Positions 1 through 64,000 of a DNA stretch of 64,000 nt are shown one piece after another. The notes beneath the pieces were generated by a model. It saw nothing but the letters and a program-made list of their open reading frames with translations. It was not told where the DNA came from and did not search any database. Location of the stretch: the NCBI RefSeq assembly GCF_900107625.1, contig NZ_FNQK01000004.1:124001-188000 (forward strand), written 5' to 3'. The translations under genes and the position numbers were made by a program. Each line of letters starts with the position of its first letter. Position 1 is the first letter of the stretch. The DNA is from Bizionia paragorgiae (GTDB lineage: Bacteria > Bacteroidota > Bacteroidia > Flavobacteriales > Flavobacteriaceae).

Positions 1-618
1 CGCAGTAAAATCTATGTTTTCACTAATCTGATTTTTCTCGTTTAATTCAAAGAGTGTTTTTATGGTTAAGTCGAAATTCTTTCGGCTTTTAATATTTTTT
101 GAAGCTAAACAAATCACCTTATTATTATCCCACGCAAAAGCAACTTCTTTATTTACGATCGTATACTTATAGGTCTTTTCGTTCTCCACATCAAAAGAAA
201 TATCTCCTTTATCTAATAGATTTTCAATAAAAATTGTAAACTTTTCTTCATTTTTAAGATCCATTGACATTGCAAAATATTGCTCGTCTTTCGCCTCATT
301 AACATAAAACATAAATAAATCGTTAGTGAAATCTAATCCTGTTTCAGTAGGATCATCAATCACATTTTCCAGCATACGTGAAACTTTTTTATTTTCATTC
401 CTAATTTCTCTTTTAAAGGATTTAAACATATCAAATTGCTCTAAATCATTCAATTCTCCTTTTTTAATTAAACTATAGACATCAATAACTGTGACCACAT
501 TTGTACTCTCGGGTATAATAGACAAACTTTTGGGTTCGCTATTGCATGAACTAAGTATTATAAGGGATAAACTTAGGATAACGACTTTAATAAATTGAAT
601 TGATTTTAATGATTTCAT
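1..618 (-). CDS. DUF4836-like lipoprotein (3' end outside window)
   Basis: The frame is open from an ATG at 618 to the window edge, giving the first 206 residues. The N-terminus is a lipoprotein signal with a hydrophobic stretch followed by lipobox LSSC, so the mature protein starts at a lipidated Cys and is probably periplasm- or surface-anchored. After it comes a segment rich in SIIPES/VVTVIDVYSL-type wording, resembling Bacteroidota DUF4836 proteins, which open with a 'P-x-x-A/T-x-V-V-x-x-D' strand. The function of that family is unknown. The family assignment is by eye; the open frame and lipobox are seen directly. Confidence 0.75.
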   Translation of the reverse strand, partial: MKSLKSIQFIKVVILSLSLIILSSCNSEPKSLSIIPESTNVVTVIDVYSLIKKGELNDLEQFDMFKSFKREIRNENKKVSRMLENVIDDPTETGLDFTNDLFMFYVNEAKDEQYFAMSMDLKNEEKFTIFIENLLDKGDISFDVENEKTYKYTIVNKEVAFAWDNNKVICLASKNIKSRKNFDLTIKTLFELNEKNQISENIDFTA

Positions 619-711
619 GTATAAAATTGTTTAGTTTAATTGGTTACGCATTACTGATTAATATTGTATAGCTATGTTATTTCTAAATTATATTAAATTA
701 GAACATTACAT

Positions 712-1089
712 TCACATTACCTTAGAAGCTAAATATTTCTGAACTTCATAAACGTCTATGCTTTTATTAAATTTCTTGCTCACTGAAGGTGTGTTTTCGC
801 TAGAGATCCAAATTTTTAATTCGGCATCCAAGTCGAAAGTTCCAGAGGTTTCTAAAGAGAATCTTGAGATACTTTTATAGGGCATAGACTTATACTCTAT
901 TTTACTCCCTGTTAAACCTTGAATATCTATAAGTATCAAGCGTTTATTGGTGAACATAAACACATCCCTAAATAGTTTAAACCCAAGTTCAATCTGCTCG
1001 CTATCGGTTAATAATCTTCCGTACTTCTCCGTTAACTGTTCTACAGAGGCTTGACTTGCATTTCCTAATATTTTATTGAGTAATCCCAT
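712..1089 (-). CDS. Bacterial PH-domain protein (bPH_1-like)
   Basis: The 125-residue protein has no signal peptide and is probably cytoplasmic. After a short helical start it has the pattern of the bacterial pleckstrin-homology domain: a 'GFKLFRDVFMFTNKRLILID' strand-turn-strand, then 'KSMPYKSISRFSLET' and an acidic 'DLDAELKIWI' strand, ending in a C-terminal helix. Length matches stand-alone bPH_1 proteins (about 120-130 residues). Their function is not established, although membrane-stress roles are often suggested. The gene sits alone between exported-protein genes on the same strand. Confidence 0.7.
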   Translation of the reverse strand: MGLLNKILGNASQASVEQLTEKYGRLLTDSEQIELGFKLFRDVFMFTNKRLILIDIQGLTGSKIEYKSMPYKSISRFSLETSGTFDLDAELKIWISSENTPSVSKKFNKSIDVYEVQKYLASKVM

Positions 1090-1195
1090 GATTTTAATTT
1101 ATGGTGTTGGTGTTTTAAATATATTATTTGTAGTGAGATGGAATCTCGTTGATGTTACCAATAAAAATGACCTTACATCTTTATTACTTTGAGAA

Positions 1196-1552
1196 TTAAC
1201 TAGGCCCACAATTTAAATTGTCTTTGTAGGGTGCTATGTATTTCCAATAGGCTTTACCTGCACTGACTAGATAATGAGAAGAATATTTCAGTTTTGTATC
1301 TGAAGCCACTTGATAGATATACTCGTCACAAGACATACTGTACTTTCTATTAAAACATACCACAGCAAAATATAAGTTGCCATTAGTAGATTTTACTTCA
1401 TAAAAGGTCACTTTAGAAATTGAAGTGCTTGTATAACTGGTATAAGTGGTCCCTGTGTTTTTGGATTTGATAAGCTCTATAAACTCATCACAGGTTTGTG
1501 CGCTGGTAGATATACTAAATAGTATAAGTAACGCCAGGATAATAGCTTTCAT
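1196..1552 (-). CDS. Small exported protein, KTSC-like
   Basis: The 118-residue protein has a clear Sec signal peptide (MKAIILALLILFSISTSAQ, cleavage after the SAQ). The mature part of about 99 residues contains four Cys (TCDEF, VVCF, SCDEY, NCG), which could form two disulfides in the periplasm. The segment 'STSISKVTFYEVK...YIYQVAS...YLVSAGKAYWKYI' loosely resembles a KTSC fold (SSxIxxVxY ... Y.Y..V), but the canonical KTSC tetrapeptide is not obvious. The gene lies downstream of a palindromic promoter element at 1649-1694 that is shared with other exported-protein genes here. Function unknown. Confidence 0.6.
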   Translation of the reverse strand: MKAIILALLILFSISTSAQTCDEFIELIKSKNTGTTYTSYTSTSISKVTFYEVKSTNGNLYFAVVCFNRKYSMSCDEYIYQVASDTKLKYSSHYLVSAGKAYWKYIAPYKDNLNCGPS

Positions 1553-1648
1553 TAGGTTGATTTTTTTTTAATCACATCAGCCCATAAAAAGATGCTCGTA
1601 AAAAGCATCATACTAAGCTATTGTAATACGGTTGTTTGGTTTGGGCTA

Positions 1649-1711
1649 TAAATATAGGAATTACAGTGTATCTATTACTGTAAAAAATCGTAATGAGAGG
1701 AAAATAATTTA
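1649..1711 (-). promoter_or_regulatory. Copy 1 of a 61-bp duplicated promoter element (palindrome plus -7-like box)
   Basis: Bases 1651-1711 are identical to 2430-2490. Inside is an inverted repeat ATTAC-N11-GTAAT (1674-1694), with a further ATTACAGTG 14 bp away in direct orientation. On the minus strand a -7-like box TATATTTA (1656-1649) lies 17 bp beyond the palindrome, so the palindrome occupies the usual -33 region. The predicted leader to the start at 1552 is about 90 nt. This is probably a regulated promoter for the 118-residue exported protein. The regulator is unknown. Confidence 0.55.
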
Positions 1712-1817
1712 AATTTAAAACAAAGACTTTTTTAAGTACTGACGCTCGCACATTTAAATCAATACAGACGTAGTGGAGCCCGACTACATGGCGGTTATAC
1801 AGCGCAATCTCAAGGCC

Positions 1818-2255
1818 TTAATTTCCATTTAAGTAATCATATTTCATAATTTCATCAAATTCATCGTCAATATTTTCATCGAATTTTAAATTATAAAGCA
1901 TCCATTCATCTTTGCTTTTATAATATTTGAAAATAAATCGTAATGGTTGCCTATCATATTTAACCAAATACACAGAGACTTTAAGACTTTTTCCAAGAGA
2001 TTTATCTGTCAGTTTTTCAAATCCGTTGTATTCGCCCATAAGGTTTGCATATTCCCTTAATTGAAATTTGACTTTTTCCGTTCCATCTTTATTTTCTCCC
2101 ATCCATTTATTAGTTCCGAAAATAAAGTCGAATGCCTCATCTGTATTAGATTCATACATTTTGAAGAATTTTGAAGTCAATTCATCAGTTGAATTTTGTC
2201 CAAAAGTAATTGAGGTAACTAAAATCAGACTTAAGAGTACTATTGTTTTTCTCAT
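1818..2255 (-). CDS. Exported hypothetical protein, DUF3887-like length
   Basis: The 145-residue protein starts with a signal peptide (MRKTIVLLSLILVTSITFGQ). The mature domain 'NSTDELTSKFFKMYESNTDEAFDFIFG...GEYNGFEKLTDK...VYLVKYDRQPLRFIFKYYKSKDEWMLYNLKFDEN' has the helix-then-curved-sheet pattern of small NTF2/DUF3887-like exported proteins, in which a final 'W.L.N..F' strand is typical. No catalytic residues can be named. A plus-strand frame at 2068-2262 is only its shadow. It is preceded by the second copy of the 61-bp promoter element at 2430-2490. Function unknown. Confidence 0.6.
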   Translation of the reverse strand: MRKTIVLLSLILVTSITFGQNSTDELTSKFFKMYESNTDEAFDFIFGTNKWMGENKDGTEKVKFQLREYANLMGEYNGFEKLTDKSLGKSLKVSVYLVKYDRQPLRFIFKYYKSKDEWMLYNLKFDENIDDEFDEIMKYDYLNGN

Positions 2256-2427
2256 CTTGTAGGTTTTCTTTGGTTTGGTTATATTTTACTTCGTTTTAAG
2301 CGTATTACAGTCTTATATTAATCTTTCCATAGGGTGAACGTTTGTCACAATTTGTCCTAAAAGAGTCATTGTTATTCTATACTAATAATACGCTGTGCTT
2401 ACGACAGTCGTTTAAGTCATAACGCTT

Positions 2428-2490
2428 GTAATATAGGAATTACAGTGTATCTATTACTGTAAAAAATCGTAATGAGAGGAAAATAATTTA
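2428..2490 (-). promoter_or_regulatory. Copy 2 of the 61-bp duplicated promoter element
   Basis: The element is identical over 61 bp to 1651-1711. The palindrome ATTAC-N11-GTAAT is at 2453-2473, and a weaker -7-like box TATATTAC (2435-2428) lies at the same 17-bp spacing. The predicted leader to the start codon at 2255 is about 168 nt. The whole gap 2256-2856 (601 bp) contains this element, a stray sbcC tail and a terminator, but no other gene that I can support. Confidence 0.5.
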
Positions 2491-2585
2491 TGCTTAGTAC
2501 TTCTGTAACCCCATAAACAACACTTTGACACGAGCTCTTTAAAAACCCATCGTGAGTTTTACCCACTAAAATCCCCTACTCCTCT

Positions 2586-2687
2586 TAACTCAGCCCCCAT
2601 TAAACAATCTCGATAGTACTATAGCCCGAGCCCATTTTTTCGAGTTTAATTTGTGTGGTAATCCGTTCTTTTAGGGCTTCGACATGC
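2586..2687 (-). pseudogene. Orphan copy of the 3' end of sbcC
   Basis: These 102 bp align without gaps to 5569-5670, the true sbcC end plus 14 bp of downstream flank, at 97/102 identities. The copy encodes the last 28 residues of SbcC (HVEALKERI...TIEIV) and a stop. Both coding differences are synonymous (Ile/Ile twice), the stop is TAA instead of TAG, and the other two differences lie outside the gene. It has no start codon or upstream domain, so it is a remnant. The pattern of purely silent differences suggests that it came from another functional sbcC allele. Confidence 0.85.
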
Positions 2688-2736
2688 AATTTACAGCGTG
2701 AAAAAATTCAGCTTAATCCGAAATTGGAGAAAAAAA

Positions 2737-2774
2737 AACAACATTATGGTTTATCTTAAAACCACAATGTTGTT
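2737..2774 (-). terminator. Rho-independent terminator for the 2857-3255 lipoprotein gene
   Basis: The 16-nt arms 2737-2752 and 2759-2774 pair with one mismatch around a 6-nt loop. Read on the minus strand, the stem runs directly into a U-tract (A8 on the plus strand at 2731-2738). It is about 80 nt beyond the lipoprotein stop codon. Confidence 0.75.
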
Positions 2775-2856
2775 AATATATTTCCAGGTATTCACCTTAA
2801 TGTCGTGCCGTTTTTAAGGACTACTACTTACCCTCTTCTTAACACGTAACGGCTAA

Positions 2857-3255
2857 TTATCCTTTATCTGATTTTTGTATTACTCCTGCTTTTAATAACT
2901 CTACATCACCTGGAGTCGCATTTCGAAAGTTGCTGTAAGATGCTGGAAATCCTTTAACGGTTATTTTTGAGTTAGAACCTTTAGTCTCTATATCGAAACT
3001 AGGCTCTATTAATATATCTGCATTCGATTTTTTTAAAGCTTCTCCTATTACCTTATTTTTAATTGCTTCTGAGGCTTCTTTTCCTAGAAACTCTAAAGTC
3101 GCAGAAACCTTTTCTTGTTTAACATTTAAATCTGCAACTACAGGAATATGCATTACTGTACCATACACATCTAAACTTTTTGCTGTTGATGATTTTGTTA
3201 CACTACAAGAAGTTATCACTGATGACAACATTAAACCTAAAATAATTTTCTTCAT
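2857..3255 (-). CDS. Small conserved lipoprotein
   Basis: The 132-residue protein has a type II signal ending in lipobox ITSC (Cys17). The mature part contains 'DVYGTVMHIPVVADLNVKQEKVSATLEF', an alternating beta pattern, then 'EALKKSNADILIEPSFDIETKGSNSKITVKGFPASYSNFR'. The latter resembles the 'ADVLVEPxFxI...V.V.GYPA.Y' block of small Bacteroidota lipoproteins of unknown role. The gene is monocistronic: a palindromic promoter element lies upstream (3409-3454) and a terminator downstream (2737-2774). It lies inside the 2.98-kb segment bounded by the two sbcC tails. Confidence 0.65.
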   Translation of the reverse strand: MKKIILGLMLSSVITSCSVTKSSTAKSLDVYGTVMHIPVVADLNVKQEKVSATLEFLGKEASEAIKNKVIGEALKKSNADILIEPSFDIETKGSNSKITVKGFPASYSNFRNATPGDVELLKAGVIQKSDKG

Positions 3256-3408
3256 TTTGTTTTTGTTTAAAATATACCTACTCCCGTTTTACGTCTTTTT
3301 TCGGCTTGTTCCGACTCTATTTATAACAATACAGTACACAGCCTATCCGACACATAAAGCAATCGCTTTACGTGTATGAACTGTTATAAAAATTATTAAT
3401 TAGCAGGG

Positions 3409-3454
3409 CTAAAATAAAAATTAGAAAACAGTTATTACTGTAAAAAATCGTAAC
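3409..3454 (-). promoter_or_regulatory. Third, diverged copy of the palindrome/-7 promoter element
   Basis: Bases 3433-3453 repeat the core of the 61-bp element exactly (TATTACTG, A-rich centre, CGTAA); the flank has diverged. On the minus strand a -7-like box TATTTTAG (3416-3409) follows at the same 17-bp spacing as in copies 1 and 2. The predicted leader to the start at 3255 is about 150 nt. The rest of the gap 3256-3694 (439 bp) shows no gene that I can support. Confidence 0.5.
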
Positions 3455-3694
3455 AAGAAAAAATAATTATAATTAAATTGGAAGGCCTCTCAATAATTTA
3501 ACATCACCATAGCTAAACTTACAGGGTTTACTGAACATTATACGCAAAGAATACTATTAAAAATCACCTTTTCAATCTAATTTCTATAATAAAAACAAAC
3601 TCAAAAAGGCAACTTTGAAGCCCCAAAAACAATGCTTTAAGAATAATAAAAAAGTTAACCAATGCTACTGAAGCAAAATTTAAAATAACAGCTA

Positions 3695-5329
3695 TTAATT
3701 TGCAAACTTTTCAGTTGCCTTCTTAACATTATTTTGTTGTAATAAATAGAATGAATACCCAAATTGTAATCTAGAATAATTCATATTTATATTATCAAAC
3801 TCACTAGTCATTTTGTAACGAACAAAAAGTCTCCCTGTTTGTGATAAATTTAAATTCATTCCAACACTAACGGTATTCAACCAACGGTTTTTAGGAACCG
3901 TATTCGTTTTATCTAAAGATACTAATTTCACATTATCGTCAAAAATATCAAACCAAGACAGCTTATTAGCTATTGTAAAATTCAATCTTTTTTCGGGTAA
4001 CAATACTATTTTTGCCTCAATAGGAACTTCCATATTATTTAGATATCTTTCTATATAATTTATATTTTCAATATCTTTTAATTCTTGAACAGTTGTTGTT
4101 TCACCATAGTGCTTGATTCCGGAACGTCCAAAAAGAAATCCTGCATCTATAGTAAGATTCATTTTGGTATTAGGGTTCTCAAATGTTAATATATTTAAGT
4201 TACCTCCAATAGCAAAAATACGGTGCTGATGCATTGAAATAAGTGTAAAAAACGGACTGACTATCGAAGAAGAAACTTCATCGTCTATAAAATTTTGAGG
4301 TTTTAAAAACTTATTACTTTGTTCTATTTTTGAAAACTCAAAAAACACATCAAAATATTGTGCGATTCCATAACCCGGAAAAGCCCACTTCACTTTACTC
4401 CACATGTCATGCCTTCGTGTATTCAAATTAAATCTCTTTTTAATTTCTGTTTGAATTTTACCATTTGGATTCCCTTCGTCAAACATAGCCAATAAGTCAC
4501 TGTAAACTTGAGCTTCAAATAACTTAGTTGTTTCATCCTTATATAAATTTGCATGATCATTATCTGGAGACAACCTTACTAATTGAGTAGCCGGACTAAT
4601 ATCGTTGGAATTTACGTCAATAATTTCTTCGTAATTAATCACATCACCTAACTTAACTCTATAATAGTCTTCTTCCCCTTTAATATTATATTTATACATG
4701 GAATAGAGTACAACATTTTTGAGTTGTTTTACATTACGGACAGAGCTTATCCCTATCGAATATATATTTCTAAAAACCACTTCTTCATCATTAATTATTC
4801 CTTTCAACATTATTTTCTCTATAAACCCATCATAAAAGGTGAAATCAGCTTGATAATCCTTAAGCTCTCCGAAATTACGTGGTTCCTCATTATTATTTTC
4901 TTTTCCTAAAACAGGTATATTTTTTCTCAAGGAAACAATTGCAATTAGAGGTTTTACATTATCAACTCTCAATTCAGTGATTAATTGTCCGTAAACAAAG
5001 CTGACCAAGTGCTTTACAGACTCCTTGTCTCCTTGGGTTTTTAAAGTTATAGTGTTATCACTAAGAAGTTCAGATAGCGCACTCTCTAATTTATTATCGA
5101 ATTCCTCAAAGCTAAGAGGTTTAATTTTAAAGGTTTTTGAAGTACTATTCAAAAGTAGTTTAAATTCAAAAATTCCATTAGAAGAAGGCATCACTTGAAT
5201 CAAAATATCTTCAGCAAATAAAGATTCCTGACTTACAAACGCCTTCACGTATTCCGAAGGTAATGTAGTGGTTTGTGCATAATTATGGCAAGTAACAAAT
5301 ACTAATAAAGCCCAGAAGATTTTTTTCAT
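3695..5329 (-). CDS. Large exported protein with outer-membrane-like C-terminal part
   Basis: The 544-residue protein carries a signal peptide (MKKIFWALLVFVTCHNYAQ). The N-terminal third has alternating strands. The middle includes 'WSKVKWAFPGYGIAQYFDVFFEFSKIEQ'. The C-terminal half has repeated amphipathic strands with aromatic ends (NLTIDAGFLFGRSG, LNTVSVGMNLNLSQTGRLFVRYKM, SRLQFGYSFYLL), as in a small outer-membrane beta barrel. I do not recognise a named family. It is the largest gene of the accessory stretch and lies between the two sbcC 3' ends. Its upstream gap (5330-5582, 253 bp) lacks the palindromic element of its neighbours. Confidence 0.6.
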   Translation of the reverse strand: MKKIFWALLVFVTCHNYAQTTTLPSEYVKAFVSQESLFAEDILIQVMPSSNGIFEFKLLLNSTSKTFKIKPLSFEEFDNKLESALSELLSDNTITLKTQGDKESVKHLVSFVYGQLITELRVDNVKPLIAIVSLRKNIPVLGKENNNEEPRNFGELKDYQADFTFYDGFIEKIMLKGIINDEEVVFRNIYSIGISSVRNVKQLKNVVLYSMYKYNIKGEEDYYRVKLGDVINYEEIIDVNSNDISPATQLVRLSPDNDHANLYKDETTKLFEAQVYSDLLAMFDEGNPNGKIQTEIKKRFNLNTRRHDMWSKVKWAFPGYGIAQYFDVFFEFSKIEQSNKFLKPQNFIDDEVSSSIVSPFFTLISMHQHRIFAIGGNLNILTFENPNTKMNLTIDAGFLFGRSGIKHYGETTTVQELKDIENINYIERYLNNMEVPIEAKIVLLPEKRLNFTIANKLSWFDIFDDNVKLVSLDKTNTVPKNRWLNTVSVGMNLNLSQTGRLFVRYKMTSEFDNINMNYSRLQFGYSFYLLQQNNVKKATEKFAN

Positions 5330-5582
5330 AATAATTAGGTTAGTTGGTTAGTAGTACAATACATTTTAAGCAATCGTAACTATTCCACGATAGAAACTTA
5401 AAACTCATTTTATATTGCCATAAACAACGGCTAACGTAATAGAAAAAAAGTAGAATGACTGATAGTCAATTGATTAATAGCTCTTACAAGATAGTAAATT
5501 TTAATAAAAATTTTGTATTAACATTAAAAATACTACAAATTAAGTATTGAAATAAAACCTTAGCCCCCTAACTCAGCACCCC

Positions 5583-8500
5583 CTAAACAATCTCTATAGT
5601 ACTATAGCCCGAGCCCATTTTTTCGAGTTTAATTTGTGTGGTTATCCGTTCTTTTAGGGCTTCGACATGCGAGATCACCCCTATAGACTTATCGCCTTCA
5701 TTTTGCATTTTCTCTAAAATGGTAATGGCTTGGTTTAGTGTTTCCGGATCTAAAGTCCCAAAGCCTTCATCGATAAAAATAGACTCTATTTTTACGTTCT
5801 TAGCGGCGAGGTCCGACAAGGCAAAGGCCATTGCCAAACTCACCATAAAGGTTTCACCTCCAGACAGGGTATTAATGGTTCTTCTGGCATCACCCTGATG
5901 CCTGTCTAACACTTTTAAGGCATCGTTTTTATCGGCTTCAGCGGCCGTAGGGATATCCAAAATATAGCGATCACTCAAGTCTTTTAAGCGTAAATTGGTA
6001 TAGCCTATTAATTGCTCTAGGGTTAAATCTTGAACAAAATTCGAAAACTTTTTACCGTTAGCATCCCCAATCAGGCTGTTCATGGTTTTCCATAGGCGCT
6101 CCTCCTTTTTTAGCGTCTTTAATTTTTCTAGAAGTTCTTCTTGCTTGGCTTTAATTTTTTTATCGGTTTCTAATCGGGTTAGAATCACACCTATCTGTTG
6201 GTTTGTACGCGCGGATTCCTCCTCGAGTGAAGTATATTTGTTTTGAAGCTCCTCTAAGCTATCTTCCGTGGTGATTGCTTTTTTAAACCCTTCTAGTTCT
6301 TTTAAGGCGGCAGTCTGCTCTGTTTTTAAACGCTCTTGTTTTAATTGCAGAGTGTTTTGCTGACGGCGGATGTTTTCGGCTTGGCTTTCACTAAGGATAT
6401 TGGCTTTTAACTCCTGAAGGCTGTCTATACCCTCCTGTTTCAGAATGTCTTTTAGCACCGTTTCAAAAGCGGATCGCTTTTTAGAGACCTCTTCAATTTT
6501 AGCGTTAAGTGTGGCTATGGTTTTTGTGGTATGACTTCGGTTTTGTGTGTTTGCCGACCATCGGTTTAGCAGTGTCTGAATGGTCTCCTGAAGTCCGTCG
6601 CCTTCATAAAGCGCCTTTCTTTTACTTTCCTTCTCTGCTTTTAACCTGGTCTTTTCTTCCCACAGTTTGACTGATGCTTTTAGATCTGTAATAAGATCAC
6701 GCAAATGCAGTGCTTTTTTTATCTGAGCAAGTTTTTTAGAGTCCTCCAAAAACTGAGCTTCTAAGCTTTCGATAGCGGCACTGGTTTTTACTGTTGCAAC
6801 CTCGAGGCTAGCACATAGTTTCTCTATAGCGGTGGCTTTAGGCTGCAGCGCTTTTTTAGCTTCTAACAATTCTTTTTGAAGTCGTTTACTGGTTGCCTGA
6901 TCGTTTTTTAATAGCGCTTGAGTGGATGCTTTTAACTCGCGTTTTGCATGTAACAGCTCCTTTTTAGTGCGTAACACATCGGCTTTCACATCAAAAACCG
7001 GCTGTTGAGAAGCAAAAGGGTGATCTAGGGCACCACAAAGTGGACAAGCCTCACCGTCTACCAATTGGTTACGGTGGGCTTCTAAACTTTGATGTGTTTT
7101 GCGGTGCTCCTCCGCTTTGGTGAGTTTGGTAACCTCAGCATCTAATACAGGAAGTTCCTTATCTAAGTCTTTTAAAATAGCACTGTGTTTTACCACCTGC
7201 GCCTCACTTCCTTTTAATTCTGTTTCCTTGCTTTGCTTTTGCTGGAGCTCCGATTGGTACTTGGTGAAAGCAACTTTTAGGCTACCAACGGCTGCCAAGC
7301 TCTCATTTACTTTGTTTTCTCTTGCTTCTAATTGGTGCGTCGTATCTACCTGAGCGGTTTTTAAAAAGCCTAGCACTTTATTTTCTACGGGAGTAATACC
7401 TGTTACAAATGTACTGGGTTGCCCATTGAAAGGAATTCTCACCGTATCTTTATTAATATCACCGAGTAACTTTTTAATAGCATCCTCATAGAGTTTTGCT
7501 TCGGTTTTTGCTAATTCCTCATCTTTTTTTAAGTTTGAATACTTGGTGTTTAATGTATTTAAAGCCTGATTAAATTCGCTAGGCTCTACCGGTTTTTTTA
7601 AAAGTGTTGTCGCTTGCTGAAGCAAATCGTTATAGTCTTTTAACACCGTTTTTTCATGTGCTGTTTGCTTGCTAAGCTCTTCGGTATGTTCTTTAAGCGC
7701 TTTATCCTTTTGTTCGTAATCGGAAATCAGCGGTGTATGCACCACGTATTTCGCGTGTTTTTGTAATCGGGATTCCTCTTTTTTAAACGCGTCTAGGTCT
7801 TTTGCTAATTGTTTCTGAAGGTTGTTATTGGTCTTTAAAACCAATTCATTTTTAAGGATCCCTTTTTTATTATCGATCTCAGCTTTTAAAACTTCAAGGG
7901 CTTTTTTCTGCGTTGTTTTTGCTTTTGTCAACTCCCTTTCCTGGGCGATCAGTTTGGTTTTCTCTTCTTCCGGGAGTAATTCCACTTCTTCTAAACGCAC
8001 CTCCTGAGTTTCGCGAGCGACTTTAGCATCCTTAAATTTTCTGTACACGGCGATACCTATCGCTCTATAATCTTTAGCCCCCGTAATATCCTCTAGCAGT
8101 TTGTTGCGCTCATCGCGTTTCGCTTTTAGCAATTTACTAAACTGACCTTGAGATAATACAATGGCTTTTACAAACTGGTCGTAACTCAACCCTATAAGCG
8201 CTTCGTTTTTTGCAGGAACCGATGACTTGCCACTGTCGATAATAGCACCCGTTGCCACATCAGTTATCTCTTGCTTACGGTCTTTTAAATTGTTGTTTCT
8301 ATTGCGTTCTATAGACCAGTGTGAGCGGTAGGTTTTCCCTTCCACGATATACTCGACTTCCGCATAGCAGTCGGTAGCATTTCGAGTCATTATCCCCCCT
8401 TGGTCTTCTATAACCGTTTCGGTAATAGCGCCAATACGAGGTACTTTATTAAACAGCGCAAGGGTAATAACATCTAAAAGCGTCGATTTCCCAGAACCTG

Positions 8501-8615
8501 TCGCTCCGGTTATTGCGAAGAGTCCACTCTCGGCCAAAGGTCCAGAAGAAAAATCGATATGATGTTCGCCACGTAGCGAATGAATGTTTTTAAAACTGAT
8601 TTTACTGATTTTCAT
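5583..8615 (-). CDS. sbcC: SbcC exonuclease subunit (Rad50-type ATPase)
   Basis: SbcC is the ATPase subunit of the SbcCD (Mre11-Rad50-like) complex that opens DNA hairpins and processes double-strand ends. Visible here are Walker A GATGSGKST at residues 37-45, long coiled-coil arms, the zinc-hook CPLC at 524-527, the ABC signature LSGGE and Walker B 'IFIDEGFGTLD' near the C-terminus. Length (1010 residues) is normal. It follows sbcD by 9 bp on the same strand, so the two are surely co-transcribed. Its last 28 codons occur again at 2586-2687, with silent changes only. Confidence 0.97.
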   Translation of the reverse strand: MKISKISFKNIHSLRGEHHIDFSSGPLAESGLFAITGATGSGKSTLLDVITLALFNKVPRIGAITETVIEDQGGIMTRNATDCYAEVEYIVEGKTYRSHWSIERNRNNNLKDRKQEITDVATGAIIDSGKSSVPAKNEALIGLSYDQFVKAIVLSQGQFSKLLKAKRDERNKLLEDITGAKDYRAIGIAVYRKFKDAKVARETQEVRLEEVELLPEEEKTKLIAQERELTKAKTTQKKALEVLKAEIDNKKGILKNELVLKTNNNLQKQLAKDLDAFKKEESRLQKHAKYVVHTPLISDYEQKDKALKEHTEELSKQTAHEKTVLKDYNDLLQQATTLLKKPVEPSEFNQALNTLNTKYSNLKKDEELAKTEAKLYEDAIKKLLGDINKDTVRIPFNGQPSTFVTGITPVENKVLGFLKTAQVDTTHQLEARENKVNESLAAVGSLKVAFTKYQSELQQKQSKETELKGSEAQVVKHSAILKDLDKELPVLDAEVTKLTKAEEHRKTHQSLEAHRNQLVDGEACPLCGALDHPFASQQPVFDVKADVLRTKKELLHAKRELKASTQALLKNDQATSKRLQKELLEAKKALQPKATAIEKLCASLEVATVKTSAAIESLEAQFLEDSKKLAQIKKALHLRDLITDLKASVKLWEEKTRLKAEKESKRKALYEGDGLQETIQTLLNRWSANTQNRSHTTKTIATLNAKIEEVSKKRSAFETVLKDILKQEGIDSLQELKANILSESQAENIRRQQNTLQLKQERLKTEQTAALKELEGFKKAITTEDSLEELQNKYTSLEEESARTNQQIGVILTRLETDKKIKAKQEELLEKLKTLKKEERLWKTMNSLIGDANGKKFSNFVQDLTLEQLIGYTNLRLKDLSDRYILDIPTAAEADKNDALKVLDRHQGDARRTINTLSGGETFMVSLAMAFALSDLAAKNVKIESIFIDEGFGTLDPETLNQAITILEKMQNEGDKSIGVISHVEALKERITTQIKLEKMGSGYSTIEIV

Positions 8616-8624
8616 AACTACAAC

Positions 8625-9824
8625 TTACAGGTTTAGGTCTTCTAAAATTTGACGAAAGGCATTTTTTAAAGCTTCGGTGTCTTCCTGGCTACCATCCATT
8701 TCCAACTTTTTCTCGAACATTTCCATGGGCGTCACATCGGCAACACTTATCCCTGGTTGAAATCCTTCGGAAGCACCACGGACTTTATTTGTAAACATCA
8801 ATTTTGTTTTTACAATCTCGAGATACTCACTATCGAAGTTCTCTACCAAAGCATCCAAATCTTGTCGCGTTTGAATATTTTCATCGGCTTCGGTAACACT
8901 AATTTCCGCTAGGGACCGCAGTGGGGTCTCATGATTATAATTTTGTAATTGTGAGCTCACGTCGTCTAGAGTCCCCTGAAAAGTGACTAAATTTCTAAAT
9001 TTCGGAATCGGTAGAATGGTGACCTCCATAGATTCCCCATCGGTAGAAATGATATTGACTTGCTTGGTTTCTTCCTTTTCACTAAAGCTTAAAGCTACTG
9101 GTGACCCGGAGTAGTAGATGTGTTTGGATGCCGATACAGGATACGGCTTATGAATGTGTCCCAAAGCCACATAGTTGGGGTCATCGCCAAAAATACTACC
9201 GCTAACTCCGGCTTGATTTCCTATTTGAATGTCTCTCATACTTTCTGAAACATGAGCTCCCTGAACATATAAATGTCCCATAACAATAAAGAAGGTATCG
9301 GGATAATGGGTTTTATAATAAGCGTTCACATTAGAGTAATAGGTTTCTAATCCGCCTTTAATCTGCGCTATTTTATCACTATAAGATTCTCCGGCTACCG
9401 ATTTTCGGATATCCCGATCTTTTAAAAAAGGTACAGCAGCCACCACCACGCGCTGGTCGTCTTTAGTATATTCAAAAAACAAATCGCTAATAGCTTCTGG
9501 TGCTCCACCAACCACATCCACATCCAAAACACTTAAAATGTCTTTAGGAGCGTTTAATACCGAAGCGGAATCGTGATTCCCCCCAGTAATAAGCAGTTTA
9601 CAATCGGTTCCTAGCATCCGTTTTAAAAAACTGTAATACTGTTTTAATGAGGCTTGCGAGGGATTGGCTTGATCAAACACATCTCCAGAGACTAAAAGTA
9701 AGTCTATGTTCTGTTCTTTTATGGTCTTTAGTAGCCAATCGAAAAACAAATCGATATCTTGAGATAAATCGGTTTTGTGCAACTGCTTACCAATATGCCA
9801 GTCTGAGGTGTGTAGTATATTCAT
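8625..9824 (-). CDS. sbcD: SbcD exonuclease subunit (Mre11-type nuclease)
   Basis: SbcD is the metallophosphoesterase nuclease of SbcCD. Metal-binding motifs are in order: DWH at 8-10, GDVFD at 47-51, GGNHD at 81-85, GHLYVQGAH and GHIHKPY further on. The protein is 399 residues, as expected for the family. It is the first gene of sbcDC, with sbcC starting 9 bp after its stop. A likely -7 box (TAATTTTG on the minus strand, plus coordinates 9905-9912) lies about 80 bp upstream. The remaining gap up to 10151 holds only that box and a terminator. Confidence 0.97.
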   Translation of the reverse strand: MNILHTSDWHIGKQLHKTDLSQDIDLFFDWLLKTIKEQNIDLLLVSGDVFDQANPSQASLKQYYSFLKRMLGTDCKLLITGGNHDSASVLNAPKDILSVLDVDVVGGAPEAISDLFFEYTKDDQRVVVAAVPFLKDRDIRKSVAGESYSDKIAQIKGGLETYYSNVNAYYKTHYPDTFFIVMGHLYVQGAHVSESMRDIQIGNQAGVSGSIFGDDPNYVALGHIHKPYPVSASKHIYYSGSPVALSFSEKEETKQVNIISTDGESMEVTILPIPKFRNLVTFQGTLDDVSSQLQNYNHETPLRSLAEISVTEADENIQTRQDLDALVENFDSEYLEIVKTKLMFTNKVRGASEGFQPGISVADVTPMEMFEKKLEMDGSQEDTEALKNAFRQILEDLNL

Positions 9825-9904
9825 ATAACTATTAAGTCTTGTAATCTCGTGTTTTGGGTTGATTGCTATCGCTAGTACGTTATAAGGTGTTGACTGCGGA
9901 CCTA

Positions 9905-9912
9905 CAAAATTA
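9905..9912 (-). promoter_or_regulatory. Probable -7 box for sbcD-sbcC
   Basis: The minus strand reads TAATTTTG, a full match to the Bacteroidota TAnnTTTG -7 consensus, about 80 nt upstream of the sbcD start. No clear TTTG -33 box is visible at the usual distance, so this is a motif-only call. Confidence 0.35.
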
Positions 9913-10094
9913 TCAATAATTATATATTCTGTCCTGAAACCATCACTTTATTGTACTACTGAATTGCTCCTGTTTTCAAAAATAGGATTTACTAGGTAAT
10001 TAACTTCAATTTTAATAAGGAATAGCTACCGACTTTAAAGAATTAAGGAATGTAACACTTCTTATTCCGATTAATTTACACCATAAAACTAAAA

Positions 10095-10119
10095 AAGGAC
10101 GCCAATGATTGGCGTCCTT
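10095..10119 (-). terminator. Terminator for the M57 peptidase gene
   Basis: There is a perfect 12-bp stem (10095-10106 with 10108-10119). On the minus strand it is followed by a U-rich tract. It lies 32 nt past the metallopeptidase stop codon. Confidence 0.8.
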
Positions 10120-10151
10120 ATATCTCATTTTATAAAAAACAAGCTCAACTT

Positions 10152-11006
10152 CTAATACATATATTGCAGACCAATAATATCATCACTATCAAATTCTCCA
10201 TTTTCATTAGAGCTAAAACAAGCCACCATAATAGAGTTAGGGTTGTATCCTGAAGATGTCCCTGGAATGGCGATAGCGCCTACACCAGCTGTACCTTCAT
10301 TTGTATTTTGACCACAACTTTGTCTGGTATTCCAATCGGTATGTCTAAAACCTACGGAATGCCCGATTTCATGTGTGATTACGTGCTCTACAACATTGGT
10401 GTCATAATTATCTAGACCATGAATTTGCACGTACTTATATGGTTTTCCATTACTAGGAAAACCTGCCGATCCTCCTGCTCCAGATTGATTAGGGTTATGG
10501 TATACTACCATATCTTTATTTTGGTAATCGGTACCAAAACTAAGCGTAAATGATATAGACACCCCACTTAAGTTATTGTAATTATTTACCGCCCATTGTA
10601 GCGCCGTTTTTTCTTTAGTAGAAAGTCCTTGACCACCACCACCGGTATATCCGATAATAGAAATATTTCTACCATAAGACACGAGATTATTGGTACGATA
10701 ATTTCTATCGGTAACCCCCATTCCAATGTTAAGGTCCATTATTTGCTTCTCGCTCATAATAATATCTTCTTCTACCTGATACATCTCTTTAGTGGAACCG
10801 TCAGGCAATAGAAAGTCAATTTTCTTTACACCATCGGTATTCATATAAAACTCTGCTAGTTTGTTGATAATAACCTCAGGAACTTCGGTAGACTCTGATA
10901 AATCTAAGGTGTTAATTTCCGATTCGTTAAGATCTTCTTTCTGACACGACTGAAAAAACAAGCCTGATGAAATAATTGCTATTATAAGTATTCTATAATT
11001 TTTCAT
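10152..11006 (-). CDS. M57 'HEIGH' zinc metallopeptidase lipoprotein
   Basis: The 284-residue lipoprotein has the lipobox Cys at 21 (FFQSC). The catalytic site is HEIGHSVGFRH at 212-222: His212, His216 and His222 bind zinc and Glu213 is the base. This is the signature of peptidase family M57 (dual-action HEIGH peptidases), which is common in Bacteroidota. A glycine-rich loop (TGGGGQG) precedes the catalytic domain. It is likely exported and surface- or periplasm-bound, degrading extracellular protein. The upstream region carries two separate palindromes (11042-11055 and 11163-11182) and a good -7 box; a terminator follows. The gene is monocistronic. Confidence 0.9.
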   Translation of the reverse strand: MKNYRILIIAIISSGLFFQSCQKEDLNESEINTLDLSESTEVPEVIINKLAEFYMNTDGVKKIDFLLPDGSTKEMYQVEEDIIMSEKQIMDLNIGMGVTDRNYRTNNLVSYGRNISIIGYTGGGGQGLSTKEKTALQWAVNNYNNLSGVSISFTLSFGTDYQNKDMVVYHNPNQSGAGGSAGFPSNGKPYKYVQIHGLDNYDTNVVEHVITHEIGHSVGFRHTDWNTRQSCGQNTNEGTAGVGAIAIPGTSSGYNPNSIMVACFSSNENGEFDSDDIIGLQYMY

Positions 11007-11041
11007 TTTATTTTAGGGAATTTAATTATTAATTAATGACC

Positions 11042-11055
11042 TGTTTACGTAAACA
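11042..11055. promoter_or_regulatory. Perfect 14-bp palindrome in the peptidase leader
   Basis: TGTTTACGTAAACA is a perfect palindrome located 36-49 bp upstream of the peptidase start codon, downstream of the predicted transcription start. Its position suits an operator or leader element. No regulator can be named. Confidence 0.4.
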
Positions 11056-11135
11056 ATAAGCATAATTCATCACTACCAGTTGTTTATAAATGAGAACTGA
11101 CAAACTATGATTTTAGAATAAATTTATTTCTTGAC

Positions 11136-11182
11136 CAAATGTACTATTTATAAAATAAATCGATTACGGCAAAAACCGTAAT
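11136..11182 (-). promoter_or_regulatory. Promoter of the M57 peptidase with ATTACGG/CCGTAAT palindrome
   Basis: The minus strand has TACATTTG (11143-11136), a full TAnnTTTG match. A 20-bp palindrome with 7-bp arms, ATTACGG-N6-CCGTAAT (11163-11182), lies 19 bp upstream. Its centre is 41-42 bp from the predicted start of transcription, where class II activators bind. The layout matches the three elements upstream of the small exported-protein genes in 1.6-3.5 kb. The rest of the gap 11007-11382 shows nothing else that I can support. Confidence 0.55.
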
Positions 11183-11382
11183 CCACAACAATTCTGTTAA
11201 AATCATGAATAAAACCCATTGTTTTAGCTAATAAAATAATTTATAATTAACACGTACACTTTTGCCATAACCTTCTAAAGGTTGAGAACTAGCCTATAAG
11301 TGGCTGTGTTATTAAATAATATAAACCGATGAAACATTTATTATGATCTTCTATAAATCGTAGCTCGTAATACTGTACTTAT

Positions 11383-12165
11383 TTAGCGTAGGGATTCTAG
11401 CTCCTTTAAAATTAGAGGCATGCTTTTTTTAGCTTCTTCGTAGCCCATTTGATAGATAAGGGCTGCTTTCTTCATATCGAAAGTATTGTAGCTGTCCAAC
11501 GCTTGAGGAAGAATGATACGGTTACAGTGATCTAGTTTTTGAAGCGAGGTATAACTGGTAGCAATTTCATACACCCGCTCCATCACATTTAAGGTATTGG
11601 TTATGTGTTTTGCTTCGGTATCCTTTATCGGGTTAACGTAAGACCCTAAAATATAATCGCATTTATTAAGTAGGGGTTCTATAGGGAAGTTATTAATCAC
11701 CCCACCATCTACATAAAGGTCATCACCAATTTTATAGGGTGAAAATACTAAAGGAAAAGCTGACGATGACAGGATAGTATCTACCAATGGGCCTTTACTA
11801 AAAATCCGTGTCTGTCCCTTTATTAGATCCGTAGCATTAATAAACAAGGTTATGGGAAGCGACTCGTAGGTATCGACATCAAAAAAGGTTTGAAATTGCG
11901 CTTTAAAACGTGCCAAATCGATTAACCCCGGTTTTCCAAAGGCGAAATTAGAAAAACTAAAAAGCGAAACCTTTTGAAAAATAGCGAAGATCTCATCGGC
12001 TGTTTTCCCAGAAGCATATAGAGCCCCTACCATAGCCCCAGCACTACATCCTGAAATACAATCCGGGTAAATATCATGCTCTTCTAAAGCTTTTAGTAAC
12101 CCGATATGAGCCACACCTTTAACACCTCCACCTGATAATACTAATCCTATTTTATAGGGATTCAT
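11383..12165 (-). CDS. Patatin-like phospholipase (RssA/YchK type)
   Basis: The 260-residue protein is a patatin-fold serine lipid acyl hydrolase. The oxyanion loop SGGGVKG is at 11-17, the nucleophile elbow GCSAG is at 39-43 (Ser41), and the catalytic Asp sits in 'YVDGGVINNFP'. Length and order fit the stand-alone bacterial RssA/YchK subgroup rather than longer outer-membrane patatins. No signal peptide is seen, so it should act in the cytoplasm or at the inner membrane on phospholipid substrates. It is flanked by gaps on both sides and is apparently monocistronic. Confidence 0.9.
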   Translation of the reverse strand: MNPYKIGLVLSGGGVKGVAHIGLLKALEEHDIYPDCISGCSAGAMVGALYASGKTADEIFAIFQKVSLFSFSNFAFGKPGLIDLARFKAQFQTFFDVDTYESLPITLFINATDLIKGQTRIFSKGPLVDTILSSSAFPLVFSPYKIGDDLYVDGGVINNFPIEPLLNKCDYILGSYVNPIKDTEAKHITNTLNVMERVYEIATSYTSLQKLDHCNRIILPQALDSYNTFDMKKAALIYQMGYEEAKKSMPLILKELESLR

Positions 12166-12607
12166 AAGCCTAATTTTATGGTATACCTGTTTATGAATAA
12201 GTCCGTTAACGTCAACAGTATTTTTTTATTTGCGACGGCACACGTATTGAAAACCCGCTGCAGAACGCAAGCTGTAATAATCGAGTACAATATCCGACCA
12301 ATAGTTGAGTTGCACAAAAAATTGTACTATGAAAATAGAACTAAACCAAGTGGTAATATTTCAAAATAAATGTTTTTAAGACTGAACAACCTATTCCATA
12401 TCCCTTGTTTAAACTATCGTGATATGTATGATATACAAAATACTACACATCCATTTAATCATGTAGACTAATATCAAAATATATAAGGGATTTTTAAAAA
12501 TAAACAAAAGCGTGCAATAGCACAATGCAACAATTCCCTTTACCCAACAAAAAAGCCTTCTAAATAGAAGGCTTTTTTTATAGTATTAGGTATGTATCAT
12601 TAGATAA
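12166..12607. other. Intergenic gap between patatin gene and hisS
   Basis: Apart from the hisS terminator at 12549-12578, I see nothing functional here. A 63-codon plus-strand frame (12178-12369) has no family resemblance or promoter and is treated as chance. Confidence 0.5.
12549..12578 (-). terminator. Terminator of hisS
   Basis: A perfect 14-bp stem (12549-12562 with 12565-12578) has A6/T6 ends, so it has a U-tract in both directions. It lies 30 nt past the hisS stop. Confidence 0.8.
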
Positions 12608-13978
12608 CTAACTAAGTTTAGCCACTAACAGCTCTAGATTAAGCGTTGTTTGTTCGCCTGTAGCCATATTTTTTAGGGTAAAGCTGTTGTTCTTAAGCTC
12701 CTCTTCACCCACCAACACAACAAATGGAATAGCACGTCTGTTAGCGTAATTCATCTGCTTTTTCATTTTTGCTGCATCAGGATACAATTCGGCATTCACA
12801 GCATGTTCGCGTAGACTTTGGACTGCTTTTAAGCACGCTAAGGCTTCATTATCACCAAAATTAATAAATAAGACTTCTGTAGATTTAGTTATGGTATCTG
12901 GAAACAGGTTCAATTCTTCAAGCACCAAATAGATACGATCGAGTCCGAAACTAATTCCTACCCCACTCACATTTTTAAGTCCGAAGATCCCCGTTAAATC
13001 ATCATAGCGACCACCGCCACCAATAGAGCCCATTTTGACGCCTTTAGGTGCAGCCACTTCAAAAATAGCACCGGTATAGTAATTCAATCCGCGTGCAAGG
13101 GTCACATCCAACTGCAGGGTTGCCGTTTTTAATCCTAAAGCACTAATGGTTTTATTAATAGTGCTTAATTCTTCAATCCCTTTCGCGCCTTCTTCCGAAG
13201 TACTTAAAATACCTTTTAAACTGTCGATCTGCGATTCGAAAGACCCAGAAATACTAAAAAGCGGTTGCAGCTTTTCTATGCCCTCTTGAGAAATCCCTTT
13301 GGCAAGCATTTCTTCTTTTACTTTCTCCTCTCCTATTTTGTCTAGCTTATCTAAAGCCACAGTAAAATCGATAAGCTTATCGCTAGCACCAATGACTTCT
13401 GCAATACCAGATAGTATTTTTCGGTTGTTGATTTTAATGGTTACCCCTTCTAATTTTAAAGCAGAAAACACGTGGTCATACAACTGGATAAACTCCACTT
13501 CTTGCAATAAAGAATCACTACCAACCACATCGGCATCACACTGATAGAACTCTCTAAAACGTCCTTTTTGCGGACGGTCGGCTCTCCAAACCGGTTGAAT
13601 TTGGTAGCGTTTAAACGGGAATTCAATCTCGTTTTGATGTTGTACCACGTAACGCGCAAAAGGCACAGTTAAATCGTAGCGCAAAGCCTTCTCTGAGATC
13701 TTTGGCGTCGTGGCATTCGAGTTTTTTTCACGGTATAGCGCATCATCCACTTTAGATAAATAATCACCAGAATTTAAAATCTTAAAAATTAAGCGATCGC
13801 CTTCCTCGCCATACTTTCCCATCAAGGTATCGGAATTCTCAAAACTCGGTGTTTCTATCGGTTGAAATCCGAAACGTTCAAACTGAGATTTTATCGTACT
13901 AAAAATATAATTTCTTTTAGCCACTTGTTCGGGGTTAAAATCTCTTGTGCCTTTAGGTATACTTGGTTTCTGTGCCAT
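12608..13978 (-). CDS. hisS: Histidyl-tRNA synthetase
   Basis: HisS charges tRNA-His in the cytoplasm. This is a class II enzyme of 456 residues. The N-terminus has '[11 protein letters not shown]', motif 2 is '[19 protein letters not shown]', the histidine-specific loop is '[14 protein letters not shown]', motif 3 is '[11 protein letters not shown]', and a C-terminal anticodon-binding domain ends the protein. The length is slightly above the bacterial norm of about 420, through a mid-domain expansion typical of Bacteroidota HisS. A -7 box lies about 90 bp upstream and a strong terminator follows. Confidence 0.96.
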
Positions 13979-14068
13979 ATCAAGGTCCTGAAAACAGGAT
14001 GTTAATTTTAATTTATACTAGTAACAACACGTGGCGACCAAGGGCCGACAAACGCGTGTTTTGTTTTA

Positions 14069-14076
14069 CAAAAATA
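14069..14076 (-). promoter_or_regulatory. Probable -7 box for hisS
   Basis: The minus strand reads TATTTTTG, matching TAnnTTTG. It would give a leader of about 85 nt to the hisS start at 13978. The -33 box is not clear. Confidence 0.4.
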
Positions 14077-14154
14077 ATCGTTTTTAATGAGACTTATTTA
14101 CGTCTTATTTCACTTTTTAGAATACGTCGGCTATCACATTAACGGGTCGCAGTA

Positions 14155-14622
14155 TTAATTGATAAGCTTATACATATAATTGTACAGCTCCCCTTTAGTA
14201 ATATTAGCGCCTTGCTGAATTAAAGTGAATTTATCAAGGTTGCGTTCTTCCGAATACGCTTTATGCGCTTGAACAAACTCCACACGATCATCCATTAAGT
14301 TTTCACGCAGCCAATTAAAGCCTTCTGTAGTACTTAAATCGACATCACTTTTCACTTTGATACCAATAAGATGCATTTGATCTTCGTTTAAAGCAAACAA
14401 GTGAATGCTTTGTGGTGAGATATGCTCTAAATATTTCGCTTGATTTAGAACGCCTTCCCAAATTAAATCGCTAAACACATCTAATTCTAATTCGGCAACT
14501 TCCGGTTTATTCTTTTTTAGTTCTTCCCACTCGCTTGCCGTAATGGTTTGCGAGGCTAGGAAATTTATAAACTCTTGGTGTAATTCTTCAAATTGTTCTT
14601 TGGTCAATCTTGCGTATTTCAT
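14155..14622 (-). CDS. DUF6495 family protein
   Basis: The 155-residue cytoplasmic protein has no signal or membrane segment. It is rich in helices and acidic residues (KYARLTKEQFEELHQEFINFLASQ at the start, DVFSDLIWEGVLNQAKYLEHISPQ in the middle). It corresponds to DUF6495, a small family found in Flavobacteriia without known function. It lies between hisS and a GDPD lipoprotein gene on the same strand, 50 bp downstream of the latter, so the two may share a transcript. Confidence 0.8.
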   Translation of the reverse strand: MKYARLTKEQFEELHQEFINFLASQTITASEWEELKKNKPEVAELELDVFSDLIWEGVLNQAKYLEHISPQSIHLFALNEDQMHLIGIKVKSDVDLSTTEGFNWLRENLMDDRVEFVQAHKAYSEERNLDKFTLIQQGANITKGELYNYMYKLIN

Positions 14623-14672
14623 CTAAAAAATAATTGCGTTTTGTTTTACGTTTTAATTGCTTTTGTATGGTA

Positions 14673-15569
14673 TTACTCAATCAGTTGTAATGCTTTTGCC
14701 GCTGCAAAAGGACGATCGGTAGCAAAGACATCGACCCCTTTTTTATGCCACACTTTATATAAACTATCCCCCCTAGCTTCGGCTTGCTTATCTAAGTTTC
14801 CTAAAGTCCCTAAGATGGTTTTAATCCCTTCCTTATGAATGGCTTTAAAAAGATCGTCCGACGATAAGCGGGTTCCTGTAAAAGCCAACAGATTTTGACT
14901 CGGAATAGACGAGTTTAAAATGCGATTAAACTCCTTCATATTTCGTGCTGACACAGATAGTAATAAGTCGGGCGCTAATTTATAAGCCGCTAGTGCTTGT
15001 TGCATGTCATAGGTGATAATAACACAAACATCTTCTGCTTGTTCTGCTCTAATAGCAGCGATAACACTTTTAATACCCACACTTTTTTTAATATCAACCG
15101 TTAACACCACGTTATTGGCTTTTGCCCATTTTAAGACCTCCGAAAACAAAGGGATTTTATAGGGCGTCACTTTGCCATAATCATCTTTTAAATGATAAGC
15201 AAGCACCTCGTTATAGGTCTGATTAATTAGTGATCCTGTTCCTGTTGTTGTGCGGTCTATACTAGAATCGTGTAAGAGCACAAGAACATCATCTTTTGTT
15301 TTCGCAACATCAATCTCAAAGATGGCTGAGATACTATCACTCACGTATTTTAGGGTCTCCAAACTGTTCTCTGGATAGTTTTTTAAGCCTTTACCTCCGC
15401 GGTGAACACTAATTATAGGGTCCTGGCCTTCCTTATATTTAAAGGTCTGGAGTAACACCGATGGTTTTACCTCTGGTGTTTGAGTGATTTGTGTGTCGCT
15501 AATGGTTTTTGGTTCGTTTTTACACGCCAATAACCCCAAAACGGCAACGATTACATATAAATATCTCAT
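14673..15569 (-). CDS. Glycerophosphodiester phosphodiesterase family lipoprotein
   Basis: The 298-residue lipoprotein (lipobox LLAC, Cys16) has a GDPD TIM-barrel domain. Catalytic features are 'HRGG...PENSLE', 'EIDVAKTKDDVLVLLHDSSIDRTT' (Glu and Asp metal ligands and the second His), and 'TVDIK' further on. The family hydrolyses glycerophosphodiesters to glycerol-3-phosphate and an alcohol, here outside the cytoplasmic membrane. The C-terminal 'GVDVFATDRPFAA' is the usual barrel closure. It may be co-transcribed with the DUF6495 gene. Confidence 0.9.
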   Translation of the reverse strand: MRYLYVIVAVLGLLACKNEPKTISDTQITQTPEVKPSVLLQTFKYKEGQDPIISVHRGGKGLKNYPENSLETLKYVSDSISAIFEIDVAKTKDDVLVLLHDSSIDRTTTGTGSLINQTYNEVLAYHLKDDYGKVTPYKIPLFSEVLKWAKANNVVLTVDIKKSVGIKSVIAAIRAEQAEDVCVIITYDMQQALAAYKLAPDLLLSVSARNMKEFNRILNSSIPSQNLLAFTGTRLSSDDLFKAIHKEGIKTILGTLGNLDKQAEARGDSLYKVWHKKGVDVFATDRPFAAAKALQLIE

Positions 15570-15610
15570 GACTTTTTTAAATTAAAGGTACCCAGAAAAA
15601 TGGATATAAA

Positions 15611-15641
15611 AAATGCGCTTCTAAATTTTAGAAGCGCATTT
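15611..15641 (-). terminator. Terminator of the rpsF-rpsR-rplI operon
   Basis: A 15-bp perfect stem (15611-15625 with 15627-15641) is flanked by A and T runs. It lies 36 nt past the rplI stop. Confidence 0.85.
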
Positions 15642-15676
15642 AAAAATCAGATTGTAAAATCTGTTAGTGTTTTGTA

Positions 15677-16129
15677 TTAAGCTTGCGCTGCTACAACTTC
15701 GAATTCTAAGTCAACAGTTACTTCTCTGTGTAAACGAATAATGGCATTGTATTTACCAGTACGTTTTACAGCTCCACCAATAACATTGATGTATTTTTTC
15801 TCTATTGATTGTCCTTCTTTTGCTATTGCTTCAGCAACATCAATGTTGTTTACAGAACCAAATAATTTGTCTCCTGCTCCAACTTTAGAAGCTATTTTAA
15901 TATCTAAAGCTTTAAGTGCATCTGCAACTTTGTTAGCTTCTTCAACTATTTTTTGTTCTTTATAGGCACGTTGCTTTAAGTTTTCAGCTAAAACTTTCTT
16001 TGCAGAAGCTGTAGCTAAAATAGCACTACCTGTAGGAATTAAAAAGTTTCTACCATAACCGTTCTTAACCGTTACAACATCGTCTTTAAATCCTAAATTT
16101 TCAACGTCTTGTTTTAATATAAGTTCCAT
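15677..16129 (-). CDS. rplI: Ribosomal protein bL9
   Basis: bL9 binds 23S rRNA in the large subunit. The protein is 150 residues, normal for the family, with the N-terminal 'MELILKQDVENLGFKDDVVTVKNGYGRNFLIP' block that defines L9, a long connecting helix (AKKVLAENLKQRAYKEQKIVEEA) and the C-terminal domain. It is the last gene of rpsF-rpsR-rplI, 13 bp after rpsR, followed by a strong terminator. Unlike many bacteria, no ssb lies between rpsF and rpsR. Confidence 0.98.
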   Translation of the reverse strand: MELILKQDVENLGFKDDVVTVKNGYGRNFLIPTGSAILATASAKKVLAENLKQRAYKEQKIVEEANKVADALKALDIKIASKVGAGDKLFGSVNNIDVAEAIAKEGQSIEKKYINVIGGAVKRTGKYNAIIRLHREVTVDLEFEVVAAQA

Positions 16130-16142
16130 AGTTACTGGTATT

Positions 16143-16439
16143 TTATTTTAATAAATCTGTTACGTAAGGTAATAACGCTAAGTGACGCGCTCTTTTTACT
16201 GCTACAGATACTTTTCTTTGGTACTTTAAAGAAGTTCCTGTTAAACGTCTTGGTAAAATTTTACCTTGCTCGTTAATAAAACCTAATAACCAATCTGCAT
16301 CTTTATAATCTACGTATTTAATACCAGATTTTTGGAAACGACAGTACTTTTTAGCCTTATTAGTTTCTATATTTAAAGGAGTTAAATATCTGATTTCTCC
16401 TTCTTTTTTTCCTTTTGCTTGTTGTTCTATAGATGCCAT
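16143..16439 (-). CDS. rpsR: Ribosomal protein bS18
   Basis: bS18 is part of the small-subunit platform beside bS6. The protein is 98 residues with the diagnostic '[17 protein letters not shown]' and '[12 protein letters not shown]...[20 protein letters not shown]'. It starts 2 bp after rpsF and 13 bp before rplI. In Bacteroidota, S18 with S6 and S21 is thought to help occlude the anti-Shine-Dalgarno end of 16S rRNA, consistent with the weak ribosome-binding sites in this window. Confidence 0.98.
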
Positions 16440-16441
16440 AA

Positions 16442-16780
16442 TTATGCTTTTTGTTTTAATTTAGCTCTTCTTCTCTCAGCCCACGAAATCGCATGCTTGT
16501 CTAAAGTAACTGTTAAGTAACGCATAAAACGCTCATCACGTCTAAACTCAATTTCTAAAGGTTTGATAACTTCACCTTCTACTTGGTACTCAAATAAGTG
16601 GTAGAATCCACTTTTTTTGTTCTGAATTGGGTATGCTAACTTCTTTAAGCCCCAATCTTCTTTTGATACCATCTTAGCTCCTCTAGAAACAAGAAAATCT
16701 TCGTATTTCTGTACTGTTTCCTTTATCTGAGTTTCAGATAAAACGGGATTTAAGATGAAAACAGTTTCATAATGATTCAT
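16442..16780 (-). CDS. rpsF: Ribosomal protein bS6
   Basis: bS6 is a small-subunit platform protein that forms a heterodimer with bS18. The protein is 112 residues, opening '[18 protein letters not shown]' and containing '[22 protein letters not shown]' and '[12 protein letters not shown]', all standard S6 signatures. It is the first gene of the operon. A good promoter lies just upstream, so the leader is only about 24 nt, too short for the S6:S18 mRNA-binding leader described in some other phyla. Confidence 0.98.
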
Positions 16781-16809
16781 AAAAATCTATTTTATTGTTA
16801 AATTGGGTG

Positions 16810-16840
16810 CAAAAATACTTATTATTATTAAATAACACAA
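16810..16840 (-). promoter_or_regulatory. Promoter of rpsF-rpsR-rplI
   Basis: On the minus strand a TTG (-33, 16840-16838) is followed after 20 bp by TATTTTTG (-7, 16817-16810). Predicted transcription start is near 16804, about 24 nt ahead of rpsF. Confidence 0.55.
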
Positions 16841-16914
16841 CATTATTTTAAATTAAAAACAGAGGTTTTTTAGCTCTTAATTTTATGTTAACAAAAACAC
16901 TTTATCGACCTTTC

Positions 16915-16945
16915 TTGTTTTTTATCCCAATATTTTGTACTATTG
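16915..16945 (+). promoter_or_regulatory. Promoter of the LytTR regulator gene
   Basis: TTG at 16915-16917 and TACTATTG (one mismatch to TAnnTTTG) at 16938-16945 are 20 bp apart. A shorter TATTTTG at 16931 is an alternative -7. Either places the transcription start past 16935, ruling out an upstream start codon there and favouring the ATG at 16977. Confidence 0.45.
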
Positions 16946-16976
16946 TCGATACCTAAACCAAAATATTCAAATCGCT

Positions 16977-17672
16977 ATGACTTTAAATTGTGTAGTAGTT
17001 GATGATTCAGCAATACAAAGACTGTCAATTGTAAAATTAATAGAAAACCACAAGGCCCTAAATCTTATTTCTGAATATAGCAGTGCGTTAGAAACCAAAA
17101 ACGGACTTAATAATCATAAAGTAGATCTTATTTTTCTAGATATTGAAATGCCTGTCTTAAACGGTTTCGAGCTGTTGGACGTGTTGCATAATAAACCTCA
17201 AATTATTTTCGTTACCGGAAAAACTGAATATGCATTCAAAGCTTTCGATTACGATGCCACCGATTATTTACAGAAGCCTATTACTAAAGACCGATTTAAC
17301 CAAGCGGTTGAAAAAGCTATAGAGCAACATAAATTAAAACTGGATTATACCGAGGCCGAAGGGGAACATATTTTTGTAAAAAGCAACCTTAAAAAACGTA
17401 AGGTATATATTAAGGACATAAAATGGATTGAAGCTCTGGGAGATTATGTGAAACTAGTTACCGAAGACACCTCTCTAGTTGTACTATCTACAATGAAGGC
17501 TTTTGAACAGGAGTTACCGGAAGGTAAGTTTTTACGAATCCATAAATCGTACATCGTTAACTTAGATAAAGTCGATCGTTTTAATAGTAAAAATGTAGAA
17601 GTTGGCGCTTTTGAAATTCCTTTAAGCCGAAACAAGAAAACCGTACTGGTTGATGCTTTAAATAATATTTAA
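16977..17672 (+). CDS. LytTR-family response regulator
   Basis: The 231-residue regulator has an N-terminal receiver domain with acidic pocket 'VVVDDS', phospho-acceptor Asp in 'LIFLDIEMPVLNG' and the conserved Lys in 'DYLQKPI'. A LytTR DNA-binding domain fills about residues 130-231 ('IFVKSNLKKRKVYIKDIKWIEALGDYVKLVT...FLRIHKSYIVNLDKV'). I use ATG 16977 (MTLNCVVVDD) rather than the longer frame from 16935, because the promoter overlaps that extension. No sensor kinase is adjacent, so its partner is encoded elsewhere. A terminator follows at once. Confidence 0.93.
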   Translation: MTLNCVVVDDSAIQRLSIVKLIENHKALNLISEYSSALETKNGLNNHKVDLIFLDIEMPVLNGFELLDVLHNKPQIIFVTGKTEYAFKAFDYDATDYLQKPITKDRFNQAVEKAIEQHKLKLDYTEAEGEHIFVKSNLKKRKVYIKDIKWIEALGDYVKLVTEDTSLVVLSTMKAFEQELPEGKFLRIHKSYIVNLDKVDRFNSKNVEVGAFEIPLSRNKKTVLVDALNNI

Positions 17673-17701
17673 AGTCTTTACATCATAACACCGTCTTATT
17701 C

Positions 17702-17727
17702 ATCCTACTCCCGCGAGTGGGATTTTT
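17702..17727 (+). terminator. Terminator of the LytTR gene
   Basis: A 9-bp stem (17702-17710 with 17715-17723, one G-T pair) and a CCGC loop are followed by a T-tract. It lies 30 nt past the stop. Confidence 0.75.
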
Positions 17728-17779
17728 TATTTGTAAACCCTTCACTAAAGAACTCCGTACAGAACACACCTTCTAGTCT

Positions 17780-20230
17780 TTAGTAATTGTCCACATTAAT
17801 AATAACGCGTACAGGTCTAAAGTTTTTAACGGCATTAAAACTTGTATTAATTTTATGTATTGCTTCCTTCGTTTTACTTAACGACTGTTGCTGCGGAATC
17901 TTAATTAAGATGTTTTTATTATACTGATTACGGATTCGGGATACCGGAGGGAATTCGGGTCCTAAAATATTAGCTTTAAACACCTGTCGCAATGATTTTG
18001 CAAACCACTCACTCGCCATATCCACACGTTCGTAGTCGCGATGACGCAAAGTGATTTTTATTAACCTATAAAACGGAGGGTATTTAAAGTTATAGCGTTC
18101 TTGTAGCTGCTCTTCGAACATGGCTTTATAATCGTTAGTCGATACTTGCTGAACAATTTTATGATATGGGTCGTACGTCTGAATGAGTACTTTACCTCTC
18201 TTTTTTGTTCGCCCTGCCCTACCCGCTACTTGTAGCATCAATTGAAAACTGCGTTCGTGGGCTCTAAAATCCGGAAAATTAATCATATTATCGGCATTCA
18301 TAATCCCCACCAAACTCACATTCCTAAAGTCCAAGCCTTTTGTCAGCATTTGCGTCCCTACTAGAATATCAATTTCTTGCTGCTCCAAGGCCGTAATAAT
18401 TTTTTCGTAGCCATACTTCCCGCGGGTGGTATCTAAATCCATACGGCCAGTATTATACTTTGGAAAAAGCGTCTTTAGTTCCGCTTCAATCTGCTCGGTA
18501 CCAAAACCTTTAGAGTTTAAATCCTTTACCCCACAAGCTAGACATTTTACTTGCATAGCCATGGTATAACCACAGTAGTGACAACGCAATTGATTGCGGT
18601 ACTGGTGATAGGTTAAACTCACATCACAATTGGTACATTGTGGCGAGTGGCCACAGGTATTACACTCCACAATTGGCGAATACCCGCGTCGGTTTTGAAA
18701 CAAAATAACTTGATGTCCCTCGTCTAACGCCGCTTGAATCTCCTCGATCATTCTATCGCTAAAATGACCTTTCATACGTTTCTTTTTGTGCTTCTCTTTT
18801 ATATCTACCAGCTCAATTTCCGGCATTTGAACATTATTATAGCGCCTGTTGATTTCGACAAGTCCATACTTATTTTCTTTCGCATTATAATAACTTTCTA
18901 AGCTTGGTGTCGCACTTCCTAACAACGTCTTTCCCTGATGAATATGCGCTAATACAATAGCGGTATCTCGGGCGTGGTAACGCGGTGCTGGGTCAAATTG
19001 CTTAAAGGACTGCTCGTGCTCTTCATCAACGATAATTAGCCCCAAGTCGTTAAATGGCAGAAAAATGGATGAGCGTGCACCCAAAACTATCCGCGCTTTT
19101 GGCGAATCGTTTAACACATTGTTCCATACTTCTACCCGTTCATGAGGTGAATATTTACTATGGAAAACCGCCACCTGCTCTCCGAAATAATCTTGCAGTC
19201 GCGATACCAGCTGTGTGGTTAGTGCGATTTCAGGAAGCAAATACAAGACTTGCTTATTCTCCTTGAGTACTTCCTCGATAAGCTTGACATACACCTCGGT
19301 TTTCCCCGATGATGTTACGCCGTGAAGCAAGACCGTTTTTTGGGTTTTAAAGGACTCCGTAATCTGCTGTAAAGCAATTTCCTGATAGTCATTTAAAGCT
19401 TTTGATGCTTCTTGTTCTTCACCATCATACTCCACCCGATCGGTCTTAATATGGTATTCTTCAAGAATAGCTTTATCGATAAGGGTTTTTATTATAGCTG
19501 ACGAGCCTCCACTAGCCTCTACCAAATCGCTAACCTTAATCGGTTTTTTAGATTTGGCGCTAAGCGTAAACAAAGTAAACACCACTTCGCGTTGCTTAGG
19601 CGCACGGCTTAACGTCTCAAGCAATTCTGTTAATGCCGATTCGGAAGTGTAACTCGCATGGAGTTTTACGTATCTTACGTATTTGGGTTTGTATTTTTCG
19701 TAGACTTCTTGTTCTACGGTAACCGCTTCTTTTTCAATTAAGCGCTTAATAATAGGAAGTACATTTTTCTTATTTAAAATACTAGAGACTTCTTGTATTT
19801 TTAATGCCGATTGCTGACTGAGTGCTTCATAGACCAGAAACTCATCGTCTTTTAAGTCCGCGTCATTAATTACAGTCGTTTTGTTTAAACTGACTATAGT
19901 TTCACTTTCTAAAATAAAAGCATTGGGAAGGGCGGCACGCATAACCTCTCCAATAGTACACATATAATACTTAGAGATCCATTGCCATAATTCGATTTGC
20001 TTCTCGTTTACGATGGGCGCTTCATCTAAAATTTGATGAATCTCTTTAGCCTCATATACTACCGGTGGAGTGTTGTGAATATACCCCACAATACCCGTGT
20101 ATATTTTTGATTTACCAAAAGGTACAGACACACGCATTCCTTTTTTTAAAAACGTAGATTCCGCTTGGGTGATGCTATACGTAAATAAATTCTCTATCGG
20201 AATTGGTAAAATAATATCTACGAAATGCAC
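17780..20230 (-). CDS. priA: Primosomal protein N' (replication-restart helicase PriA)
   Basis: PriA is an ATP-dependent DNA helicase that reloads the replisome at stalled forks. The protein is 816 residues with an N-terminal 3'-end-binding domain, Walker A 'GVTSSGKTEVY', motif II 'VDEEHEQSFKQ' (DEEH), and helicase motifs 'GTQMLTKGLDF' and 'QVAGRAGR'. The zinc-binding region has eight Cys in CxxC pairs (CNTCG, CTNCD, CHYCG, CLACG). Length and order are standard. It is convergent with the LytTR gene and apparently on its own transcript. Confidence 0.97.
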   Translation of the reverse strand: MHFVDIILPIPIENLFTYSITQAESTFLKKGMRVSVPFGKSKIYTGIVGYIHNTPPVVYEAKEIHQILDEAPIVNEKQIELWQWISKYYMCTIGEVMRAALPNAFILESETIVSLNKTTVINDADLKDDEFLVYEALSQQSALKIQEVSSILNKKNVLPIIKRLIEKEAVTVEQEVYEKYKPKYVRYVKLHASYTSESALTELLETLSRAPKQREVVFTLFTLSAKSKKPIKVSDLVEASGGSSAIIKTLIDKAILEEYHIKTDRVEYDGEEQEASKALNDYQEIALQQITESFKTQKTVLLHGVTSSGKTEVYVKLIEEVLKENKQVLYLLPEIALTTQLVSRLQDYFGEQVAVFHSKYSPHERVEVWNNVLNDSPKARIVLGARSSIFLPFNDLGLIIVDEEHEQSFKQFDPAPRYHARDTAIVLAHIHQGKTLLGSATPSLESYYNAKENKYGLVEINRRYNNVQMPEIELVDIKEKHKKKRMKGHFSDRMIEEIQAALDEGHQVILFQNRRGYSPIVECNTCGHSPQCTNCDVSLTYHQYRNQLRCHYCGYTMAMQVKCLACGVKDLNSKGFGTEQIEAELKTLFPKYNTGRMDLDTTRGKYGYEKIITALEQQEIDILVGTQMLTKGLDFRNVSLVGIMNADNMINFPDFRAHERSFQLMLQVAGRAGRTKKRGKVLIQTYDPYHKIVQQVSTNDYKAMFEEQLQERYNFKYPPFYRLIKITLRHRDYERVDMASEWFAKSLRQVFKANILGPEFPPVSRIRNQYNKNILIKIPQQQSLSKTKEAIHKINTSFNAVKNFRPVRVIINVDNY

Positions 20231-20290
20231 AGTAAAAGCAAGGTGTTTTTAATGATTGTAATACGAACTATACCTAAATAAATACCCGTT

Positions 20291-20710
20291 TTAGTTTACG
20301 CGTTCCCAGTATTGTGTAGAGTATAAAAAGGCAATATACCCACGCACTTGAAGTACATTTTTATCGTCTGTTAACCCTAAACGACAGGTGTACTCCTTAC
20401 CTTTTGTAGGGTCGAAAATAGTACCTTCTTTATAATACTTTCCGCTTTTCTCCATGTTTTTAATGATCTCCAATCCTAAAATCGGACGGCCTTTGTCGGC
20501 ACCTTCACATTTATCACAAACAGCGTCTTGTTTATTTTTATTTAAAATTTCCACAATCTTTCCGAAGACCTGACCATTCTTTTTATAAATCTCTACGATA
20601 CTTTTAGCTTCGCCAGTTTCGTCATCGATAGTTTTCCATTTTCCAAGAATATCTTGAGAGAAACTTGAAAATGACATGAATAGGGCTGCAATAAGAATAA
20701 TTTTTTTCAT
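20291..20710 (-). CDS. DUF2147 exported protein
   Basis: The 139-residue protein has a Sec signal (MKKIILIAALFMSFSSFSQ). The mature part starts 'DILGKWKTIDDETGEAKSIVEIYKKNGQVFGKIVEIL', which is the DUF2147 lipocalin-like beta barrel opening. It continues with a CDKC pair and 'GLEIIKNMEKSGKYYKEGTIFDPTKGKEYTCRLGL', another family hallmark. Function unknown; probably periplasmic. The start overlaps the end of the YihY gene by 4 bp (ATGA), so translation is likely coupled. Confidence 0.9.
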   Translation of the reverse strand: MKKIILIAALFMSFSSFSQDILGKWKTIDDETGEAKSIVEIYKKNGQVFGKIVEILNKNKQDAVCDKCEGADKGRPILGLEIIKNMEKSGKYYKEGTIFDPTKGKEYTCRLGLTDDKNVLQVRGYIAFLYSTQYWERVN

Positions 20711-21660
20711 TTTTTTTGATGTGTTTTTCGTAGTCTAATTAATGACATATTTAATTCAAATCCTAATAAAAGAATATTTGCGTTTAACCACAAGTAAAAT
20801 AACAAAATTAACAAGGCCCCGATAGAGCCATACAATTTGTTATAATTTGAAAACTCTTCGATATAAACCCCAAACAAATAAGAGGTTAGCATTGTTAATA
20901 GCGTTGTAAGCAAGGCACCAGCAGAAAAGAACCTTGAGTTTTTACCTTCTTTAGTACCAAAATAATATAAGGTTGCCGTCGCTACATAAGTCATAATAAC
21001 AAAAAAAGCATACTGGGCAAACTTAGCCCAAAAGCCGGTCTCCCGTCGCGTTTCATAGCCATAGCTATCAAAAACCTCCATTAAGTTATCGACCACATAA
21101 ATTTGAAAATACCCTAAAACCGCTACGGTAAGTATTAATAAAAATGCCAATATTAAAGCCACACCTAGAGCGTATAGGTATTGCTTAAAAAAGGATCTTA
21201 AAAGCTGTTCGTGGTAGGAGTTTTCGAAGGCTACAAATAAGGCACTTACCCCATTGGCCATTAAAATAATAGCGATTAAAAATACCGTTGATATCAATCC
21301 GCTTTTTGTATTACTTCCTTTTAAATTCTCAAAAATATTATCGTGAAAAAACTCGGTAGTCGTTGGTGGTAAAACCGATTCTAAAAATGCTAAGAAGTCG
21401 TTTTCAAACCCATTAATAGGCACATAGGGAATGACAATAATAATAAAAAGCAAAAAGGGAAACAGCGCCATAAAAAAACTATAGGCAATAGCACTAGCAC
21501 GTGCTGTAAGCGCACCTTTAGCGACTCCTATAACATACAGTTCTAGTAGATCGTAAAGCGACAAACCTTCTAAACCGGGCAGTTTTACCCTGTCTAACAG
21601 ACTTACCAAGTTGCTAATTACGGGTATTTTACTCAGTTTATCTTCTATTTCTTGCGACAT
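20707..21660 (-). CDS. YihY/BrkB family inner-membrane protein
   Basis: The 317-residue integral membrane protein has six hydrophobic segments. The family hallmark 'ALTARASAIAYSFFMALFPFLLFII' lies near residue 60, and 'LYGSIGALLILLFYLWLNANILLLGFELN' lies near the C-terminus. The family was once called ribonuclease BN in error; its true role is not settled, and a transporter is most likely. It overlaps the DUF2147 gene by 4 bp and follows nadC by 23 bp on the same strand, so a three-gene transcript is possible. Confidence 0.92.
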   Translation of the reverse strand: MSQEIEDKLSKIPVISNLVSLLDRVKLPGLEGLSLYDLLELYVIGVAKGALTARASAIAYSFFMALFPFLLFIIIVIPYVPINGFENDFLAFLESVLPPTTTEFFHDNIFENLKGSNTKSGLISTVFLIAIILMANGVSALFVAFENSYHEQLLRSFFKQYLYALGVALILAFLLILTVAVLGYFQIYVVDNLMEVFDSYGYETRRETGFWAKFAQYAFFVIMTYVATATLYYFGTKEGKNSRFFSAGALLTTLLTMLTSYLFGVYIEEFSNYNKLYGSIGALLILLFYLWLNANILLLGFELNMSLIRLRKTHQKK

Positions 21661-21683
21661 GCCTCGGGGCCCTTTAAATCGAA

Positions 21684-22544
21684 CTATTCGACTGCTTTTA
21701 AACTTAAATCCATATTATAAACAGAGTGTGTTAGCGCACCAGAAGAAATATAATCGACACCACAAAGTGCGTAATCGCGAATAGTCTCCTCGTTTATACC
21801 TCCTGAACTTTCTGTTAAACAGGTGTCTCCAATTAATTGTACAGCCTTGCGTGTATCTTCGTAGTTAAAATTATCGATTAGAATTCTATAAACGCCATCG
21901 GTTTTTAAGATTTCCTCAATTTCTTGTAGGTTACGCGCTTCTACAATAATTTTCAAATCACGGTTAGTTTCTTTTAGGTAGTCCTTGGTTTTTTCAATGG
22001 CTTGCGTAATTCCTCCTGCAAAATCTATATGGTTATCTTTTAGCATGATCATATCATACAAAGCAAAACGGTGATTTTCTCCACCCCCAATTTTTACGGC
22101 CCATTTTTCTAAAGCCCTAATCCCAGGAGTTGTTTTTCGGGTATCTAATATTTTTGTCCCCGTACCTTCCAACAAATCAACAAACTGCTTTGTTTTGGTT
22201 GCAATAGCACTCATACGCTGCATGGCATTAAGTACTAAGCGTTCGGCTTTTAAAATGGATTGCGATTTACCTTGTACATAAAATACAATATCGCCGTATT
22301 TTACTGGTGATCCCTCTTCGATTAAAGTCTCCACTTTTAACTCCGGATCGACATAATTAAACACTTGTTTTGCAAAGGCTATCCCCGCAATCACCCCCTG
22401 GTCTTTTACTAAAAGCTTCGCTTTTCCAGTGGCAGATTCAGGTATACAAGCTAAGGAACTATGGTCTCCATCACCAACATCCTCGCGAATAGCATTGGCT
22501 ATTATTAACTCTATTTCTTTATCGAATTGTGCTTTACTAATCAT
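21684..22544 (-). CDS. nadC: Quinolinate phosphoribosyltransferase (decarboxylating)
   Basis: NadC converts quinolinate and PRPP to nicotinate mononucleotide in de novo NAD synthesis. The protein is 286 residues from the ATG at 22544 (MISKAQFDKEIELIIANAIREDVGDGDHS). An in-frame extension to 22616 would add 24 residues absent from the family, and an AGGAAAG purine tract sits just before the shorter start. Motifs include 'LNAMQRMSAIATKT', 'ILDTRKTTPGIRALEKWAVKIGGGENHR' and 'LKDNHI'. nadA and nadB are not in the window. Confidence 0.95.
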   Translation of the reverse strand: MISKAQFDKEIELIIANAIREDVGDGDHSSLACIPESATGKAKLLVKDQGVIAGIAFAKQVFNYVDPELKVETLIEEGSPVKYGDIVFYVQGKSQSILKAERLVLNAMQRMSAIATKTKQFVDLLEGTGTKILDTRKTTPGIRALEKWAVKIGGGENHRFALYDMIMLKDNHIDFAGGITQAIEKTKDYLKETNRDLKIIVEARNLQEIEEILKTDGVYRILIDNFNYEDTRKAVQLIGDTCLTESSGGINEETIRDYALCGVDYISSGALTHSVYNMDLSLKAVE

Positions 22545-22971
22545 GATTTTTTTCTTTCCTGCTAAAGTAATAAATTGATTGGCGTTTTTTGAATAATTAG
22601 TATAGTTTAGCGACAAATGGGTAAAAAATCAGCTTATAATACGATGCTAGTAAACTCAAAGCCTCAAAATATGGGGCAGCAGACCCTATACTGTTCGGAC
22701 TAATGCCTACTCGAACTGCTTACCTCGGACTAGCGGTAATCGCTATTTTGCGAATGGTATTAAAAAAAACGGCGGCAAGTTTGCTTGTAGCGTCCTTAAT
22801 ATCTATAAATTTGCACTTGAGGTCCGTTTATAAACGTCGTTTTATAGAAAACGAATAGATCTTGGGGTGTTTTGGGGCCTTTAAATGTACTCAAGCTAAA
22901 AAAGGAGCGCGCTTCTTTAATGCACCTACTAACGAAAAGAATATGTTACACATTAAAAGCAGTGTTTTTAA
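22545..22971. other. Gap upstream of rlmH with possible promoter and a doubtful 51-codon frame
   Basis: A promoter-like pair is present on the plus strand: TTG 22785-22787 and TAAATTTG 22806-22813, 18 bp apart, giving rlmH a leader of about 150 nt. An ATG frame at 22703-22858 encodes 51 residues with a hydrophobic middle and an Arg-rich tail. Local composition is less AT-rich than the surrounding gaps. It could be a decayed or small membrane gene, or chance. Confidence 0.3.
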
Positions 22972-23445
22972 ATGACTATAAAACTTATCGCCATTGGTAA
23001 AACCGACAGCAAACAATTACAAGCATTAATCGATGATTATTGTAAGCGCTTAGGCTTTTATATCAAGTTTAATTTAGAGATAATCCCTGATATTAAAAAC
23101 GCCAAAAACCTAAGTGAAGCCCAACAAAAACAAAAAGAGGGCGAACTTATTTTAGCAAAAATAAACGCTACGGACGCGCTTATTTTATTGGATGAGAACG
23201 GCAAGCAAATGGACTCTGTAGGTTTTTCTAACTATTTACAAAAGCATATGAATTCTGGTATCAAGCAAGTGGTATTCGTTATCGGCGGTCCTTACGGATT
23301 TAGCGAAGACGTCTACCAGCAAGCCAAAGGAAAAATTTCTTTATCAAAAATGACGTTTTCACATCAAATGGTCCGTTTATTTATCATCGAACAATTGTAC
23401 AGAGGATTTACTATTTTAAGAAATGAACCTTATCATCACCGGTAA
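22972..23445 (+). CDS. rlmH: 23S rRNA pseudouridine-1915 N3-methyltransferase
   Basis: RlmH is a SPOUT-fold methyltransferase that uses SAM to modify m3-pseudouridine 1915 in 23S rRNA helix 69. The protein is 157 residues, as expected. The SAM knot is visible as 'VVFVIGGPYGFSEDVYQQA', followed by 'ISLSKMTFSHQMVRLFIIEQLYRGFTILRNEPYHHR', which is almost invariant in the family. It is followed after 45 bp by the nucleotide-pyrophosphatase gene in the same direction. Confidence 0.97.
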   Translation: MTIKLIAIGKTDSKQLQALIDDYCKRLGFYIKFNLEIIPDIKNAKNLSEAQQKQKEGELILAKINATDALILLDENGKQMDSVGFSNYLQKHMNSGIKQVVFVIGGPYGFSEDVYQQAKGKISLSKMTFSHQMVRLFIIEQLYRGFTILRNEPYHHR

Positions 23446-23490
23446 TTGCCCTAACCTTTTTACTGATTCTAACACAACCCATTACATCCT

Positions 23491-24066
23491 ATGAAAATCG
23501 TATTCGCCACCAATAATAAAAACAAAATAAAAGAAGTTCAAGCATTAATACCACAGCACATCACCCTTTTGAGCCTAGAAGATATTGGATGTTTGGAGGA
23601 GGTGCCAGAAACACAACCTACAATTGAAGGTAATGCCTTGCAAAAAGCGCAGTATATAAAAGACCATTACAATTACGATTGTTTTGCCGATGACACCGGA
23701 TTGGAAGTTACCGCTTTAAATGGAGAGCCTGGTGTGTTTTCTGCACGCTATGCCGGAGAGCAACGCAACTCGGACGATAATATGAACAAGGTGTTATCTA
23801 AGTTAGAAGTGCATAGCAATCGCAATGCTCAATTTAAAACAGTTATTGCTCTTCAGTTAAACGGTACAGTAAAAACATTTACAGGAATTTGCGAAGGAGA
23901 AATCACCACGACTAAACAGGGTGATAAAGGCTTTGGTTACGACCCTATTTTTAAACCTCAAGGCTACAGCAAAACATTCGCTGAATTGGATTTAGACATA
24001 AAAAATAAAATCGGTCATCGCGGTAAAGCCGTAAGTGCTCTTATTGATTATTTAAGTTCTCTATAA
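23491..24066 (+). CDS. rdgB: RdgB/HAM1 family non-canonical purine NTP pyrophosphatase
   Basis: The enzyme hydrolyses ITP, dITP and XTP to monophosphates, cleaning the nucleotide pool. The protein is 191 residues. Motifs: 'FATNNKNKIKEVQ' (phosphate loop), 'CFADDTGLEVTALNGEPGVFSARYAGE' (metal and purine site), and 'GDKGFGYDPIFKP'. It is downstream of rlmH on the same strand and ahead of the small Lacal_2735 gene. Confidence 0.95.
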   Translation: MKIVFATNNKNKIKEVQALIPQHITLLSLEDIGCLEEVPETQPTIEGNALQKAQYIKDHYNYDCFADDTGLEVTALNGEPGVFSARYAGEQRNSDDNMNKVLSKLEVHSNRNAQFKTVIALQLNGTVKTFTGICEGEITTTKQGDKGFGYDPIFKPQGYSKTFAELDLDIKNKIGHRGKAVSALIDYLSSL

Positions 24067-24133
24067 CAATCTTTAACAAATACTTAATCATCTTTTATTT
24101 TATTGAAAATATCTTTGCCTAAAATTTTTAGAC

Positions 24134-24304
24134 ATGTTTCAGTTATTAAAAAATAAGAGCAAACTAAATGCGTTAAAACGAGAATACACCAAGCTTATTG
24201 AAGACTCTAAGGCCTTACCTCCTTCAGAAAAAATTGAAAAGCAAAAAATGCTCGAAGAAGCTAGAATGCTATTAAACCAATTGGACGTATTAACAAAACG
24301 CTAG
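24134..24304 (+). CDS. Lacal_2735 family small protein
   Basis: The 56-residue protein reads MFQLLKNKSKLNALKREYTK, then '...LIEDSKALPPSEKIEKQKMLEEARMLLNQLDVLTKR'. It is almost entirely charged helix, probably a short coiled coil, with no signal or membrane segment. It matches the small flavobacterial Lacal_2735 (DUF6435-type) family of unknown role. Its stop codon lies 2 bp from the end of the convergent cysteine desulfurase gene. Confidence 0.8.
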   Translation: MFQLLKNKSKLNALKREYTKLIEDSKALPPSEKIEKQKMLEEARMLLNQLDVLTKR

Positions 24305-24306
24305 AC

Positions 24307-25446
24307 TTACAGTTCTTCTTTTAAAACTGAAATAACATAGTCTATCTCTTCCACTGTATTGTATTTACTAAATGAAAAGCGAATGGATGGTTTTTGTAAA
24401 TCAGCCTCACACAAAATTTCATTTAATACGTGAGAGCCTAAGCTGCTCCCACTCTGGCAAGCACTACCTTTAGAACAGGCAATTCCTTTTAAGTCCAGTT
24501 TAAACAGTAGAATTTGTCCTTTTTCTGGAGATACCGGTAAACACACACTCAATACGGTATACGTACTTTTCTCAAGGTTATCGGACTCCCCATTAAACAG
24601 AACGCCCGGAACATGTGTTCTTAACTGCTCAATAAAATAAGACTTTAAACCGGTGATATACTCACGCTCTTCATCAAGGTTCGCATAAGCTAATTTTAAA
24701 GCTTCTTCCAATCCTAAAATATTGTGAATAGATTCCGTTCCCGCTCGTACGCCACGCTCTTGCTCCCCTCCAAAGATTAAACCTTTAACATTCGATTTTT
24801 TCCTTACAAAAGCAAAACCTACGCCTTTAGGGCCATGAAATTTATGCGCACTAACTGCAAGGAAATCTAGAGGTATCTCCTGTAAATCTATACGATAATG
24901 CCCTACCGACTGGACGGTATCACTATGAAAAAGAGCGTTATGGGCTTTGCACAATTCGGCAACGCGTTTTAGGTCTAAAATCGTACCGATCTCGTTATTA
25001 ATATGCATTAAACTCACCATGGCTTTGTTAGGTACGTTTAGTAATTGCTCTAGGTGATTTAAATCGACATTCCCTTTACTATCTAACTTAACATATTCCA
25101 CAATCACCCCATACTCCTTTTTCAACTGGTCTAAAGTGTGTAAAACCGCATGGTGCTCGACTTTCGAGGTAATAATAGTTTTTACTTCCAAGTCCCTAAC
25201 AGCACTTCTCAAAGCTAAATTATCGGCTTCCGTTCCTCCTGAAGTAAAGACAATTTCGGAAGCAGTCACATTAAATTGTTTGGCTATGGTTTTTCGTGCG
25301 TTTTCAATTATAGACTTCGCAGAACGTCCAAAACTATGTGTTGACGAAGGGTTACCATAACTCTCTCGCATTACTGTGGTCATTTTTTCAATAACCTCCT
25401 CTCGAATCATAGTGGTTGCTGCACTATCAAAATATACGTGTTTCAT
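24307..25446 (-). CDS. Cysteine desulfurase (NifS/IscS type)
   Basis: The PLP enzyme removes sulfur from cysteine as a persulfide, for iron-sulfur clusters or thio-modified tRNA. The protein is 379 residues. PLP Lys202 lies in 'SAHKFHGPKG', the substrate-binding His pair is 'EHHA' near 98-100, and catalytic Cys330 lies in 'SKGSACQSGSS', a class I-type loop. No iscU or regulator is adjacent, so the route it serves cannot be read from context. It is convergent with the Lacal_2735 gene. Confidence 0.93.
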   Translation of the reverse strand: MKHVYFDSAATTMIREEVIEKMTTVMRESYGNPSSTHSFGRSAKSIIENARKTIAKQFNVTASEIVFTSGGTEADNLALRSAVRDLEVKTIITSKVEHHAVLHTLDQLKKEYGVIVEYVKLDSKGNVDLNHLEQLLNVPNKAMVSLMHINNEIGTILDLKRVAELCKAHNALFHSDTVQSVGHYRIDLQEIPLDFLAVSAHKFHGPKGVGFAFVRKKSNVKGLIFGGEQERGVRAGTESIHNILGLEEALKLAYANLDEEREYITGLKSYFIEQLRTHVPGVLFNGESDNLEKSTYTVLSVCLPVSPEKGQILLFKLDLKGIACSKGSACQSGSSLGSHVLNEILCEADLQKPSIRFSFSKYNTVEEIDYVISVLKEEL

Positions 25447-25608
25447 TGTTTTTTTTTGCGCTTTCCTAATGTGAATTTCCGTTAGGTATTACAAACGATA
25501 AAGATGGTGTCGTTTTAATTATTCAAAAATAAGTCAAATAAAATTAAATGCAATAAGAAGCGTTATAATATGACAAATCTATTATTTTTGTCTATCAATT
25601 AATTTTAT

Positions 25609-26535
25609 ATGCGCACACTACTTTCTGTTTTAACACTAAGCTTTTTATTTTTCTCTTGCGATGATGGCGAGATCATAACAACCGAGTTAACGTTTGGCAA
25701 CACATTTAAAACCTGTGGGGATATTGTTTTTTATAAAACAAAATCCGAACCAGCAGAATCACTTTCTTTACTAGTGACCACACCAAGCATAGAATTATCA
25801 GATTTTTACGAAACGGTACCGACTACCGAGAATCCGTATTTAGTAGAATTGGTAGACACCCAGTTGGTGGTTAATATTACAGGAAATAACGTGTTAAACT
25901 ACAGATCGTACGCATCGCTTCCTGACAACCTATTCTGTAGCGATATACCACCAGCAAACATTCAAGTCACTCAAGACCTTAACTCTGGAGGTAAAGCGCT
26001 ATTTACTATGGATTTAATTGAAGATGATAACGATGGTATTCCTGCCGAGTTAGAAGACCTTAATGGCAATGGTGATTTATATGATGATGATACCGATGGC
26101 GATGGCATTCCTAATTTTTTAGATGCCGATGACGATGGTGATAATGTGTTAACTATTAACGAAAGACCTAATTACACTGCAGCCGATGGCTTAAGTATGG
26201 CTTTAGATACTGATGGTGATGGCATACCTGACTATTTAGACGATGATGATGATGGGGATGGCGTATTAACGCGAGATGAAGAAAATACAACTCAAGATCA
26301 AAACCCTACCAACGACATTACAAATAACACGGTAGGACCAGATTACTTAAACCCAATGGTAGCCACTGCTGTTCCTGCTACTGCTTATAGAGTCCATTCT
26401 ATTAAACAAAAGTTTGTAGTTACATTAAATTTGGAAAACTTAACTTTTGATGTGGTAACGCAACAGTTTTTAGATTTTGGTACGCTTGACGATCCATCAA
26501 CTAATAAAACGCGAACGGTAACCCCTACCTTTTAA
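25609..26535 (+). CDS. Lipoprotein with thrombospondin type 3-like Ca-binding repeats
   Basis: The 308-residue lipoprotein has lipobox FFSC (Cys17). An N-terminal beta domain (about 25-140) contains one Cys pair. It is followed by acidic repeats around 145-225 with pattern DxDGDGIPxxLDxDDDGD ('DTDGDGIPNFLDADDDGDN', 'DTDGDGIPDYLDDDDDGDG'), the calcium-binding thrombospondin type 3 type. A C-terminal segment contains 'YRVHSIKQKFVVTLNLENLTF'. It is probably surface exposed; the ligand is unknown. A TATTTTTG -7 box lies at 25583-25590, so the leader would be short. Its stop codon overlaps that of the convergent Smr gene. Confidence 0.8.
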   Translation: MRTLLSVLTLSFLFFSCDDGEIITTELTFGNTFKTCGDIVFYKTKSEPAESLSLLVTTPSIELSDFYETVPTTENPYLVELVDTQLVVNITGNNVLNYRSYASLPDNLFCSDIPPANIQVTQDLNSGGKALFTMDLIEDDNDGIPAELEDLNGNGDLYDDDTDGDGIPNFLDADDDGDNVLTINERPNYTAADGLSMALDTDGDGIPDYLDDDDDGDGVLTRDEENTTQDQNPTNDITNNTVGPDYLNPMVATAVPATAYRVHSIKQKFVVTLNLENLTFDVVTQQFLDFGTLDDPSTNKTRTVTPTF

Positions 26536-27101
26536 TCGTAGGTATTAGGTTTTACATTCTGAAAGATATAGACTTCGGTGGCCCCGAGTCCGTATTTCTT
26601 ATAATCGGCAGCATAGAATTTAACATTGTTATAGCGACCAAAAAGGTATTCCAATTCTAATTTTAGAGTCCCCTCTCCCACACCATGGATAAAAACAACC
26701 TTTTGAATTTTCTTTTTAATAGCAAATTCTAATTTATGACGTGCGGTATCCAGTTGTAAAATCTTTTTGTCATGACTAGTCATACCGCGTTCCGATTTCA
26801 CGAGTTGATGGATATGTAGGTCCACTTCCATGGTGGGTTGATAGCGCTCTTTCGCTTTTACTTTAGGTCCCTGTTTTCTTTTCTCTACAGACTTTTCACG
26901 AATTACCGTATCGAAACTTTGGTTTGAAAACACCTCTTTTTTCAAATCAGCACCACCTTGCTTCACAATTTCCGAGGCTTCAAATTGAAGCTCAAATCCA
27001 TCGCGATCTTCGATAGTTATTGTACTACCACTAACCGTTGTCACTGTTCCCGAAAGATCTTCATCAAGAACAAATACCTTATCCCCTTTTTTAAAACTCA
27101 T
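26532..27101 (-). CDS. Smr-domain protein (MutS2-like C-terminal nuclease fold)
   Basis: The 189-residue protein has an N-terminal small beta domain ('FKKGDKVFVLDEDLSGTVTTVSGSTITIEDRDGFELQFEASEIV'), as in DUF2027 proteins. A C-terminal Smr domain follows: 'MEVDLHIHQLV' (catalytic-type DxH) and 'IQKVVFIHGVGEGTLKLELEYLF' (HGxG loop). The family has endonuclease activity in several members, acting on branched DNA or RNA. Its start overlaps the end of the 66-residue membrane gene by 4 bp, and its stop shares TTAA with the convergent lipoprotein gene. Confidence 0.88.
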   Translation of the reverse strand: MSFKKGDKVFVLDEDLSGTVTTVSGSTITIEDRDGFELQFEASEIVKQGGADLKKEVFSNQSFDTVIREKSVEKRKQGPKVKAKERYQPTMEVDLHIHQLVKSERGMTSHDKKILQLDTARHKLEFAIKKKIQKVVFIHGVGEGTLKLELEYLFGRYNNVKFYAADYKKYGLGATEVYIFQNVKPNTYD

Positions 27102-27298
27102 TCTTCTTCAATATAAGTCGTGGTGTCCTCCTTTTCAGATTTACTAGTAATGGTACTCGATAATCTGTATATTCCAAACATTAAAACAAGTATTCCCAAC
27201 ACTAAAATTAATGTATTTTGTTGCTCTTCCGCATTGGCATAGATAGCAACAGCACCACCTACCACTATTAACAAGTAACTAATTGTGTTCTTCTTCAT
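27098..27298 (-). CDS. Small two-helix membrane protein
   Basis: The 66-residue protein has two hydrophobic segments (about 7-22 and 28-46) joined by 'NAEEQQN', then an acidic tail 'SKSEKEDTTTYIEEE'. I do not recognise a family. Its stop overlaps the Smr start by 4 bp, indicating translational coupling, so both are expressed together. Confidence 0.65.
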   Translation of the reverse strand: MKKNTISYLLIVVGGAVAIYANAEEQQNTLILVLGILVLMFGIYRLSSTITSKSEKEDTTTYIEEE

Positions 27299-27407
27299 CT
27301 TTTAATTTATTACTGCTAATATATTGTTTTCTACATTTAATATTTGTAAAATATAAAATAATTACAGCGCATATAAAATGAATTTATAAAAAAACTATTT
27401 TTATATT

Positions 27408-27415
27408 TACTTTTG
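27408..27415 (+). promoter_or_regulatory. -7 box for the DUF2752 gene
   Basis: TACTTTTG is a full match to TAnnTTTG. The predicted transcription start is about 27420-27421, only about 9 nt ahead of the ATG at 27430, so the leader would be very short. Confidence 0.4.
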
Positions 27416-27429
27416 ATGAAACTCAATTT

Positions 27430-27714
27430 ATGTCGCTCCCAGAAGACTACATGCTACCCTGTCTTAACAAAAAACTCTTAGGTTTTGAGTGCATGGGCTG
27501 TGGCATACAACGCGGGTTATCTCTATTCTTTCAAGGGGAGTTTGTAGCCGCTTTTAAAATGTATCCTGCTATTTATACTTTAATACCGCTAGCACTTCTT
27601 ATTCTTAGTACATTTGTTTTTAAATTTAAATACGCTAATAAAATTATTAATGCCTTAGCCATTGCTTCAGTTTTAATAATTATTATTAGTTTTATCATCA
27701 AGAAAACCAACTAA
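27430..27714 (+). CDS. DUF2752 membrane protein
   Basis: The 94-residue protein has the DUF2752 hallmark 'CLNKKLLGFECMGCGIQRGLSLFFQGEFVAAFKMYPAI' at 11-47 (CxGCGxxR), then two transmembrane helices. The role is unknown. It is followed after 12 bp by the CCC-motif membrane gene, with which it commonly pairs in Flavobacteriia. The start at 27430 is set by the short distance from the -7 box. Confidence 0.88.
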   Translation: MSLPEDYMLPCLNKKLLGFECMGCGIQRGLSLFFQGEFVAAFKMYPAIYTLIPLALLILSTFVFKFKYANKIINALAIASVLIIIISFIIKKTN

Positions 27715-27726
27715 CAACCTTAAAGA

Positions 27727-28056
27727 ATGAAAAAAGAATTAAAACCTACATTAGTTTACGTCCTCTCTGTTATTAGTATTTTATGCTGCTGCTTTGGTGG
27801 CTTAGGTGTTTTACTAGCAGCTCCAGCATTCTATATTGCCAACAAAAAAATTAAAGATGCGCAATTAAACCCGGATGACTATGAAGGAGATATTAATGCG
27901 ATGAATACAGCAAAAATTGTTGCTTTAGTAGCACTTGCTATCAATGTCGTATATTTAATTTACTCGATTTATTTATTATCGACAGGAGAATTTGACAAAG
28001 CTATGGAAGAATTCCAAAGAGGTTTAGAAGAAGCTCAGAACGCACAATACAGCTAA
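27727..28056 (+). CDS. CCC-motif membrane protein (DUF4190-like)
   Basis: The 109-residue protein has helix 1 'YVLSVISILCCCFGGLGVLLAAPAFYIA', carrying the CCC that names this family, and a second helix at about 70-90. It ends in an acidic-amphipathic tail (GEFDKAMEEFQRGLEEAQNAQ). Function unknown. It is second in a two-gene operon with DUF2752, closed by a strong bidirectional terminator. Confidence 0.85.
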   Translation: MKKELKPTLVYVLSVISILCCCFGGLGVLLAAPAFYIANKKIKDAQLNPDDYEGDINAMNTAKIVALVALAINVVYLIYSIYLLSTGEFDKAMEEFQRGLEEAQNAQYS

Positions 28057-28078
28057 TTAGTTAGCAGGTATTTTGCAT

Positions 28079-28118
28079 AAAAAAATGCGACCTATATCTA
28101 AATAGGTCGCATTTTTTT
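28079..28118. terminator. Bidirectional terminator
   Basis: Perfect 17-bp arms (28079-28095 with 28102-28118) have A7/T7 ends. It serves the plus-strand CCC-motif gene and the minus-strand rocD, which end 23 and 19 nt away. Confidence 0.9.
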
Positions 28119-28136
28119 ATTTATAAGGTTTCGAGA

Positions 28137-29381
28137 TTATTTTTCGAAAGTCTTTAGTGTTTTAGTTATAATAGAAACACAGTCTAATAATTGCTCTTCA
28201 GTCATTACTAAAGGTGGTGCAAAACGAATAATATTTCCATGAGTTGGTTTAGCTAACAATCCGTTATCGCGTAATGCTAAACAGATGTTCCAAGCCGTAT
28301 CACTATCTTCAGAATCGTTAATTATAATTGCATTTAATAACCCTTTACCTCTTACTGTAGTTACAATATTTGAAGTCTCGATAAATTTCTGCATTTCAGC
28401 TCTAAACAATTGTCCTAAAGTCTCAGCACGTTCTGCTAAGTTTTCATCTTTAACAACTTCTAAAGCAGCAATCGCTACAGCAGCAGCAATCGGGTTTCCT
28501 CCATAAGTACTACCATGGTTTCCAGGGCGAATTACACCCATAATGTTATCATTAGCTAATACAGCAGATACAGGATAAGCTCCTCCAGATAACGCTTTAC
28601 CTAAGATAAGGATATCAGCTTTTACTTTTTCATGATCTATAGCTAATAGTCTTCCCGTACGCGCGATTCCTGTTTGAACTTCATCGGCAATAAATAAAAC
28701 ATTATGTTTTTCACATAAGGCTTTAGCTTTTGTTAGGTACCCTTCTGACGGTACATAAACACCAGCTTCCCCTTGAATAGGCTCTACTAGAAAACCAGCA
28801 ATATTTTTATTACTTTCTAAAGCCTCTTCTAAAGCTTTAAGGTTATCGTATTCAATTTTTATAAACCCTTTTGTATAGGGTCCGAAATTTTTACGCGCTA
28901 CAGGATCGTTAGAAAACGAGATGATGGTTGTTGTACGTCCGTGAAAGTTATTCTCACACACGATAATTTCCGCTTCATTTTCATCTATTCCTTTTACTTC
29001 GTAAGCCCATTTTCTACAGATTTTTAAAGCTGTTTCCACCGCTTCAGCACCTGTATTCATTGGTAATAATTTATCGAAATTAAATGTTTCTGAGGCAAAT
29101 TTTTCGAATTTACCAAGCATATCGTTATAAAACGCTCTAGACGTTAAACTTAATGTTTGTGCTTGTTTAGTCATAGCATCCACAATTTTTGGATGACAGT
29201 GACCTTGGTTAACTGCAGAATAAGCAGATAAAAAGTCGTAGTACTTTTTGCCTTCAACATCCCAAACGTGTACCCCTTCTCCCTTGCTTAATACAACTGG
29301 TAGTGGGTGATAATTGTGGGCTCCGTATTTGTTTTCTAAGTCTATCGCTTGTTGCGATGTTAATTGTTCTAAAACAGCCAT
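28137..29381 (-). CDS. rocD: Ornithine aminotransferase
   Basis: This class III PLP aminotransferase converts ornithine and 2-oxoglutarate to glutamate semialdehyde and glutamate. The protein is 414 residues. The start '[63 protein letters not shown]' is split family text. The PLP Asp lies in '[14 protein letters not shown]' and the PLP Lys in '[17 protein letters not shown]'. The high match to eukaryote-like RocD favours it over ArgD. No arginine genes are adjacent. It is closed by the shared terminator. Confidence 0.94.
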
Positions 29382-29693
29382 TATAATGGAATTTTAATTT
29401 AAAAAAAAGGTTATTCCTTCTTTGAGAATACGTTTAAATTATCCTCACCGGAGAGAAATCATCCGTGAATGCTGCAAATTACTAAATCTGATTGCCAAAT
29501 CAAATAATTTATAAAACTGTTATCATAATTTTAACGCTCGAAACGCCATTATTTAACATCTTAAAGCACTAATAACAAACGAACTATACTCCCGTACTAA
29601 CAATAAGAAATAAGATAACTTTTAAGAAAAACAGGTATTATCTTGCATTTTTTGGATTGTAATGATTAAATAATATAAAAAGAAAGTATTTTT
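29382..29693. other. Divergent gap between rocD and rlmD
   Basis: I see no gene or hairpin here. The only motif is the TATTTTTG box at 29687-29694 for rlmD. The rocD promoter is not evident. Confidence 0.4.
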
Positions 29694-29694
29694 G
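29687..29694 (+). promoter_or_regulatory. -7 box for rlmD, nearly abutting its start codon
   Basis: TATTTTTG matches TAnnTTTG exactly and ends 5 bp before the ATG at 29700. If it is used, transcription would begin at or next to the start codon. No good -33 box is seen, so the element may be fortuitous. Confidence 0.3.
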
Positions 29695-29699
29695 TGCCT

Positions 29700-31112
29700 A
29701 TGTCAAGAAGAAAAACTAAAAAGCAAATTTTTACTAACGTAGAAGTTTTAGATGCAGCAGCAAAAGGAAAAACGGTAGCAAAAGCACCTGATGGTAAAGT
29801 GATATTTATATCTAATGCCGTACCTGGTGATATTGTAGATGTGCAAACTTTTAAAAAGCGAAAAGCTTTTTTTGAAGGTAAAGCGACTGTTTTTCATAAA
29901 TTAAGCGAAAAACGTACCACCCCAGAATGTGAACATTTTGGAACTTGTGGGGGATGCAAATGGCAAGATATGGCCTATGAGCACCAATTATATTATAAGC
30001 AAAATGAAGTCACCAATAACCTAACCCGTATTGGACATATCGAATTGCCGGAAGTGACTCCTATTTTAGGATCTGCAAAACAGTATTTTTACAGAAATAA
30101 AATGGAGTTTTCATTTAGCGACTCACGATGGTTAACCCTTGAAGAGGTGCAATCGGACCGAGATTTAGGTGATAGAAACGCTTTAGGATTTCATATTCCA
30201 GGGATGTGGGATAAGATATTAGATATTAATAAGTGCCACTTACAAGCCGATCCGTCGAACGCCATTAGAAACAGCGTAAAAGCATTTGCTATAGATCACG
30301 GTTTGGAGTTTTTTAATACGAGAAACCAAACAGGACTATTGCGAACAATGATGATTCGTACCTCGTCTACAGGAGATATTATGATCCTTATTCAGTTTTT
30401 TAAGGAAGATAAAGAAAAGCGTGAGTTATTATTAGATCACCTTGCTGAAACCTTCCCTGAGATTACCTCTTTACAATATGTAATTAACGGTAAAGCAAAC
30501 GATACCATTTACGATCAAGAGGTGATTTGCTATAAAGGACAAGATCATATTTTTGAAGAAATGGAAGGCTTGAAATTTAAGATTAATGCCAAATCATTTT
30601 ACCAAACCAATTCTGATCAAGCTTACGAATTATACAAACTAACGCGTGAATTTGCCGATTTACAAGGCGACGAACTGGTTTACGATTTATATACAGGAAC
30701 AGGGACTATTGCGCAATTTGTTGCTAAAAAAGCTAAAAAAGTTATTGGTGTGGAAGCCGTACCAGATGCGATTACTGCAGCAAAAGAAAACGCACAATTT
30801 AACGGCATTTCTAACGTTGAGTTTTATGTGGGTGATATGAAAAATGTGTTTAACGCCGATTTTATAAATACTCACGGACAGCCGGACGTTATTATTACCG
30901 ACCCTCCAAGAGATGGTATGCATAAAGATGTCGTGCAACAAATTCTTAATATCGCTCCTAAAAAAGTGGTTTATGTAAGTTGTAATAGTGCTACGCAAGC
31001 TAGGGATTTGGAATTAATGGATGCGCAGTATAAAGTAACAAAAACCCAAGCCGTAGATATGTTTCCACAAACACATCACGTTGAAAACATTGTGCTTTTA
31101 GAAAAAAGATAA
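29700..31112 (+). CDS. rlmD: 23S rRNA (uracil-C5)-methyltransferase, RlmD/RumA family
   Basis: This SAM enzyme makes m5U in 23S rRNA. The protein is 470 residues from ATG 29700 (a GTG 6 bp earlier is not preferred). An N-terminal TRAM domain is followed by Fe-S Cys 'CEHFGTCGGCKWQDM' plus a later Cys (NKCHL). The SAM fold shows 'LYTGTGTIAQF', the 'DPPRDGMH' motif and catalytic Cys in 'VYVSCNSAT'. The assignment to RlmD rather than RlmCD or TrmA is by the Fe-S domain and length. It starts a set with the DUF6452 and DUF6048 genes. Confidence 0.92.
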   Translation: MSRRKTKKQIFTNVEVLDAAAKGKTVAKAPDGKVIFISNAVPGDIVDVQTFKKRKAFFEGKATVFHKLSEKRTTPECEHFGTCGGCKWQDMAYEHQLYYKQNEVTNNLTRIGHIELPEVTPILGSAKQYFYRNKMEFSFSDSRWLTLEEVQSDRDLGDRNALGFHIPGMWDKILDINKCHLQADPSNAIRNSVKAFAIDHGLEFFNTRNQTGLLRTMMIRTSSTGDIMILIQFFKEDKEKRELLLDHLAETFPEITSLQYVINGKANDTIYDQEVICYKGQDHIFEEMEGLKFKINAKSFYQTNSDQAYELYKLTREFADLQGDELVYDLYTGTGTIAQFVAKKAKKVIGVEAVPDAITAAKENAQFNGISNVEFYVGDMKNVFNADFINTHGQPDVIITDPPRDGMHKDVVQQILNIAPKKVVYVSCNSATQARDLELMDAQYKVTKTQAVDMFPQTHHVENIVLLEKR

Positions 31113-31143
31113 TTTATAATTAATAGCAGAAAATCTGAGTCTT

Positions 31144-31686
31144 TTGAGAAAAATAACAGCCTTACTTCTACTCGTTTTAACCCTTACATTAAGTTGTGAG
31201 CGCGACGATATTTGCTCTGGAGAAACGCCAACCACGCCGCGATTAATTATCTCTTTTTTAGATTTAACAACGATAAACTTAGAAAACCCTAAAAACGTCA
31301 ATTTTTTTAGGGTAGAAACGGTCGATGACTTGCGTGTGTTAGATGTTTATAATGGTACAGCCGCTGCCGACAGCGTTATACTGCCACTAAAAACGACCGA
31401 CTCGATAACCCAATACCGTATGTATAAGGACTATGCCATTTCTAATAATGGCACTCCAAACGACCCGTCGGATGATTTTATTACTGGGAATCCAGATGTT
31501 ATTACTATAGAATACGCTACCGAAGACGTTTACGTTTCTAAAGCTTGTGGTTATAAGTCTATTTTTAAAAACATAACAATAACGGTTGAAGATGATGGTG
31601 ATAACTGGATCGAAGTCATACAATCGGTAAACGATAATCAAACTATAGAAAATGAAGATACCCCACACTTTAACATATTTCATTAG
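31144..31686 (+). CDS. DUF6452 lipoprotein
   Basis: The 180-residue lipoprotein opens MRKITALLLLVLTLTLSC (lipobox Cys18) from a TTG start; no ATG lies in a suitable place. 'CERDDICSGETPTTPRLIISFLD' and 'SKACGYKSIFKNITITVEDDGDNWI' match DUF6452, paired in Flavobacteriia with DUF6048. It is 31 bp after rlmD and overlaps the next gene by 35 bp. Function unknown; probably outer-membrane associated with its partner. Confidence 0.85.
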   Translation: MRKITALLLLVLTLTLSCERDDICSGETPTTPRLIISFLDLTTINLENPKNVNFFRVETVDDLRVLDVYNGTAAADSVILPLKTTDSITQYRMYKDYAISNNGTPNDPSDDFITGNPDVITIEYATEDVYVSKACGYKSIFKNITITVEDDGDNWIEVIQSVNDNQTIENEDTPHFNIFH

Positions 31687-32383
31687 TACAGTAGTCTTAC
31701 TGTTGTTTTGTGTTACTGTAAATGCGCAAGATCAAAATACGCCTGAAAATACACCTAGCGATTCGCTGGTTGTAAAACAAAAGTATGGCTTACGATTAGG
31801 TGGAGATATTAGTAAGCTAGTACGTTCTTTTTTAGATGAGGAGTATACAGGTTTTGAAATTAATGGGGACTACCGATTAACAAAAAATTGGTATGTTGCT
31901 GGTGAGTTGGGTACCGAAGAAAAAACAAGTAGTAACGACTTTTTAAGCACGACGGCAAACGGTAGTTATTTTAAGGCCGGGTTTGATTATAATATGTATG
32001 AGAACTGGCTAGATATGGAAAACATGATTTACAGTGGTTTCCGAGTGGGCGCTAGTACTTTTTCTCAACAACGCAATAGCTACACGGTATATAGTACAAA
32101 TCAGTTTTGGGCCCCACAATTCACTTCTAACGAAGTGGAGAAGTTTAGCGGCCTTACAGCTATTTGGGCCGAACTGATAATGGGAATAAAGGCCGAGGTC
32201 TTAACCAATTTATTTGTAGGCATTCAAGCGCAATTAAAATTTTCGATTTCTGAAGATACCCCAGAAAATTTTGGTAATAATTATATTCCAGGTTTTGGAA
32301 AGACTTATGATGGTAGTAAAATTGGTGCTGGTTATGGGTATACTGTTTCTTACCTGATTCCTATTTTTAAGAAAAACAAGTAA
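31652..32383 (+). CDS. DUF6048 outer-membrane protein
   Basis: The 243-residue protein has a signal peptide (to VTVNAQ) and a mature domain of alternating amphipathic strands. It starts 'KYGLRLGGDISKLVRSFLDEEYTGFEINGDYRLTKNWYVAGELG' and ends 'YGYTVSYLIPIFKKN', the shape of a small outer-membrane beta barrel of family DUF6048. The start lies inside the DUF6452 gene, giving a 35-bp overlap in another frame. The pair probably forms one envelope complex; the task is unknown. Confidence 0.85.
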   Translation: MKIPHTLTYFISTVVLLLFCVTVNAQDQNTPENTPSDSLVVKQKYGLRLGGDISKLVRSFLDEEYTGFEINGDYRLTKNWYVAGELGTEEKTSSNDFLSTTANGSYFKAGFDYNMYENWLDMENMIYSGFRVGASTFSQQRNSYTVYSTNQFWAPQFTSNEVEKFSGLTAIWAELIMGIKAEVLTNLFVGIQAQLKFSISEDTPENFGNNYIPGFGKTYDGSKIGAGYGYTVSYLIPIFKKNK

Positions 32384-32388
32384 CCCTC

Positions 32389-33456
32389 TTATAAAAAGCG
32401 CTTTACAAGACTCTGCTCTACCCGCTTTAGCACTTCTGAAGCGACATACACAATAATCAGAAAAACCAGAGCAAAGACATAGATAAAGACATCCGATTCG
32501 TATTTATTAATCTGATATACCCACGGACTTCTCAAAAAGCCATTTAAAGCAAACATATACATAGCCAACCCTCCAGTGTATACTATAAAGGCATACATCT
32601 TACCTTGTGATAGTCGCGAAAGTTTTAAGAGTAAAGGCACAATTATAAGAATAAAGGCGAGCTGAGAAAAATTCCAAAAGAACTCAAAATACTGCCCCAA
32701 AATAAAAATTACTATAAGGGGTAAAACCATAGCTTTATACCTGAAATTGTAAGTTTTATCTTTGTTATACGCTAAAAGCATTCCAAATACAAACACCGGT
32801 AAGTTGCCTAAAAAATTATAGTATAGACTTAATTTTTGTGCTACAAAAAAATCATTGGTCGTTATAATAATCACGTACGACAGCAGCATTACTGCGACGA
32901 GTCCGTAACGATAACGATGATGGAGTTTCACTAAAAAGAAAAAGCAGACATACAACTGAATAATCATAGCATAAAACCAATACGGTCCGCTAACCACGAA
33001 AATTTTCCCTGGAATCCAATTCGCTAGTAAGGTATAACGCAACAGCAAATCTGTAATCGTTTGCATAGAAAAATCGCGTCCAAAAATAACATAGGTATAA
33101 ACCAGTAAGCCTAAAATCGCTAAGGTAAAAACGGGATATAATTTTAAGATCCGTTTTTTCATAAATGGCACAAGGCTTAACTGTTTATGACCATACGCCA
33201 CCGTTAAACCGTAGCCACTACAAAATATAAACAGTTGCACACCGTAATGTCCGAAATAAGAAAACAGGTGTTTAATAACATTGCCAAAGTCTAAAGTCAT
33301 AGCAGACAAGAAGGTGTTATATACCTCTCGAGAGTAGCTGAACTCATTTTCTCCTATCATAGGTTTTACCCAATGCAAAAAATTATGACATACAATAAGT
33401 AAAATACCAATGCCTTTAAGATACAAGGTTTCGGTTTTTGATATTTTATTAATCAT
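32389..33456 (-). CDS. Acyltransferase family 3 membrane protein
   Basis: The 355-residue protein has about ten transmembrane segments and opens 'ETLYLKGIGILLIVCHNFLHWV' (the usual R/K-x-x-x-x-x-H region of acyltransferase-3 proteins, with His20-21 area) and 'LFIFCSGYGLTVAYG'. Members transfer acyl groups, mostly acetyl, to extracellular sugars. It is 63 bp downstream of a phosphoethanolamine transferase on the same strand, which suggests a shared role in modifying lipid A or surface glycans. Confidence 0.82.
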   Translation of the reverse strand: MINKISKTETLYLKGIGILLIVCHNFLHWVKPMIGENEFSYSREVYNTFLSAMTLDFGNVIKHLFSYFGHYGVQLFIFCSGYGLTVAYGHKQLSLVPFMKKRILKLYPVFTLAILGLLVYTYVIFGRDFSMQTITDLLLRYTLLANWIPGKIFVVSGPYWFYAMIIQLYVCFFFLVKLHHRYRYGLVAVMLLSYVIIITTNDFFVAQKLSLYYNFLGNLPVFVFGMLLAYNKDKTYNFRYKAMVLPLIVIFILGQYFEFFWNFSQLAFILIIVPLLLKLSRLSQGKMYAFIVYTGGLAMYMFALNGFLRSPWVYQINKYESDVFIYVFALVFLIIVYVASEVLKRVEQSLVKRFL

Positions 33457-33519
33457 TGTTTTTGTATTTATGCGCTCTAAAGTACAGTAATTTATTTGGA
33501 ATTATAAAGGGTAGCCTAT

Positions 33520-35157
33520 TTACAATTCATCATAAAACCTACCGTGGCGCAATTGGCGTCTTTTCACTTTAAAATCACTACTAAATATACTTTTAGTACT
33601 ATCGACACCCTTGGCACTAACTTGAATTAAATCGGAAAAACTATGAGTAAAATCTTCTAATGCATAGGGTTTACTCGAGTTTCTAGAAGTCGCTTCTATA
33701 TGTTGTGGATGCTTTTTTTTATACGCTTCCGAAAACCAGGCTATAAAAGGAACATCGTGCATTGGTCGCGTTGCTTTACTACCGTGATGCCCTATAAAAT
33801 CGATGGTATCAAAGACTTCATCACCATGGTCTGAAAAATAAACCACAAAACTAGGTTGATCTGCAGTTCTAACTGTTTCTATAATCTCGCGTACAACATA
33901 ATCATTATAACGCACGGCATTATCGTATTCGTTTACCTTTAATTCGGAATAGGCGGTTTTATACTTTGTCCGTTCGTTGACACCCGAAAAATAATTAAAT
34001 GTTTCTGGATAGCGTTTTTTATACAAACGGTGCGTGCCTATTAAATGCAAGAAAATAAGTTTTCTCTCGCCAGGCCTTTGAAGTGCCTTTTTAAGCTCTG
34101 GGAGTACATTCTCATCATAGATAGCATAATTATAGCTATCGGTAGCCAAAAACTGAGTCTGCTGTGCTGCACTACCAATTATTGTTGGTATACTCTCGGT
34201 AAACCCAACAGGTTCTTGATTAGATATCCAATGGGTAGTAAACCCCGCTGCGTTTGCCAACTGCACAACCGAAAAGTTAGTCTCATGTTGTGGCGTTTCA
34301 AAACTATTTAAGGTTAGGTTTTTCTCCAAAGAGCGAATCGTCATAACATGTGGGGAGATGGCATCTTCAAAAATAAAAAGCTCGTCTTTTATTTCTTTAA
34401 GTAACGGATTGGTGGGACGGTTATAACCATAGAGTTCCATATGCCAACGTGAAGTGGCCTCTCCTATAATAACGACACCTATTTTTGGTAGTGTATCTTG
34501 CCTGGTAATAGATACATTTTCTGAGGTCGTTTGTGCGAGATCTGATTGTACATTTTTCTTTGCTTCCGCATATTCCTTATAAGATTTTGATACGGTAAAT
34601 ACCAAACTATGATCTTTAAAAGAGCGGTTTAAAAAGTAGACACACAACAGCATCAATACCAATATAGCACTTCTAAAACCAGTAGAATTATGGTCAAGCT
34701 TGAAAACGGATATAGCCTTATTTTTAAAAACCAGATAGGCACTAGCTATTAGTATAGGAATAAGAAAAAGAAGGCTAATTACTACGACCTCGCCATTGAC
34801 ATAACCCGCTAAAAATTCTGAAGCTTCATTTTTGTTTGTTTCAAAGAGCACAAATAAAGAAGACCCGCTAATTTTTACACCAAAAACGGCATAAAAAATC
34901 AGTTTTATACTCGCAAAAAACCCGAGAATACCCAGTAATATTACGAAAGTCCATTTTTTTAGCCTAGGGGACTCAATCAATAAAACGGCTCCTATACTTA
35001 TAGAAGTGAATAAAAACAGGGTCCCCAGCTCTTTGTAATAATCGGCTTTTAAAGGAATAACTAGCGCCCCAATAATAACAAACAACACCAAGGGATAGCC
35101 CAATACTAGCGCGCTACGGACTATTGGTGGAAGGTGTGATTTAAGACGCTTAAGCAT
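33520..35157 (-). CDS. Phosphoethanolamine transferase (EptA/sulfatase superfamily)
   Basis: The 545-residue enzyme has about five N-terminal transmembrane helices (to about 180) and a periplasmic sulfatase-fold domain. The nucleophile Thr235 lies in 'IIGEATSRWHMELYGYNRPTNP', and metal ligands lie in 'VYFSDHGDEVFD' and 'GHHGSKATRP'. The family moves phosphoethanolamine from PE to lipid A or other glycans, often reducing polymyxin binding. It is 11 bp after the THUMP methyltransferase gene and ahead of an acyltransferase-3 gene. Confidence 0.9.
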   Translation of the reverse strand: MLKRLKSHLPPIVRSALVLGYPLVLFVIIGALVIPLKADYYKELGTLFLFTSISIGAVLLIESPRLKKWTFVILLGILGFFASIKLIFYAVFGVKISGSSLFVLFETNKNEASEFLAGYVNGEVVVISLLFLIPILIASAYLVFKNKAISVFKLDHNSTGFRSAILVLMLLCVYFLNRSFKDHSLVFTVSKSYKEYAEAKKNVQSDLAQTTSENVSITRQDTLPKIGVVIIGEATSRWHMELYGYNRPTNPLLKEIKDELFIFEDAISPHVMTIRSLEKNLTLNSFETPQHETNFSVVQLANAAGFTTHWISNQEPVGFTESIPTIIGSAAQQTQFLATDSYNYAIYDENVLPELKKALQRPGERKLIFLHLIGTHRLYKKRYPETFNYFSGVNERTKYKTAYSELKVNEYDNAVRYNDYVVREIIETVRTADQPSFVVYFSDHGDEVFDTIDFIGHHGSKATRPMHDVPFIAWFSEAYKKKHPQHIEATSRNSSKPYALEDFTHSFSDLIQVSAKGVDSTKSIFSSDFKVKRRQLRHGRFYDEL

Positions 35158-35168
35158 AGAAAAAACCT

Positions 35169-36326
35169 CTATTTCATGTATTTTCCTTTTCTACTCCCGG
35201 CATAGATTTCATATTTCACTAAACGCGAATCTAAACGTGCATTCATTAAATGAATTTTTCGTGAAGGTCTTAGCCCTACATGTTTTAAAGCATCTAAATT
35301 AGAAGTGATAAACCAAGCGTCTGTATTCGGGTAGTTTTGTTTTAGGGTATCACCAATGTTTTTATAAAAACTTTCCATTTCGATATCCAGTCGTTCGCCA
35401 TACGGCGGATTAAATACCATATGCAACTTCTCGTCCCCTCCTTTTTGAGTCTTAAAGAAATCTTCATGCTTTATAGAGATAAACTCTTCTAAGTGGGCAT
35501 TTTGAACATTTTCTTTGGCTTTCGTGACTGCACTTGGTGACTTATCGAAGCCAAATATTTTATGATGAAAATCTCGTGTTTTTTTAAGTAGGGATTCCTC
35601 GATTTTTTCAAACAGCTCCACATCCCAATCTTGCCAGCGTTCGAAGGCAAATTCCTTACGCATTAAGTTTGGTGGAATATTGCAAGCAATCATAGCAGCT
35701 TCGGCAAGCATGGTACCACTACCACACATCGGGTCCATAAAATCACTTTGTCCGTCCCAACCCGACAGAATAATTAAGCCAGCAGCAAGCACCTCGTTTA
35801 TAGGGGCGATATTTGTTGCCGTTTTATAACCGCGTTTGTGTAGGGATTCTCCCGAAGAGTCTAAAGACACATTACACACTTCGCGATCGATATGAATATT
35901 AATTTTTAAATCAGGGAATTTTAAATCCACATTAGGGCGCTCGCCAGTTTCATCTCTAAACTTATCGACAATCGCATCTTTGGTTTTTTGCGATATGTAT
36001 AAAGAGTGTGTAAAAACTGTTGAGTTTACTGTTGCATCTACCGCTAACGTTCCTGAGGACTTTAAATATTTGCTCCAGTCCATTTTATAGATCTGCTTAT
36101 ACAGGTCCTGTTCGGTTTTGATTTTAAAACTATTAATAGGTTTTAAGATTTTTGTAGCCGTACGCAATGCTAAATTGGCTTTATACATAAACCCTTTATC
36201 CCCAACAAAACTAACGTTACGTACGCCTGTTTTAACTTCTTGAGCACCAAGTTGTATTAATTCGTTTGCTAATATATCTTCAAAACCAAATAAGGTTTTG
36301 GCGACCATTTTAAAATTTTCTTCCAT
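35169..36326 (-). CDS. THUMP-domain 23S rRNA methyltransferase (RlmL N-half type)
   Basis: The 385-residue protein has an N-terminal THUMP RNA-binding domain ('VAKTLFGFEDILANELIQLGAQEVKTGVRNVSF') and a SAM methyltransferase domain with 'DPMCGSGTMLAEAAMIACNIPPNLMR' and catalytic 'NPPYGERL'. This is the RlmL/YcbY N-terminal arrangement that makes m2G in 23S rRNA; the RlmK half found in Proteobacteria is absent, as in many Bacteroidota. It is the first gene of a run with the phosphoethanolamine transferase. Confidence 0.93.
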   Translation of the reverse strand: MEENFKMVAKTLFGFEDILANELIQLGAQEVKTGVRNVSFVGDKGFMYKANLALRTATKILKPINSFKIKTEQDLYKQIYKMDWSKYLKSSGTLAVDATVNSTVFTHSLYISQKTKDAIVDKFRDETGERPNVDLKFPDLKINIHIDREVCNVSLDSSGESLHKRGYKTATNIAPINEVLAAGLIILSGWDGQSDFMDPMCGSGTMLAEAAMIACNIPPNLMRKEFAFERWQDWDVELFEKIEESLLKKTRDFHHKIFGFDKSPSAVTKAKENVQNAHLEEFISIKHEDFFKTQKGGDEKLHMVFNPPYGERLDIEMESFYKNIGDTLKQNYPNTDAWFITSNLDALKHVGLRPSRKIHLMNARLDSRLVKYEIYAGSRKGKYMK

Positions 36327-36423
36327 TGAATTCGTGTAATAGATTGCAAAAATACTCTATTTTTGTTGCAAACTTAATGTTTTATTAAAAATTGGGTTAA
36401 GGATTGAGCAATTGTTGGAGCTC

Positions 36424-36490
36424 TCCCGATAACTATCGGGAAGCGACTTGTGAAAGCCTGGTGCGTTTTAGCGATAGCGAAAGGCAAACC
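36424..36490. repeat. REP-like palindromic intergenic element
   Basis: A perfect 7-bp stem TCCCGAT/ATCGGGA with loop AACT (36424-36441) is followed by a second imperfect hairpin around GCGTTTTAGCGATAGCGAAA (36463-36482). This double-hairpin arrangement in a gap resembles the repeated palindromes scattered in flavobacterial genomes. Only one copy is in the window, so the repeat status is inferred. Confidence 0.4.
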
Positions 36491-36503
36491 CCAAAATCTA
36501 TAT

Positions 36504-37235
36504 ATGACTGAACACACACAAAAATGGTACGCATCATGGTTTGATTCGCCATTTTATCATACTTTATACAAAGATCGAGATTATAACGAAGCGGAAACGT
36601 TTATGTATAATCTTACCAATTATTTAAATATTCCTGAAGGCGGAGATATTTTAGATTTAGCCTGTGGTAAAGGGCGTCACTCCATTTACTTAAACAGTAT
36701 AGGATACGATGTTACGGGCGTAGATTTGTCTGAAAACAGCATTGCCTACGCTAAACAATTTGAAAACGACACCTTACATTTTGAAGTGCATGACATGTGT
36801 AAACCTTATAACAAACAGTTTGATGCTGTTTTTAATTTGTTTACGAGTTTCGGGTATTTTGATGAGGACATCGATAATTTAAACACTATTAAAGCCATTC
36901 ATTCGGATTTAAATGAAAGTGGATTTGGTGTCATCGATTTTATGAATAGCGAATTTGTTATAGACCACCTGGTCGCTGAAGACACGAAAACTGTAAATGG
37001 TATTGACTTTTTACAAAAGCGTCGTGTTGAAAACGGATATATTATTAAAGACATTTCCTTTACTTTCGAAGACGAATACTACGAGTTTCAAGAGCGTGTT
37101 CGCGCGTTTACACTAGCCGATTTTGAAGCGCTTTTTGAACAAGCAGGAGTGTATTTATTGGATGTGTTTGGCGACTATAAGCTGAACAAATTTCATCGTA
37201 AATCGTCTGAACGTTTAATATTAATTTTTAAATAA
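36504..37235 (+). CDS. Class I SAM-dependent methyltransferase
   Basis: The 243-residue protein starts from ATG 36504 (MTEHTQKWYASWFDSPFYHTL). An in-frame GTG at 36450 would put a palindromic repeat into the protein and is rejected. The SAM motif I is 'ILDLACGKGRHSIYLNSIGYDVTGVDLS' in split form, followed by 'FDAVFNLFTSFGYFDED'. The substrate is unknown; the fold is that of small-molecule methyltransferases. It is followed at 4 bp by the ZIP transporter gene. Confidence 0.88.
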   Translation: MTEHTQKWYASWFDSPFYHTLYKDRDYNEAETFMYNLTNYLNIPEGGDILDLACGKGRHSIYLNSIGYDVTGVDLSENSIAYAKQFENDTLHFEVHDMCKPYNKQFDAVFNLFTSFGYFDEDIDNLNTIKAIHSDLNESGFGVIDFMNSEFVIDHLVAEDTKTVNGIDFLQKRRVENGYIIKDISFTFEDEYYEFQERVRAFTLADFEALFEQAGVYLLDVFGDYKLNKFHRKSSERLILIFK

Positions 37236-37239
37236 ACGC

Positions 37240-37914
37240 ATGCTTATAAATATCGTTTTACCCATTCTATCTGTTGTTTTAGGTTTTTTAATTGTACTTA
37301 TTTTAAAACCCAAACAGAGTAAGAATTTAAAATTATTACTGGCTTTTAGCGGTGCCTTCTTACTATCTATTACCGTATTTCATTTTTTACCAGAGGTGTA
37401 CCACGAGGATTCTCACTCGGTAGGTGTCTTTATAATGGCTGGTATTTTACTACAAATTATATTAGAATTTTTCTCTAAAGGAGCCGAGCACGGCCATATT
37501 CACTTAGACAAAAACGACAAGAGTTTCCCGTGGCTTCTTTTTGTAAGTTTAAGTATTCACAGTGTTTTAGAAGGTATTCCTGTTGATGGGCACCACAACC
37601 TGATTTACGGTATTATTATCCATAAATTACCGGTAGCGATCATTTTAGCCACCTTTTTTAGAGCCTCTAAAATGAAGACTTCTAAAGCGATAGCCTTTTT
37701 ATTGCTTTTTGCTTTAATGACACCTTTAGGGGTATTAATAGCTGCGAATTTTAGTATTATTCATACCTATTACACAGAAATATCGGGTGTAGTTATAGGT
37801 ATTCTATTACATATTTCGACGACGATTTTATTTGAAAGTAATGAAAACCACAAGTTTAATATTTCCAAATTATTAACCATCATTATTGCTATTGTTATAG
37901 CGTATCTAATATAA
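37240..37914 (+). CDS. ZIP family metal transporter
   Basis: The 224-residue inner-membrane protein has about seven transmembrane segments and a His-rich loop (EHGHIH). The metal path is in 'LSIHSVLEGIPVDGHHNLIYGIIIHKLPVAIILA' (split text), the ZIP TM4-TM5 signature with HxxxEG and HKxP. The family imports zinc or other divalent metals. It is 4 bp after a methyltransferase gene and 4 bp before DUF4268, so all three should be one transcript. Confidence 0.9.
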   Translation: MLINIVLPILSVVLGFLIVLILKPKQSKNLKLLLAFSGAFLLSITVFHFLPEVYHEDSHSVGVFIMAGILLQIILEFFSKGAEHGHIHLDKNDKSFPWLLFVSLSIHSVLEGIPVDGHHNLIYGIIIHKLPVAIILATFFRASKMKTSKAIAFLLLFALMTPLGVLIAANFSIIHTYYTEISGVVIGILLHISTTILFESNENHKFNISKLLTIIIAIVIAYLI

Positions 37915-37918
37915 CATT

Positions 37919-38347
37919 ATGTTTAGTAAAGAGGACTCTAGAAAGTTACGTGAAGAATTTTGGATTAGCTATGGGAAGTCGTTTCCACGAAAATGGATAT
38001 TGTACGACACAAAAATAAAAGGCTTTAGTTTTAAATTCCATTTTGATAATAAATCGGCGGCCGTATTTCTAGATTTAGAAGACGATTTAGAAAACCGTAT
38101 TAACTGCTGGGAGAAATTAGTAGCGCTTAAAGCCATATTAACCTCCGAATACCTTCCAGAAGCAATTTACGAAGAAGAGTACTTTTTAGATAATGGAAAA
38201 GAGATCTCTAGAATTTCTGTTCACTTGGACGACAAAGTATCGATACATAATAAGAACTCTTGGCAACACGTTATGCTGTTCTTTAATGAAAAAATGGGCG
38301 CTTTCGAGGACTTTTTTACCGAATATGAAGATTACCTTAAGGCATAA
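37919..38347 (+). CDS. DUF4268 protein
   Basis: The 142-residue soluble protein carries 'LREEFWISYGKSFPRKWILYDTKIKGFSFKF', the DUF4268 opening, then acidic 'DLEDDLENRINCWEKL' and a final 'IHNKNSWQHVMLFFNEKMGAFEDFFTEYEDYLK'. DUF4268 is often found as the C-terminal part of nuclease-like or restriction-associated proteins and as a stand-alone protein in Flavobacteriia; its role is unknown. It is the last gene of the methyltransferase-ZIP-DUF4268 set. Confidence 0.85.
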   Translation: MFSKEDSRKLREEFWISYGKSFPRKWILYDTKIKGFSFKFHFDNKSAAVFLDLEDDLENRINCWEKLVALKAILTSEYLPEAIYEEEYFLDNGKEISRISVHLDDKVSIHNKNSWQHVMLFFNEKMGAFEDFFTEYEDYLKA

Positions 38348-38395
38348 CCTATTAATTATCAGTGCTATTCAAATAAAAAAGCAGAACAACCACCG

Positions 38396-38560
38396 TTGTT
38401 CTAAAAAAAACACTATATTTGCACCTTGAAAAAATCCGAGATGCGGATTTTTATATTCCTCAGAGTGAGGATGTGTTACTAGAAGTAAGGTTTTTAAGTA
38501 TGTTCGATGCGCTTCTAAATGTAACACCAACATTACGCCATTGAATACTTATAATTAAGA
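38396..38560 (+). promoter_or_regulatory. Promoter and structured leader of the DEAD-box helicase gene
   Basis: TTG (38396-38398) and TATATTTG (38414-38421, full consensus) predict a start near 38427, leaving about 135 nt of leader. The leader opens with a 9-bp hairpin, arms 38430-38438 and 38444-38452, ending in five U, like an intrinsic terminator. A second hairpin has TCCTCA (38457-38462) pairing with TGAGGA (38466-38471). AGAAG (38481) could pair with CTTCT (38512). This suggests attenuation or temperature control. Confidence 0.5.
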
Positions 38561-40393
38561 ATGAACACATTCCAAGATTTAGGTCTTAACGAAGATCTAT
38601 TAAAAGCTATTACTGATTTAGGTTTTGAAAAACCAAGTGAAGTCCAAGACAAATCCATTCCAATTTTATTAGAATCTGATACCGATTTAGTTGCATTAGC
38701 ACAAACGGGTACAGGAAAAACTGCAGCATTTGGTTTCCCAATGCTTCAAAAAATTGATTCGTCTTCACGAACTACTCAAGGACTAATTTTATCTCCAACG
38801 CGTGAGTTATGTTTGCAAATTGCAAACGAAATGAAACAATACGGTAAGTATTGTAACGGTTTAAATGTGGTTGCCATTTATGGTGGATCAAGTATAATGG
38901 ACCAAGCGAGAGACGTAAAACGTGGTGCACAAATTATTGTTGCCACTCCTGGTCGTATGAAAGATATGATTAACAGACGTCTGGTAGATATTTCTAAAAT
39001 ACAGTATGCTGTTTTAGATGAGGCCGACGAGATGTTAAACATGGGCTTTAAAGAAGACATTACCGACATATTATCTCATACTCCAGAAGAGAAAAACACC
39101 TGGTTATTCTCGGCAACCATGCCAAAAGAGGTTGCTAAAATTGCTAAGAAATTCATGAAAGATCCGCAGGAAATTACTGTTGGTCATAAAAATGAAAGTA
39201 CAAGCAATGTTTCTCACGAATACTTTTTAGTAAATGCTCGCGATCGTTACCAAGCTTTAAAACGCTTAGCCGATGCGAATCCAGATATCTTTTCTGTAAT
39301 CTTTTGTCGTACAAAAAGAGACACTCAAAAAGTTGCAGAACAATTAATTGAAGACGGATACAGTGCTGGGGCATTACACGGTGATTTAAGTCAGAATCAA
39401 CGTGATATTGTTATGAAGCAATTTAGAACACAGCAAATACAAATGCTTGTCGCTACCGATGTTGCGGCTCGTGGTATTGATGTGGATGATATTACACACG
39501 TTATCAACTACCAATTACCTGATGAAATTGAAACGTACACACACCGTTCTGGTCGTACAGGTCGTGCAGGTAAAACTGGTGTTTCTATGGTTATTGTTTC
39601 TAAGAGTGAGGTTCGAAAAATTAAAAGTATCGAACGTATCATTAATAAGAAATTCGAACTTAAGGAAATCCCTAGTGGTATAGAAATTTGCGAGGTACAG
39701 TTAATGTCGTTAGCAAACAAAATCCACACTACAGAAGTTAATCCTGAAATTGGTAAGTATTTAGAAAGCATAAACTCTATGTTTGAAGACACGACTAAAG
39801 ATGAATTAGTGCAGAAATTTTTCTCTGTAGAATTCTCTCGTTTCTTTAACTACTACCAAAAATCTAAAGATTTAAACGTAAAAGCTGGAGCTAGCAGAGA
39901 TGGTGATGGCGAATCACGCTCTTACGGTTCTAATGCAGCAAGATTCTTTATTAACGTAGGTGAAAAAGACGGTTTCGATTGGATGAAATTGAAAGATTTC
40001 TTAAAAGAACAATTAGATCTTGGACGTGATGATGTTTTTAAAGTAGATACTAAAGACACCTTCTCTTTCTTTAACACAGAAAAAGAATTACAAGAGAAAG
40101 TATTAGCTTTCTTTACAGATTTTAAATATAACGGACGTTTTGTAAACGTTGAAATCACTGAAGATAAACCAAACCGTGGCGGAAGAGGTCGTGGAGGTAA
40201 GTTTACTGGTGGTGGAAAACGTCGCGACGATAAAAGAGACGGTGGTAAATCGCGCTCATTTGGAAACTCTAGCCGTTCTGGAAACAGAAGTGACAGACGC
40301 AAAAGCAGTGATTCCTCTTCAAGCAGACCAAGACGTAGTGAATCTAAAGCAGAAACCTCTGGAGATTCTAGACCAAGACGTTCTAGACGCTAA
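38561..40393 (+). CDS. DEAD-box RNA helicase (CsdA/DeaD type)
   Basis: The 610-residue RNA helicase has a Q motif near 20-30, Walker A 'AQTGTGKTAAF', motif II 'VLDEADEML', motif III SAT, motif V 'ATDVAARGID' and motif VI 'HRSGRTGRAG'. A DbpA-type RNA-binding domain lies at about 475-545. A tail of about 65 residues is rich in Arg, Gly and Ser (RGGRGRGG, RRDDKRDGG, RPRRS). The role is unwinding of rRNA and mRNA structure, often at low temperature. A long structured leader precedes it. Confidence 0.95.
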   Translation: MNTFQDLGLNEDLLKAITDLGFEKPSEVQDKSIPILLESDTDLVALAQTGTGKTAAFGFPMLQKIDSSSRTTQGLILSPTRELCLQIANEMKQYGKYCNGLNVVAIYGGSSIMDQARDVKRGAQIIVATPGRMKDMINRRLVDISKIQYAVLDEADEMLNMGFKEDITDILSHTPEEKNTWLFSATMPKEVAKIAKKFMKDPQEITVGHKNESTSNVSHEYFLVNARDRYQALKRLADANPDIFSVIFCRTKRDTQKVAEQLIEDGYSAGALHGDLSQNQRDIVMKQFRTQQIQMLVATDVAARGIDVDDITHVINYQLPDEIETYTHRSGRTGRAGKTGVSMVIVSKSEVRKIKSIERIINKKFELKEIPSGIEICEVQLMSLANKIHTTEVNPEIGKYLESINSMFEDTTKDELVQKFFSVEFSRFFNYYQKSKDLNVKAGASRDGDGESRSYGSNAARFFINVGEKDGFDWMKLKDFLKEQLDLGRDDVFKVDTKDTFSFFNTEKELQEKVLAFFTDFKYNGRFVNVEITEDKPNRGGRGRGGKFTGGGKRRDDKRDGGKSRSFGNSSRSGNRSDRRKSSDSSSSRPRRSESKAETSGDSRPRRSRR

Positions 40394-40483
40394 GCGTTTT
40401 TGTTAATTTTTAGCAAAAAATAACTTTAAAAGTACTAAATAATTATATGTTTAGTACTTTTATCGTTTATATCCATAAGATCT

Positions 40484-41260
40484 ATGAAACCCCTATTTAC
40501 TTTTATTCTTCTCCTGACCTCCCTGTTTTCTTTTTCGCAAGAGGACGATACTGAAGTTTTAGGTGTCATCGTCGATGCCACTACAAATTACACCCTAGAG
40601 GATGTAAATATTGTAAATATTAATCAGGTCATAGGAACAACAACAAATAACAAAGGGGAGTTTAAACTTAAAGCAAAAGTTAACGATACACTCCACCTCT
40701 CTTATATAGGTTATAAATCGATTAAAGTAAAAGTCACCAATGACTGGTTAAAGTTTGGGAGTTCTAAAATTACTTTAACAGAATTAGCCTTAGCCTTAGA
40801 AGAAGTTGTAGTTAATGAACTAAAACTAACTGGATATTTAGAGGTAGATATAAAGCAAGTAGCGCTTAACACAAACTACCGTTATAGTATATCGGGATTA
40901 TCTATGGGCTATGAAGCCGGAAACAATTCTAAAAGTGCTGTTGATAAAATTTTGGGTTCTATTTTTAATCCTTTAGACTTTTTATACAATACGTTTAGCA
41001 GTAAGTCTCAAGAACTTAGAAAGCTAAAACAAATGAAACAAGATGACGAAATAAGAGCGCTCCTTGCCTCGCGTTTCGATCGTGAAATGTTAATGGTTTT
41101 ACTCCAGGTTAATAAGATCGATCTCGATGAAATAATTACACAATGTAATTACTCCAAAGCATTTATTCAAACGGCTAACGATTTACAAATATTAGATGCT
41201 ATAAGTGAATGTTATGAAGAGTTTAAAGTCCTAAACCGAAACGGTAAGAAACGGTATTAA
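40484..41260 (+). CDS. Exported protein with carboxypeptidase-like regulatory domain
   Basis: The 258-residue protein has a signal peptide ending FSFSQ. A CarboxypepD_reg-like beta-sandwich lies at about 22-110 ('VLGVIVDATTNYTLEDVNIVNINQVIGTTTNNKGEFKLKAKVNDTLHLSYIGYK', split text). The domain is usually the N-terminal unit of TonB-linked receptors, but here it precedes about 150 mostly helical residues and no barrel. Such stand-alone proteins are common in Flavobacteriia without known role. A strong terminator follows at 41328. Confidence 0.8.
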   Translation: MKPLFTFILLLTSLFSFSQEDDTEVLGVIVDATTNYTLEDVNIVNINQVIGTTTNNKGEFKLKAKVNDTLHLSYIGYKSIKVKVTNDWLKFGSSKITLTELALALEEVVVNELKLTGYLEVDIKQVALNTNYRYSISGLSMGYEAGNNSKSAVDKILGSIFNPLDFLYNTFSSKSQELRKLKQMKQDDEIRALLASRFDREMLMVLLQVNKIDLDEIITQCNYSKAFIQTANDLQILDAISECYEEFKVLNRNGKKRY

Positions 41261-41327
41261 TCACATTAGCGCGTGCAATCTACACTTGGTGTTGTGGGTT
41301 GTTATAAGTAATATATTAACAGACCAA

Positions 41328-41371
41328 AAAAAAGCGATTGTATAAAGACATCTTTATACAATCGCTTTTTT
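41328..41371. terminator. Bidirectional terminator
   Basis: A perfect 20-bp stem (41328-41347 with 41352-41371) has loop ACAT and A/T ends. It closes the 40484-41260 gene and could also stop the minus-strand 41444-41680 gene. Confidence 0.9.
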
Positions 41372-41443
41372 AGGTTTAGAACTCGCTAGTATGCATGGCG
41401 CGCTGCTTAATACGTAGCACACGGGTTTACCCCGCAAGATCTA

Positions 41444-41680
41444 CTATGCTCCCATCGCTCCAGCACCTAAGCCTAAGACGGTTAAAATAATATTAATGAC
41501 AATCCCTAGACCAAAGCCCCACAACGCCATATGACAAGCAGCCTTGGCTTTATTTGGACTGTCTTTTTTACTGGTAAAATAAATAATAATTCCAGCAAGG
41601 GGAATACAAAATGAAAGGACTTTTAAGCCCGTACTTAATTCATCGTTTGCATTGTGATTTGGTTGTAAATTTTCTGACAT
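41444..41680 (-). CDS. Small membrane protein
   Basis: The 78-residue protein has a polar Asn-rich start and two transmembrane helices (about 20-36 and 50-74) around 'TSKKDSPNKAKAACHMALWGFG'. The K-A-x-x-A/C-x-x-A pattern resembles small TM2 or DUF4870-like proteins in which a loop repeats 'P.KA..A', but no family is certain. It ends in GAGAMGA. It is 13 bp after the DUF2085 gene on the same strand. Confidence 0.6.
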   Translation of the reverse strand: MSENLQPNHNANDELSTGLKVLSFCIPLAGIIIYFTSKKDSPNKAKAACHMALWGFGLGIVINIILTVLGLGAGAMGA

Positions 41681-41693
41681 GGTTTAAGTTGGT

Positions 41694-42062
41694 TTAGTTG
41701 ATTAGTATTAAGATTTGGCGACCAATAAACACTCCTATAATAGTTATTAGCGACATGGTACCGATACCTGAAATTAGACCGGTAATAAAACGTAATTTAT
41801 TATTACTTTCATAGTTTGTGAACGCTTGGAGTGTACCGTCGATATAAGTTGGTAGAATCATTATTATAGTCCAAAACAACGATATTTTAAGAAAGCCTAA
41901 TGCAAATATGGGCATGAAAAAATATCCTAGATTTATACCTGTACATCTTGAACATAAAGGCAACTGCCTCCCTTTAAAAAAAAAGGAACGCTCCGGAAGC
42001 CTATGGCAATAAGAAAAATTAAGAGTTACCCCTTTTTTAGAAAGCGACTTTAACGTCTTCAT
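41694..42062 (-). CDS. DUF2085 membrane protein
   Basis: The 122-residue protein has the DUF2085 signature 'CHRLPERSFFFKGRQLPLCSRCTGINLGY' in split form near 19-46 (CH...CSRCTG), then three transmembrane helices. The Cys/His set suggests metal binding, but the role is unknown. It precedes the small membrane gene at 41444-41680 by 13 bp and follows the degenerate helicase gene by 74 bp. Confidence 0.88.
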   Translation of the reverse strand: MKTLKSLSKKGVTLNFSYCHRLPERSFFFKGRQLPLCSRCTGINLGYFFMPIFALGFLKISLFWTIIMILPTYIDGTLQAFTNYESNNKLRFITGLISGIGTMSLITIIGVFIGRQILILIN

Positions 42063-42136
42063 AGAATTAAAATTCTCTTAAAAAAGAGATTTAAATTTAT
42101 ATTTAGATGTCTAATATAATTTATTTTTTGTTAGTC

Positions 42137-42748
42137 TCAAACTTTAATGGTCATAGCATTAAACATAAACAAATCGTCTAAGCGTTGTAATTTAGGATAT
42201 AACTCTTCTGCAAAAATTAAAAACTGGCATTTTTCTAAACTTTCAGGAACGCGAATAACATCGTTATAATATTTTGCTTTTATCGCGAATTCAGCATCTT
42301 CTATAATAAAAAGTTTTAATTGGGTCACGTTAATAGCATTTAGAAAAAACAACTTGTTTAAACGCTTAGGCGTGGCAATTACTATATCTTGTCCGTAATA
42401 AATCTCTTCTTTTTGCTTTTCCAAATCATGCTCTTCGTACGCGGTATAAATTCGTAAATCGGTACGACTTGTAAACTCTAAAAAAGCCGCTTGTAAATCC
42501 AATGCCGCTTGTTTGTCCTCTACTAATATTAAGGCTCTAGGCGCATCTTCGAACGCTTTACTACCTAACATTTGCATCGTTCCTATAATCATTGCGGTCG
42601 TTTTCCCTACCCCCTTTTTTCCAATTCCATAAATATCGATACCCGATTTTATTTTTGGTAAAAAAAGTTTCTGAAAAGACGTTGGCGCTTCAATATCATT
42701 GGTAATTAAAGCATCTTTAATTTCTGGATTTAGCTTTTTAAAAGACAT
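42137..42748 (-). CDS. Degenerate single-domain DEAD-box helicase-like protein
   Basis: The 203-residue protein corresponds to only the first RecA domain of a DEAD-box helicase. A Q-motif-like 'TSFQKLFLP' lies at 23-31, Walker A 'GKKGVGKTT' at 43-51, motif Ib-like 'ATPKRL' at 125-130, and motif II is EDAE at 150-153 instead of DEAD. Motif III SAT is replaced by FAEE, and there is no second domain. ATP binding is plausible, but helicase activity is not. It may be a regulator or decoy partner of the full helicase encoded 2 kb away. Confidence 0.75.
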   Translation of the reverse strand: MSFKKLNPEIKDALITNDIEAPTSFQKLFLPKIKSGIDIYGIGKKGVGKTTAMIIGTMQMLGSKAFEDAPRALILVEDKQAALDLQAAFLEFTSRTDLRIYTAYEEHDLEKQKEEIYYGQDIVIATPKRLNKLFFLNAINVTQLKLFIIEDAEFAIKAKYYNDVIRVPESLEKCQFLIFAEELYPKLQRLDDLFMFNAMTIKV

Positions 42749-42914
42749 ATATTTTCTACTATTTTTTAGGCTACTAAACTACTCGATATTAATGACCCGA
42801 CAAAACACAGCACCTATTTGTTTCGGTGAGCCCCTTCTGTTAAAAAAACTCTGATTTAAGTTTTTGGCACGGTGCTTGTAATTTACCTCATATTCAATCT
42901 TAAAACCTATAGTT

Positions 42915-44006
42915 ATGAAAAAAATAATCTATTTATTTTCAGCATTACTTTTTACAAGTCTTGCTGTAAAAGCAGAAAGCGGACCTCTTGAGGAGTCTCC
43001 AAATAGTTCTAGATTTTATGGGTATGATAACTCATTCATATTTGTAGAGCAAGGCATTGAATTTTCGGTCTTTCCAGACGGGCAATTTGATTTCTATTTA
43101 CCAAATTACGGTCCGAGAGTAAATGTCTCTATTGGATCACCAAATGTTCACGTGAGTTTTAACTCGGGTTACGATTACGGTGCTTATGTACAGTATGACG
43201 AATTTGGAGCGATTATTCAAATAGAAAACGTCCCTATATTTTACGACTATTACGGTAGAATTAGTCAGATAGGAAACATATTTGTTGACTATAACCATTA
43301 CGGATATGTTACACGATTAGGCGGATTACATGTGTTTTACAACAATCACCACAGGTTTTCTCATTTTAGAGGCTATATAAACATACACAACAGACGTTAT
43401 GTTCACAGACCTTGGCATTCACATTACCGAGTTCCAGCACATCACTACCGTGTGGTTTATAGCAAACCTTACAGAAAGCACTACAAACCGGTACGTTATA
43501 AATACCATAAACCGTATATGAATAACAGCCGAAGACGTACTGCAGTAGCAAACAGAAGAGGTCATACTATTGAAAGAAGCCGATCGTATGCTTCTCGAAC
43601 TGAAGGTAGACAACGTTATACAGAACAGAACTCTAGAAGTAGAGAGCGTTCTCGTGCTACATCACCGCGATCAAGATCAGGAAACGCAAGTCAGGCAACA
43701 CGAAGTAACACGCCAAGACGCGGTACTGAAGCACGTTCTAATAGAACGGACACGAGAACAGCAAAGGCAAACACACCAAGTCGTTCAAAAAGAAACGATC
43801 GTGTTTCGGCTCCGAAAAGAAAATCATCACAGGCGCCAAAAGCAAAACGAACAGAACGTACTGCGCGTACGCAAAATAAAAGCACGCGGTCTAAAGGTAA
43901 TATGAGAAGTCCTTCGACACGTCAAAAAGCACCAGCGAGAGCTTCTAAATCGAATTCACGTTCTTCAAACACGAAACGTAATTCAACACGATCGCAAAGG
44001 GTTTAA
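42915..44006 (+). CDS. Exported protein with YG-repeats and a strongly basic Ser/Arg tail
   Basis: The 363-residue protein has a signal peptide to KAES. The N-terminal part has four degenerate repeats of about 17-22 residues at about 95-165 ('YDEFGAIIQIENVPIFYD', 'YYGRISQIGNIFVDYN', 'HYGYVTRLGGLHVFYNN', 'HHRFSHFRGYINIHNR'). A His/Tyr-rich linker follows. The last 170 residues are almost only R, S, K, T, N, A (SRSRERSRATSPRSRSG). No known domain; the envelope location and the polycationic tail suggest binding of acidic polymers. Confidence 0.65.
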   Translation: MKKIIYLFSALLFTSLAVKAESGPLEESPNSSRFYGYDNSFIFVEQGIEFSVFPDGQFDFYLPNYGPRVNVSIGSPNVHVSFNSGYDYGAYVQYDEFGAIIQIENVPIFYDYYGRISQIGNIFVDYNHYGYVTRLGGLHVFYNNHHRFSHFRGYINIHNRRYVHRPWHSHYRVPAHHYRVVYSKPYRKHYKPVRYKYHKPYMNNSRRRTAVANRRGHTIERSRSYASRTEGRQRYTEQNSRSRERSRATSPRSRSGNASQATRSNTPRRGTEARSNRTDTRTAKANTPSRSKRNDRVSAPKRKSSQAPKAKRTERTARTQNKSTRSKGNMRSPSTRQKAPARASKSNSRSSNTKRNSTRSQRV

Positions 44007-44027
44007 ATCTAAATTATTAATAGCAAA

Positions 44028-44072
44028 AAAAACACCTACTACAAGTACACAACACTTGCAGTAGGTGTTTTT
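44028..44072. terminator. Bidirectional terminator
   Basis: The 13-bp outer stem (44028-44040 with 44060-44072) contains an inner CAAGT/ACTTG pairing. A and T runs are on both sides. It serves the 42915-44006 gene and the minus-strand flippase gene. Confidence 0.85.
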
Positions 44073-44092
44073 ATTTATAAGGGGTTCACGAC

Positions 44093-45547
44093 TTAACGTC
44101 GCAGCATTTTATTAATTAAATTGGTGATGTCTGACGATAAATTAAATCGATACACCATTCCGCCATAAAATACACTTAATAGCAAGGACTTTAAAGCAAT
44201 ATTAAGAATGGGATGAAAAGGGAATTCCCAAAAATAAAAACACAGCCCAGAAACACTAATTAGAAGTAAAGTCTTTAGGGTGTTAGTTGTAAACGGTTGC
44301 ATATTAAACTTAAAATATACAAACACCAGTTTAATAGTGTTGTACAAGAAAATGGTAATACAACTTGCATAAGCCGCCCCGTTAATTCCGAAACTAGGAA
44401 TAAACAAAGCATTTAAAACGACAGTTGAAACCGCTAATAACACCCCTAACAACAAAACAATCCGGTAATAATCACTATTAAATAAAATGGCGTTATTATT
44501 CCCCAAAGCATTATCGTACAACTTGGCTAAACCAATTACAAAAACGATAAGCAGACCGTTTGTATAATCGTCCGACATTAAAGCATATAGCTGATTTATA
44601 TTTAATAAAATGATAAGAAAAATAAAACCGCTAATTATAAACAAGCTTAACGAACTCTTTTCATATAGCGTTTTAAGTTCTGCTTTATTGTTTTCGTTTA
44701 GTAGTTTTGCTGTAAGCGGATAGGTAATTTGATGCATTGAACGAAGAGGCACACCAATAACCGTGGCAATATAGATGGCCACACCGTAAAAGGCTACATT
44801 CTCGATTGCTACATATTTACCAATCATAAATTTATCAATTTCCAAAATGATATTAGCTACCGATCCAGCAATGATAATTAAGGTCGTATATTTTAATATT
44901 CGCGAACTGCCTTTAAATTGCACATGTTTTAAAGAGGGAAAGCGCAAACTGAAGGCATAGAGTTTCATGATTAGCATACGTACGACATAAACCCCCACAA
45001 TAGCTTGAATTAATTGCTGAGTGTTCATATACCCAAAATACACAAGAAGCAATAAAACAGCGGTGCAAACGCGATGAAAGACCTCTTTCATAAAGTTCCC
45101 AAAGACACTTTGAAGCTGCACTTTGCTCCAGGCGTAAAAAACTTCAAAATAAGCAAAAGCAATCGCCGTAATTACAATGTACCATGTGTAATCTCCAATA
45201 ATAGGATTTTCTTTGGATAACCAAGAGCTTATGGTATCGAATGCTATAAAACTAATGCCAATGGCAGGAAGAATAACCACAAAAGGCAATAGCAACATAA
45301 GGGTTAAAAACCCATTTTGCGATTGTCGTGTTTTAAAAGAAGAGTAAAATTTTACAACGGTATTGTGAACCCCAAAAGCCATTAGCGGCATCATAATATT
45401 CGCCGTCGATAAAATAAAGGTGATCACGCCAAAATAAACAGGCTCTATAAACTTAGTGAATAAAAAGAGCACATTAATGGCCCCTATTCCAAATCCCAAA
45501 TAGGTGATAACCGTATTTTTTATAGATTGATTAACGACTATTCCCAT
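44093..45547 (-). CDS. Polysaccharide flippase (Wzx/MOP superfamily)
   Basis: The 484-residue membrane protein has about 12-14 transmembrane helices, starting 'NQSIKNTVITYLGFGIGAINVLFLFTKFIEPVYFGVITFI' (split text), the usual opening of polysaccharide-type flippases. It would move lipid-linked oligosaccharide across the inner membrane. Its start overlaps the glycosyltransferase gene by 10 bp. It is the last gene of the YfhO-glycosyltransferase-flippase operon. Confidence 0.88.
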   Translation of the reverse strand: MGIVVNQSIKNTVITYLGFGIGAINVLFLFTKFIEPVYFGVITFILSTANIMMPLMAFGVHNTVVKFYSSFKTRQSQNGFLTLMLLLPFVVILPAIGISFIAFDTISSWLSKENPIIGDYTWYIVITAIAFAYFEVFYAWSKVQLQSVFGNFMKEVFHRVCTAVLLLLVYFGYMNTQQLIQAIVGVYVVRMLIMKLYAFSLRFPSLKHVQFKGSSRILKYTTLIIIAGSVANIILEIDKFMIGKYVAIENVAFYGVAIYIATVIGVPLRSMHQITYPLTAKLLNENNKAELKTLYEKSSLSLFIISGFIFLIILLNINQLYALMSDDYTNGLLIVFVIGLAKLYDNALGNNNAILFNSDYYRIVLLLGVLLAVSTVVLNALFIPSFGINGAAYASCITIFLYNTIKLVFVYFKFNMQPFTTNTLKTLLLISVSGLCFYFWEFPFHPILNIALKSLLLSVFYGGMVYRFNLSSDITNLINKMLRR

Positions 45548-46821
45548 GCTATAAGATGCGCTAAAGATTGGGTTAAATGCCTTCTACTGTATTTTTGTAA
45601 TCCAATAGCATTAGATTTTAAACTCCCTTTTTTATAGACCTCATAATACGCTTTTAGTGTCGCCTTTAAAGCATCGTAAGCGTCGTAATTAAAATAGTGT
45701 CCCGTATTAGTTTCTTTTAAAATAACTTCAACATCACTATCGGTAGGTCCGATTGCAACAATAGGACATTCGGAAACCATATATTCAAATAACTTTCCAG
45801 GTATTATAGCCTTAGTATCCTCAGAATCAATTTCCACCAATAACAACAACTGAGTTTCTCTTTGAAACTTAATCGCTTCTAAATGAGAAACATAGCCTAC
45901 ATTATCTAAACAATCACTTAGATTGTGATTTCGTATAGAATCCAACACAGAATCGCTCACCGCTCCGACTAATTTTAATTCAAAGTCAGATTTAAAGCTG
46001 GGGTCTTCCCGTCTTAAATCTTCGAGGACTTTCCATAAAATTTCAGGATTTCGTTCTGATAAAAACGAGCCTATATGAGACAAGGTGAACTTTGAATCCT
46101 TAACAATAGCGGGGGTTTTAACAACATCATAACCATTAGTTATGACAGTTATTGGTTGTTTTGTTAGCTGCTGAAATTCTTTTTTAGTCACCTGACTCGT
46201 TACTATAATTTTATCGGCGGTATTTAACACCTTTCTCTCTAAATTTTTATGTTTTTTCTGAGAAGAATTCGTTAGTTTTAATTTTTTATGATAGCCTATC
46301 GACGTCCATGGATCTCGAAAATCGGCTACCCATCTTACGCCTAAAGCTTCTGTTAGCTGAAGTCCTATTAAATGCAAACTATGCGGCGGCCCTGTAGTAA
46401 TTATAGTATCAATATTATAATCGGAGATATAGGTCGACAAATAATTTACTGAAGGTTTTACCCACCCCTTTCTCGCATCAGGAATAAAGAAGTTGCCACG
46501 AATAAACAGCATCAACTTCTCTAAAACACCTTGCTTTTTTTCTTCAGGAATAATCCCTTTACTTATTGTTTTTGATTTTTTAGATACTAAACCAGCATAC
46601 TTATAAGGCTCACTTATAGGTTGTTTAAGTACGGTTACTTGATCGGATACTTCATCTATTAAACTAGAGTCAATAATGGGGTAATTAGGATTTGACGGAC
46701 AATAAACAATAGGTTCTATATTGAACTCCGGTAAGTATTTTACAAACTTTAACCAGCGCTGAACACCTGGACCTCCTGCAGGTGGCCAGTAATAGGTGAT
46801 AATAAGTACCTTTTTATTCAC
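45538..46821 (-). CDS. Glycosyltransferase family 4
   Basis: The 427-residue enzyme is a GT-B fold transferase. It opens 'KVLIITYYWPPAGGPGVQRWLKFVKYL' (split), the GT4 N-terminal glycine loop, followed by 'TIITTGPPHSLHLIG' and the acceptor block 'WVADFRDPW'. The C-terminal domain has 'HIGSFLSERNP' and a nucleotide-sugar loop 'AIIPGKLFEYMVSECPIVAI' with conserved Glu. Donor and acceptor are unknown. It overlaps YfhO by 8 bp and the flippase by 10 bp, so the three are translated together. Confidence 0.9.
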   Translation of the reverse strand: MNKKVLIITYYWPPAGGPGVQRWLKFVKYLPEFNIEPIVYCPSNPNYPIIDSSLIDEVSDQVTVLKQPISEPYKYAGLVSKKSKTISKGIIPEEKKQGVLEKLMLFIRGNFFIPDARKGWVKPSVNYLSTYISDYNIDTIITTGPPHSLHLIGLQLTEALGVRWVADFRDPWTSIGYHKKLKLTNSSQKKHKNLERKVLNTADKIIVTSQVTKKEFQQLTKQPITVITNGYDVVKTPAIVKDSKFTLSHIGSFLSERNPEILWKVLEDLRREDPSFKSDFELKLVGAVSDSVLDSIRNHNLSDCLDNVGYVSHLEAIKFQRETQLLLLVEIDSEDTKAIIPGKLFEYMVSECPIVAIGPTDSDVEVILKETNTGHYFNYDAYDALKATLKAYYEVYKKGSLKSNAIGLQKYSRRHLTQSLAHLIAWE

Positions 46822-49234
46822 TTAATTTTTTTCTGTTTTTAACACTGAAAAACACACCCGCTAGAATTAATAACATCATGATAATTGATGATGCTAAAGC
46901 AATACGACTCCCCGTTTGCACCACCTTAGGCTCAAACTTGAATTCGATAATATGTCTTCCTTTTGGTGTTTTCAATCCACGTAAGGTATAATTAACTTTA
47001 TGAATAGGCTGAATTTCTCCATCTATATAAGCATTCCACCCCTCTTTATAATACATTTCGGAAAATACAGCAAACCCCTCTTTAAGGTTCTTGGATTCGT
47101 ATGTAATAACGTTGGGCTTGTAATCTACCACAGAGATTGTAGCTAAAGAATCTACGGTAAACGTACCAGCTATAGCCTGCTCTGTAGTCACAGCCTTGTT
47201 TTTATTATCTAAATCTTTTAACGCCATAATCTCTTCGTCTGGAGAGGCTACAGCGGCAACTTGCTTTACAAACCACGCATTCCCATTCGCATCTTCATTA
47301 GGGTAAACAGCCTTTCCTTCTTGTTCGTCCGGCACTATAATATACTTTGTATTTAGCATATTAAGTACATTGATATTATTCTGTGAAATATAAAAATCAA
47401 ACAGCTCGTTATAACGCTTCAATTTTGCTGCGTGATATCCTGTTAAGGAATTATGGAAAAATGATGCTCTAGCCCCTCCTGAAGTCAAATCGAAGACTCT
47501 GTAATGTGACTTATCTTTTAAGATTTCCATATCCACCTGAGTTGCCTGATACGGTTGTTCGACTTTGCTTGCAGACACAAAATTATCTGTGTTTACATAG
47601 CGTCGGTCCACCCCTACCAAATCAAAAACTATTAAAGCAGCGAATAGCAATATAACCTTAGTCTCGTTTAATTTGTTCTTTAAGAAAAAATAAATAGTTC
47701 CCGCAGAAAGTAGCACTAAAATTAAAGTTCTTAGCGTATCGCTGGTAAACAATGCTTTCCTATCGTCGACCAAAGCACGAGCGAAATCTAAACCGTAATT
47801 TTCACGGTATAACTGGTCACGTAAGCCTATAAAATCGAAAAATACCGATTTAAACACTAAAAACAGCAGAGCTATTCCTGCGGTAATACCCACCGAATAT
47901 TTAAGCGCTTTTAACTTTTCTTCATCACTATTAAACCTATCAAACAATTTCACTAGACCAAATATCCCTAATACCGGAATACACAATTCTAAAATAACTT
48001 GAATTGAGCTTACGGCTCTAAACTTGTTATATAACGGCACATAATCGATAAAGAAATCGGTTAAAAACCCTAGGTTCTTTCCGTAAGAAAGTAGTAACGA
48101 TAGTACCGTCCCTCCTACAAGCCACCATTTTAATCGCCCTTTTACCAAAAACAAAGCAAATACAAACAAAAAAATCACAACCGCTCCCACATAAGCTGGA
48201 GCTTCTACTATAGGCTGATCTCCCCAATACATCGGAGCGCGTTTCACCTCTTCTTTTGCTTGCAACGGACTCGCACCTAACTGCAAATAGGCTTGATATA
48301 AATTGGAATCCTTACCAACATCCTCACCCATTCCACCGCCCATAAAGCGCGGGATAAACAAATTAAAGGTCTCTAATTTCCCATAACTGTATTCTGTAAT
48401 GTAATCTCTTGACAAGCCAGAAGAGGCTGCTTCTTTTTTCGACCCGTCAGGGTTTATACTGAGTTCACTAGGTCCACGCGTACTTTCCTTTACATATTCT
48501 TGAGTCGCCAAAATACCTGTAGCATTTAATCCGACAGCAATAATAACAGCAACTATTAAAAGTCCTACCGATTTAAAATAATGCGGTAACAGCTTTTTGC
48601 GGTAAGCATCTACTAAGTAAGCGATTCCTAAAACAACCACTAAAAGCATCAGATAGTAGGTCATTTGATAATGATTTGACACCAGTTCTAAACCTAAAGC
48701 CAAGGCTGTAATAATAAATCCGAGAATATATTTTCGTCTAAACGTGAGAATGATTCCACTTAAAACCAAAGGAAAATAAGCGATAGCATGTGCTTTCGAA
48801 TTGTGCCCAACCCCAATTATAATTATCAAATATGTGGAAAACCCAAAAGCCAAGGCACCAAGTGCGGCTAATTTAAAATCTACTTTTAAGCTGAGTAAGA
48901 GGGTATAAAACCCAATAAAATACAGAAAAAGATAATCGGCAGGACGCGGTAAAAAACGAAGCGCCAGATCCAGTTGCTTAATATAGTTATGCGGGTATTT
49001 TGCTCCCAATTGATAGGTTGGCATCCCTGCAAATCCGCTATTCGTCCAATAGGTTTCTTCTCCGGTTTCCGCTTTGAAGGTTTTGTGCTGCTTAGCCATA
49101 CCTTCATAATGAACAATATCACTTTGTAATATTTGTTTCCCTTGTAAAACGGGACTAAAATAGGCTAATGATAAAATAATAAACCCTACAAACACGAGTA
49201 CATGCGGCAGGATTTTTTTAAAAGAAACTTGCAT
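46814..49234 (-). CDS. YfhO family membrane protein
   Basis: The 806-residue protein has about twelve transmembrane segments in the first 540 residues. Near the start is 'GKQILQSDIVHYEGMAKQHK' (the polyisoprenyl glycosyltransferase-like first loop), with 'YWTNSGFAGMPTYQLGA'. A periplasmic C-terminal domain contains 'MYYKEGWNAYIDGEIQPIHKVNYTLRGLKTPKGRHIIEFKF' (split). In Gram-positives YfhO glycosylates cell-wall polymers from lipid-linked sugars. Here it probably decorates a surface glycan made with the next two genes. Confidence 0.88.
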   Translation of the reverse strand: MQVSFKKILPHVLVFVGFIILSLAYFSPVLQGKQILQSDIVHYEGMAKQHKTFKAETGEETYWTNSGFAGMPTYQLGAKYPHNYIKQLDLALRFLPRPADYLFLYFIGFYTLLLSLKVDFKLAALGALAFGFSTYLIIIIGVGHNSKAHAIAYFPLVLSGIILTFRRKYILGFIITALALGLELVSNHYQMTYYLMLLVVVLGIAYLVDAYRKKLLPHYFKSVGLLIVAVIIAVGLNATGILATQEYVKESTRGPSELSINPDGSKKEAASSGLSRDYITEYSYGKLETFNLFIPRFMGGGMGEDVGKDSNLYQAYLQLGASPLQAKEEVKRAPMYWGDQPIVEAPAYVGAVVIFLFVFALFLVKGRLKWWLVGGTVLSLLLSYGKNLGFLTDFFIDYVPLYNKFRAVSSIQVILELCIPVLGIFGLVKLFDRFNSDEEKLKALKYSVGITAGIALLFLVFKSVFFDFIGLRDQLYRENYGLDFARALVDDRKALFTSDTLRTLILVLLSAGTIYFFLKNKLNETKVILLFAALIVFDLVGVDRRYVNTDNFVSASKVEQPYQATQVDMEILKDKSHYRVFDLTSGGARASFFHNSLTGYHAAKLKRYNELFDFYISQNNINVLNMLNTKYIIVPDEQEGKAVYPNEDANGNAWFVKQVAAVASPDEEIMALKDLDNKNKAVTTEQAIAGTFTVDSLATISVVDYKPNVITYESKNLKEGFAVFSEMYYKEGWNAYIDGEIQPIHKVNYTLRGLKTPKGRHIIEFKFEPKVVQTGSRIALASSIIMMLLILAGVFFSVKNRKKLSE

Positions 49235-49346
49235 AAAATGGTTTAAAACTATGAGCTTGAAAAATACTCATATTTTTTGAGATTATTCAAATTTGAAATT
49301 GAAAATAGTTTTAAAATATAAAATAACTAAACTTAGAGACGGCAGG

Positions 49347-49610
49347 CTAGTCGACTTCTTCAAAATCAACATACTCCCCAACGTTTTTATTGGATGTTGA
49401 TTTGTTAGGCATTTTATCGATCGATATTTCACCCACTTTTTCTTTAGGCTGCTGTTTCTGCTGCTTAGAAAAATCATTAAACTGAGCACCGAATTTTTCT
49501 TGCATTTTTTTAGAAAAATAGCGCAGTATTAATGGGGCAAATAATCGAGATAATATTTTAAACCCGTAATAAAATAAAAGAATAAAAAGAATAGTTTTTA
49601 AAACCCCCAT
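49347..49610 (-). CDS. DUF4834 protein
   Basis: The 87-residue protein has one transmembrane helix at 4-21 ('LKTILFILLFYYGFKILSRLF') and a cytoplasmic tail with 'RYFSKKMQEKFGAQF' and an acidic end (GEYVDFEEVD). It matches DUF4834, found only in Bacteroidota and without known function. It lies just upstream of the YfhO gene (112 bp) on the same strand, and may be co-transcribed with the polysaccharide genes. Confidence 0.85.
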   Translation of the reverse strand: MGVLKTILFILLFYYGFKILSRLFAPLILRYFSKKMQEKFGAQFNDFSKQQKQQPKEKVGEISIDKMPNKSTSNKNVGEYVDFEEVD

Positions 49611-49707
49611 AGTATAGATACGTGATATCGTAATTTTATTATTTACAAAAATACAATACTCTTGGAGTAATTTCAGAATTAATTCCTTAAAAAAAATATA
49701 AAATCTC

Positions 49708-49715
49708 TATATTTG
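49708..49715 (+). promoter_or_regulatory. -7 box of the outer-membrane protein gene
   Basis: TATATTTG is a full match to TAnnTTTG. The predicted start near 49721 leaves about 13 nt before the ATG at 49734 and rules out an earlier start at 49713. Confidence 0.5.
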
Positions 49716-49733
49716 GAGCTAAACCCGATACCT

Positions 49734-50744
49734 ATGTTATTCAAGAAATTTTATGTGCTTGCTCTGCTATCGATGGCAAGCTATACCTTAAATGCGCAAT
49801 ACACAGAAGTTATAAATTCTAATCGCCCAGGTGTTTCTAGATCGGCTTTTTCTGTAGGTACTAACGTCTTACAATTAGAAGTTGGCCCTTATATGGTTAA
49901 AGAAAAACACACGCCTTTAAAATATGAGGTTTCTGGGTTTGGTGTTGATTTTGCTACGCGATACGGCATGCTTTTACCACAATTAGAAATTAATATCGAA
50001 GGTACTTACCAAAGTGATACTTTTACCGATAACCGCTCTACTGTTGGCTTAGATACCGATCGCTCAAATTTTAAAAATATTGTTTTTGGAGCCAAGTACT
50101 TGGTTTATGACCCTTTAAAGAATGCTGAAGAAGAAAAACCTAATATTTTTAGTTACCATGCGAATCGTAAATTTAAATGGAGTTCATTAATTCCAGCTGT
50201 CGCTTTATACGCAGGTGTTAATTTAGACGGAAAAGACAATCCGTATACAGCACCGGGCATCGAAGGCTTTAGTCCGAAAGTTATGATTGCCACGCAAAAT
50301 AATTTCGCTAGCGGTTGGGTATTGGTATTAAACTTCTCTAAAGACCGTATAGGAACAGAGTACTCCGATTTTCAATATATTGCCACGGTAACTAAATCGG
50401 TAGCCGATCAATGGGTGTTATTTGGAGAAACTCAAGGTATCCATAGCGATTTTTACGCCGATAACTTATTTCGATTTGGAGGCGCTTATTTATGGGGAAA
50501 AAATTTCCAATTGGATACTGCTGTAACTTTTAACACCAAGGACACACCTTCGGTTTTTAGTGTTAATTTCGGAGCCTCCTACCGATTTGATTTTCATAAG
50601 GATCCTGTAGACAATGGTACATCGGCAGAAGATGAAGCAGAACGAAAAGCCAACAAGAAAAGACAAAAAGACAATAAAAAAGCTAATCGCTCTTCACAAA
50701 AAAGAGAAAAAGAAACTAAAGTTATTGATTTCGACGATAACTAA
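49734..50744 (+). CDS. Outer-membrane transporter-like beta barrel
   Basis: The 336-residue protein (ATG 49734) has a signal peptide to LNAQ. A barrel domain follows, starting 'INSNRPGVSRSAFSVGTNVLQLEVGPYM', typical of Bacteroidota putative transporters related to the phenol-degradation MetA family. Strands end in aromatics (FGGAYLWGKNFQLDTAVTF, VNFGASYRFDF). A highly charged tail (AERKANKKRQKDNKKANRSSQKREKE, split) is unusual for a barrel. It is 15 bp before the GNAT gene. Confidence 0.8.
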   Translation: MLFKKFYVLALLSMASYTLNAQYTEVINSNRPGVSRSAFSVGTNVLQLEVGPYMVKEKHTPLKYEVSGFGVDFATRYGMLLPQLEINIEGTYQSDTFTDNRSTVGLDTDRSNFKNIVFGAKYLVYDPLKNAEEEKPNIFSYHANRKFKWSSLIPAVALYAGVNLDGKDNPYTAPGIEGFSPKVMIATQNNFASGWVLVLNFSKDRIGTEYSDFQYIATVTKSVADQWVLFGETQGIHSDFYADNLFRFGGAYLWGKNFQLDTAVTFNTKDTPSVFSVNFGASYRFDFHKDPVDNGTSAEDEAERKANKKRQKDNKKANRSSQKREKETKVIDFDDN

Positions 50745-50759
50745 CCGCGACTATATTAT

Positions 50760-51878
50760 ATGATTACAATAAAAAAAATCGACTCTAAGAAAGGTTTAAA
50801 GGCATTTGTCAAGTTTCCTTTTTCAATTTATAAAGATTCAAAATATTGGGTCCCCCCAATTATATCACAAGAACTCCAAACGTTTGACAAGAAGAAGAAT
50901 CCGATTTTTCAAGATGCTGACGCGACCTTCTTTTTAGCGTATAAAAACGGAGAAGTTGTAGGGCGTATAGCAGCTATTACCAATTGGCTGGAAATAAATA
51001 AAATGAACCAACCTAAAATGCGTTTTGGATGGTTTGATTTTATTGATGACTTAGAAGTTTCTAAAGCCCTGATTAATGAAGTCAAAAAAATAGGGATTCA
51101 AAACAAATTAGACTATATGGAAGGCCCGGTAGGGTTTTCTAATTTAGATAAGGTGGGGGTTGTAACTTATGGTTACGATGTGGTTGCTAGTATGATTACC
51201 TGGTACAACCACCCCTATTATGTTAAGCATTATGAAGCCTTAGGCTTTGCTGTCGAAAAATCATACTCAGAAAGCACGTTTCCTTTTAAAAATGTACACC
51301 CTGACTTCTTTTATAAGGCTCAAGAACTGATTAAAAAACGTTATAAATTACGTGCATTAAAGTTTACGAAAACAGAAGAAGTCATGCCTTATGCAGACAA
51401 AATGTTTGATTTATTCAATTCTTCTTATGCACAATTATCCTCTTTTGTAGAGATTAGCGATATCCAAAAAGAATTCTTTAAGAAGAAATTTATCAGCTTT
51501 ATCAACCCGGAGTACATCAAGTTTATTGTCGATGAAAATGATAAAATGGTCGCTTTCGCTATAGTTTTACCTCGTTTTGCAAAAACGCTTCAGGATATTA
51601 AAGGCAAACTATTCCCATTTGGCTTTTTAAAATTATTAAAGGCTAAAAAAGAAAGTAAAGAAGTGCTATTCTATTTAATAGGTGTAGAACCGGAATATCA
51701 AAATAAAGGAGTACACGCTGTTATTTTTAATGAATACTACAACACATTTAAAGAAAAAGGCATAGAAACTTGCTATAGAACTCCAGAGCTTGATGACAAT
51801 GAAGCCATTCAGAAAATATGGAAACATTTCGACCCTAAGGTGGTTGTAAAACGCAGTACATTTAGAAAAGATTTGTAA
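50760..51878 (+). CDS. GNAT-fold protein, candidate N-acyltransferase for sulfonolipid/sphingolipid
   Basis: The 372-residue protein has 'FVKFPFSIYKDSKYWVPPIISQE' near the start, 'KKNPIFQDADATFFLAYKNGEVVGRIAAI' (first GNAT half) and 'VEPEYQNKGVHAVIFNEYY' near 311 (CoA loop). This long two-part GNAT family includes proteins in bacterial sphingolipid loci that act as ceramide-type N-acyltransferases. It ends 78 bp from the convergent alpha-oxoamine synthase gene, so a part in N-acylating capnine is plausible but unproven. No membrane segments are visible. Confidence 0.6.
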   Translation: MITIKKIDSKKGLKAFVKFPFSIYKDSKYWVPPIISQELQTFDKKKNPIFQDADATFFLAYKNGEVVGRIAAITNWLEINKMNQPKMRFGWFDFIDDLEVSKALINEVKKIGIQNKLDYMEGPVGFSNLDKVGVVTYGYDVVASMITWYNHPYYVKHYEALGFAVEKSYSESTFPFKNVHPDFFYKAQELIKKRYKLRALKFTKTEEVMPYADKMFDLFNSSYAQLSSFVEISDIQKEFFKKKFISFINPEYIKFIVDENDKMVAFAIVLPRFAKTLQDIKGKLFPFGFLKLLKAKKESKEVLFYLIGVEPEYQNKGVHAVIFNEYYNTFKEKGIETCYRTPELDDNEAIQKIWKHFDPKVVVKRSTFRKDL

Positions 51879-51902
51879 CCACACATTACACTTTATATCA
51901 TA

Positions 51903-51936
51903 AAAAAATCCGATTCTAAAAAGAATCGGATTTTTT
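51903..51936. terminator. Bidirectional terminator
   Basis: Perfect 15-bp arms (51903-51917 with 51922-51936) carry A6/T6 ends. It separates the convergent GNAT and alpha-oxoamine synthase genes. Confidence 0.9.
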
Positions 51937-51955
51937 ATATAATTGAATCGTCTGT

Positions 51956-53215
51956 TTACTCTCCCATTGCTTTCATTAAAGCGGCAGACATACGTTTATA
52001 CGTTCCATTAACCAAACGGTCTCTAATCGCATCGAAGGCATCTAATGTTTCTTCAACATCTTTTAGTGTATGTGTTGCTGTAGGTATCATTCTTAATAAG
52101 ATCATTCCTTTAGGAATAACTGGATACACTACAATAGAACAGAAAATACCGTAATTCTCTCTTAAATCTCTTACTAAAGCCATAGCTTCCGGAATACTTC
52201 CTTCCAAATATACTGGTGTTACACAACTTTTTGTAGTACCAATATCGAAACCTCTTGCTTTTAAACCTGATTGTAACGCGTTAACAATCGTCCACAGATT
52301 CTGTTTTAGTTCAGGCATTGTTCTTAACATATCTAAACGCTTTAATGCACCAACAACAAGTTGCATTTGTAGCGATTTAGCAAACATTTGAGAACGTAAG
52401 TTATATTTTAAATAATCGATTATTTCTTGATCAGCGGCAATAAAAGCACCTGTACTTGCCATAGATTTTGCAAAGGTTGCAAAGTACACATCGATCTCGT
52501 CTTGAACACCTTGCTCCTCTCCGGCTCCAGCTCCTGTTTTACCTAGAGTACCAAATCCGTGCGCATCATCAACAAATAATCTAAAACTAAATTTTTTCTT
52601 TAATTCAACGATTTCTTTTAAACGTCCCTGCTCTCCACGCATTCCAAAAACACCTTCGGTAATCACTAAGATACCTCCACCTGTTTGCTCAGCCATTTTA
52701 GTAGCACGCTCTAAGTTTTTTTCTAAACTATCAATATCGTTATGCTTATAAGTAAAACGTTTACCCATATGCAAACGCACACCGTCAATTATACACGCAT
52801 GAGAATCGACATCATATACAATAATATCATCTTTAGCTACAAGAGCGTCGATAGTAGACACCATACCTTGATACCCAAAGTTTAATAGGTAAGCGGCTTC
52901 TTTATTTACAAATGCTGCAAGTTCATTTTGTAATTGCTCATGAAGATCTGTATGCCCAGACATCATTCTAGCACCCATTGGGTACGCCGAACCATAATCT
53001 GCAGCTGCTTGCGCATCTACCTTTCTTACTTCTGGATGATTAGCTAACCCCAAGTAATCATTTATACTCCAAGTAATCACATCTTTTCCTTGAAATTTCA
53101 TCCTGTTAGAAATCTGTCCTTCTAATTTTGGAAAAACAAAATATCCTTCAGCTTGTGCGGCCCATTTCCCTAACGGTCCTTTGTCTTTGTATATTTTTGC
53201 GAATAAATCTTTCAT
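51956..53215 (-). CDS. Alpha-oxoamine synthase, likely cysteate-C-fatty acyltransferase (sulfonolipid synthesis)
   Basis: The 419-residue PLP enzyme belongs to the serine palmitoyltransferase/AONS/KBL family. PLP Lys250 lies in 'TFAKSMASTG', the Asp-x-x-His block is 'VDDAHGFGTLG' at 215-225, and 'PMGARMMSGHT' is at 79-89. Alone it could be serine palmitoyltransferase. The adjacent upstream cysteine-synthase-like gene on the same strand points to cysteate as substrate, giving 3-ketocapnine, the precursor of capnine and sulfobacins (enzyme called CapB or SulA in sulfonolipid work). Substrate is inferred, fold is clear. Confidence 0.75.
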   Translation of the reverse strand: MKDLFAKIYKDKGPLGKWAAQAEGYFVFPKLEGQISNRMKFQGKDVITWSINDYLGLANHPEVRKVDAQAAADYGSAYPMGARMMSGHTDLHEQLQNELAAFVNKEAAYLLNFGYQGMVSTIDALVAKDDIIVYDVDSHACIIDGVRLHMGKRFTYKHNDIDSLEKNLERATKMAEQTGGGILVITEGVFGMRGEQGRLKEIVELKKKFSFRLFVDDAHGFGTLGKTGAGAGEEQGVQDEIDVYFATFAKSMASTGAFIAADQEIIDYLKYNLRSQMFAKSLQMQLVVGALKRLDMLRTMPELKQNLWTIVNALQSGLKARGFDIGTTKSCVTPVYLEGSIPEAMALVRDLRENYGIFCSIVVYPVIPKGMILLRMIPTATHTLKDVEETLDAFDAIRDRLVNGTYKRMSAALMKAMGE

Positions 53216-53303
53216 TAAGGTATAATCTTAGTTTAGGTAATGCAAAATTAGGCATTTCTACCTTTTTTGCATAATCTTTTTACATTCTATTATTAACAAC
53301 ACA

Positions 53304-53337
53304 ATAAGCTGACTAATTTAATACCTAGTCAGCTTAT
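53304..53337 (-). terminator. Stem-loop between the cysteate-synthase-like and oxoamine synthase genes
   Basis: A perfect 12-bp stem (53304-53315 with 53326-53337) has a 10-nt loop 20 nt past the upstream stop. No U-tract follows on the minus strand, so read-through or RNA stabilisation is as likely as termination. Confidence 0.45.
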
Positions 53338-53357
53338 CATTTTGTATTATGTTTTAA

Positions 53358-54405
53358 TTATTTAACGTATTGTATACTTTGTGCGGCCTCTTCATTCTGA
53401 CTGTCGAAAAACCCCTGTTCATTCATCCATTTATCACTATATACTTTACTCATATAACGCGAACCATGATCGGGGAATATTACAACAACGACATCGCTAT
53501 CTTTAAATTCACCTGCTTCATTAAGCTGTTTTACTGCTTGCATTGCTGCTCCAGAAGTATAGCCTACAAAAAGCCCTTCTGTTTTTGCAATCTCACGAGC
53601 TGTGTGCGCACTAGCCTCATCTGTAACTTTAACAAAAGAGTCAATAAGATCAAAATCGGTTGCTGTAGGAATTAAATTTTTACCTAAACCTTCAATACGG
53701 TAAGGGTAAATTTCATTTTCGTCAAACTCTCGTGTTTCGTGGTATTTTTTTAATACTGAACCATAAGCATCAACCCCAATTACTTTTACATTAGGATTTT
53801 GTTCTTTTAAATACTTTGCCGTTCCAGAAATTGTTCCTCCTGTTCCACTACAAGCTACTAAATACTAAATGAGTGATTTTACCATTCGTTTGCTCCCAGA
53901 TTTCCGGACCAGTAGATTGGTAGTGTGCATCACCATTTAAGGTATTAAAATACTGATTAATATATACCGAACCTTCTATTTCTTCGTGTAAACGCTGAGC
54001 AACTTTGTAATATGACCTCGGGTCATCGGCAGCTACATTTGCTGGGCAAACATAAACTTTAGCTCCCATGGTTTTAAGCATGTCGATTTTGTCTGGAGAC
54101 GATTTAGAGCTGACTGCTAAAATACAATCATAGCCTTTTAATACACTTACCATTGCGATACTAAATCCTGTATTTCCAGATGTCGTTTCTATAATGGTAT
54201 CACCAGGTTTTAAAATCCCTCGCTTTTCTGCTTGCTCAATAATATGTAAAGCAATTCTATCCTTAGCAGAGTGCCCCGGATTAAACGCTTCAACTTTAGC
54301 TAAAAAGCTACCTTTACAATCAGAAGTTATTTTTTTTAGTTTAATCAAAGGTGTATTCCCAATAAGGTCCAACACATTGTCATAAACATTTTTATTGTAG
54401 TCCAT
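53358..54405 (-). pseudogene. Cysteine-synthase-like gene (probable cysteate synthase), frameshifted by a 7-bp tandem duplication
   Basis: The first 181 codons encode a PLP fold: PLP Lys48 in 'NPGHSAKDR', phosphate loop 'TTSGNTG' at 74-80, and '[13 protein letters not shown]'. The frame then stops after 'THLVFSSL'. Reading resumes +1 as '[16 protein letters not shown]' through '[14 protein letters not shown]' to YVK*. The cause is visible: TTTAGTA occurs twice in tandem (53856-53862 and 53863-53869 on the plus strand). Removing one unit restores '[15 protein letters not shown]' and a 346-residue protein. It is beside the oxoamine synthase gene, so cysteate (from phosphoserine and sulfite) is its likely product. 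Confidence 0.85.
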
Positions 54406-54476
54406 AAATAAATTTTACCAGTTACTTTCAGTTAGATAAACGCAACTTAAACCCCGCAAAAATAAGCATTTTTTTT

Positions 54477-56546
54477 TTAATGGCTAATTCCTTCAAGATC
54501 TAATAAAAAAGCATACTCCAAAGCGACCTCTTTTAAACTCTCAAAACGCCCTGATGCTCCCCCGTGACCGGCATCCATATCAATATGGAAAAGCAATTTA
54601 TTGCTATCCGTTTTTAACTCTCTTAATTTTGCTACCCATTTTGCTGGCTCCCAATATTGCACCTGTGAATCGTGCAATCCTGTTGTGACCAACATATTAG
54701 GATAGGCTTTTGCCTCTACATTATCATATGGAGAATACGATTTAATATAATCGTAATACGCTTTGTCATTGGGATTCCCCCATTCGTCATACTCGCCTGT
54801 CGTTAAAGGAATTTCGTCGTCTAACATCGTAGTCACAACATCTACGAAAGGCACTGCTGCAATTACCCCATTATACAATTCTGGTTTACTATTAATTATC
54901 GCTCCCATTAGTAAGCCACCAGCGCTGCCTCCCATAGCATACAAATGCTCGGGAGAAGTGTATTTTTCTTCAATTAAATACTCTGAACAATCTATAAAAT
55001 CGGTAAACGTATTTTTCTTAGTCAGTAACTTTCCATCTTCATACCAATTTCTCCCTAAGTATTCTCCTCCTCTAATATGAGCTATCACATAAATAAACCC
55101 GCGATCTAATAAGCTTAATCGGATAGTAGAAAAGTAAGGGTCTATAGTAGAACCGTACGAGCCATAGGCATATTGCAACAAGGGATTGCTACCATCTAAA
55201 ACCAAGCCTTTTTTATACACTATAGACATCGGTATTTTCACGCCATCTCTAGCTGTTGCCCATACCCGTTTAGATTCGTAATTATTTTTATCGAAGCTAT
55301 CCCCTAGCACCTCTTGTTCTTTTTGAACAATTTCTTGACGTGTTAAAAAATTATAGTCAATAACAGAATTGGGATGCGTTAACGAATTGTAGCTGTATCG
55401 CAAAAACGTATTATCAAAATCCGGGTTATTGCCAATGCTTGCCGTATACGTTTCGTTGTTAAAAGGCAAATAATAATCCTCTTCCCCATTCCAACTTATA
55501 ATACGAATTTGATTTAAACCATTTTCGCGTTCATTGACCACAAGGTGACTTCTAAATATCTCAATATCTTCTAACAACATATGATCGCGATGTGGCAATA
55601 CATCTTCCCAATGTTCTTGAGACGTCTGCGTTTCTAATGTTTTTTGCAATTTAAAGTTGGTGGCATTATCCTTATTCGTAAGAATATAAAAACTGTCATT
55701 ATAATGTGCGATAGAATACTCTAACTCACGTTCTCGCTCAGAAAATATTTTAAAATCTTCATCTGGAGTATCCGCATTTAAAATTCTATATTCTGAAGTC
55801 AGCGTACTTGAAGATCCAATAATTAAATACTTCTTAGATTTAGACTTGTAAATAAACGTGTTAAATGTATCGTCTTCTTCCTTATATATTAAGGTGTCTA
55901 GTGATGCATCGGTATACAGTTTATGCTTATAAATGGTATCCGAACGCAAAGTAACTTCATCTTTTTTACTGTAAAACAAGGTTTTATTATCATTAGCCCA
56001 AGTAGAGCTACCGGTTGTGTTTTCTATTTTATCAGAAAACACTTCTCCCGTAACCAAGTTTTTAATTTGTAAGGTATATTGCCTTCTACTTACCGTATCT
56101 ACCGAAAAGCTTGCCATGGTATTATCGGGACTTATAGAAATCCCTCCTAATTTAAAGTAAGCGAATCCTTTAGCCATTTCATTACAATCAAAAAGAATTT
56201 CATCGTCAGCATCTAAATTCTCCTTTTTACGCAAATAAACAGGGTAATCTTTCCCCTTTTCGTAACGTGTTATATACCAATAGCCGTTAAACTTGTAGGG
56301 CACTGATGTATCATCTTCTTTAATACGCGCTTTCATCTCTTCAAACAAATCAGTTTGAAACGCCTCGGTATGTTTTAAAACAGCTTTTGTATATGCGTTT
56401 TCATCTTCTAAATACTTTATAACCGCTGGATCTTCACGATCATTTAACCAAAAATAATTATCTATTCTAACATCGTCATGTATCTCTAGTGACTTTGGAA
56501 TTTTATTGGCAATTGGTGGTTGCAATGTTGCTATTTTAGTGCTCAT
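54477..56546 (-). CDS. Oligopeptidase B-like serine peptidase (S9 family)
   Basis: The 689-residue cytoplasmic peptidase starts at ATG 56546 (MSTKIATLQPPIANKIPKSLEI). A TTG 24 bp upstream in frame is not preferred. A seven-bladed propeller domain fills about 70-410, and the alpha/beta hydrolase domain carries Ser in 'YAMGGSAGGLLMGA', Asp in 'HDSQV' and His in 'DAGHGG'. It cleaves peptides after basic residues in known members. It stands alone on the minus strand, downstream of the YbaB gene's divergent promoter region. Confidence 0.93.
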   Translation of the reverse strand: MSTKIATLQPPIANKIPKSLEIHDDVRIDNYFWLNDREDPAVIKYLEDENAYTKAVLKHTEAFQTDLFEEMKARIKEDDTSVPYKFNGYWYITRYEKGKDYPVYLRKKENLDADDEILFDCNEMAKGFAYFKLGGISISPDNTMASFSVDTVSRRQYTLQIKNLVTGEVFSDKIENTTGSSTWANDNKTLFYSKKDEVTLRSDTIYKHKLYTDASLDTLIYKEEDDTFNTFIYKSKSKKYLIIGSSSTLTSEYRILNADTPDEDFKIFSERERELEYSIAHYNDSFYILTNKDNATNFKLQKTLETQTSQEHWEDVLPHRDHMLLEDIEIFRSHLVVNERENGLNQIRIISWNGEEDYYLPFNNETYTASIGNNPDFDNTFLRYSYNSLTHPNSVIDYNFLTRQEIVQKEQEVLGDSFDKNNYESKRVWATARDGVKIPMSIVYKKGLVLDGSNPLLQYAYGSYGSTIDPYFSTIRLSLLDRGFIYVIAHIRGGEYLGRNWYEDGKLLTKKNTFTDFIDCSEYLIEEKYTSPEHLYAMGGSAGGLLMGAIINSKPELYNGVIAAVPFVDVVTTMLDDEIPLTTGEYDEWGNPNDKAYYDYIKSYSPYDNVEAKAYPNMLVTTGLHDSQVQYWEPAKWVAKLRELKTDSNKLLFHIDMDAGHGGASGRFESLKEVALEYAFLLDLEGISH

Positions 56547-56683
56547 AAATTTATAATTCAGTGGCTGCAAAAATAAAACTTCTTAACAAGAATAACAGTT
56601 CATTTCCGATATATCTCTAGTTTCTATTTTAATACAATTGTATTTTTTATTTTTGCTTTCTAATAACTTTAAAATCTAAAATT

Positions 56684-57010
56684 ATGTTTGGTGATATTAT
56701 GGGAATGATGGGTAAATTAAAAGAAACCCAACAAAAAGTTGAAGAAACAAAAACACGTTTAAATACGGTGTTAGTAGACGAACAGAGTAGCGACGGTTTA
56801 TTAAAAGTAACGCTTACGGCAAACCGAACAATAAAGTCAATTACTGTCGATGATGCCCTACTTGAAGATAAAGAGCAATTAGAAGACTACTTAGTGCTGA
56901 CATTAAACAAAGCTATAGAAAAAGCCAGTGCTATAAATGAAGCTGAGCTTGCTGCTGTAGCCAAAGATGGTATGCCAAATATACCGGGAATGGACGGACT
57001 TTTTAAATAA
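56684..57010 (+). CDS. YbaB/EbfC nucleoid-associated protein
   Basis: The 108-residue DNA-binding protein has '[23 protein letters not shown]' as its first helix and '[23 protein letters not shown]' as the central sheet, the YbaB arrangement. It ends in '[13 protein letters not shown]'. The family coats DNA as dimers. recR, its usual neighbour in other phyla, is not present. A -7 box TATTTTTG is at 56648-56655. A perfect terminator follows 31 nt after the stop. Confidence 0.93.
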
Positions 57011-57041
57011 AATTAAGCACAACTCCATTTGGAAAAATAAT

Positions 57042-57071
57042 AAAAAAGGAAGTCGTACGACTTCCTTTTTT
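57042..57071. terminator. Bidirectional terminator
   Basis: A 30-bp perfect palindrome (15-bp arms) has A6 and T6 ends. It is between the YbaB gene and the minus-strand threonine aldolase gene. Confidence 0.9.
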
Positions 57072-57096
57072 AATGTGCAAAATTTAGAAAACGCTT

Positions 57097-58116
57097 TTAT
57101 AAACGCTTTAGAAGGTCTAAAAAATAAGCGTGTTGCTCATGAGTATAATCTAAATGGGTAACCATTCGCAATTTCCCCTTACCCATAGCGCTTATTCGAA
57201 TCGTATGCTTGTTTAACGCTTGCATAAACTTCTGCTCCTCGATTTCATTTTCCAAACTAAAAATCACAATATTAGTTTCTACCTGCTCTACGTGACTAAC
57301 TGCAGACATGCCTCTTAAAACGGCTGCTATTTCTTTTGCCTTTTTATGATCTTCGAGTAAGCGTTCTATATTATTATCTAAAGCATATAACCCAGCAGCA
57401 GCCAAATACCCTATTTGTCGCATTCCGCCACCAAGAATTTTTCTGATTCTAATGGCATTTTCCATTAATGCTTCATCTCCCACCAACACCGAACCAACGG
57501 GGCATCCTAATCCTTTGCTAAAACACACCGATATGGTATCAAAAACACCACCGTAATCCGATGCCGTTTCCTTGGTTTCTGCTAAAGCATTCCATAGCCG
57601 TGCACCATCTAAATGCAATCCTAAATTATGCGTATTACAAACCTCTCGTATGTTACGTATCTCATTAAAATCCCAACACGCCCCACCACCTTTGTTAGTC
57701 GTATTTTCTATAGCCACCAGTCGGGTTAACGGACTGTGGTAAAAATCTGGTGGGTTAATAGCGTCTTCCACCTGTTGCGCCGTAAACATCCCGCGGTGAC
57801 CGTCTAACAAGTTGCAAGACACACCGCTATTAAACGAAGCGCCACCACCTTCATAATTATAAATGTGTGCATATTTATCGCAAATAACCTGATCGCCAGG
57901 GTTAGTATGTAATTTTATAGCTGTTTGATTCGCCATCGTACCACTAGGAAAAAAAACGGCTTTTGACTTACCAAATAGGGCCGCCACTCTAGATTCCAAT
58001 GCATTAACGGTTTCGTCTTCGGCATAAACATCGTCGCCTACTTGAGCCTGCATCATAGCTTCTAACATCGCTTTCGACGGCTTAGTAACGGTATCACTTC
58101 TTAAATCTATAATCAT
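57097..58116 (-). CDS. ltaE: Low-specificity L-threonine aldolase
   Basis: This PLP enzyme splits threonine and allo-threonine to glycine and acetaldehyde. The protein is 339 residues. It opens 'IIDLRSDTVTKPS', then 'GDDVYAEDETVNALE', 'HLDGARLWNA' and PLP Lys in 'SVCFSKGLGCPVGSV'. These are the full set for the GLY1/LtaE family. It stands between the YbaB gene and prfB, divergent from prfB. Confidence 0.93.
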   Translation of the reverse strand: MIIDLRSDTVTKPSKAMLEAMMQAQVGDDVYAEDETVNALESRVAALFGKSKAVFFPSGTMANQTAIKLHTNPGDQVICDKYAHIYNYEGGGASFNSGVSCNLLDGHRGMFTAQQVEDAINPPDFYHSPLTRLVAIENTTNKGGGACWDFNEIRNIREVCNTHNLGLHLDGARLWNALAETKETASDYGGVFDTISVCFSKGLGCPVGSVLVGDEALMENAIRIRKILGGGMRQIGYLAAAGLYALDNNIERLLEDHKKAKEIAAVLRGMSAVSHVEQVETNIVIFSLENEIEEQKFMQALNKHTIRISAMGKGKLRMVTHLDYTHEQHAYFLDLLKRL

Positions 58117-58209
58117 TATTAAATATTTAGAGTATAAAATTATAAAATAACTGGGTAAATATTTTAGGTTAAGACTTATAATTCTAATTTTGTTTAAAAC
58201 AAAAACACC

Positions 58210-59320
58210 ATGATTACATCAGATCAAATTAAAGATCTTTCAAACCGCCTTACCGCGCTAAGGCAATATCTTTGACATAGATGCCAAACTAATTGAGATT
58301 AACAACGAGGAAGAGCAAACATTCGACCCTGATTTTTGGAACGACTCCAAGGCTGCTGAAATTATTATGAAATCTCTTCGAACCAAAAAACAATGGGTTC
58401 AAGATTATAATACGTCTAAAAGCTTAGTCGAAGACCTAGAAGTGCTTTACGATTTTTACAAAGAAGATGAAGCGACTTTAAAGGAGGTAGAAGATAAATT
58501 CGAGCAAGCCCAAACCGTAATCGAAGATTTAGAGTTTAAAAATATGCTTTCTGAAGAAGGCGATAGTTTAAGTGCTGTGCTTCAAATTACCGCCGGTGCC
58601 GGTGGTACCGAAAGCTGTGATTGGGCACAAATGCTTATGCGTATGTACTTAATGTACGCCGAGAAAAACGGTTTTAAAGTAAAAGAGTTAAACTTTCAAG
58701 AAGGTGATGTTGCCGGTATAAAAACGGTGACTCTAGAGATTGAAGGTGATTATGCTTTTGGCTGGTTAAAAGGAGAAAATGGCGTACACCGTTTGGTTCG
58801 TATTTCACCTTTTGATAGTAACGCAAAACGCCATACGAGTTTCGCTTCAGTTTATGTCTACCCTTTAGTAGATGATACCATAGAAATTGAAATCAATCCT
58901 GCCGATATTGAAATCACCACCGCCCGCTCAAGTGGTGCTGGAGGACAAAACGTTAATAAGGTAGAAACTAAAGTACAGCTTACCCATAAACCCTCAGGGA
59001 TTATGATTTCATGTAGTGAAACGCGTTCACAACACGATAACAGGTCTCGGGCGCTTCAAATGTTAAAATCGCAACTTTATGAAATAGAGCTTCAAAAACA
59101 ACTGGCTCAACGTGATGATATTGAAGCCGGAAAAATGAAAATCGAATGGGGAAGCCAAATTAGAAACTATGTTATGCATCCTTATAAATTAGTAAAAGAT
59201 GTAAGAACAGCACACGAAACAGGAAATGTAGATGCAGTTATGGACGGAGAGATTACTCCCTTTCTAAAAGCTTATCTCATGATGATGGGACAGCAAGAGT
59301 CAGAAACTAACAACTTGTAA
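58210..59320 (+). CDS. prfB: Peptide chain release factor 2, programmed +1 frameshift
   Basis: RF2 ends translation at UGA and UAA. Reading starts at ATG 58210, runs 21 codons to CTT (58270-58272), meets TGA (58273-58275), and continues after a +1 shift at GAC 58274. The joined product is 369 residues. RF2 hallmarks are the SPF recognition tripeptide in 'RISPFDSNA' and GGQ in '[13 protein letters not shown]'. The slip site CTT TGA C is canonical. The internal Shine-Dalgarno stimulator is only AAGG (58260-58263), weaker and farther away than the AGGGGG of E. coli. The frame from 58367 alone would be a truncation artefact. Confidence 0.96.
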
Positions 59321-59346
59321 GAAGTCAAACTATAATTATAAAAACG

Positions 59347-59688
59347 ATGATAAAAATATACCATAATCCTAGATGTAGTAAGTCTAGACAAGGCGTAGAA
59401 CTATTAGAGCAATCTGGAAAAGATTTTGAAATTATAAAATATTTAGACACGGTTCCTACCGAGAGTGAACTAAAGTCAATTATTGATTTATTAAACATTT
59501 CACCACTAGAGCTTGTCAGAAAAAACGAAGCGGCTTGGAAAGAAAACTTTAAAGGTAAGACCTTAACGGATAGTGAAATAATCACTGCTATGGTTACACA
59601 TCCTAAACTTATAGAACGTCCTATTGTAATAAACGGTAAAAAGGCGGTTATAGGAAGACCTCCAAGTGATATCGGTACAATTATATAA
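59347..59688 (+). CDS. arsC: ArsC-family glutaredoxin-like protein (arsenate reductase type)
   Basis: The 113-residue protein has a thioredoxin-like fold with Cys10 in 'YHNPRCSKSRQ', the ArsC active-site motif, and 'ERPIVINGKKAVIGRP' as the conserved Arg region. ArsC reduces arsenate using glutathione or glutaredoxin. No other arsenic gene is nearby, so a Spx/YffB-like redox role is also possible. It is 26 bp after prfB in the same direction and has its own terminator. Confidence 0.85.
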   Translation: MIKIYHNPRCSKSRQGVELLEQSGKDFEIIKYLDTVPTESELKSIIDLLNISPLELVRKNEAAWKENFKGKTLTDSEIITAMVTHPKLIERPIVINGKKAVIGRPPSDIGTII

Positions 59689-59692
59689 GTTA

Positions 59693-59731
59693 AAAAAAGC
59701 TGTAAAACCCAAGGTGTTTTACAGCTTTTTT
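59693..59731 (+). terminator. Terminator after arsC
   Basis: Perfect 16-bp arms (59693-59708 with 59716-59731) have a 7-nt loop and a T6 tail. It is 4 nt beyond the stop codon. Confidence 0.9.
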
Positions 59732-59821
59732 CTTTTAACAAACTTTTAACCAAACACGATTAAACCAACCACTACTTTTGTTGTCCAATGGACTAAACCT
59801 ATTAAAAACGAAACAAAAGTA

Positions 59822-62284
59822 ATGCAGAAATTTATTTTATCCTTTATTTTTATTGCCCTCGTTGCAACAACGAGTTGGGCACAAAAATCAAGTAAGAACG
59901 AAGTTATTGTCTCAGGTAAAATTCTTGATAAAGACACAAAAACACCTTTAGAATACGCTACTGTAGTATTAAGAAGCAACATTCCTGGTAAACTTGCTAC
60001 TGGTGGAATCACCAACGAAAATGGAGAGTTTAGTTTCCCAGCAGAAACAGGAAGTTACACCATTTCTTTTGAGTATATCGGGTTTAAGACAAAAACTGAA
60101 ATAGAACAAAACATTACTAAAGACATTAATTTAGGAATCACCTATTTATCTGAAGATGCACAGGCATTGGACGAGGTTGAAATTATTGCTGAAAAAACAA
60201 CAGTAGAAATAAAACTTGACAAAAAGATTTATAACGTAGGTAAAGATTTAACTGTGCGTGGTGGTACTGTTAGTGATGTACTAGATAACGTCCCTTCAGT
60301 TTCTGTAGATGTTGAAGGTAATGTTGCCTTAAGAGGAAACGAAAACGTACGTATCCTTATTAATGGAAAGCCTTCAGGCTTAGTAGGATTAAACTCTTCG
60401 GAAGCCTTACGTCAATTACCTGCAGAGTCTATTGAACGCGTTGAAGTAATTACATCACCATCGGCACGTTACGATGCAGAAGGAACTGGGGGAATCTTAA
60501 ACATTATATTAAGACGTAGTAAATTACAAGGGTTAAACGGTGCTATTACAGCAAATGCAGGATACTCACCGGCAGCGGGAATTTCTGGAAATATAAACTA
60601 CAGAACAGGTAATGTAAACATATTTAATACTACTGGATACAGTTACCGTGAAGTCCCAGGACAATCGTCAACGTCTAACCGTTATTACAATCAAGACTTT
60701 GATGATAATGGTATTTTAATTGCCGATAATCCAGATACCTTTTTAGATGAAACGAGCGAATACGACCGTGTTCGTAAAGGCTTTAACACCAACTTTGGAG
60801 TAGAATGGTATATTGATGATTCAGCTTCATTAACAACATCTGTTTTTTATAGAGATAGTGACAATGAAAGCAATACTACAAATATCGTAGAGCGTTTTGA
60901 CTCGAATCGTCATTTACTATCTACAAACTTACGTTTAGATCCAGAGTTAGAAGACGACAAAACCATTCAATATTCTTTAAACTTTGACAAGCAATTTGAT
61001 CAAAGCGGTCATAAATTAACTTTCGATTTTCAATATGAGGATTCTCAAGAGAATGAAAACTCTTTAGTTAATAGCAATGGTATTATTTCTGAGCGCGTGG
61101 ATAATATAGAAGATCAACAACGCATCCTATTACAATCGGATTATGTATTACCAATTGGAGAGAAATCTCAATTCGAATTAGGATACCGCGGTAACTTTAA
61201 TAACACAACAACAGACTATACAGTAGCGTTATTAGATAGTGATACTAACCTATTTGTAAATAGCACGGACTTAACAAACGTGTTTAAATACAGAGAATAT
61301 TTAACGGCTGTTTACTCACAATTTGGTAGTAAAATTGGTAAATTCTCTTATTTATTAGGTTTACGTTTAGAGAACACACAGATTACTTTAGACCAACCAA
61401 CAAGTGGCGATTTCAGCAAGAAAAATTATACTGGCTTATTCCCTACTGTTAACTTAAGCTATGAGTTAAATGAAAAAGAAAATGTAACTTTAGCCTATAA
61501 CAGACGATTAAGAAGACCGCGTTCATTTTTCTTAAACCCATTCCCTTCGCGTTCAAGTCTAACTAATGTATTTCAAGGTAATCCTGATTTAGATCCAAGT
61601 TATTCTGGTCAATTTGATTTAGGATATGTAAATCGATTTGGAAAATTCACATTCGACACTTCTGTTTATTTTGCTCATGCAACCGATGTCTTTAACTTTG
61701 TAAGTTACGATTCTGGTAAAACGGTTTTAATTGATGGTGAACATGTAGCTGTTATTAATCGTGGTCCTATTAACTTATCTACAGAAGATCGTATAGGTTT
61801 TGAATTTACTCTAGGATATCGCGCATCGAAAAAATGGAATATCAATGGTAACTTTAACTTTTTCCAAAATGAAACAGAAGGTGTTACGCCAAACGGATTG
61901 GATTTAGGAAATAAAAGTACAAGCTGGTTTGCACGAATTAATAATAAATACACGCTACCTGCAGGAATTGATTCACAAGTGCAATTATTTTATAGAGGCC
62001 CTAGTGAAGACGCTCAAAATAAAAGAGAAGGTTCATTTGCAACTAATTTAGCGTTCAGTAAGGACTTATTTAATGAAAGAGCTTCATTAGCATTTAATGT
62101 GAGTGATTTATTTAACAGTAGAAAACGAGTTCAATCTACAAGTACACCAACATTCTATGCGGATAGTGAATTCCAATGGAGAGAGCGTAGTTTTAACTTA
62201 TCGTTTACCTACCGATTTAATCAGCAGAAAAACAGACAACAACGTCAAAGAAACTCTGATGGTGGAGAAGAATTTGAAGGGTAG
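59822..62284 (+). CDS. TonB-dependent receptor-type outer-membrane protein (OMP_b-brl_3)
   Basis: The 820-residue protein has a signal peptide to TTSWAQ. A CarboxypepD_reg-like domain lies at about 27-115 ('VSGKILDKDTKTPLEYATVVLRS' split), then a plug domain ('GGTVSDVLDNVPSVSVDVEGNVALRGNENVRILINGKPSG', split), then a 22-strand-like barrel of the PF14905 type. No SusD partner is adjacent, so the substrate is unknown; peptide, metal or small-molecule uptake are options. The C-terminus ends in a Gln/Arg-rich tail. A terminator follows. Confidence 0.9.
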   Translation: MQKFILSFIFIALVATTSWAQKSSKNEVIVSGKILDKDTKTPLEYATVVLRSNIPGKLATGGITNENGEFSFPAETGSYTISFEYIGFKTKTEIEQNITKDINLGITYLSEDAQALDEVEIIAEKTTVEIKLDKKIYNVGKDLTVRGGTVSDVLDNVPSVSVDVEGNVALRGNENVRILINGKPSGLVGLNSSEALRQLPAESIERVEVITSPSARYDAEGTGGILNIILRRSKLQGLNGAITANAGYSPAAGISGNINYRTGNVNIFNTTGYSYREVPGQSSTSNRYYNQDFDDNGILIADNPDTFLDETSEYDRVRKGFNTNFGVEWYIDDSASLTTSVFYRDSDNESNTTNIVERFDSNRHLLSTNLRLDPELEDDKTIQYSLNFDKQFDQSGHKLTFDFQYEDSQENENSLVNSNGIISERVDNIEDQQRILLQSDYVLPIGEKSQFELGYRGNFNNTTTDYTVALLDSDTNLFVNSTDLTNVFKYREYLTAVYSQFGSKIGKFSYLLGLRLENTQITLDQPTSGDFSKKNYTGLFPTVNLSYELNEKENVTLAYNRRLRRPRSFFLNPFPSRSSLTNVFQGNPDLDPSYSGQFDLGYVNRFGKFTFDTSVYFAHATDVFNFVSYDSGKTVLIDGEHVAVINRGPINLSTEDRIGFEFTLGYRASKKWNINGNFNFFQNETEGVTPNGLDLGNKSTSWFARINNKYTLPAGIDSQVQLFYRGPSEDAQNKREGSFATNLAFSKDLFNERASLAFNVSDLFNSRKRVQSTSTPTFYADSEFQWRERSFNLSFTYRFNQQKNRQQRQRNSDGGEEFEG

Positions 62285-62343
62285 TCAACACACCAAAAAA
62301 GAGACTGTACTACATATAGTATAGATTCTTAACTATAAAAATT

Positions 62344-62378
62344 AAAGCCTGAACACAAATTAGTGTTCAGGCTTTTTT
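62344..62378 (+). terminator. Terminator of the TonB-dependent receptor gene
   Basis: A perfect 13-bp stem (62344-62356 with 62363-62375) is followed by T. It is 60 nt past the stop. The rest of the gap up to 62581 shows nothing else that I can support. Confidence 0.85.
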
Positions 62379-62581
62379 ATTTCCATAGGGTATAAAAGCT
62401 TATTTAGGCCGCTCCCCTTTTTCTGAAATCATCTTTATTTACATTCTTAAAGTGGATGAAAATGCTCCGTAAAGAATAGTCCTAGTCTTTAATGCAATTA
62501 CTAAAGCTTACTTATCTTGTAATGCACGCGAACACGTCATACCTGTAATGGCTAATGTCAATTAAGGTCTGTATAAGGCAT

Positions 62582-62617
62582 AAAAAAAAGGGAAACTATT
62601 ACGTTTCCCTTTTTTTT
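62582..62617 (-). terminator. Terminator of the 58-residue membrane gene
   Basis: A perfect 15-bp stem (62582-62596 with 62603-62617) with A8 and T8 ends lies 15 nt past the minus-strand stop. Confidence 0.85.
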
Positions 62618-62631
62618 ATATAATCTTTTAA

Positions 62632-62808
62632 CTAAGCGTTATCTTGCTTCGCTTTCTTTTCCTCTCTAATTTCTTTTAAACGTTCCATAATACTTCCACC
62701 AATCCAATAAGGAATAACAAAAGTCATTAAAAATACCATTAACCAAAACCCTATGGTTAAAATAGTTAAGAATGCTAAAAAGCCTAAATATTGGTCAAAT
62801 TCGAACAT
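62632..62808 (-). CDS. Small single-gene membrane protein
   Basis: The 58-residue protein reads MFEFDQYLGFLAFLTILTIG, then '...FWLMVFLMTFVIPYWIGGSI', then a charged tail 'MERLKEIREEKKAKQDNA'. It has one or two hydrophobic helices. I do not recognise a family. The frame, an own terminator 15 nt downstream, and the conserved-looking layout (hydrophobic core then charged helix) make it a likely real gene. Confidence 0.65.
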   Translation of the reverse strand: MFEFDQYLGFLAFLTILTIGFWLMVFLMTFVIPYWIGGSIMERLKEIREEKKAKQDNA

Positions 62809-63100
62809 AATTGATTGTGTCTTGTTTTATATATAACGCAAAGATAGGATAATCTACTTTTTTAAACAATACAAAGTTAATAATTATTAACAGGATTTGT
62901 TTATAACTCAAATTTAGCCGCCCTAAAACGACACAGAATTCAAAAGTAACACTCTACCTCATTATTAGATTTCTAATATTTAATCACCTCGAGATTCGTT
63001 ATTACCAAGTTAAGTATAAAAAGCCTTTCCTTTGGGGCAAAAAATCAGTGAATAGTGTTAAATATTCTATGTTTCTAAATAATAAATGCACTTTAAATTG

Positions 63101-63108
63101 TAAATTTG
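63101..63108 (+). promoter_or_regulatory. -7 box of fumC
   Basis: TAAATTTG matches TAnnTTTG. The predicted start near 63113 gives a leader of about 20 nt. A clear -33 box is not seen. The rest of 62809-63132 has no feature that I can support. Confidence 0.45.
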
Positions 63109-63132
63109 TGGGACTAAAACAAACCACAACTT

Positions 63133-64000
63133 ATGGAATTTAGAATAGAAAAAGACACAATGGGCGACGTAAAAGTGCCTGCAGATAAACTTTGGGGCGC
63201 ACAAACAGAACGCTCTAGAAATAACTTTAAAATTGGTCCAGCAGCCTCTATGCCTTTAGAAGTTGTTTACGGTTTTGCTTACTTAAAAAAAGCAGCCGCA
63301 TACACCAACTGCGAACTTGGCGTTTTATCTACTGAAAAAAGAGATTTAATTGCTGCTGTTTGTGATGAAATCTTAGATGGTAAACACGATGATCAATTCC
63401 CTTTAGTTATTTGGCAAACCGGTTCAGGTACTCAGAGTAACATGAACGTAAACGAGGTTATAGCCAATAGAGCGCACCAGTTAGCGGGAAAGGTAATTGG
63501 CGAAGGAGAAAAAACAATTCAGCCAAACGACGATGTTAACAAATCGCAATCGTCTAACGATACATTCCCTACAGGAATGCATATTGCCGCTTATAAAAAA
63601 GTTGTTGAAACAACAATTCCTGGTGTTATAAAATTAAGAAATACGCTTAACGATAAAGCTATCGCCTTTAAAGAGGTTGTTAAAATTGGTAGAACACACC
63701 TTATGGACGCTACACCTTTAACACTTGGTCAGGAATTTTCTGGTTATGTAGCACAATTAGACTACGGCTTAAAAGCTTTAGAAAACACCTTACCTCACCT
63801 TAGTGAAGTTGCTCTTGGTGGTACTGCTGTAGGTACAGGATTAAATACCCCTAAAGGCTATGACGTGTTGGTTGCTAAATACATTTCTGAATTTACAGGC
63901 AAGCCGTTCGTTACTGCTCCGAATAAATTTGAAGCACTTGCTGCTCACGATGCCATCGTAGAAACTCATGGTGCTTTAAAACAATTAGCTGTTTCATTAA
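63133..64000 (+). CDS. fumC: Fumarate hydratase class II (3' end outside window)
   Basis: FumC hydrates fumarate to L-malate in the citric acid cycle and needs no iron-sulfur cluster. The first 289 residues are present, starting ATG 63133 ([20 protein letters not shown]). Motifs: '[13 protein letters not shown]', '[21 protein letters not shown]', '[17 protein letters not shown]', and '[22 protein letters not shown]'. The catalytic Ser loop and the family's C-terminus lie beyond the window edge. Confidence 0.95.

Follow-up and report, generated by a model that had tools for sequence, protein, structure and literature searches.

The closest described relatives of the regulatory arrangement considered here are two AraC-family systems. 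The repeat recognised by XylS consists of TGCA, 6 bp and GGTA, a 15-bp unit that takes up the two helix-turn-helix (HTH) motifs of one monomer (PMC5481539), and in Vibrio cholerae the AraC-family activator ToxT controls protein genes together with the sRNA TarB, which has a Rho-independent terminator (PMC3136459). The window analysed here, a 64,000-nucleotide stretch of the Bizionia paragorgiae genome, contains four minus-strand genes that a preliminary description had tentatively assigned to one activator-driven regulon, on the grounds that an ATTAC-N10/11-GTAAT palindrome at a set distance from a -7-like box stands ahead of each of them. The layout is real and common to three of the four promoters and the palindrome is not, so that the proposal is confirmed in part: the sequence stretches and spacings are as described and three sites carry one and the same 20-mer, but the fourth is a different sequence. 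An AraC-family candidate for the activator can now be named, while the palindrome and the M57 peptidase gene drop out of the regulon.

Read towards the gene, the repeated unit is TTACGAWTTTTTACARTAAW followed by 17 bp and TAnnTT, and TTACGAWTTTTTACARTAAW contains two TTAC boxes 10 bp apart (Table 1). Because the first two copies lie within a 61-bp exact direct repeat, they are not independent of each other. The palindrome ATTAC-N10/11-GTAAT is found four times in the window against 0.28 expected, at 1674, 2453, 11163 and 14672, the third operator not being among the matches. Across the genome, the scan that had been suggested with this loose pattern returned 28 places against 22 in the reversed control, and the outer ATTAC/GTAAT arms are fully paired in 3/36 distinct Bizionia sites; with a genome count near background and so few complete arms, the palindrome was dropped as the operator and as the shared element. 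Between the two boxes, which lie 10 bp from each other, all five positions agree in 25 of these sites, four in 10 and three in one. Allowing up to three mismatches, the asymmetric 20-mer has 12 matches genome-wide versus 1 for its control, and the corresponding 21-mer has 3 in the window versus 0.02 expected. A sequence model reports 10 sites in this genome at E <= 3.5e-8 and the next only at 1e-3, nine of the model's sites having also served as its training set. The asymmetric 20-mer, not the palindrome, carries the signal.

Table 1. Positions within the window of the operators, boxes and genes discussed in the text
Feature	Position	Strand	Basis
Operator 1, TTACGATTTTTTACAGTAAT, two TTAC boxes 10 bp apart	1674..1693	-	Motif matching and sequence model
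Operator 2, same 20-mer as operator 1, inside an exact 61-bp copy of the operator 1 region	2453..2472	-	
Operator 3, same 20-mer as operators 1 and 2, flank mostly different	3434..3453	-	
-7-like box of promoter 1, TATATTTA, 17 bp from operator 1	1649..1656	-	
-7-like box of promoter 2, TATATTAC, 17 bp from operator 2	2428..2435	-	
-7-like box of promoter 3, TATTTTAG, 17 bp from operator 3	3409..3416	-	
Palindrome of another family, upstream of the gene for the M57 peptidase and placed outside the regulon	11163..11182	-	
118-aa exported protein, no Pfam family	1196..1552	-	
145-aa exported protein, MlaC resemblance weak and below cut-off	1818..2255	-	
Lipoprotein of 132 aa with a lipobox recognised by eye, no Pfam family	2857..3255	-	

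The geometry of these promoters was followed over 36 sites, namely all distinct Bizionia sites with up to three mismatches in the collected loci; L067:7079, L070:2295 and L065:505 are examples of sites left out for having an indel or at least four mismatches. TAnnTT lies exactly 17 bp away in 30/36 and at 16 or 18-24 bp in none, the sites without it at 17 bp being L004, L012, L061:606, L061:1508, L072 and L073. The C13 site has no box. The boxes are TAnnTTGY-like in 13/36 and exactly TAnnTTTG in 4/36. Only one site has a TTG 17-23 bp ahead of its box and 35/36 lack it, which makes the promoters look activator-dependent and bears out, for three of the four noted sites, the earlier observation that a -33 element is missing. 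The spacers vary, with 27 distinct spacers sharing a mean identity of 53% versus 84% for the distinct 20-mers, a comparison made on 33 sites that, like an earlier box count, had been picked with an eye on the box; the box counts given here were redone on all 36. Even where the flanks of the sites are unrelated, the 20-mer is kept, as is its distance of 17 bp, while the spacer changes. A fixed, short distance between operator and box and no recognisable -33 element, the two features sought for class II activation, are thus both found, and the pattern supports the existence of a dedicated promoter class with fixed spacing at three of the four noted sites.

The distances of 17, 17, 17 and 19 bp had been reported correctly, but the 19-bp case belongs to another sequence family. 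On the minus strand, the site at 11163-11182 is followed by 19 bp and TACATTTG; it differs from the 20-mer by 8 mismatches at best, is not reported by the sequence model at E <= 10, and belongs to an ATTACGGyNNNNrCCGTAAT-like palindrome with four near-identical copies in the genome. Seven relatives of the M57 peptidase were found in 60 genomes of the family besides this one. The upstream region of one of them (L164) contains a partial TTTACGGgaaaACCGC, neither TTACGG nor CCGTAA occurs in the 330 nt upstream of five of the seven, and L169 was not scorable. With a divergent site and relatives mostly devoid of the upstream motif, the peptidase was ruled out as a regulon member, and its supposed co-regulation with the three small exported proteins was abandoned.

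Downstream of all four sites lies, as had been noticed, a minus-strand gene whose product begins, by eye, with a signal peptide or lipobox. For the 20-mer sites of this genome the suggested preference for exported-protein genes holds up, with 7/8 protein targets passing a signal-peptide rule versus 13/49 ORFs of the window (Fisher p 0.0018); with three genomes pooled, 15/29 protein targets pass (p 0.023). This rule is a crude home-made one, not SignalP, and misses clear cases such as G002_C308. The B. saleffrena relative of the 118-aa protein (G001_C4) has the same operator at the same spacing. In Bizionia the operator also stands ahead of restriction-modification genes and of genes for a KAP NTPase and a PHP-AAA protein.

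The most likely regulator, judging from the company its gene keeps, is a 267-aa AraC-family protein encoded outside the window (G000:C23:70606-71406). The C-terminal double HTH (Pfam HTH_18) scores 46.6 bits in this protein and 45.8 in its Polaribacter relative against a cut-off of 33.6, and the DUF6597-like N-terminus scores 25.2 and 29.1 bits, respectively, against 27; nothing on DUF6597 was found in the open-licence PMC literature. Against the NCBIfam AraC equivalogs, for which the cut-off is 200, the best scores of two proteins were 26 to 27 bits, and structure prediction for the AraC-like protein from three sequences reached a mean pLDDT of 43.5, too low to be used. Clear members of the subfamily, defined by a score of at least 148 bits, are present in 13/299 genomes of the family. 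TTACGN5TTACA begins 0-22 nt past the stop codon in 13/13 subfamily genes and in 0/16 scorable other AraC relatives. In all three Bizionia genomes the stop codon of araC is followed after 13 nt by the orthologous site, and in Polaribacter sp. IC073 a site lies at the end of an araC-like gene with 38% identity. The module is present in B. saleffrena HFD. When 84,980 species were scanned with the exact pattern, that Polaribacter was the sole match outside Bizionia, although near-source records are perhaps missing from the scan. In a subfamily member found later, the site stands 3 nt past the stop and is followed by 22 bp and TATATTTG.

Presence of the subfamily and presence of the sites go together, as can be read directly from the genomes: a mismatch-free bipartite pattern is seen in 11/13 carriers (the exceptions being G085 and G187) versus 0/11 non-carriers, and with one mismatch allowed it matches in 3/11 non-carriers, the reversed control giving 5 matches in the same 11 genomes. 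There are 8-11 exact matches per Bizionia genome, and only the araC-linked one in 6/10 non-Bizionia carriers. Since the site lies behind rather than before the araC gene in the carriers checked, G184 alone having one before it as well, autoregulation is not evident. A WYL regulator adjoins the site at C17:120910; considered by position only, it was set aside since the association with AraC extends over different genera.

Behind the regulator gene the site is followed by a box, then by some 125-150 nt in which no ORF exceeds 18 aa, and finally by a terminator. TAnnTT lies 22 bp from the core in 14/15 loci (at 23 by eye in L109), the longest closed ORF is 18 aa or less in 15/15, and a hairpin with a run of T closes the araC-linked loci as an intrinsic terminator. 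The ORF-free stretch is thus a putative sRNA gene, with a conserved AGTTAAGGGATTC loop. For the 9 of 15 loci compared with Rfam, no family exceeded its gathering threshold, the two hits falling well short of it (DapZ 31.7 of 56, STnc320 28.8 of 50), and covariation is slight, both sides having changed in 2/18 pairs. Folding gives a mean z of -3.66 with the terminator, and 14 z values from -2.60 to +0.51 without the last 42 nt.

We consider it probable that this AraC-type regulator, class II activation and the sRNA as oldest target together describe the Bizionia regulon, with the sites at 1674-1694, 2453-2473 and 3434-3454 as operators. The two TTAC boxes are separated by one helical turn, and a single AraC monomer would occupy both with its pair of HTH motifs; with the end of the 20-mer 17 bp ahead of the -7 box, the bound protein would touch RNA polymerase and so substitute for the absent -33 element. 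The oldest target would be the putative sRNA gene directly 3' of the regulator's own gene, and in Bizionia the operator would additionally head other units, which in this genome are mainly those for small exported proteins. From these sequence features we infer binding, activation rather than repression, an sRNA transcript and a sensed signal.

A different regulator, for instance one of the OmpR/PhoB type, might bind the sites and have the araC-sRNA locus as merely one target, which we regard as unlikely. Three Trans_reg_C-domain proteins are encoded in the genome, 10-bp direct repeats suit the OmpR/PhoB family too, and TTTAC-N5-TTTAC read backwards is GTAAA-N5-GTAAA, which resembles the CpxR box; yet a scan of the three response-regulator loci gave nothing closer than resemblances with 3 to 5 mismatches, all lacking a box, and the exact bipartite sites come and go with the araC subfamily, whereas PhoB-like regulators are widespread. 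Slightly less probable again is that the AraC-like protein binds as a repressor, as the proximity of the site to the polymerase-covered region and the few exact TAnnTTTG boxes might suggest, since the near-universal lack of the upstream TTG gives the promoters an activator-dependent look. That the sites are ends of a dispersed DNA repeat devoid of regulatory meaning is very improbable: the 61-bp repeat and the leader common to many congener sites (below) would fit, but the 20-mer and its 17-bp distance persist between unrelated flanks and variable spacers, and the araC-linked copy is present in other genera.

A leader of roughly 150 nt, ending abruptly near ACTAAGTT, is common to many sites in the congeners. 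RNAalifold returned no pairs for its consensus, single-sequence folding of 12 shared leaders gave a mean z of -1.21, and none of the three Bizionia genomes has an integron integrase (TIGR02249) over cut-off; these results lend no support to the leader as a consensus-fold RNA or as an integron attC. A tentative and rather doubtful extension of the proposed AraC-activated regulon would have a module with one target elsewhere become, in Bizionia, a switch for the accessory gene pool, the operator-promoter, often together with the leader, moving before unrelated genes. Were this true, newly acquired genes would join one regulon from the start, their output could be adjusted by the sRNA under the same control, and, if the shared leaders hold up, they would be wired to the host regulon via a portable promoter. 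The step from a lone exact match in most carriers elsewhere to 8-11 in Bizionia is a clean case of regulon growth.

An unnamed motif is thereby turned into a testable circuit, with a specific regulator gene, a 15-20 bp operator of fixed geometry, an adjoining putative sRNA and a target list, and an AraC-type protein stands out as the likely switch for mostly exported proteins in a marine bacterium. To our knowledge, few regulators in the Flavobacteriaceae combine a predicted operator with a conserved sRNA next to them. A limited search of the open-licence PMC literature found no description of such an AraC-operator-sRNA circuit; the Bizionia argentinensis literature, as far as it was represented there (MliR), concerns other genes.

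Among known systems, the boxes resemble those of Flavobacterium psychrophilum SM5/sigma-A promoters in being TAnnTTGY or TAnnTTTG, although that account, as far as drawn on here, describes sigma-factor motifs and no upstream TTAC-N6-TTAC element (PMC9723704). Unlike ToxT, the candidate regulator comes with no evidence here of a disease role. The putative sRNA gene also lies directly behind the regulator gene, unlike TarB in the portion of the published account drawn on here; what the two have in common is an AraC-family regulator, here a candidate, with protein targets and a terminator-ended sRNA, here a putative one (PMC3136459). With XylS and the Pm promoter of the TOL plasmid, as far as that description was drawn on, the differences are that XylS has two repeats and the present sites one 15-20 bp unit with the box letters TTAC/TTAC, a single 20-bp unit being conserved over the 61 aligned columns to which this comparison extends; the likeness is an AraC-family HTH protein and two 4-bp boxes 6 bp apart, here TTAC-N6-TTAC (PMC5481539).

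The four palindromic stretches of the preliminary description are present in the window sequence as described, each with a TA-rich box at 17, 17, 17 and 19 bp, respectively, but the layout claimed for them (an ATTAC-N10/11-GTAAT palindrome ahead of the box at four exported-protein genes) is shared by sites 1-3 and not by site 4, that of the M57 peptidase, which belongs to another palindrome family outside this regulon. Nor is the palindrome the common element, because its outer arms are complete in only 3 of 36 distinct Bizionia sites (at most 3 mismatches), while almost all of these sites repeat the TTAC box at a 10-bp interval, and a genome-wide scan for the loose palindrome ran near background (28 versus 22). 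A 61-bp exact repeat holds sites 1 and 2; site 3 keeps the 20-mer operator, its flank being 70% alike over 61 bp. When the window was scanned with a sequence model whose training set includes sites 1 and 3, the three operators were followed by four matches at E 3 to 5, and site 4 gave no match.

Features of the operator-promoter family and its surroundings (G000, the B. paragorgiae genome; L numbers, extracted loci)
Feature	Location	Remarks
Site 1	window 1674-1693 (-)	118-aa exported protein; E 1e-14
Site 2	window 2453-2472 (-)	145-aa exported protein; E 2e-13
Site 3	window 3434-3453 (-)	132-aa lipoprotein; E 8e-11
Site 4, second palindrome family	window 11163-11182	M57 peptidase, minus strand
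Second palindrome family, other copies	G000 C13:128022, C35:23896, C36:34490, C33:252209	
Candidate AraC-family regulator	G000:C23:70606-71406	
Operator-promoter facing transposase gene	G000:C29:259025-259067 (L007)	strong
Shared ~150-nt leader behind operator-promoter	L008, L047, L050, L051, L053, L055, L056, L058, L067, L070	
sbcC 3' end, repeated	window 2581-2687 and 5564-5670	107 nt, 93%; copy ~110 bp upstream of operator 2
Diverged sbcC piece	G000:C17:121047-121117	71 bp, 75%; ~120 bp upstream of operator at C17:120910
Terminator-like hairpin and T run	window 1586-1612 (-)	leader between promoter 1 and 118-aa gene
Tyrosine recombinase	G000:C19:8643-9449	~390-400 aa

Throughout the 3.14-Mb, 40-contig genome, the 20-mer at 3 or fewer mismatches has 12 matches versus 1 for a reversed control, and 10 of these share one design, TTACGAWTTTTTACARTAAW, 17 bp and TATWTT. 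The same 10 were recovered at E 3.5e-8 or better in a search that is partly circular, the model having been built from 9 of them; the next match, at 1e-3, lacks a box, and what comes after it is noise. Results from congeners, Polaribacter and the L176 locus are not circular: at E 0.01 or better the model finds 18 and 11 matches in the two other Bizionia genomes sampled, and outside Bizionia it matches in 2 of 37 genomes, always at 1e-4 or weaker. Of the 36 distinct sites, 30 have TAnnTT at a distance of exactly 17 bp and none has it at 16 or 18-24 bp; in 10 of these sites it occurs additionally at 10 bp, within spacer sequence common to many. A family of this kind might be a mere copied repeat, yet in a 33-site set the 27 distinct spacers average 53% identity whereas the distinct 20-mers are 84% identical, which favours a functional promoter.

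The ten strong sites precede eight protein genes, a putative sRNA and, by eye, one IS110-type transposase gene, where the original target may have been displaced. Of the 8 target proteins, 7 pass a crude signal-peptide rule, compared with 13 of the 49 ORFs in the window (p 0.0018); among congener targets 5/13 and 3/8 pass. About a dozen congener sites carry the shared leader, which could be a structured RNA or a recombination end and which in most copies ends near ACTAAGTT. It stands ahead of unrelated genes, for example those of a KAP NTPase and a PHP-AAA protein. Behind another congener site an HsdR-like gene comes second, and an HsdM-like gene (by eye) follows one more.

Pieces of sbcC beside operators suggest repeated insertion or duplication behind sbcC. 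By eye, the terminator-like hairpin between promoter 1 and the 118-aa gene has counterparts in L006 and in L059 of B. saleffrena; it may act as an attenuator or represent a short RNA. Group II intron pieces lie close to some regulon genes (L055 and L067, B. saleffrena). Both other Bizionia genomes have relatives of the tyrosine recombinase, which aligns to the two halves of the integron integrase model but scores below the cut-off.

The family of site 4, ATTACGGyAAAAACCGTAAT, comprises four near-identical copies and one variant. Their settings are mixed: behind a gene, in a convergent and in a divergent intergenic gap, and in front of two lipoprotein-like genes. In this last setting (window and C36 copies) TACATTTG and TACATTTA lie 19 and 20 bp past the palindrome, with the box TACATTTR, and the family could be a separate small promoter class.

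The candidate regulator emerges from one operator, orthologous across the three Bizionia genomes, that lies 13 nt after the stop codon of an AraC-family gene (267 or 282 aa, HTH_18 domain). A scan of 84,980 species for the exact pattern gave 14 stretches, 13 of them in Bizionia. The remaining one, from Polaribacter, starts 19 nt short of the end of an AraC-like gene that shares 38% identity with the B. paragorgiae gene. Clear subfamily members occur in 13 of 299 family genomes sampled from a larger group (148 bits or more; next match 88), and the core TTACGN5TTACA starts 0-22 nt past the stop in all 13; among 17 loci of other AraC relatives, of which 16 could be scored, none has it between 25 nt upstream and 300 nt downstream of the stop. 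An additional member, L176, from 296 sampled genomes of the order, has the site 3 nt after the stop, then 22 bp and TATATTTG. Without mismatch, TTACGWWWTTTTACA-N22-TANNTT occurs in 11 of 13 carriers (all but G085 and G187), and none of the 11 non-carriers has it. If one mismatch is permitted, 3 of the 11 non-carriers have matches, and the reversed control gives 5 matches across the same 11 genomes. Exact copies number 10, 11 and 8 in the three Bizionia genomes, and in six of 10 non-Bizionia carriers the sole exact copy lies at the araC locus. G184 has its single exact match upstream of araC, the downstream one bearing one mismatch, and G283 has three. Of its two extra sites, one begins 72 bp upstream of the start codon for an outer-membrane barrel protein and the other 83 bp upstream of that for a protein which by eye seems exported. 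Position, presence-absence and geometry thus point to the AraC-family protein as the probable regulator.

Behind the araC-linked operator lies what is, from its sequence, a putative sRNA gene. In 14 of the 15 loci a TAnnTT box lies 22 bp past the 15-bp core; in L109 the distance is 23 bp. The 124-153 nt that follow contain no closed ORF longer than 18 aa in any of the 15 loci and end in a hairpin and T run (by eye in L176). AAATGAAAGTTAAGGGATTCATTT is common to 9 of 14 aligned loci, some with one change; covariation is slight, folding strength comes mostly from the terminator, and no Rfam family exceeded threshold in 9 loci searched.

The simplest interpretation is class II activation, given that the 20-mer ends 17 bp ahead of the box and that just 1 of 36 sites has a TTG at 17-23 bp upstream of that box. 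An AraC-type monomer would occupy the two TTAC boxes and probably activate from there. Sigma-A TAnnTTTG is matched by 4 of 36 boxes, and the SM5 form of F. psychrophilum, TAnnTTGY (PMC9723704), by 13. The arrangement TTAC, 6 bp, TTAC has the geometry of two boxes read by one AraC-type monomer, as in XylS, which recognises TGCA, 6 bp and GGTA within each 15-bp repeat (PMC5481539). Among the systems compared, the nearest functional parallel is ToxT with its sRNA TarB (PMC3136459).
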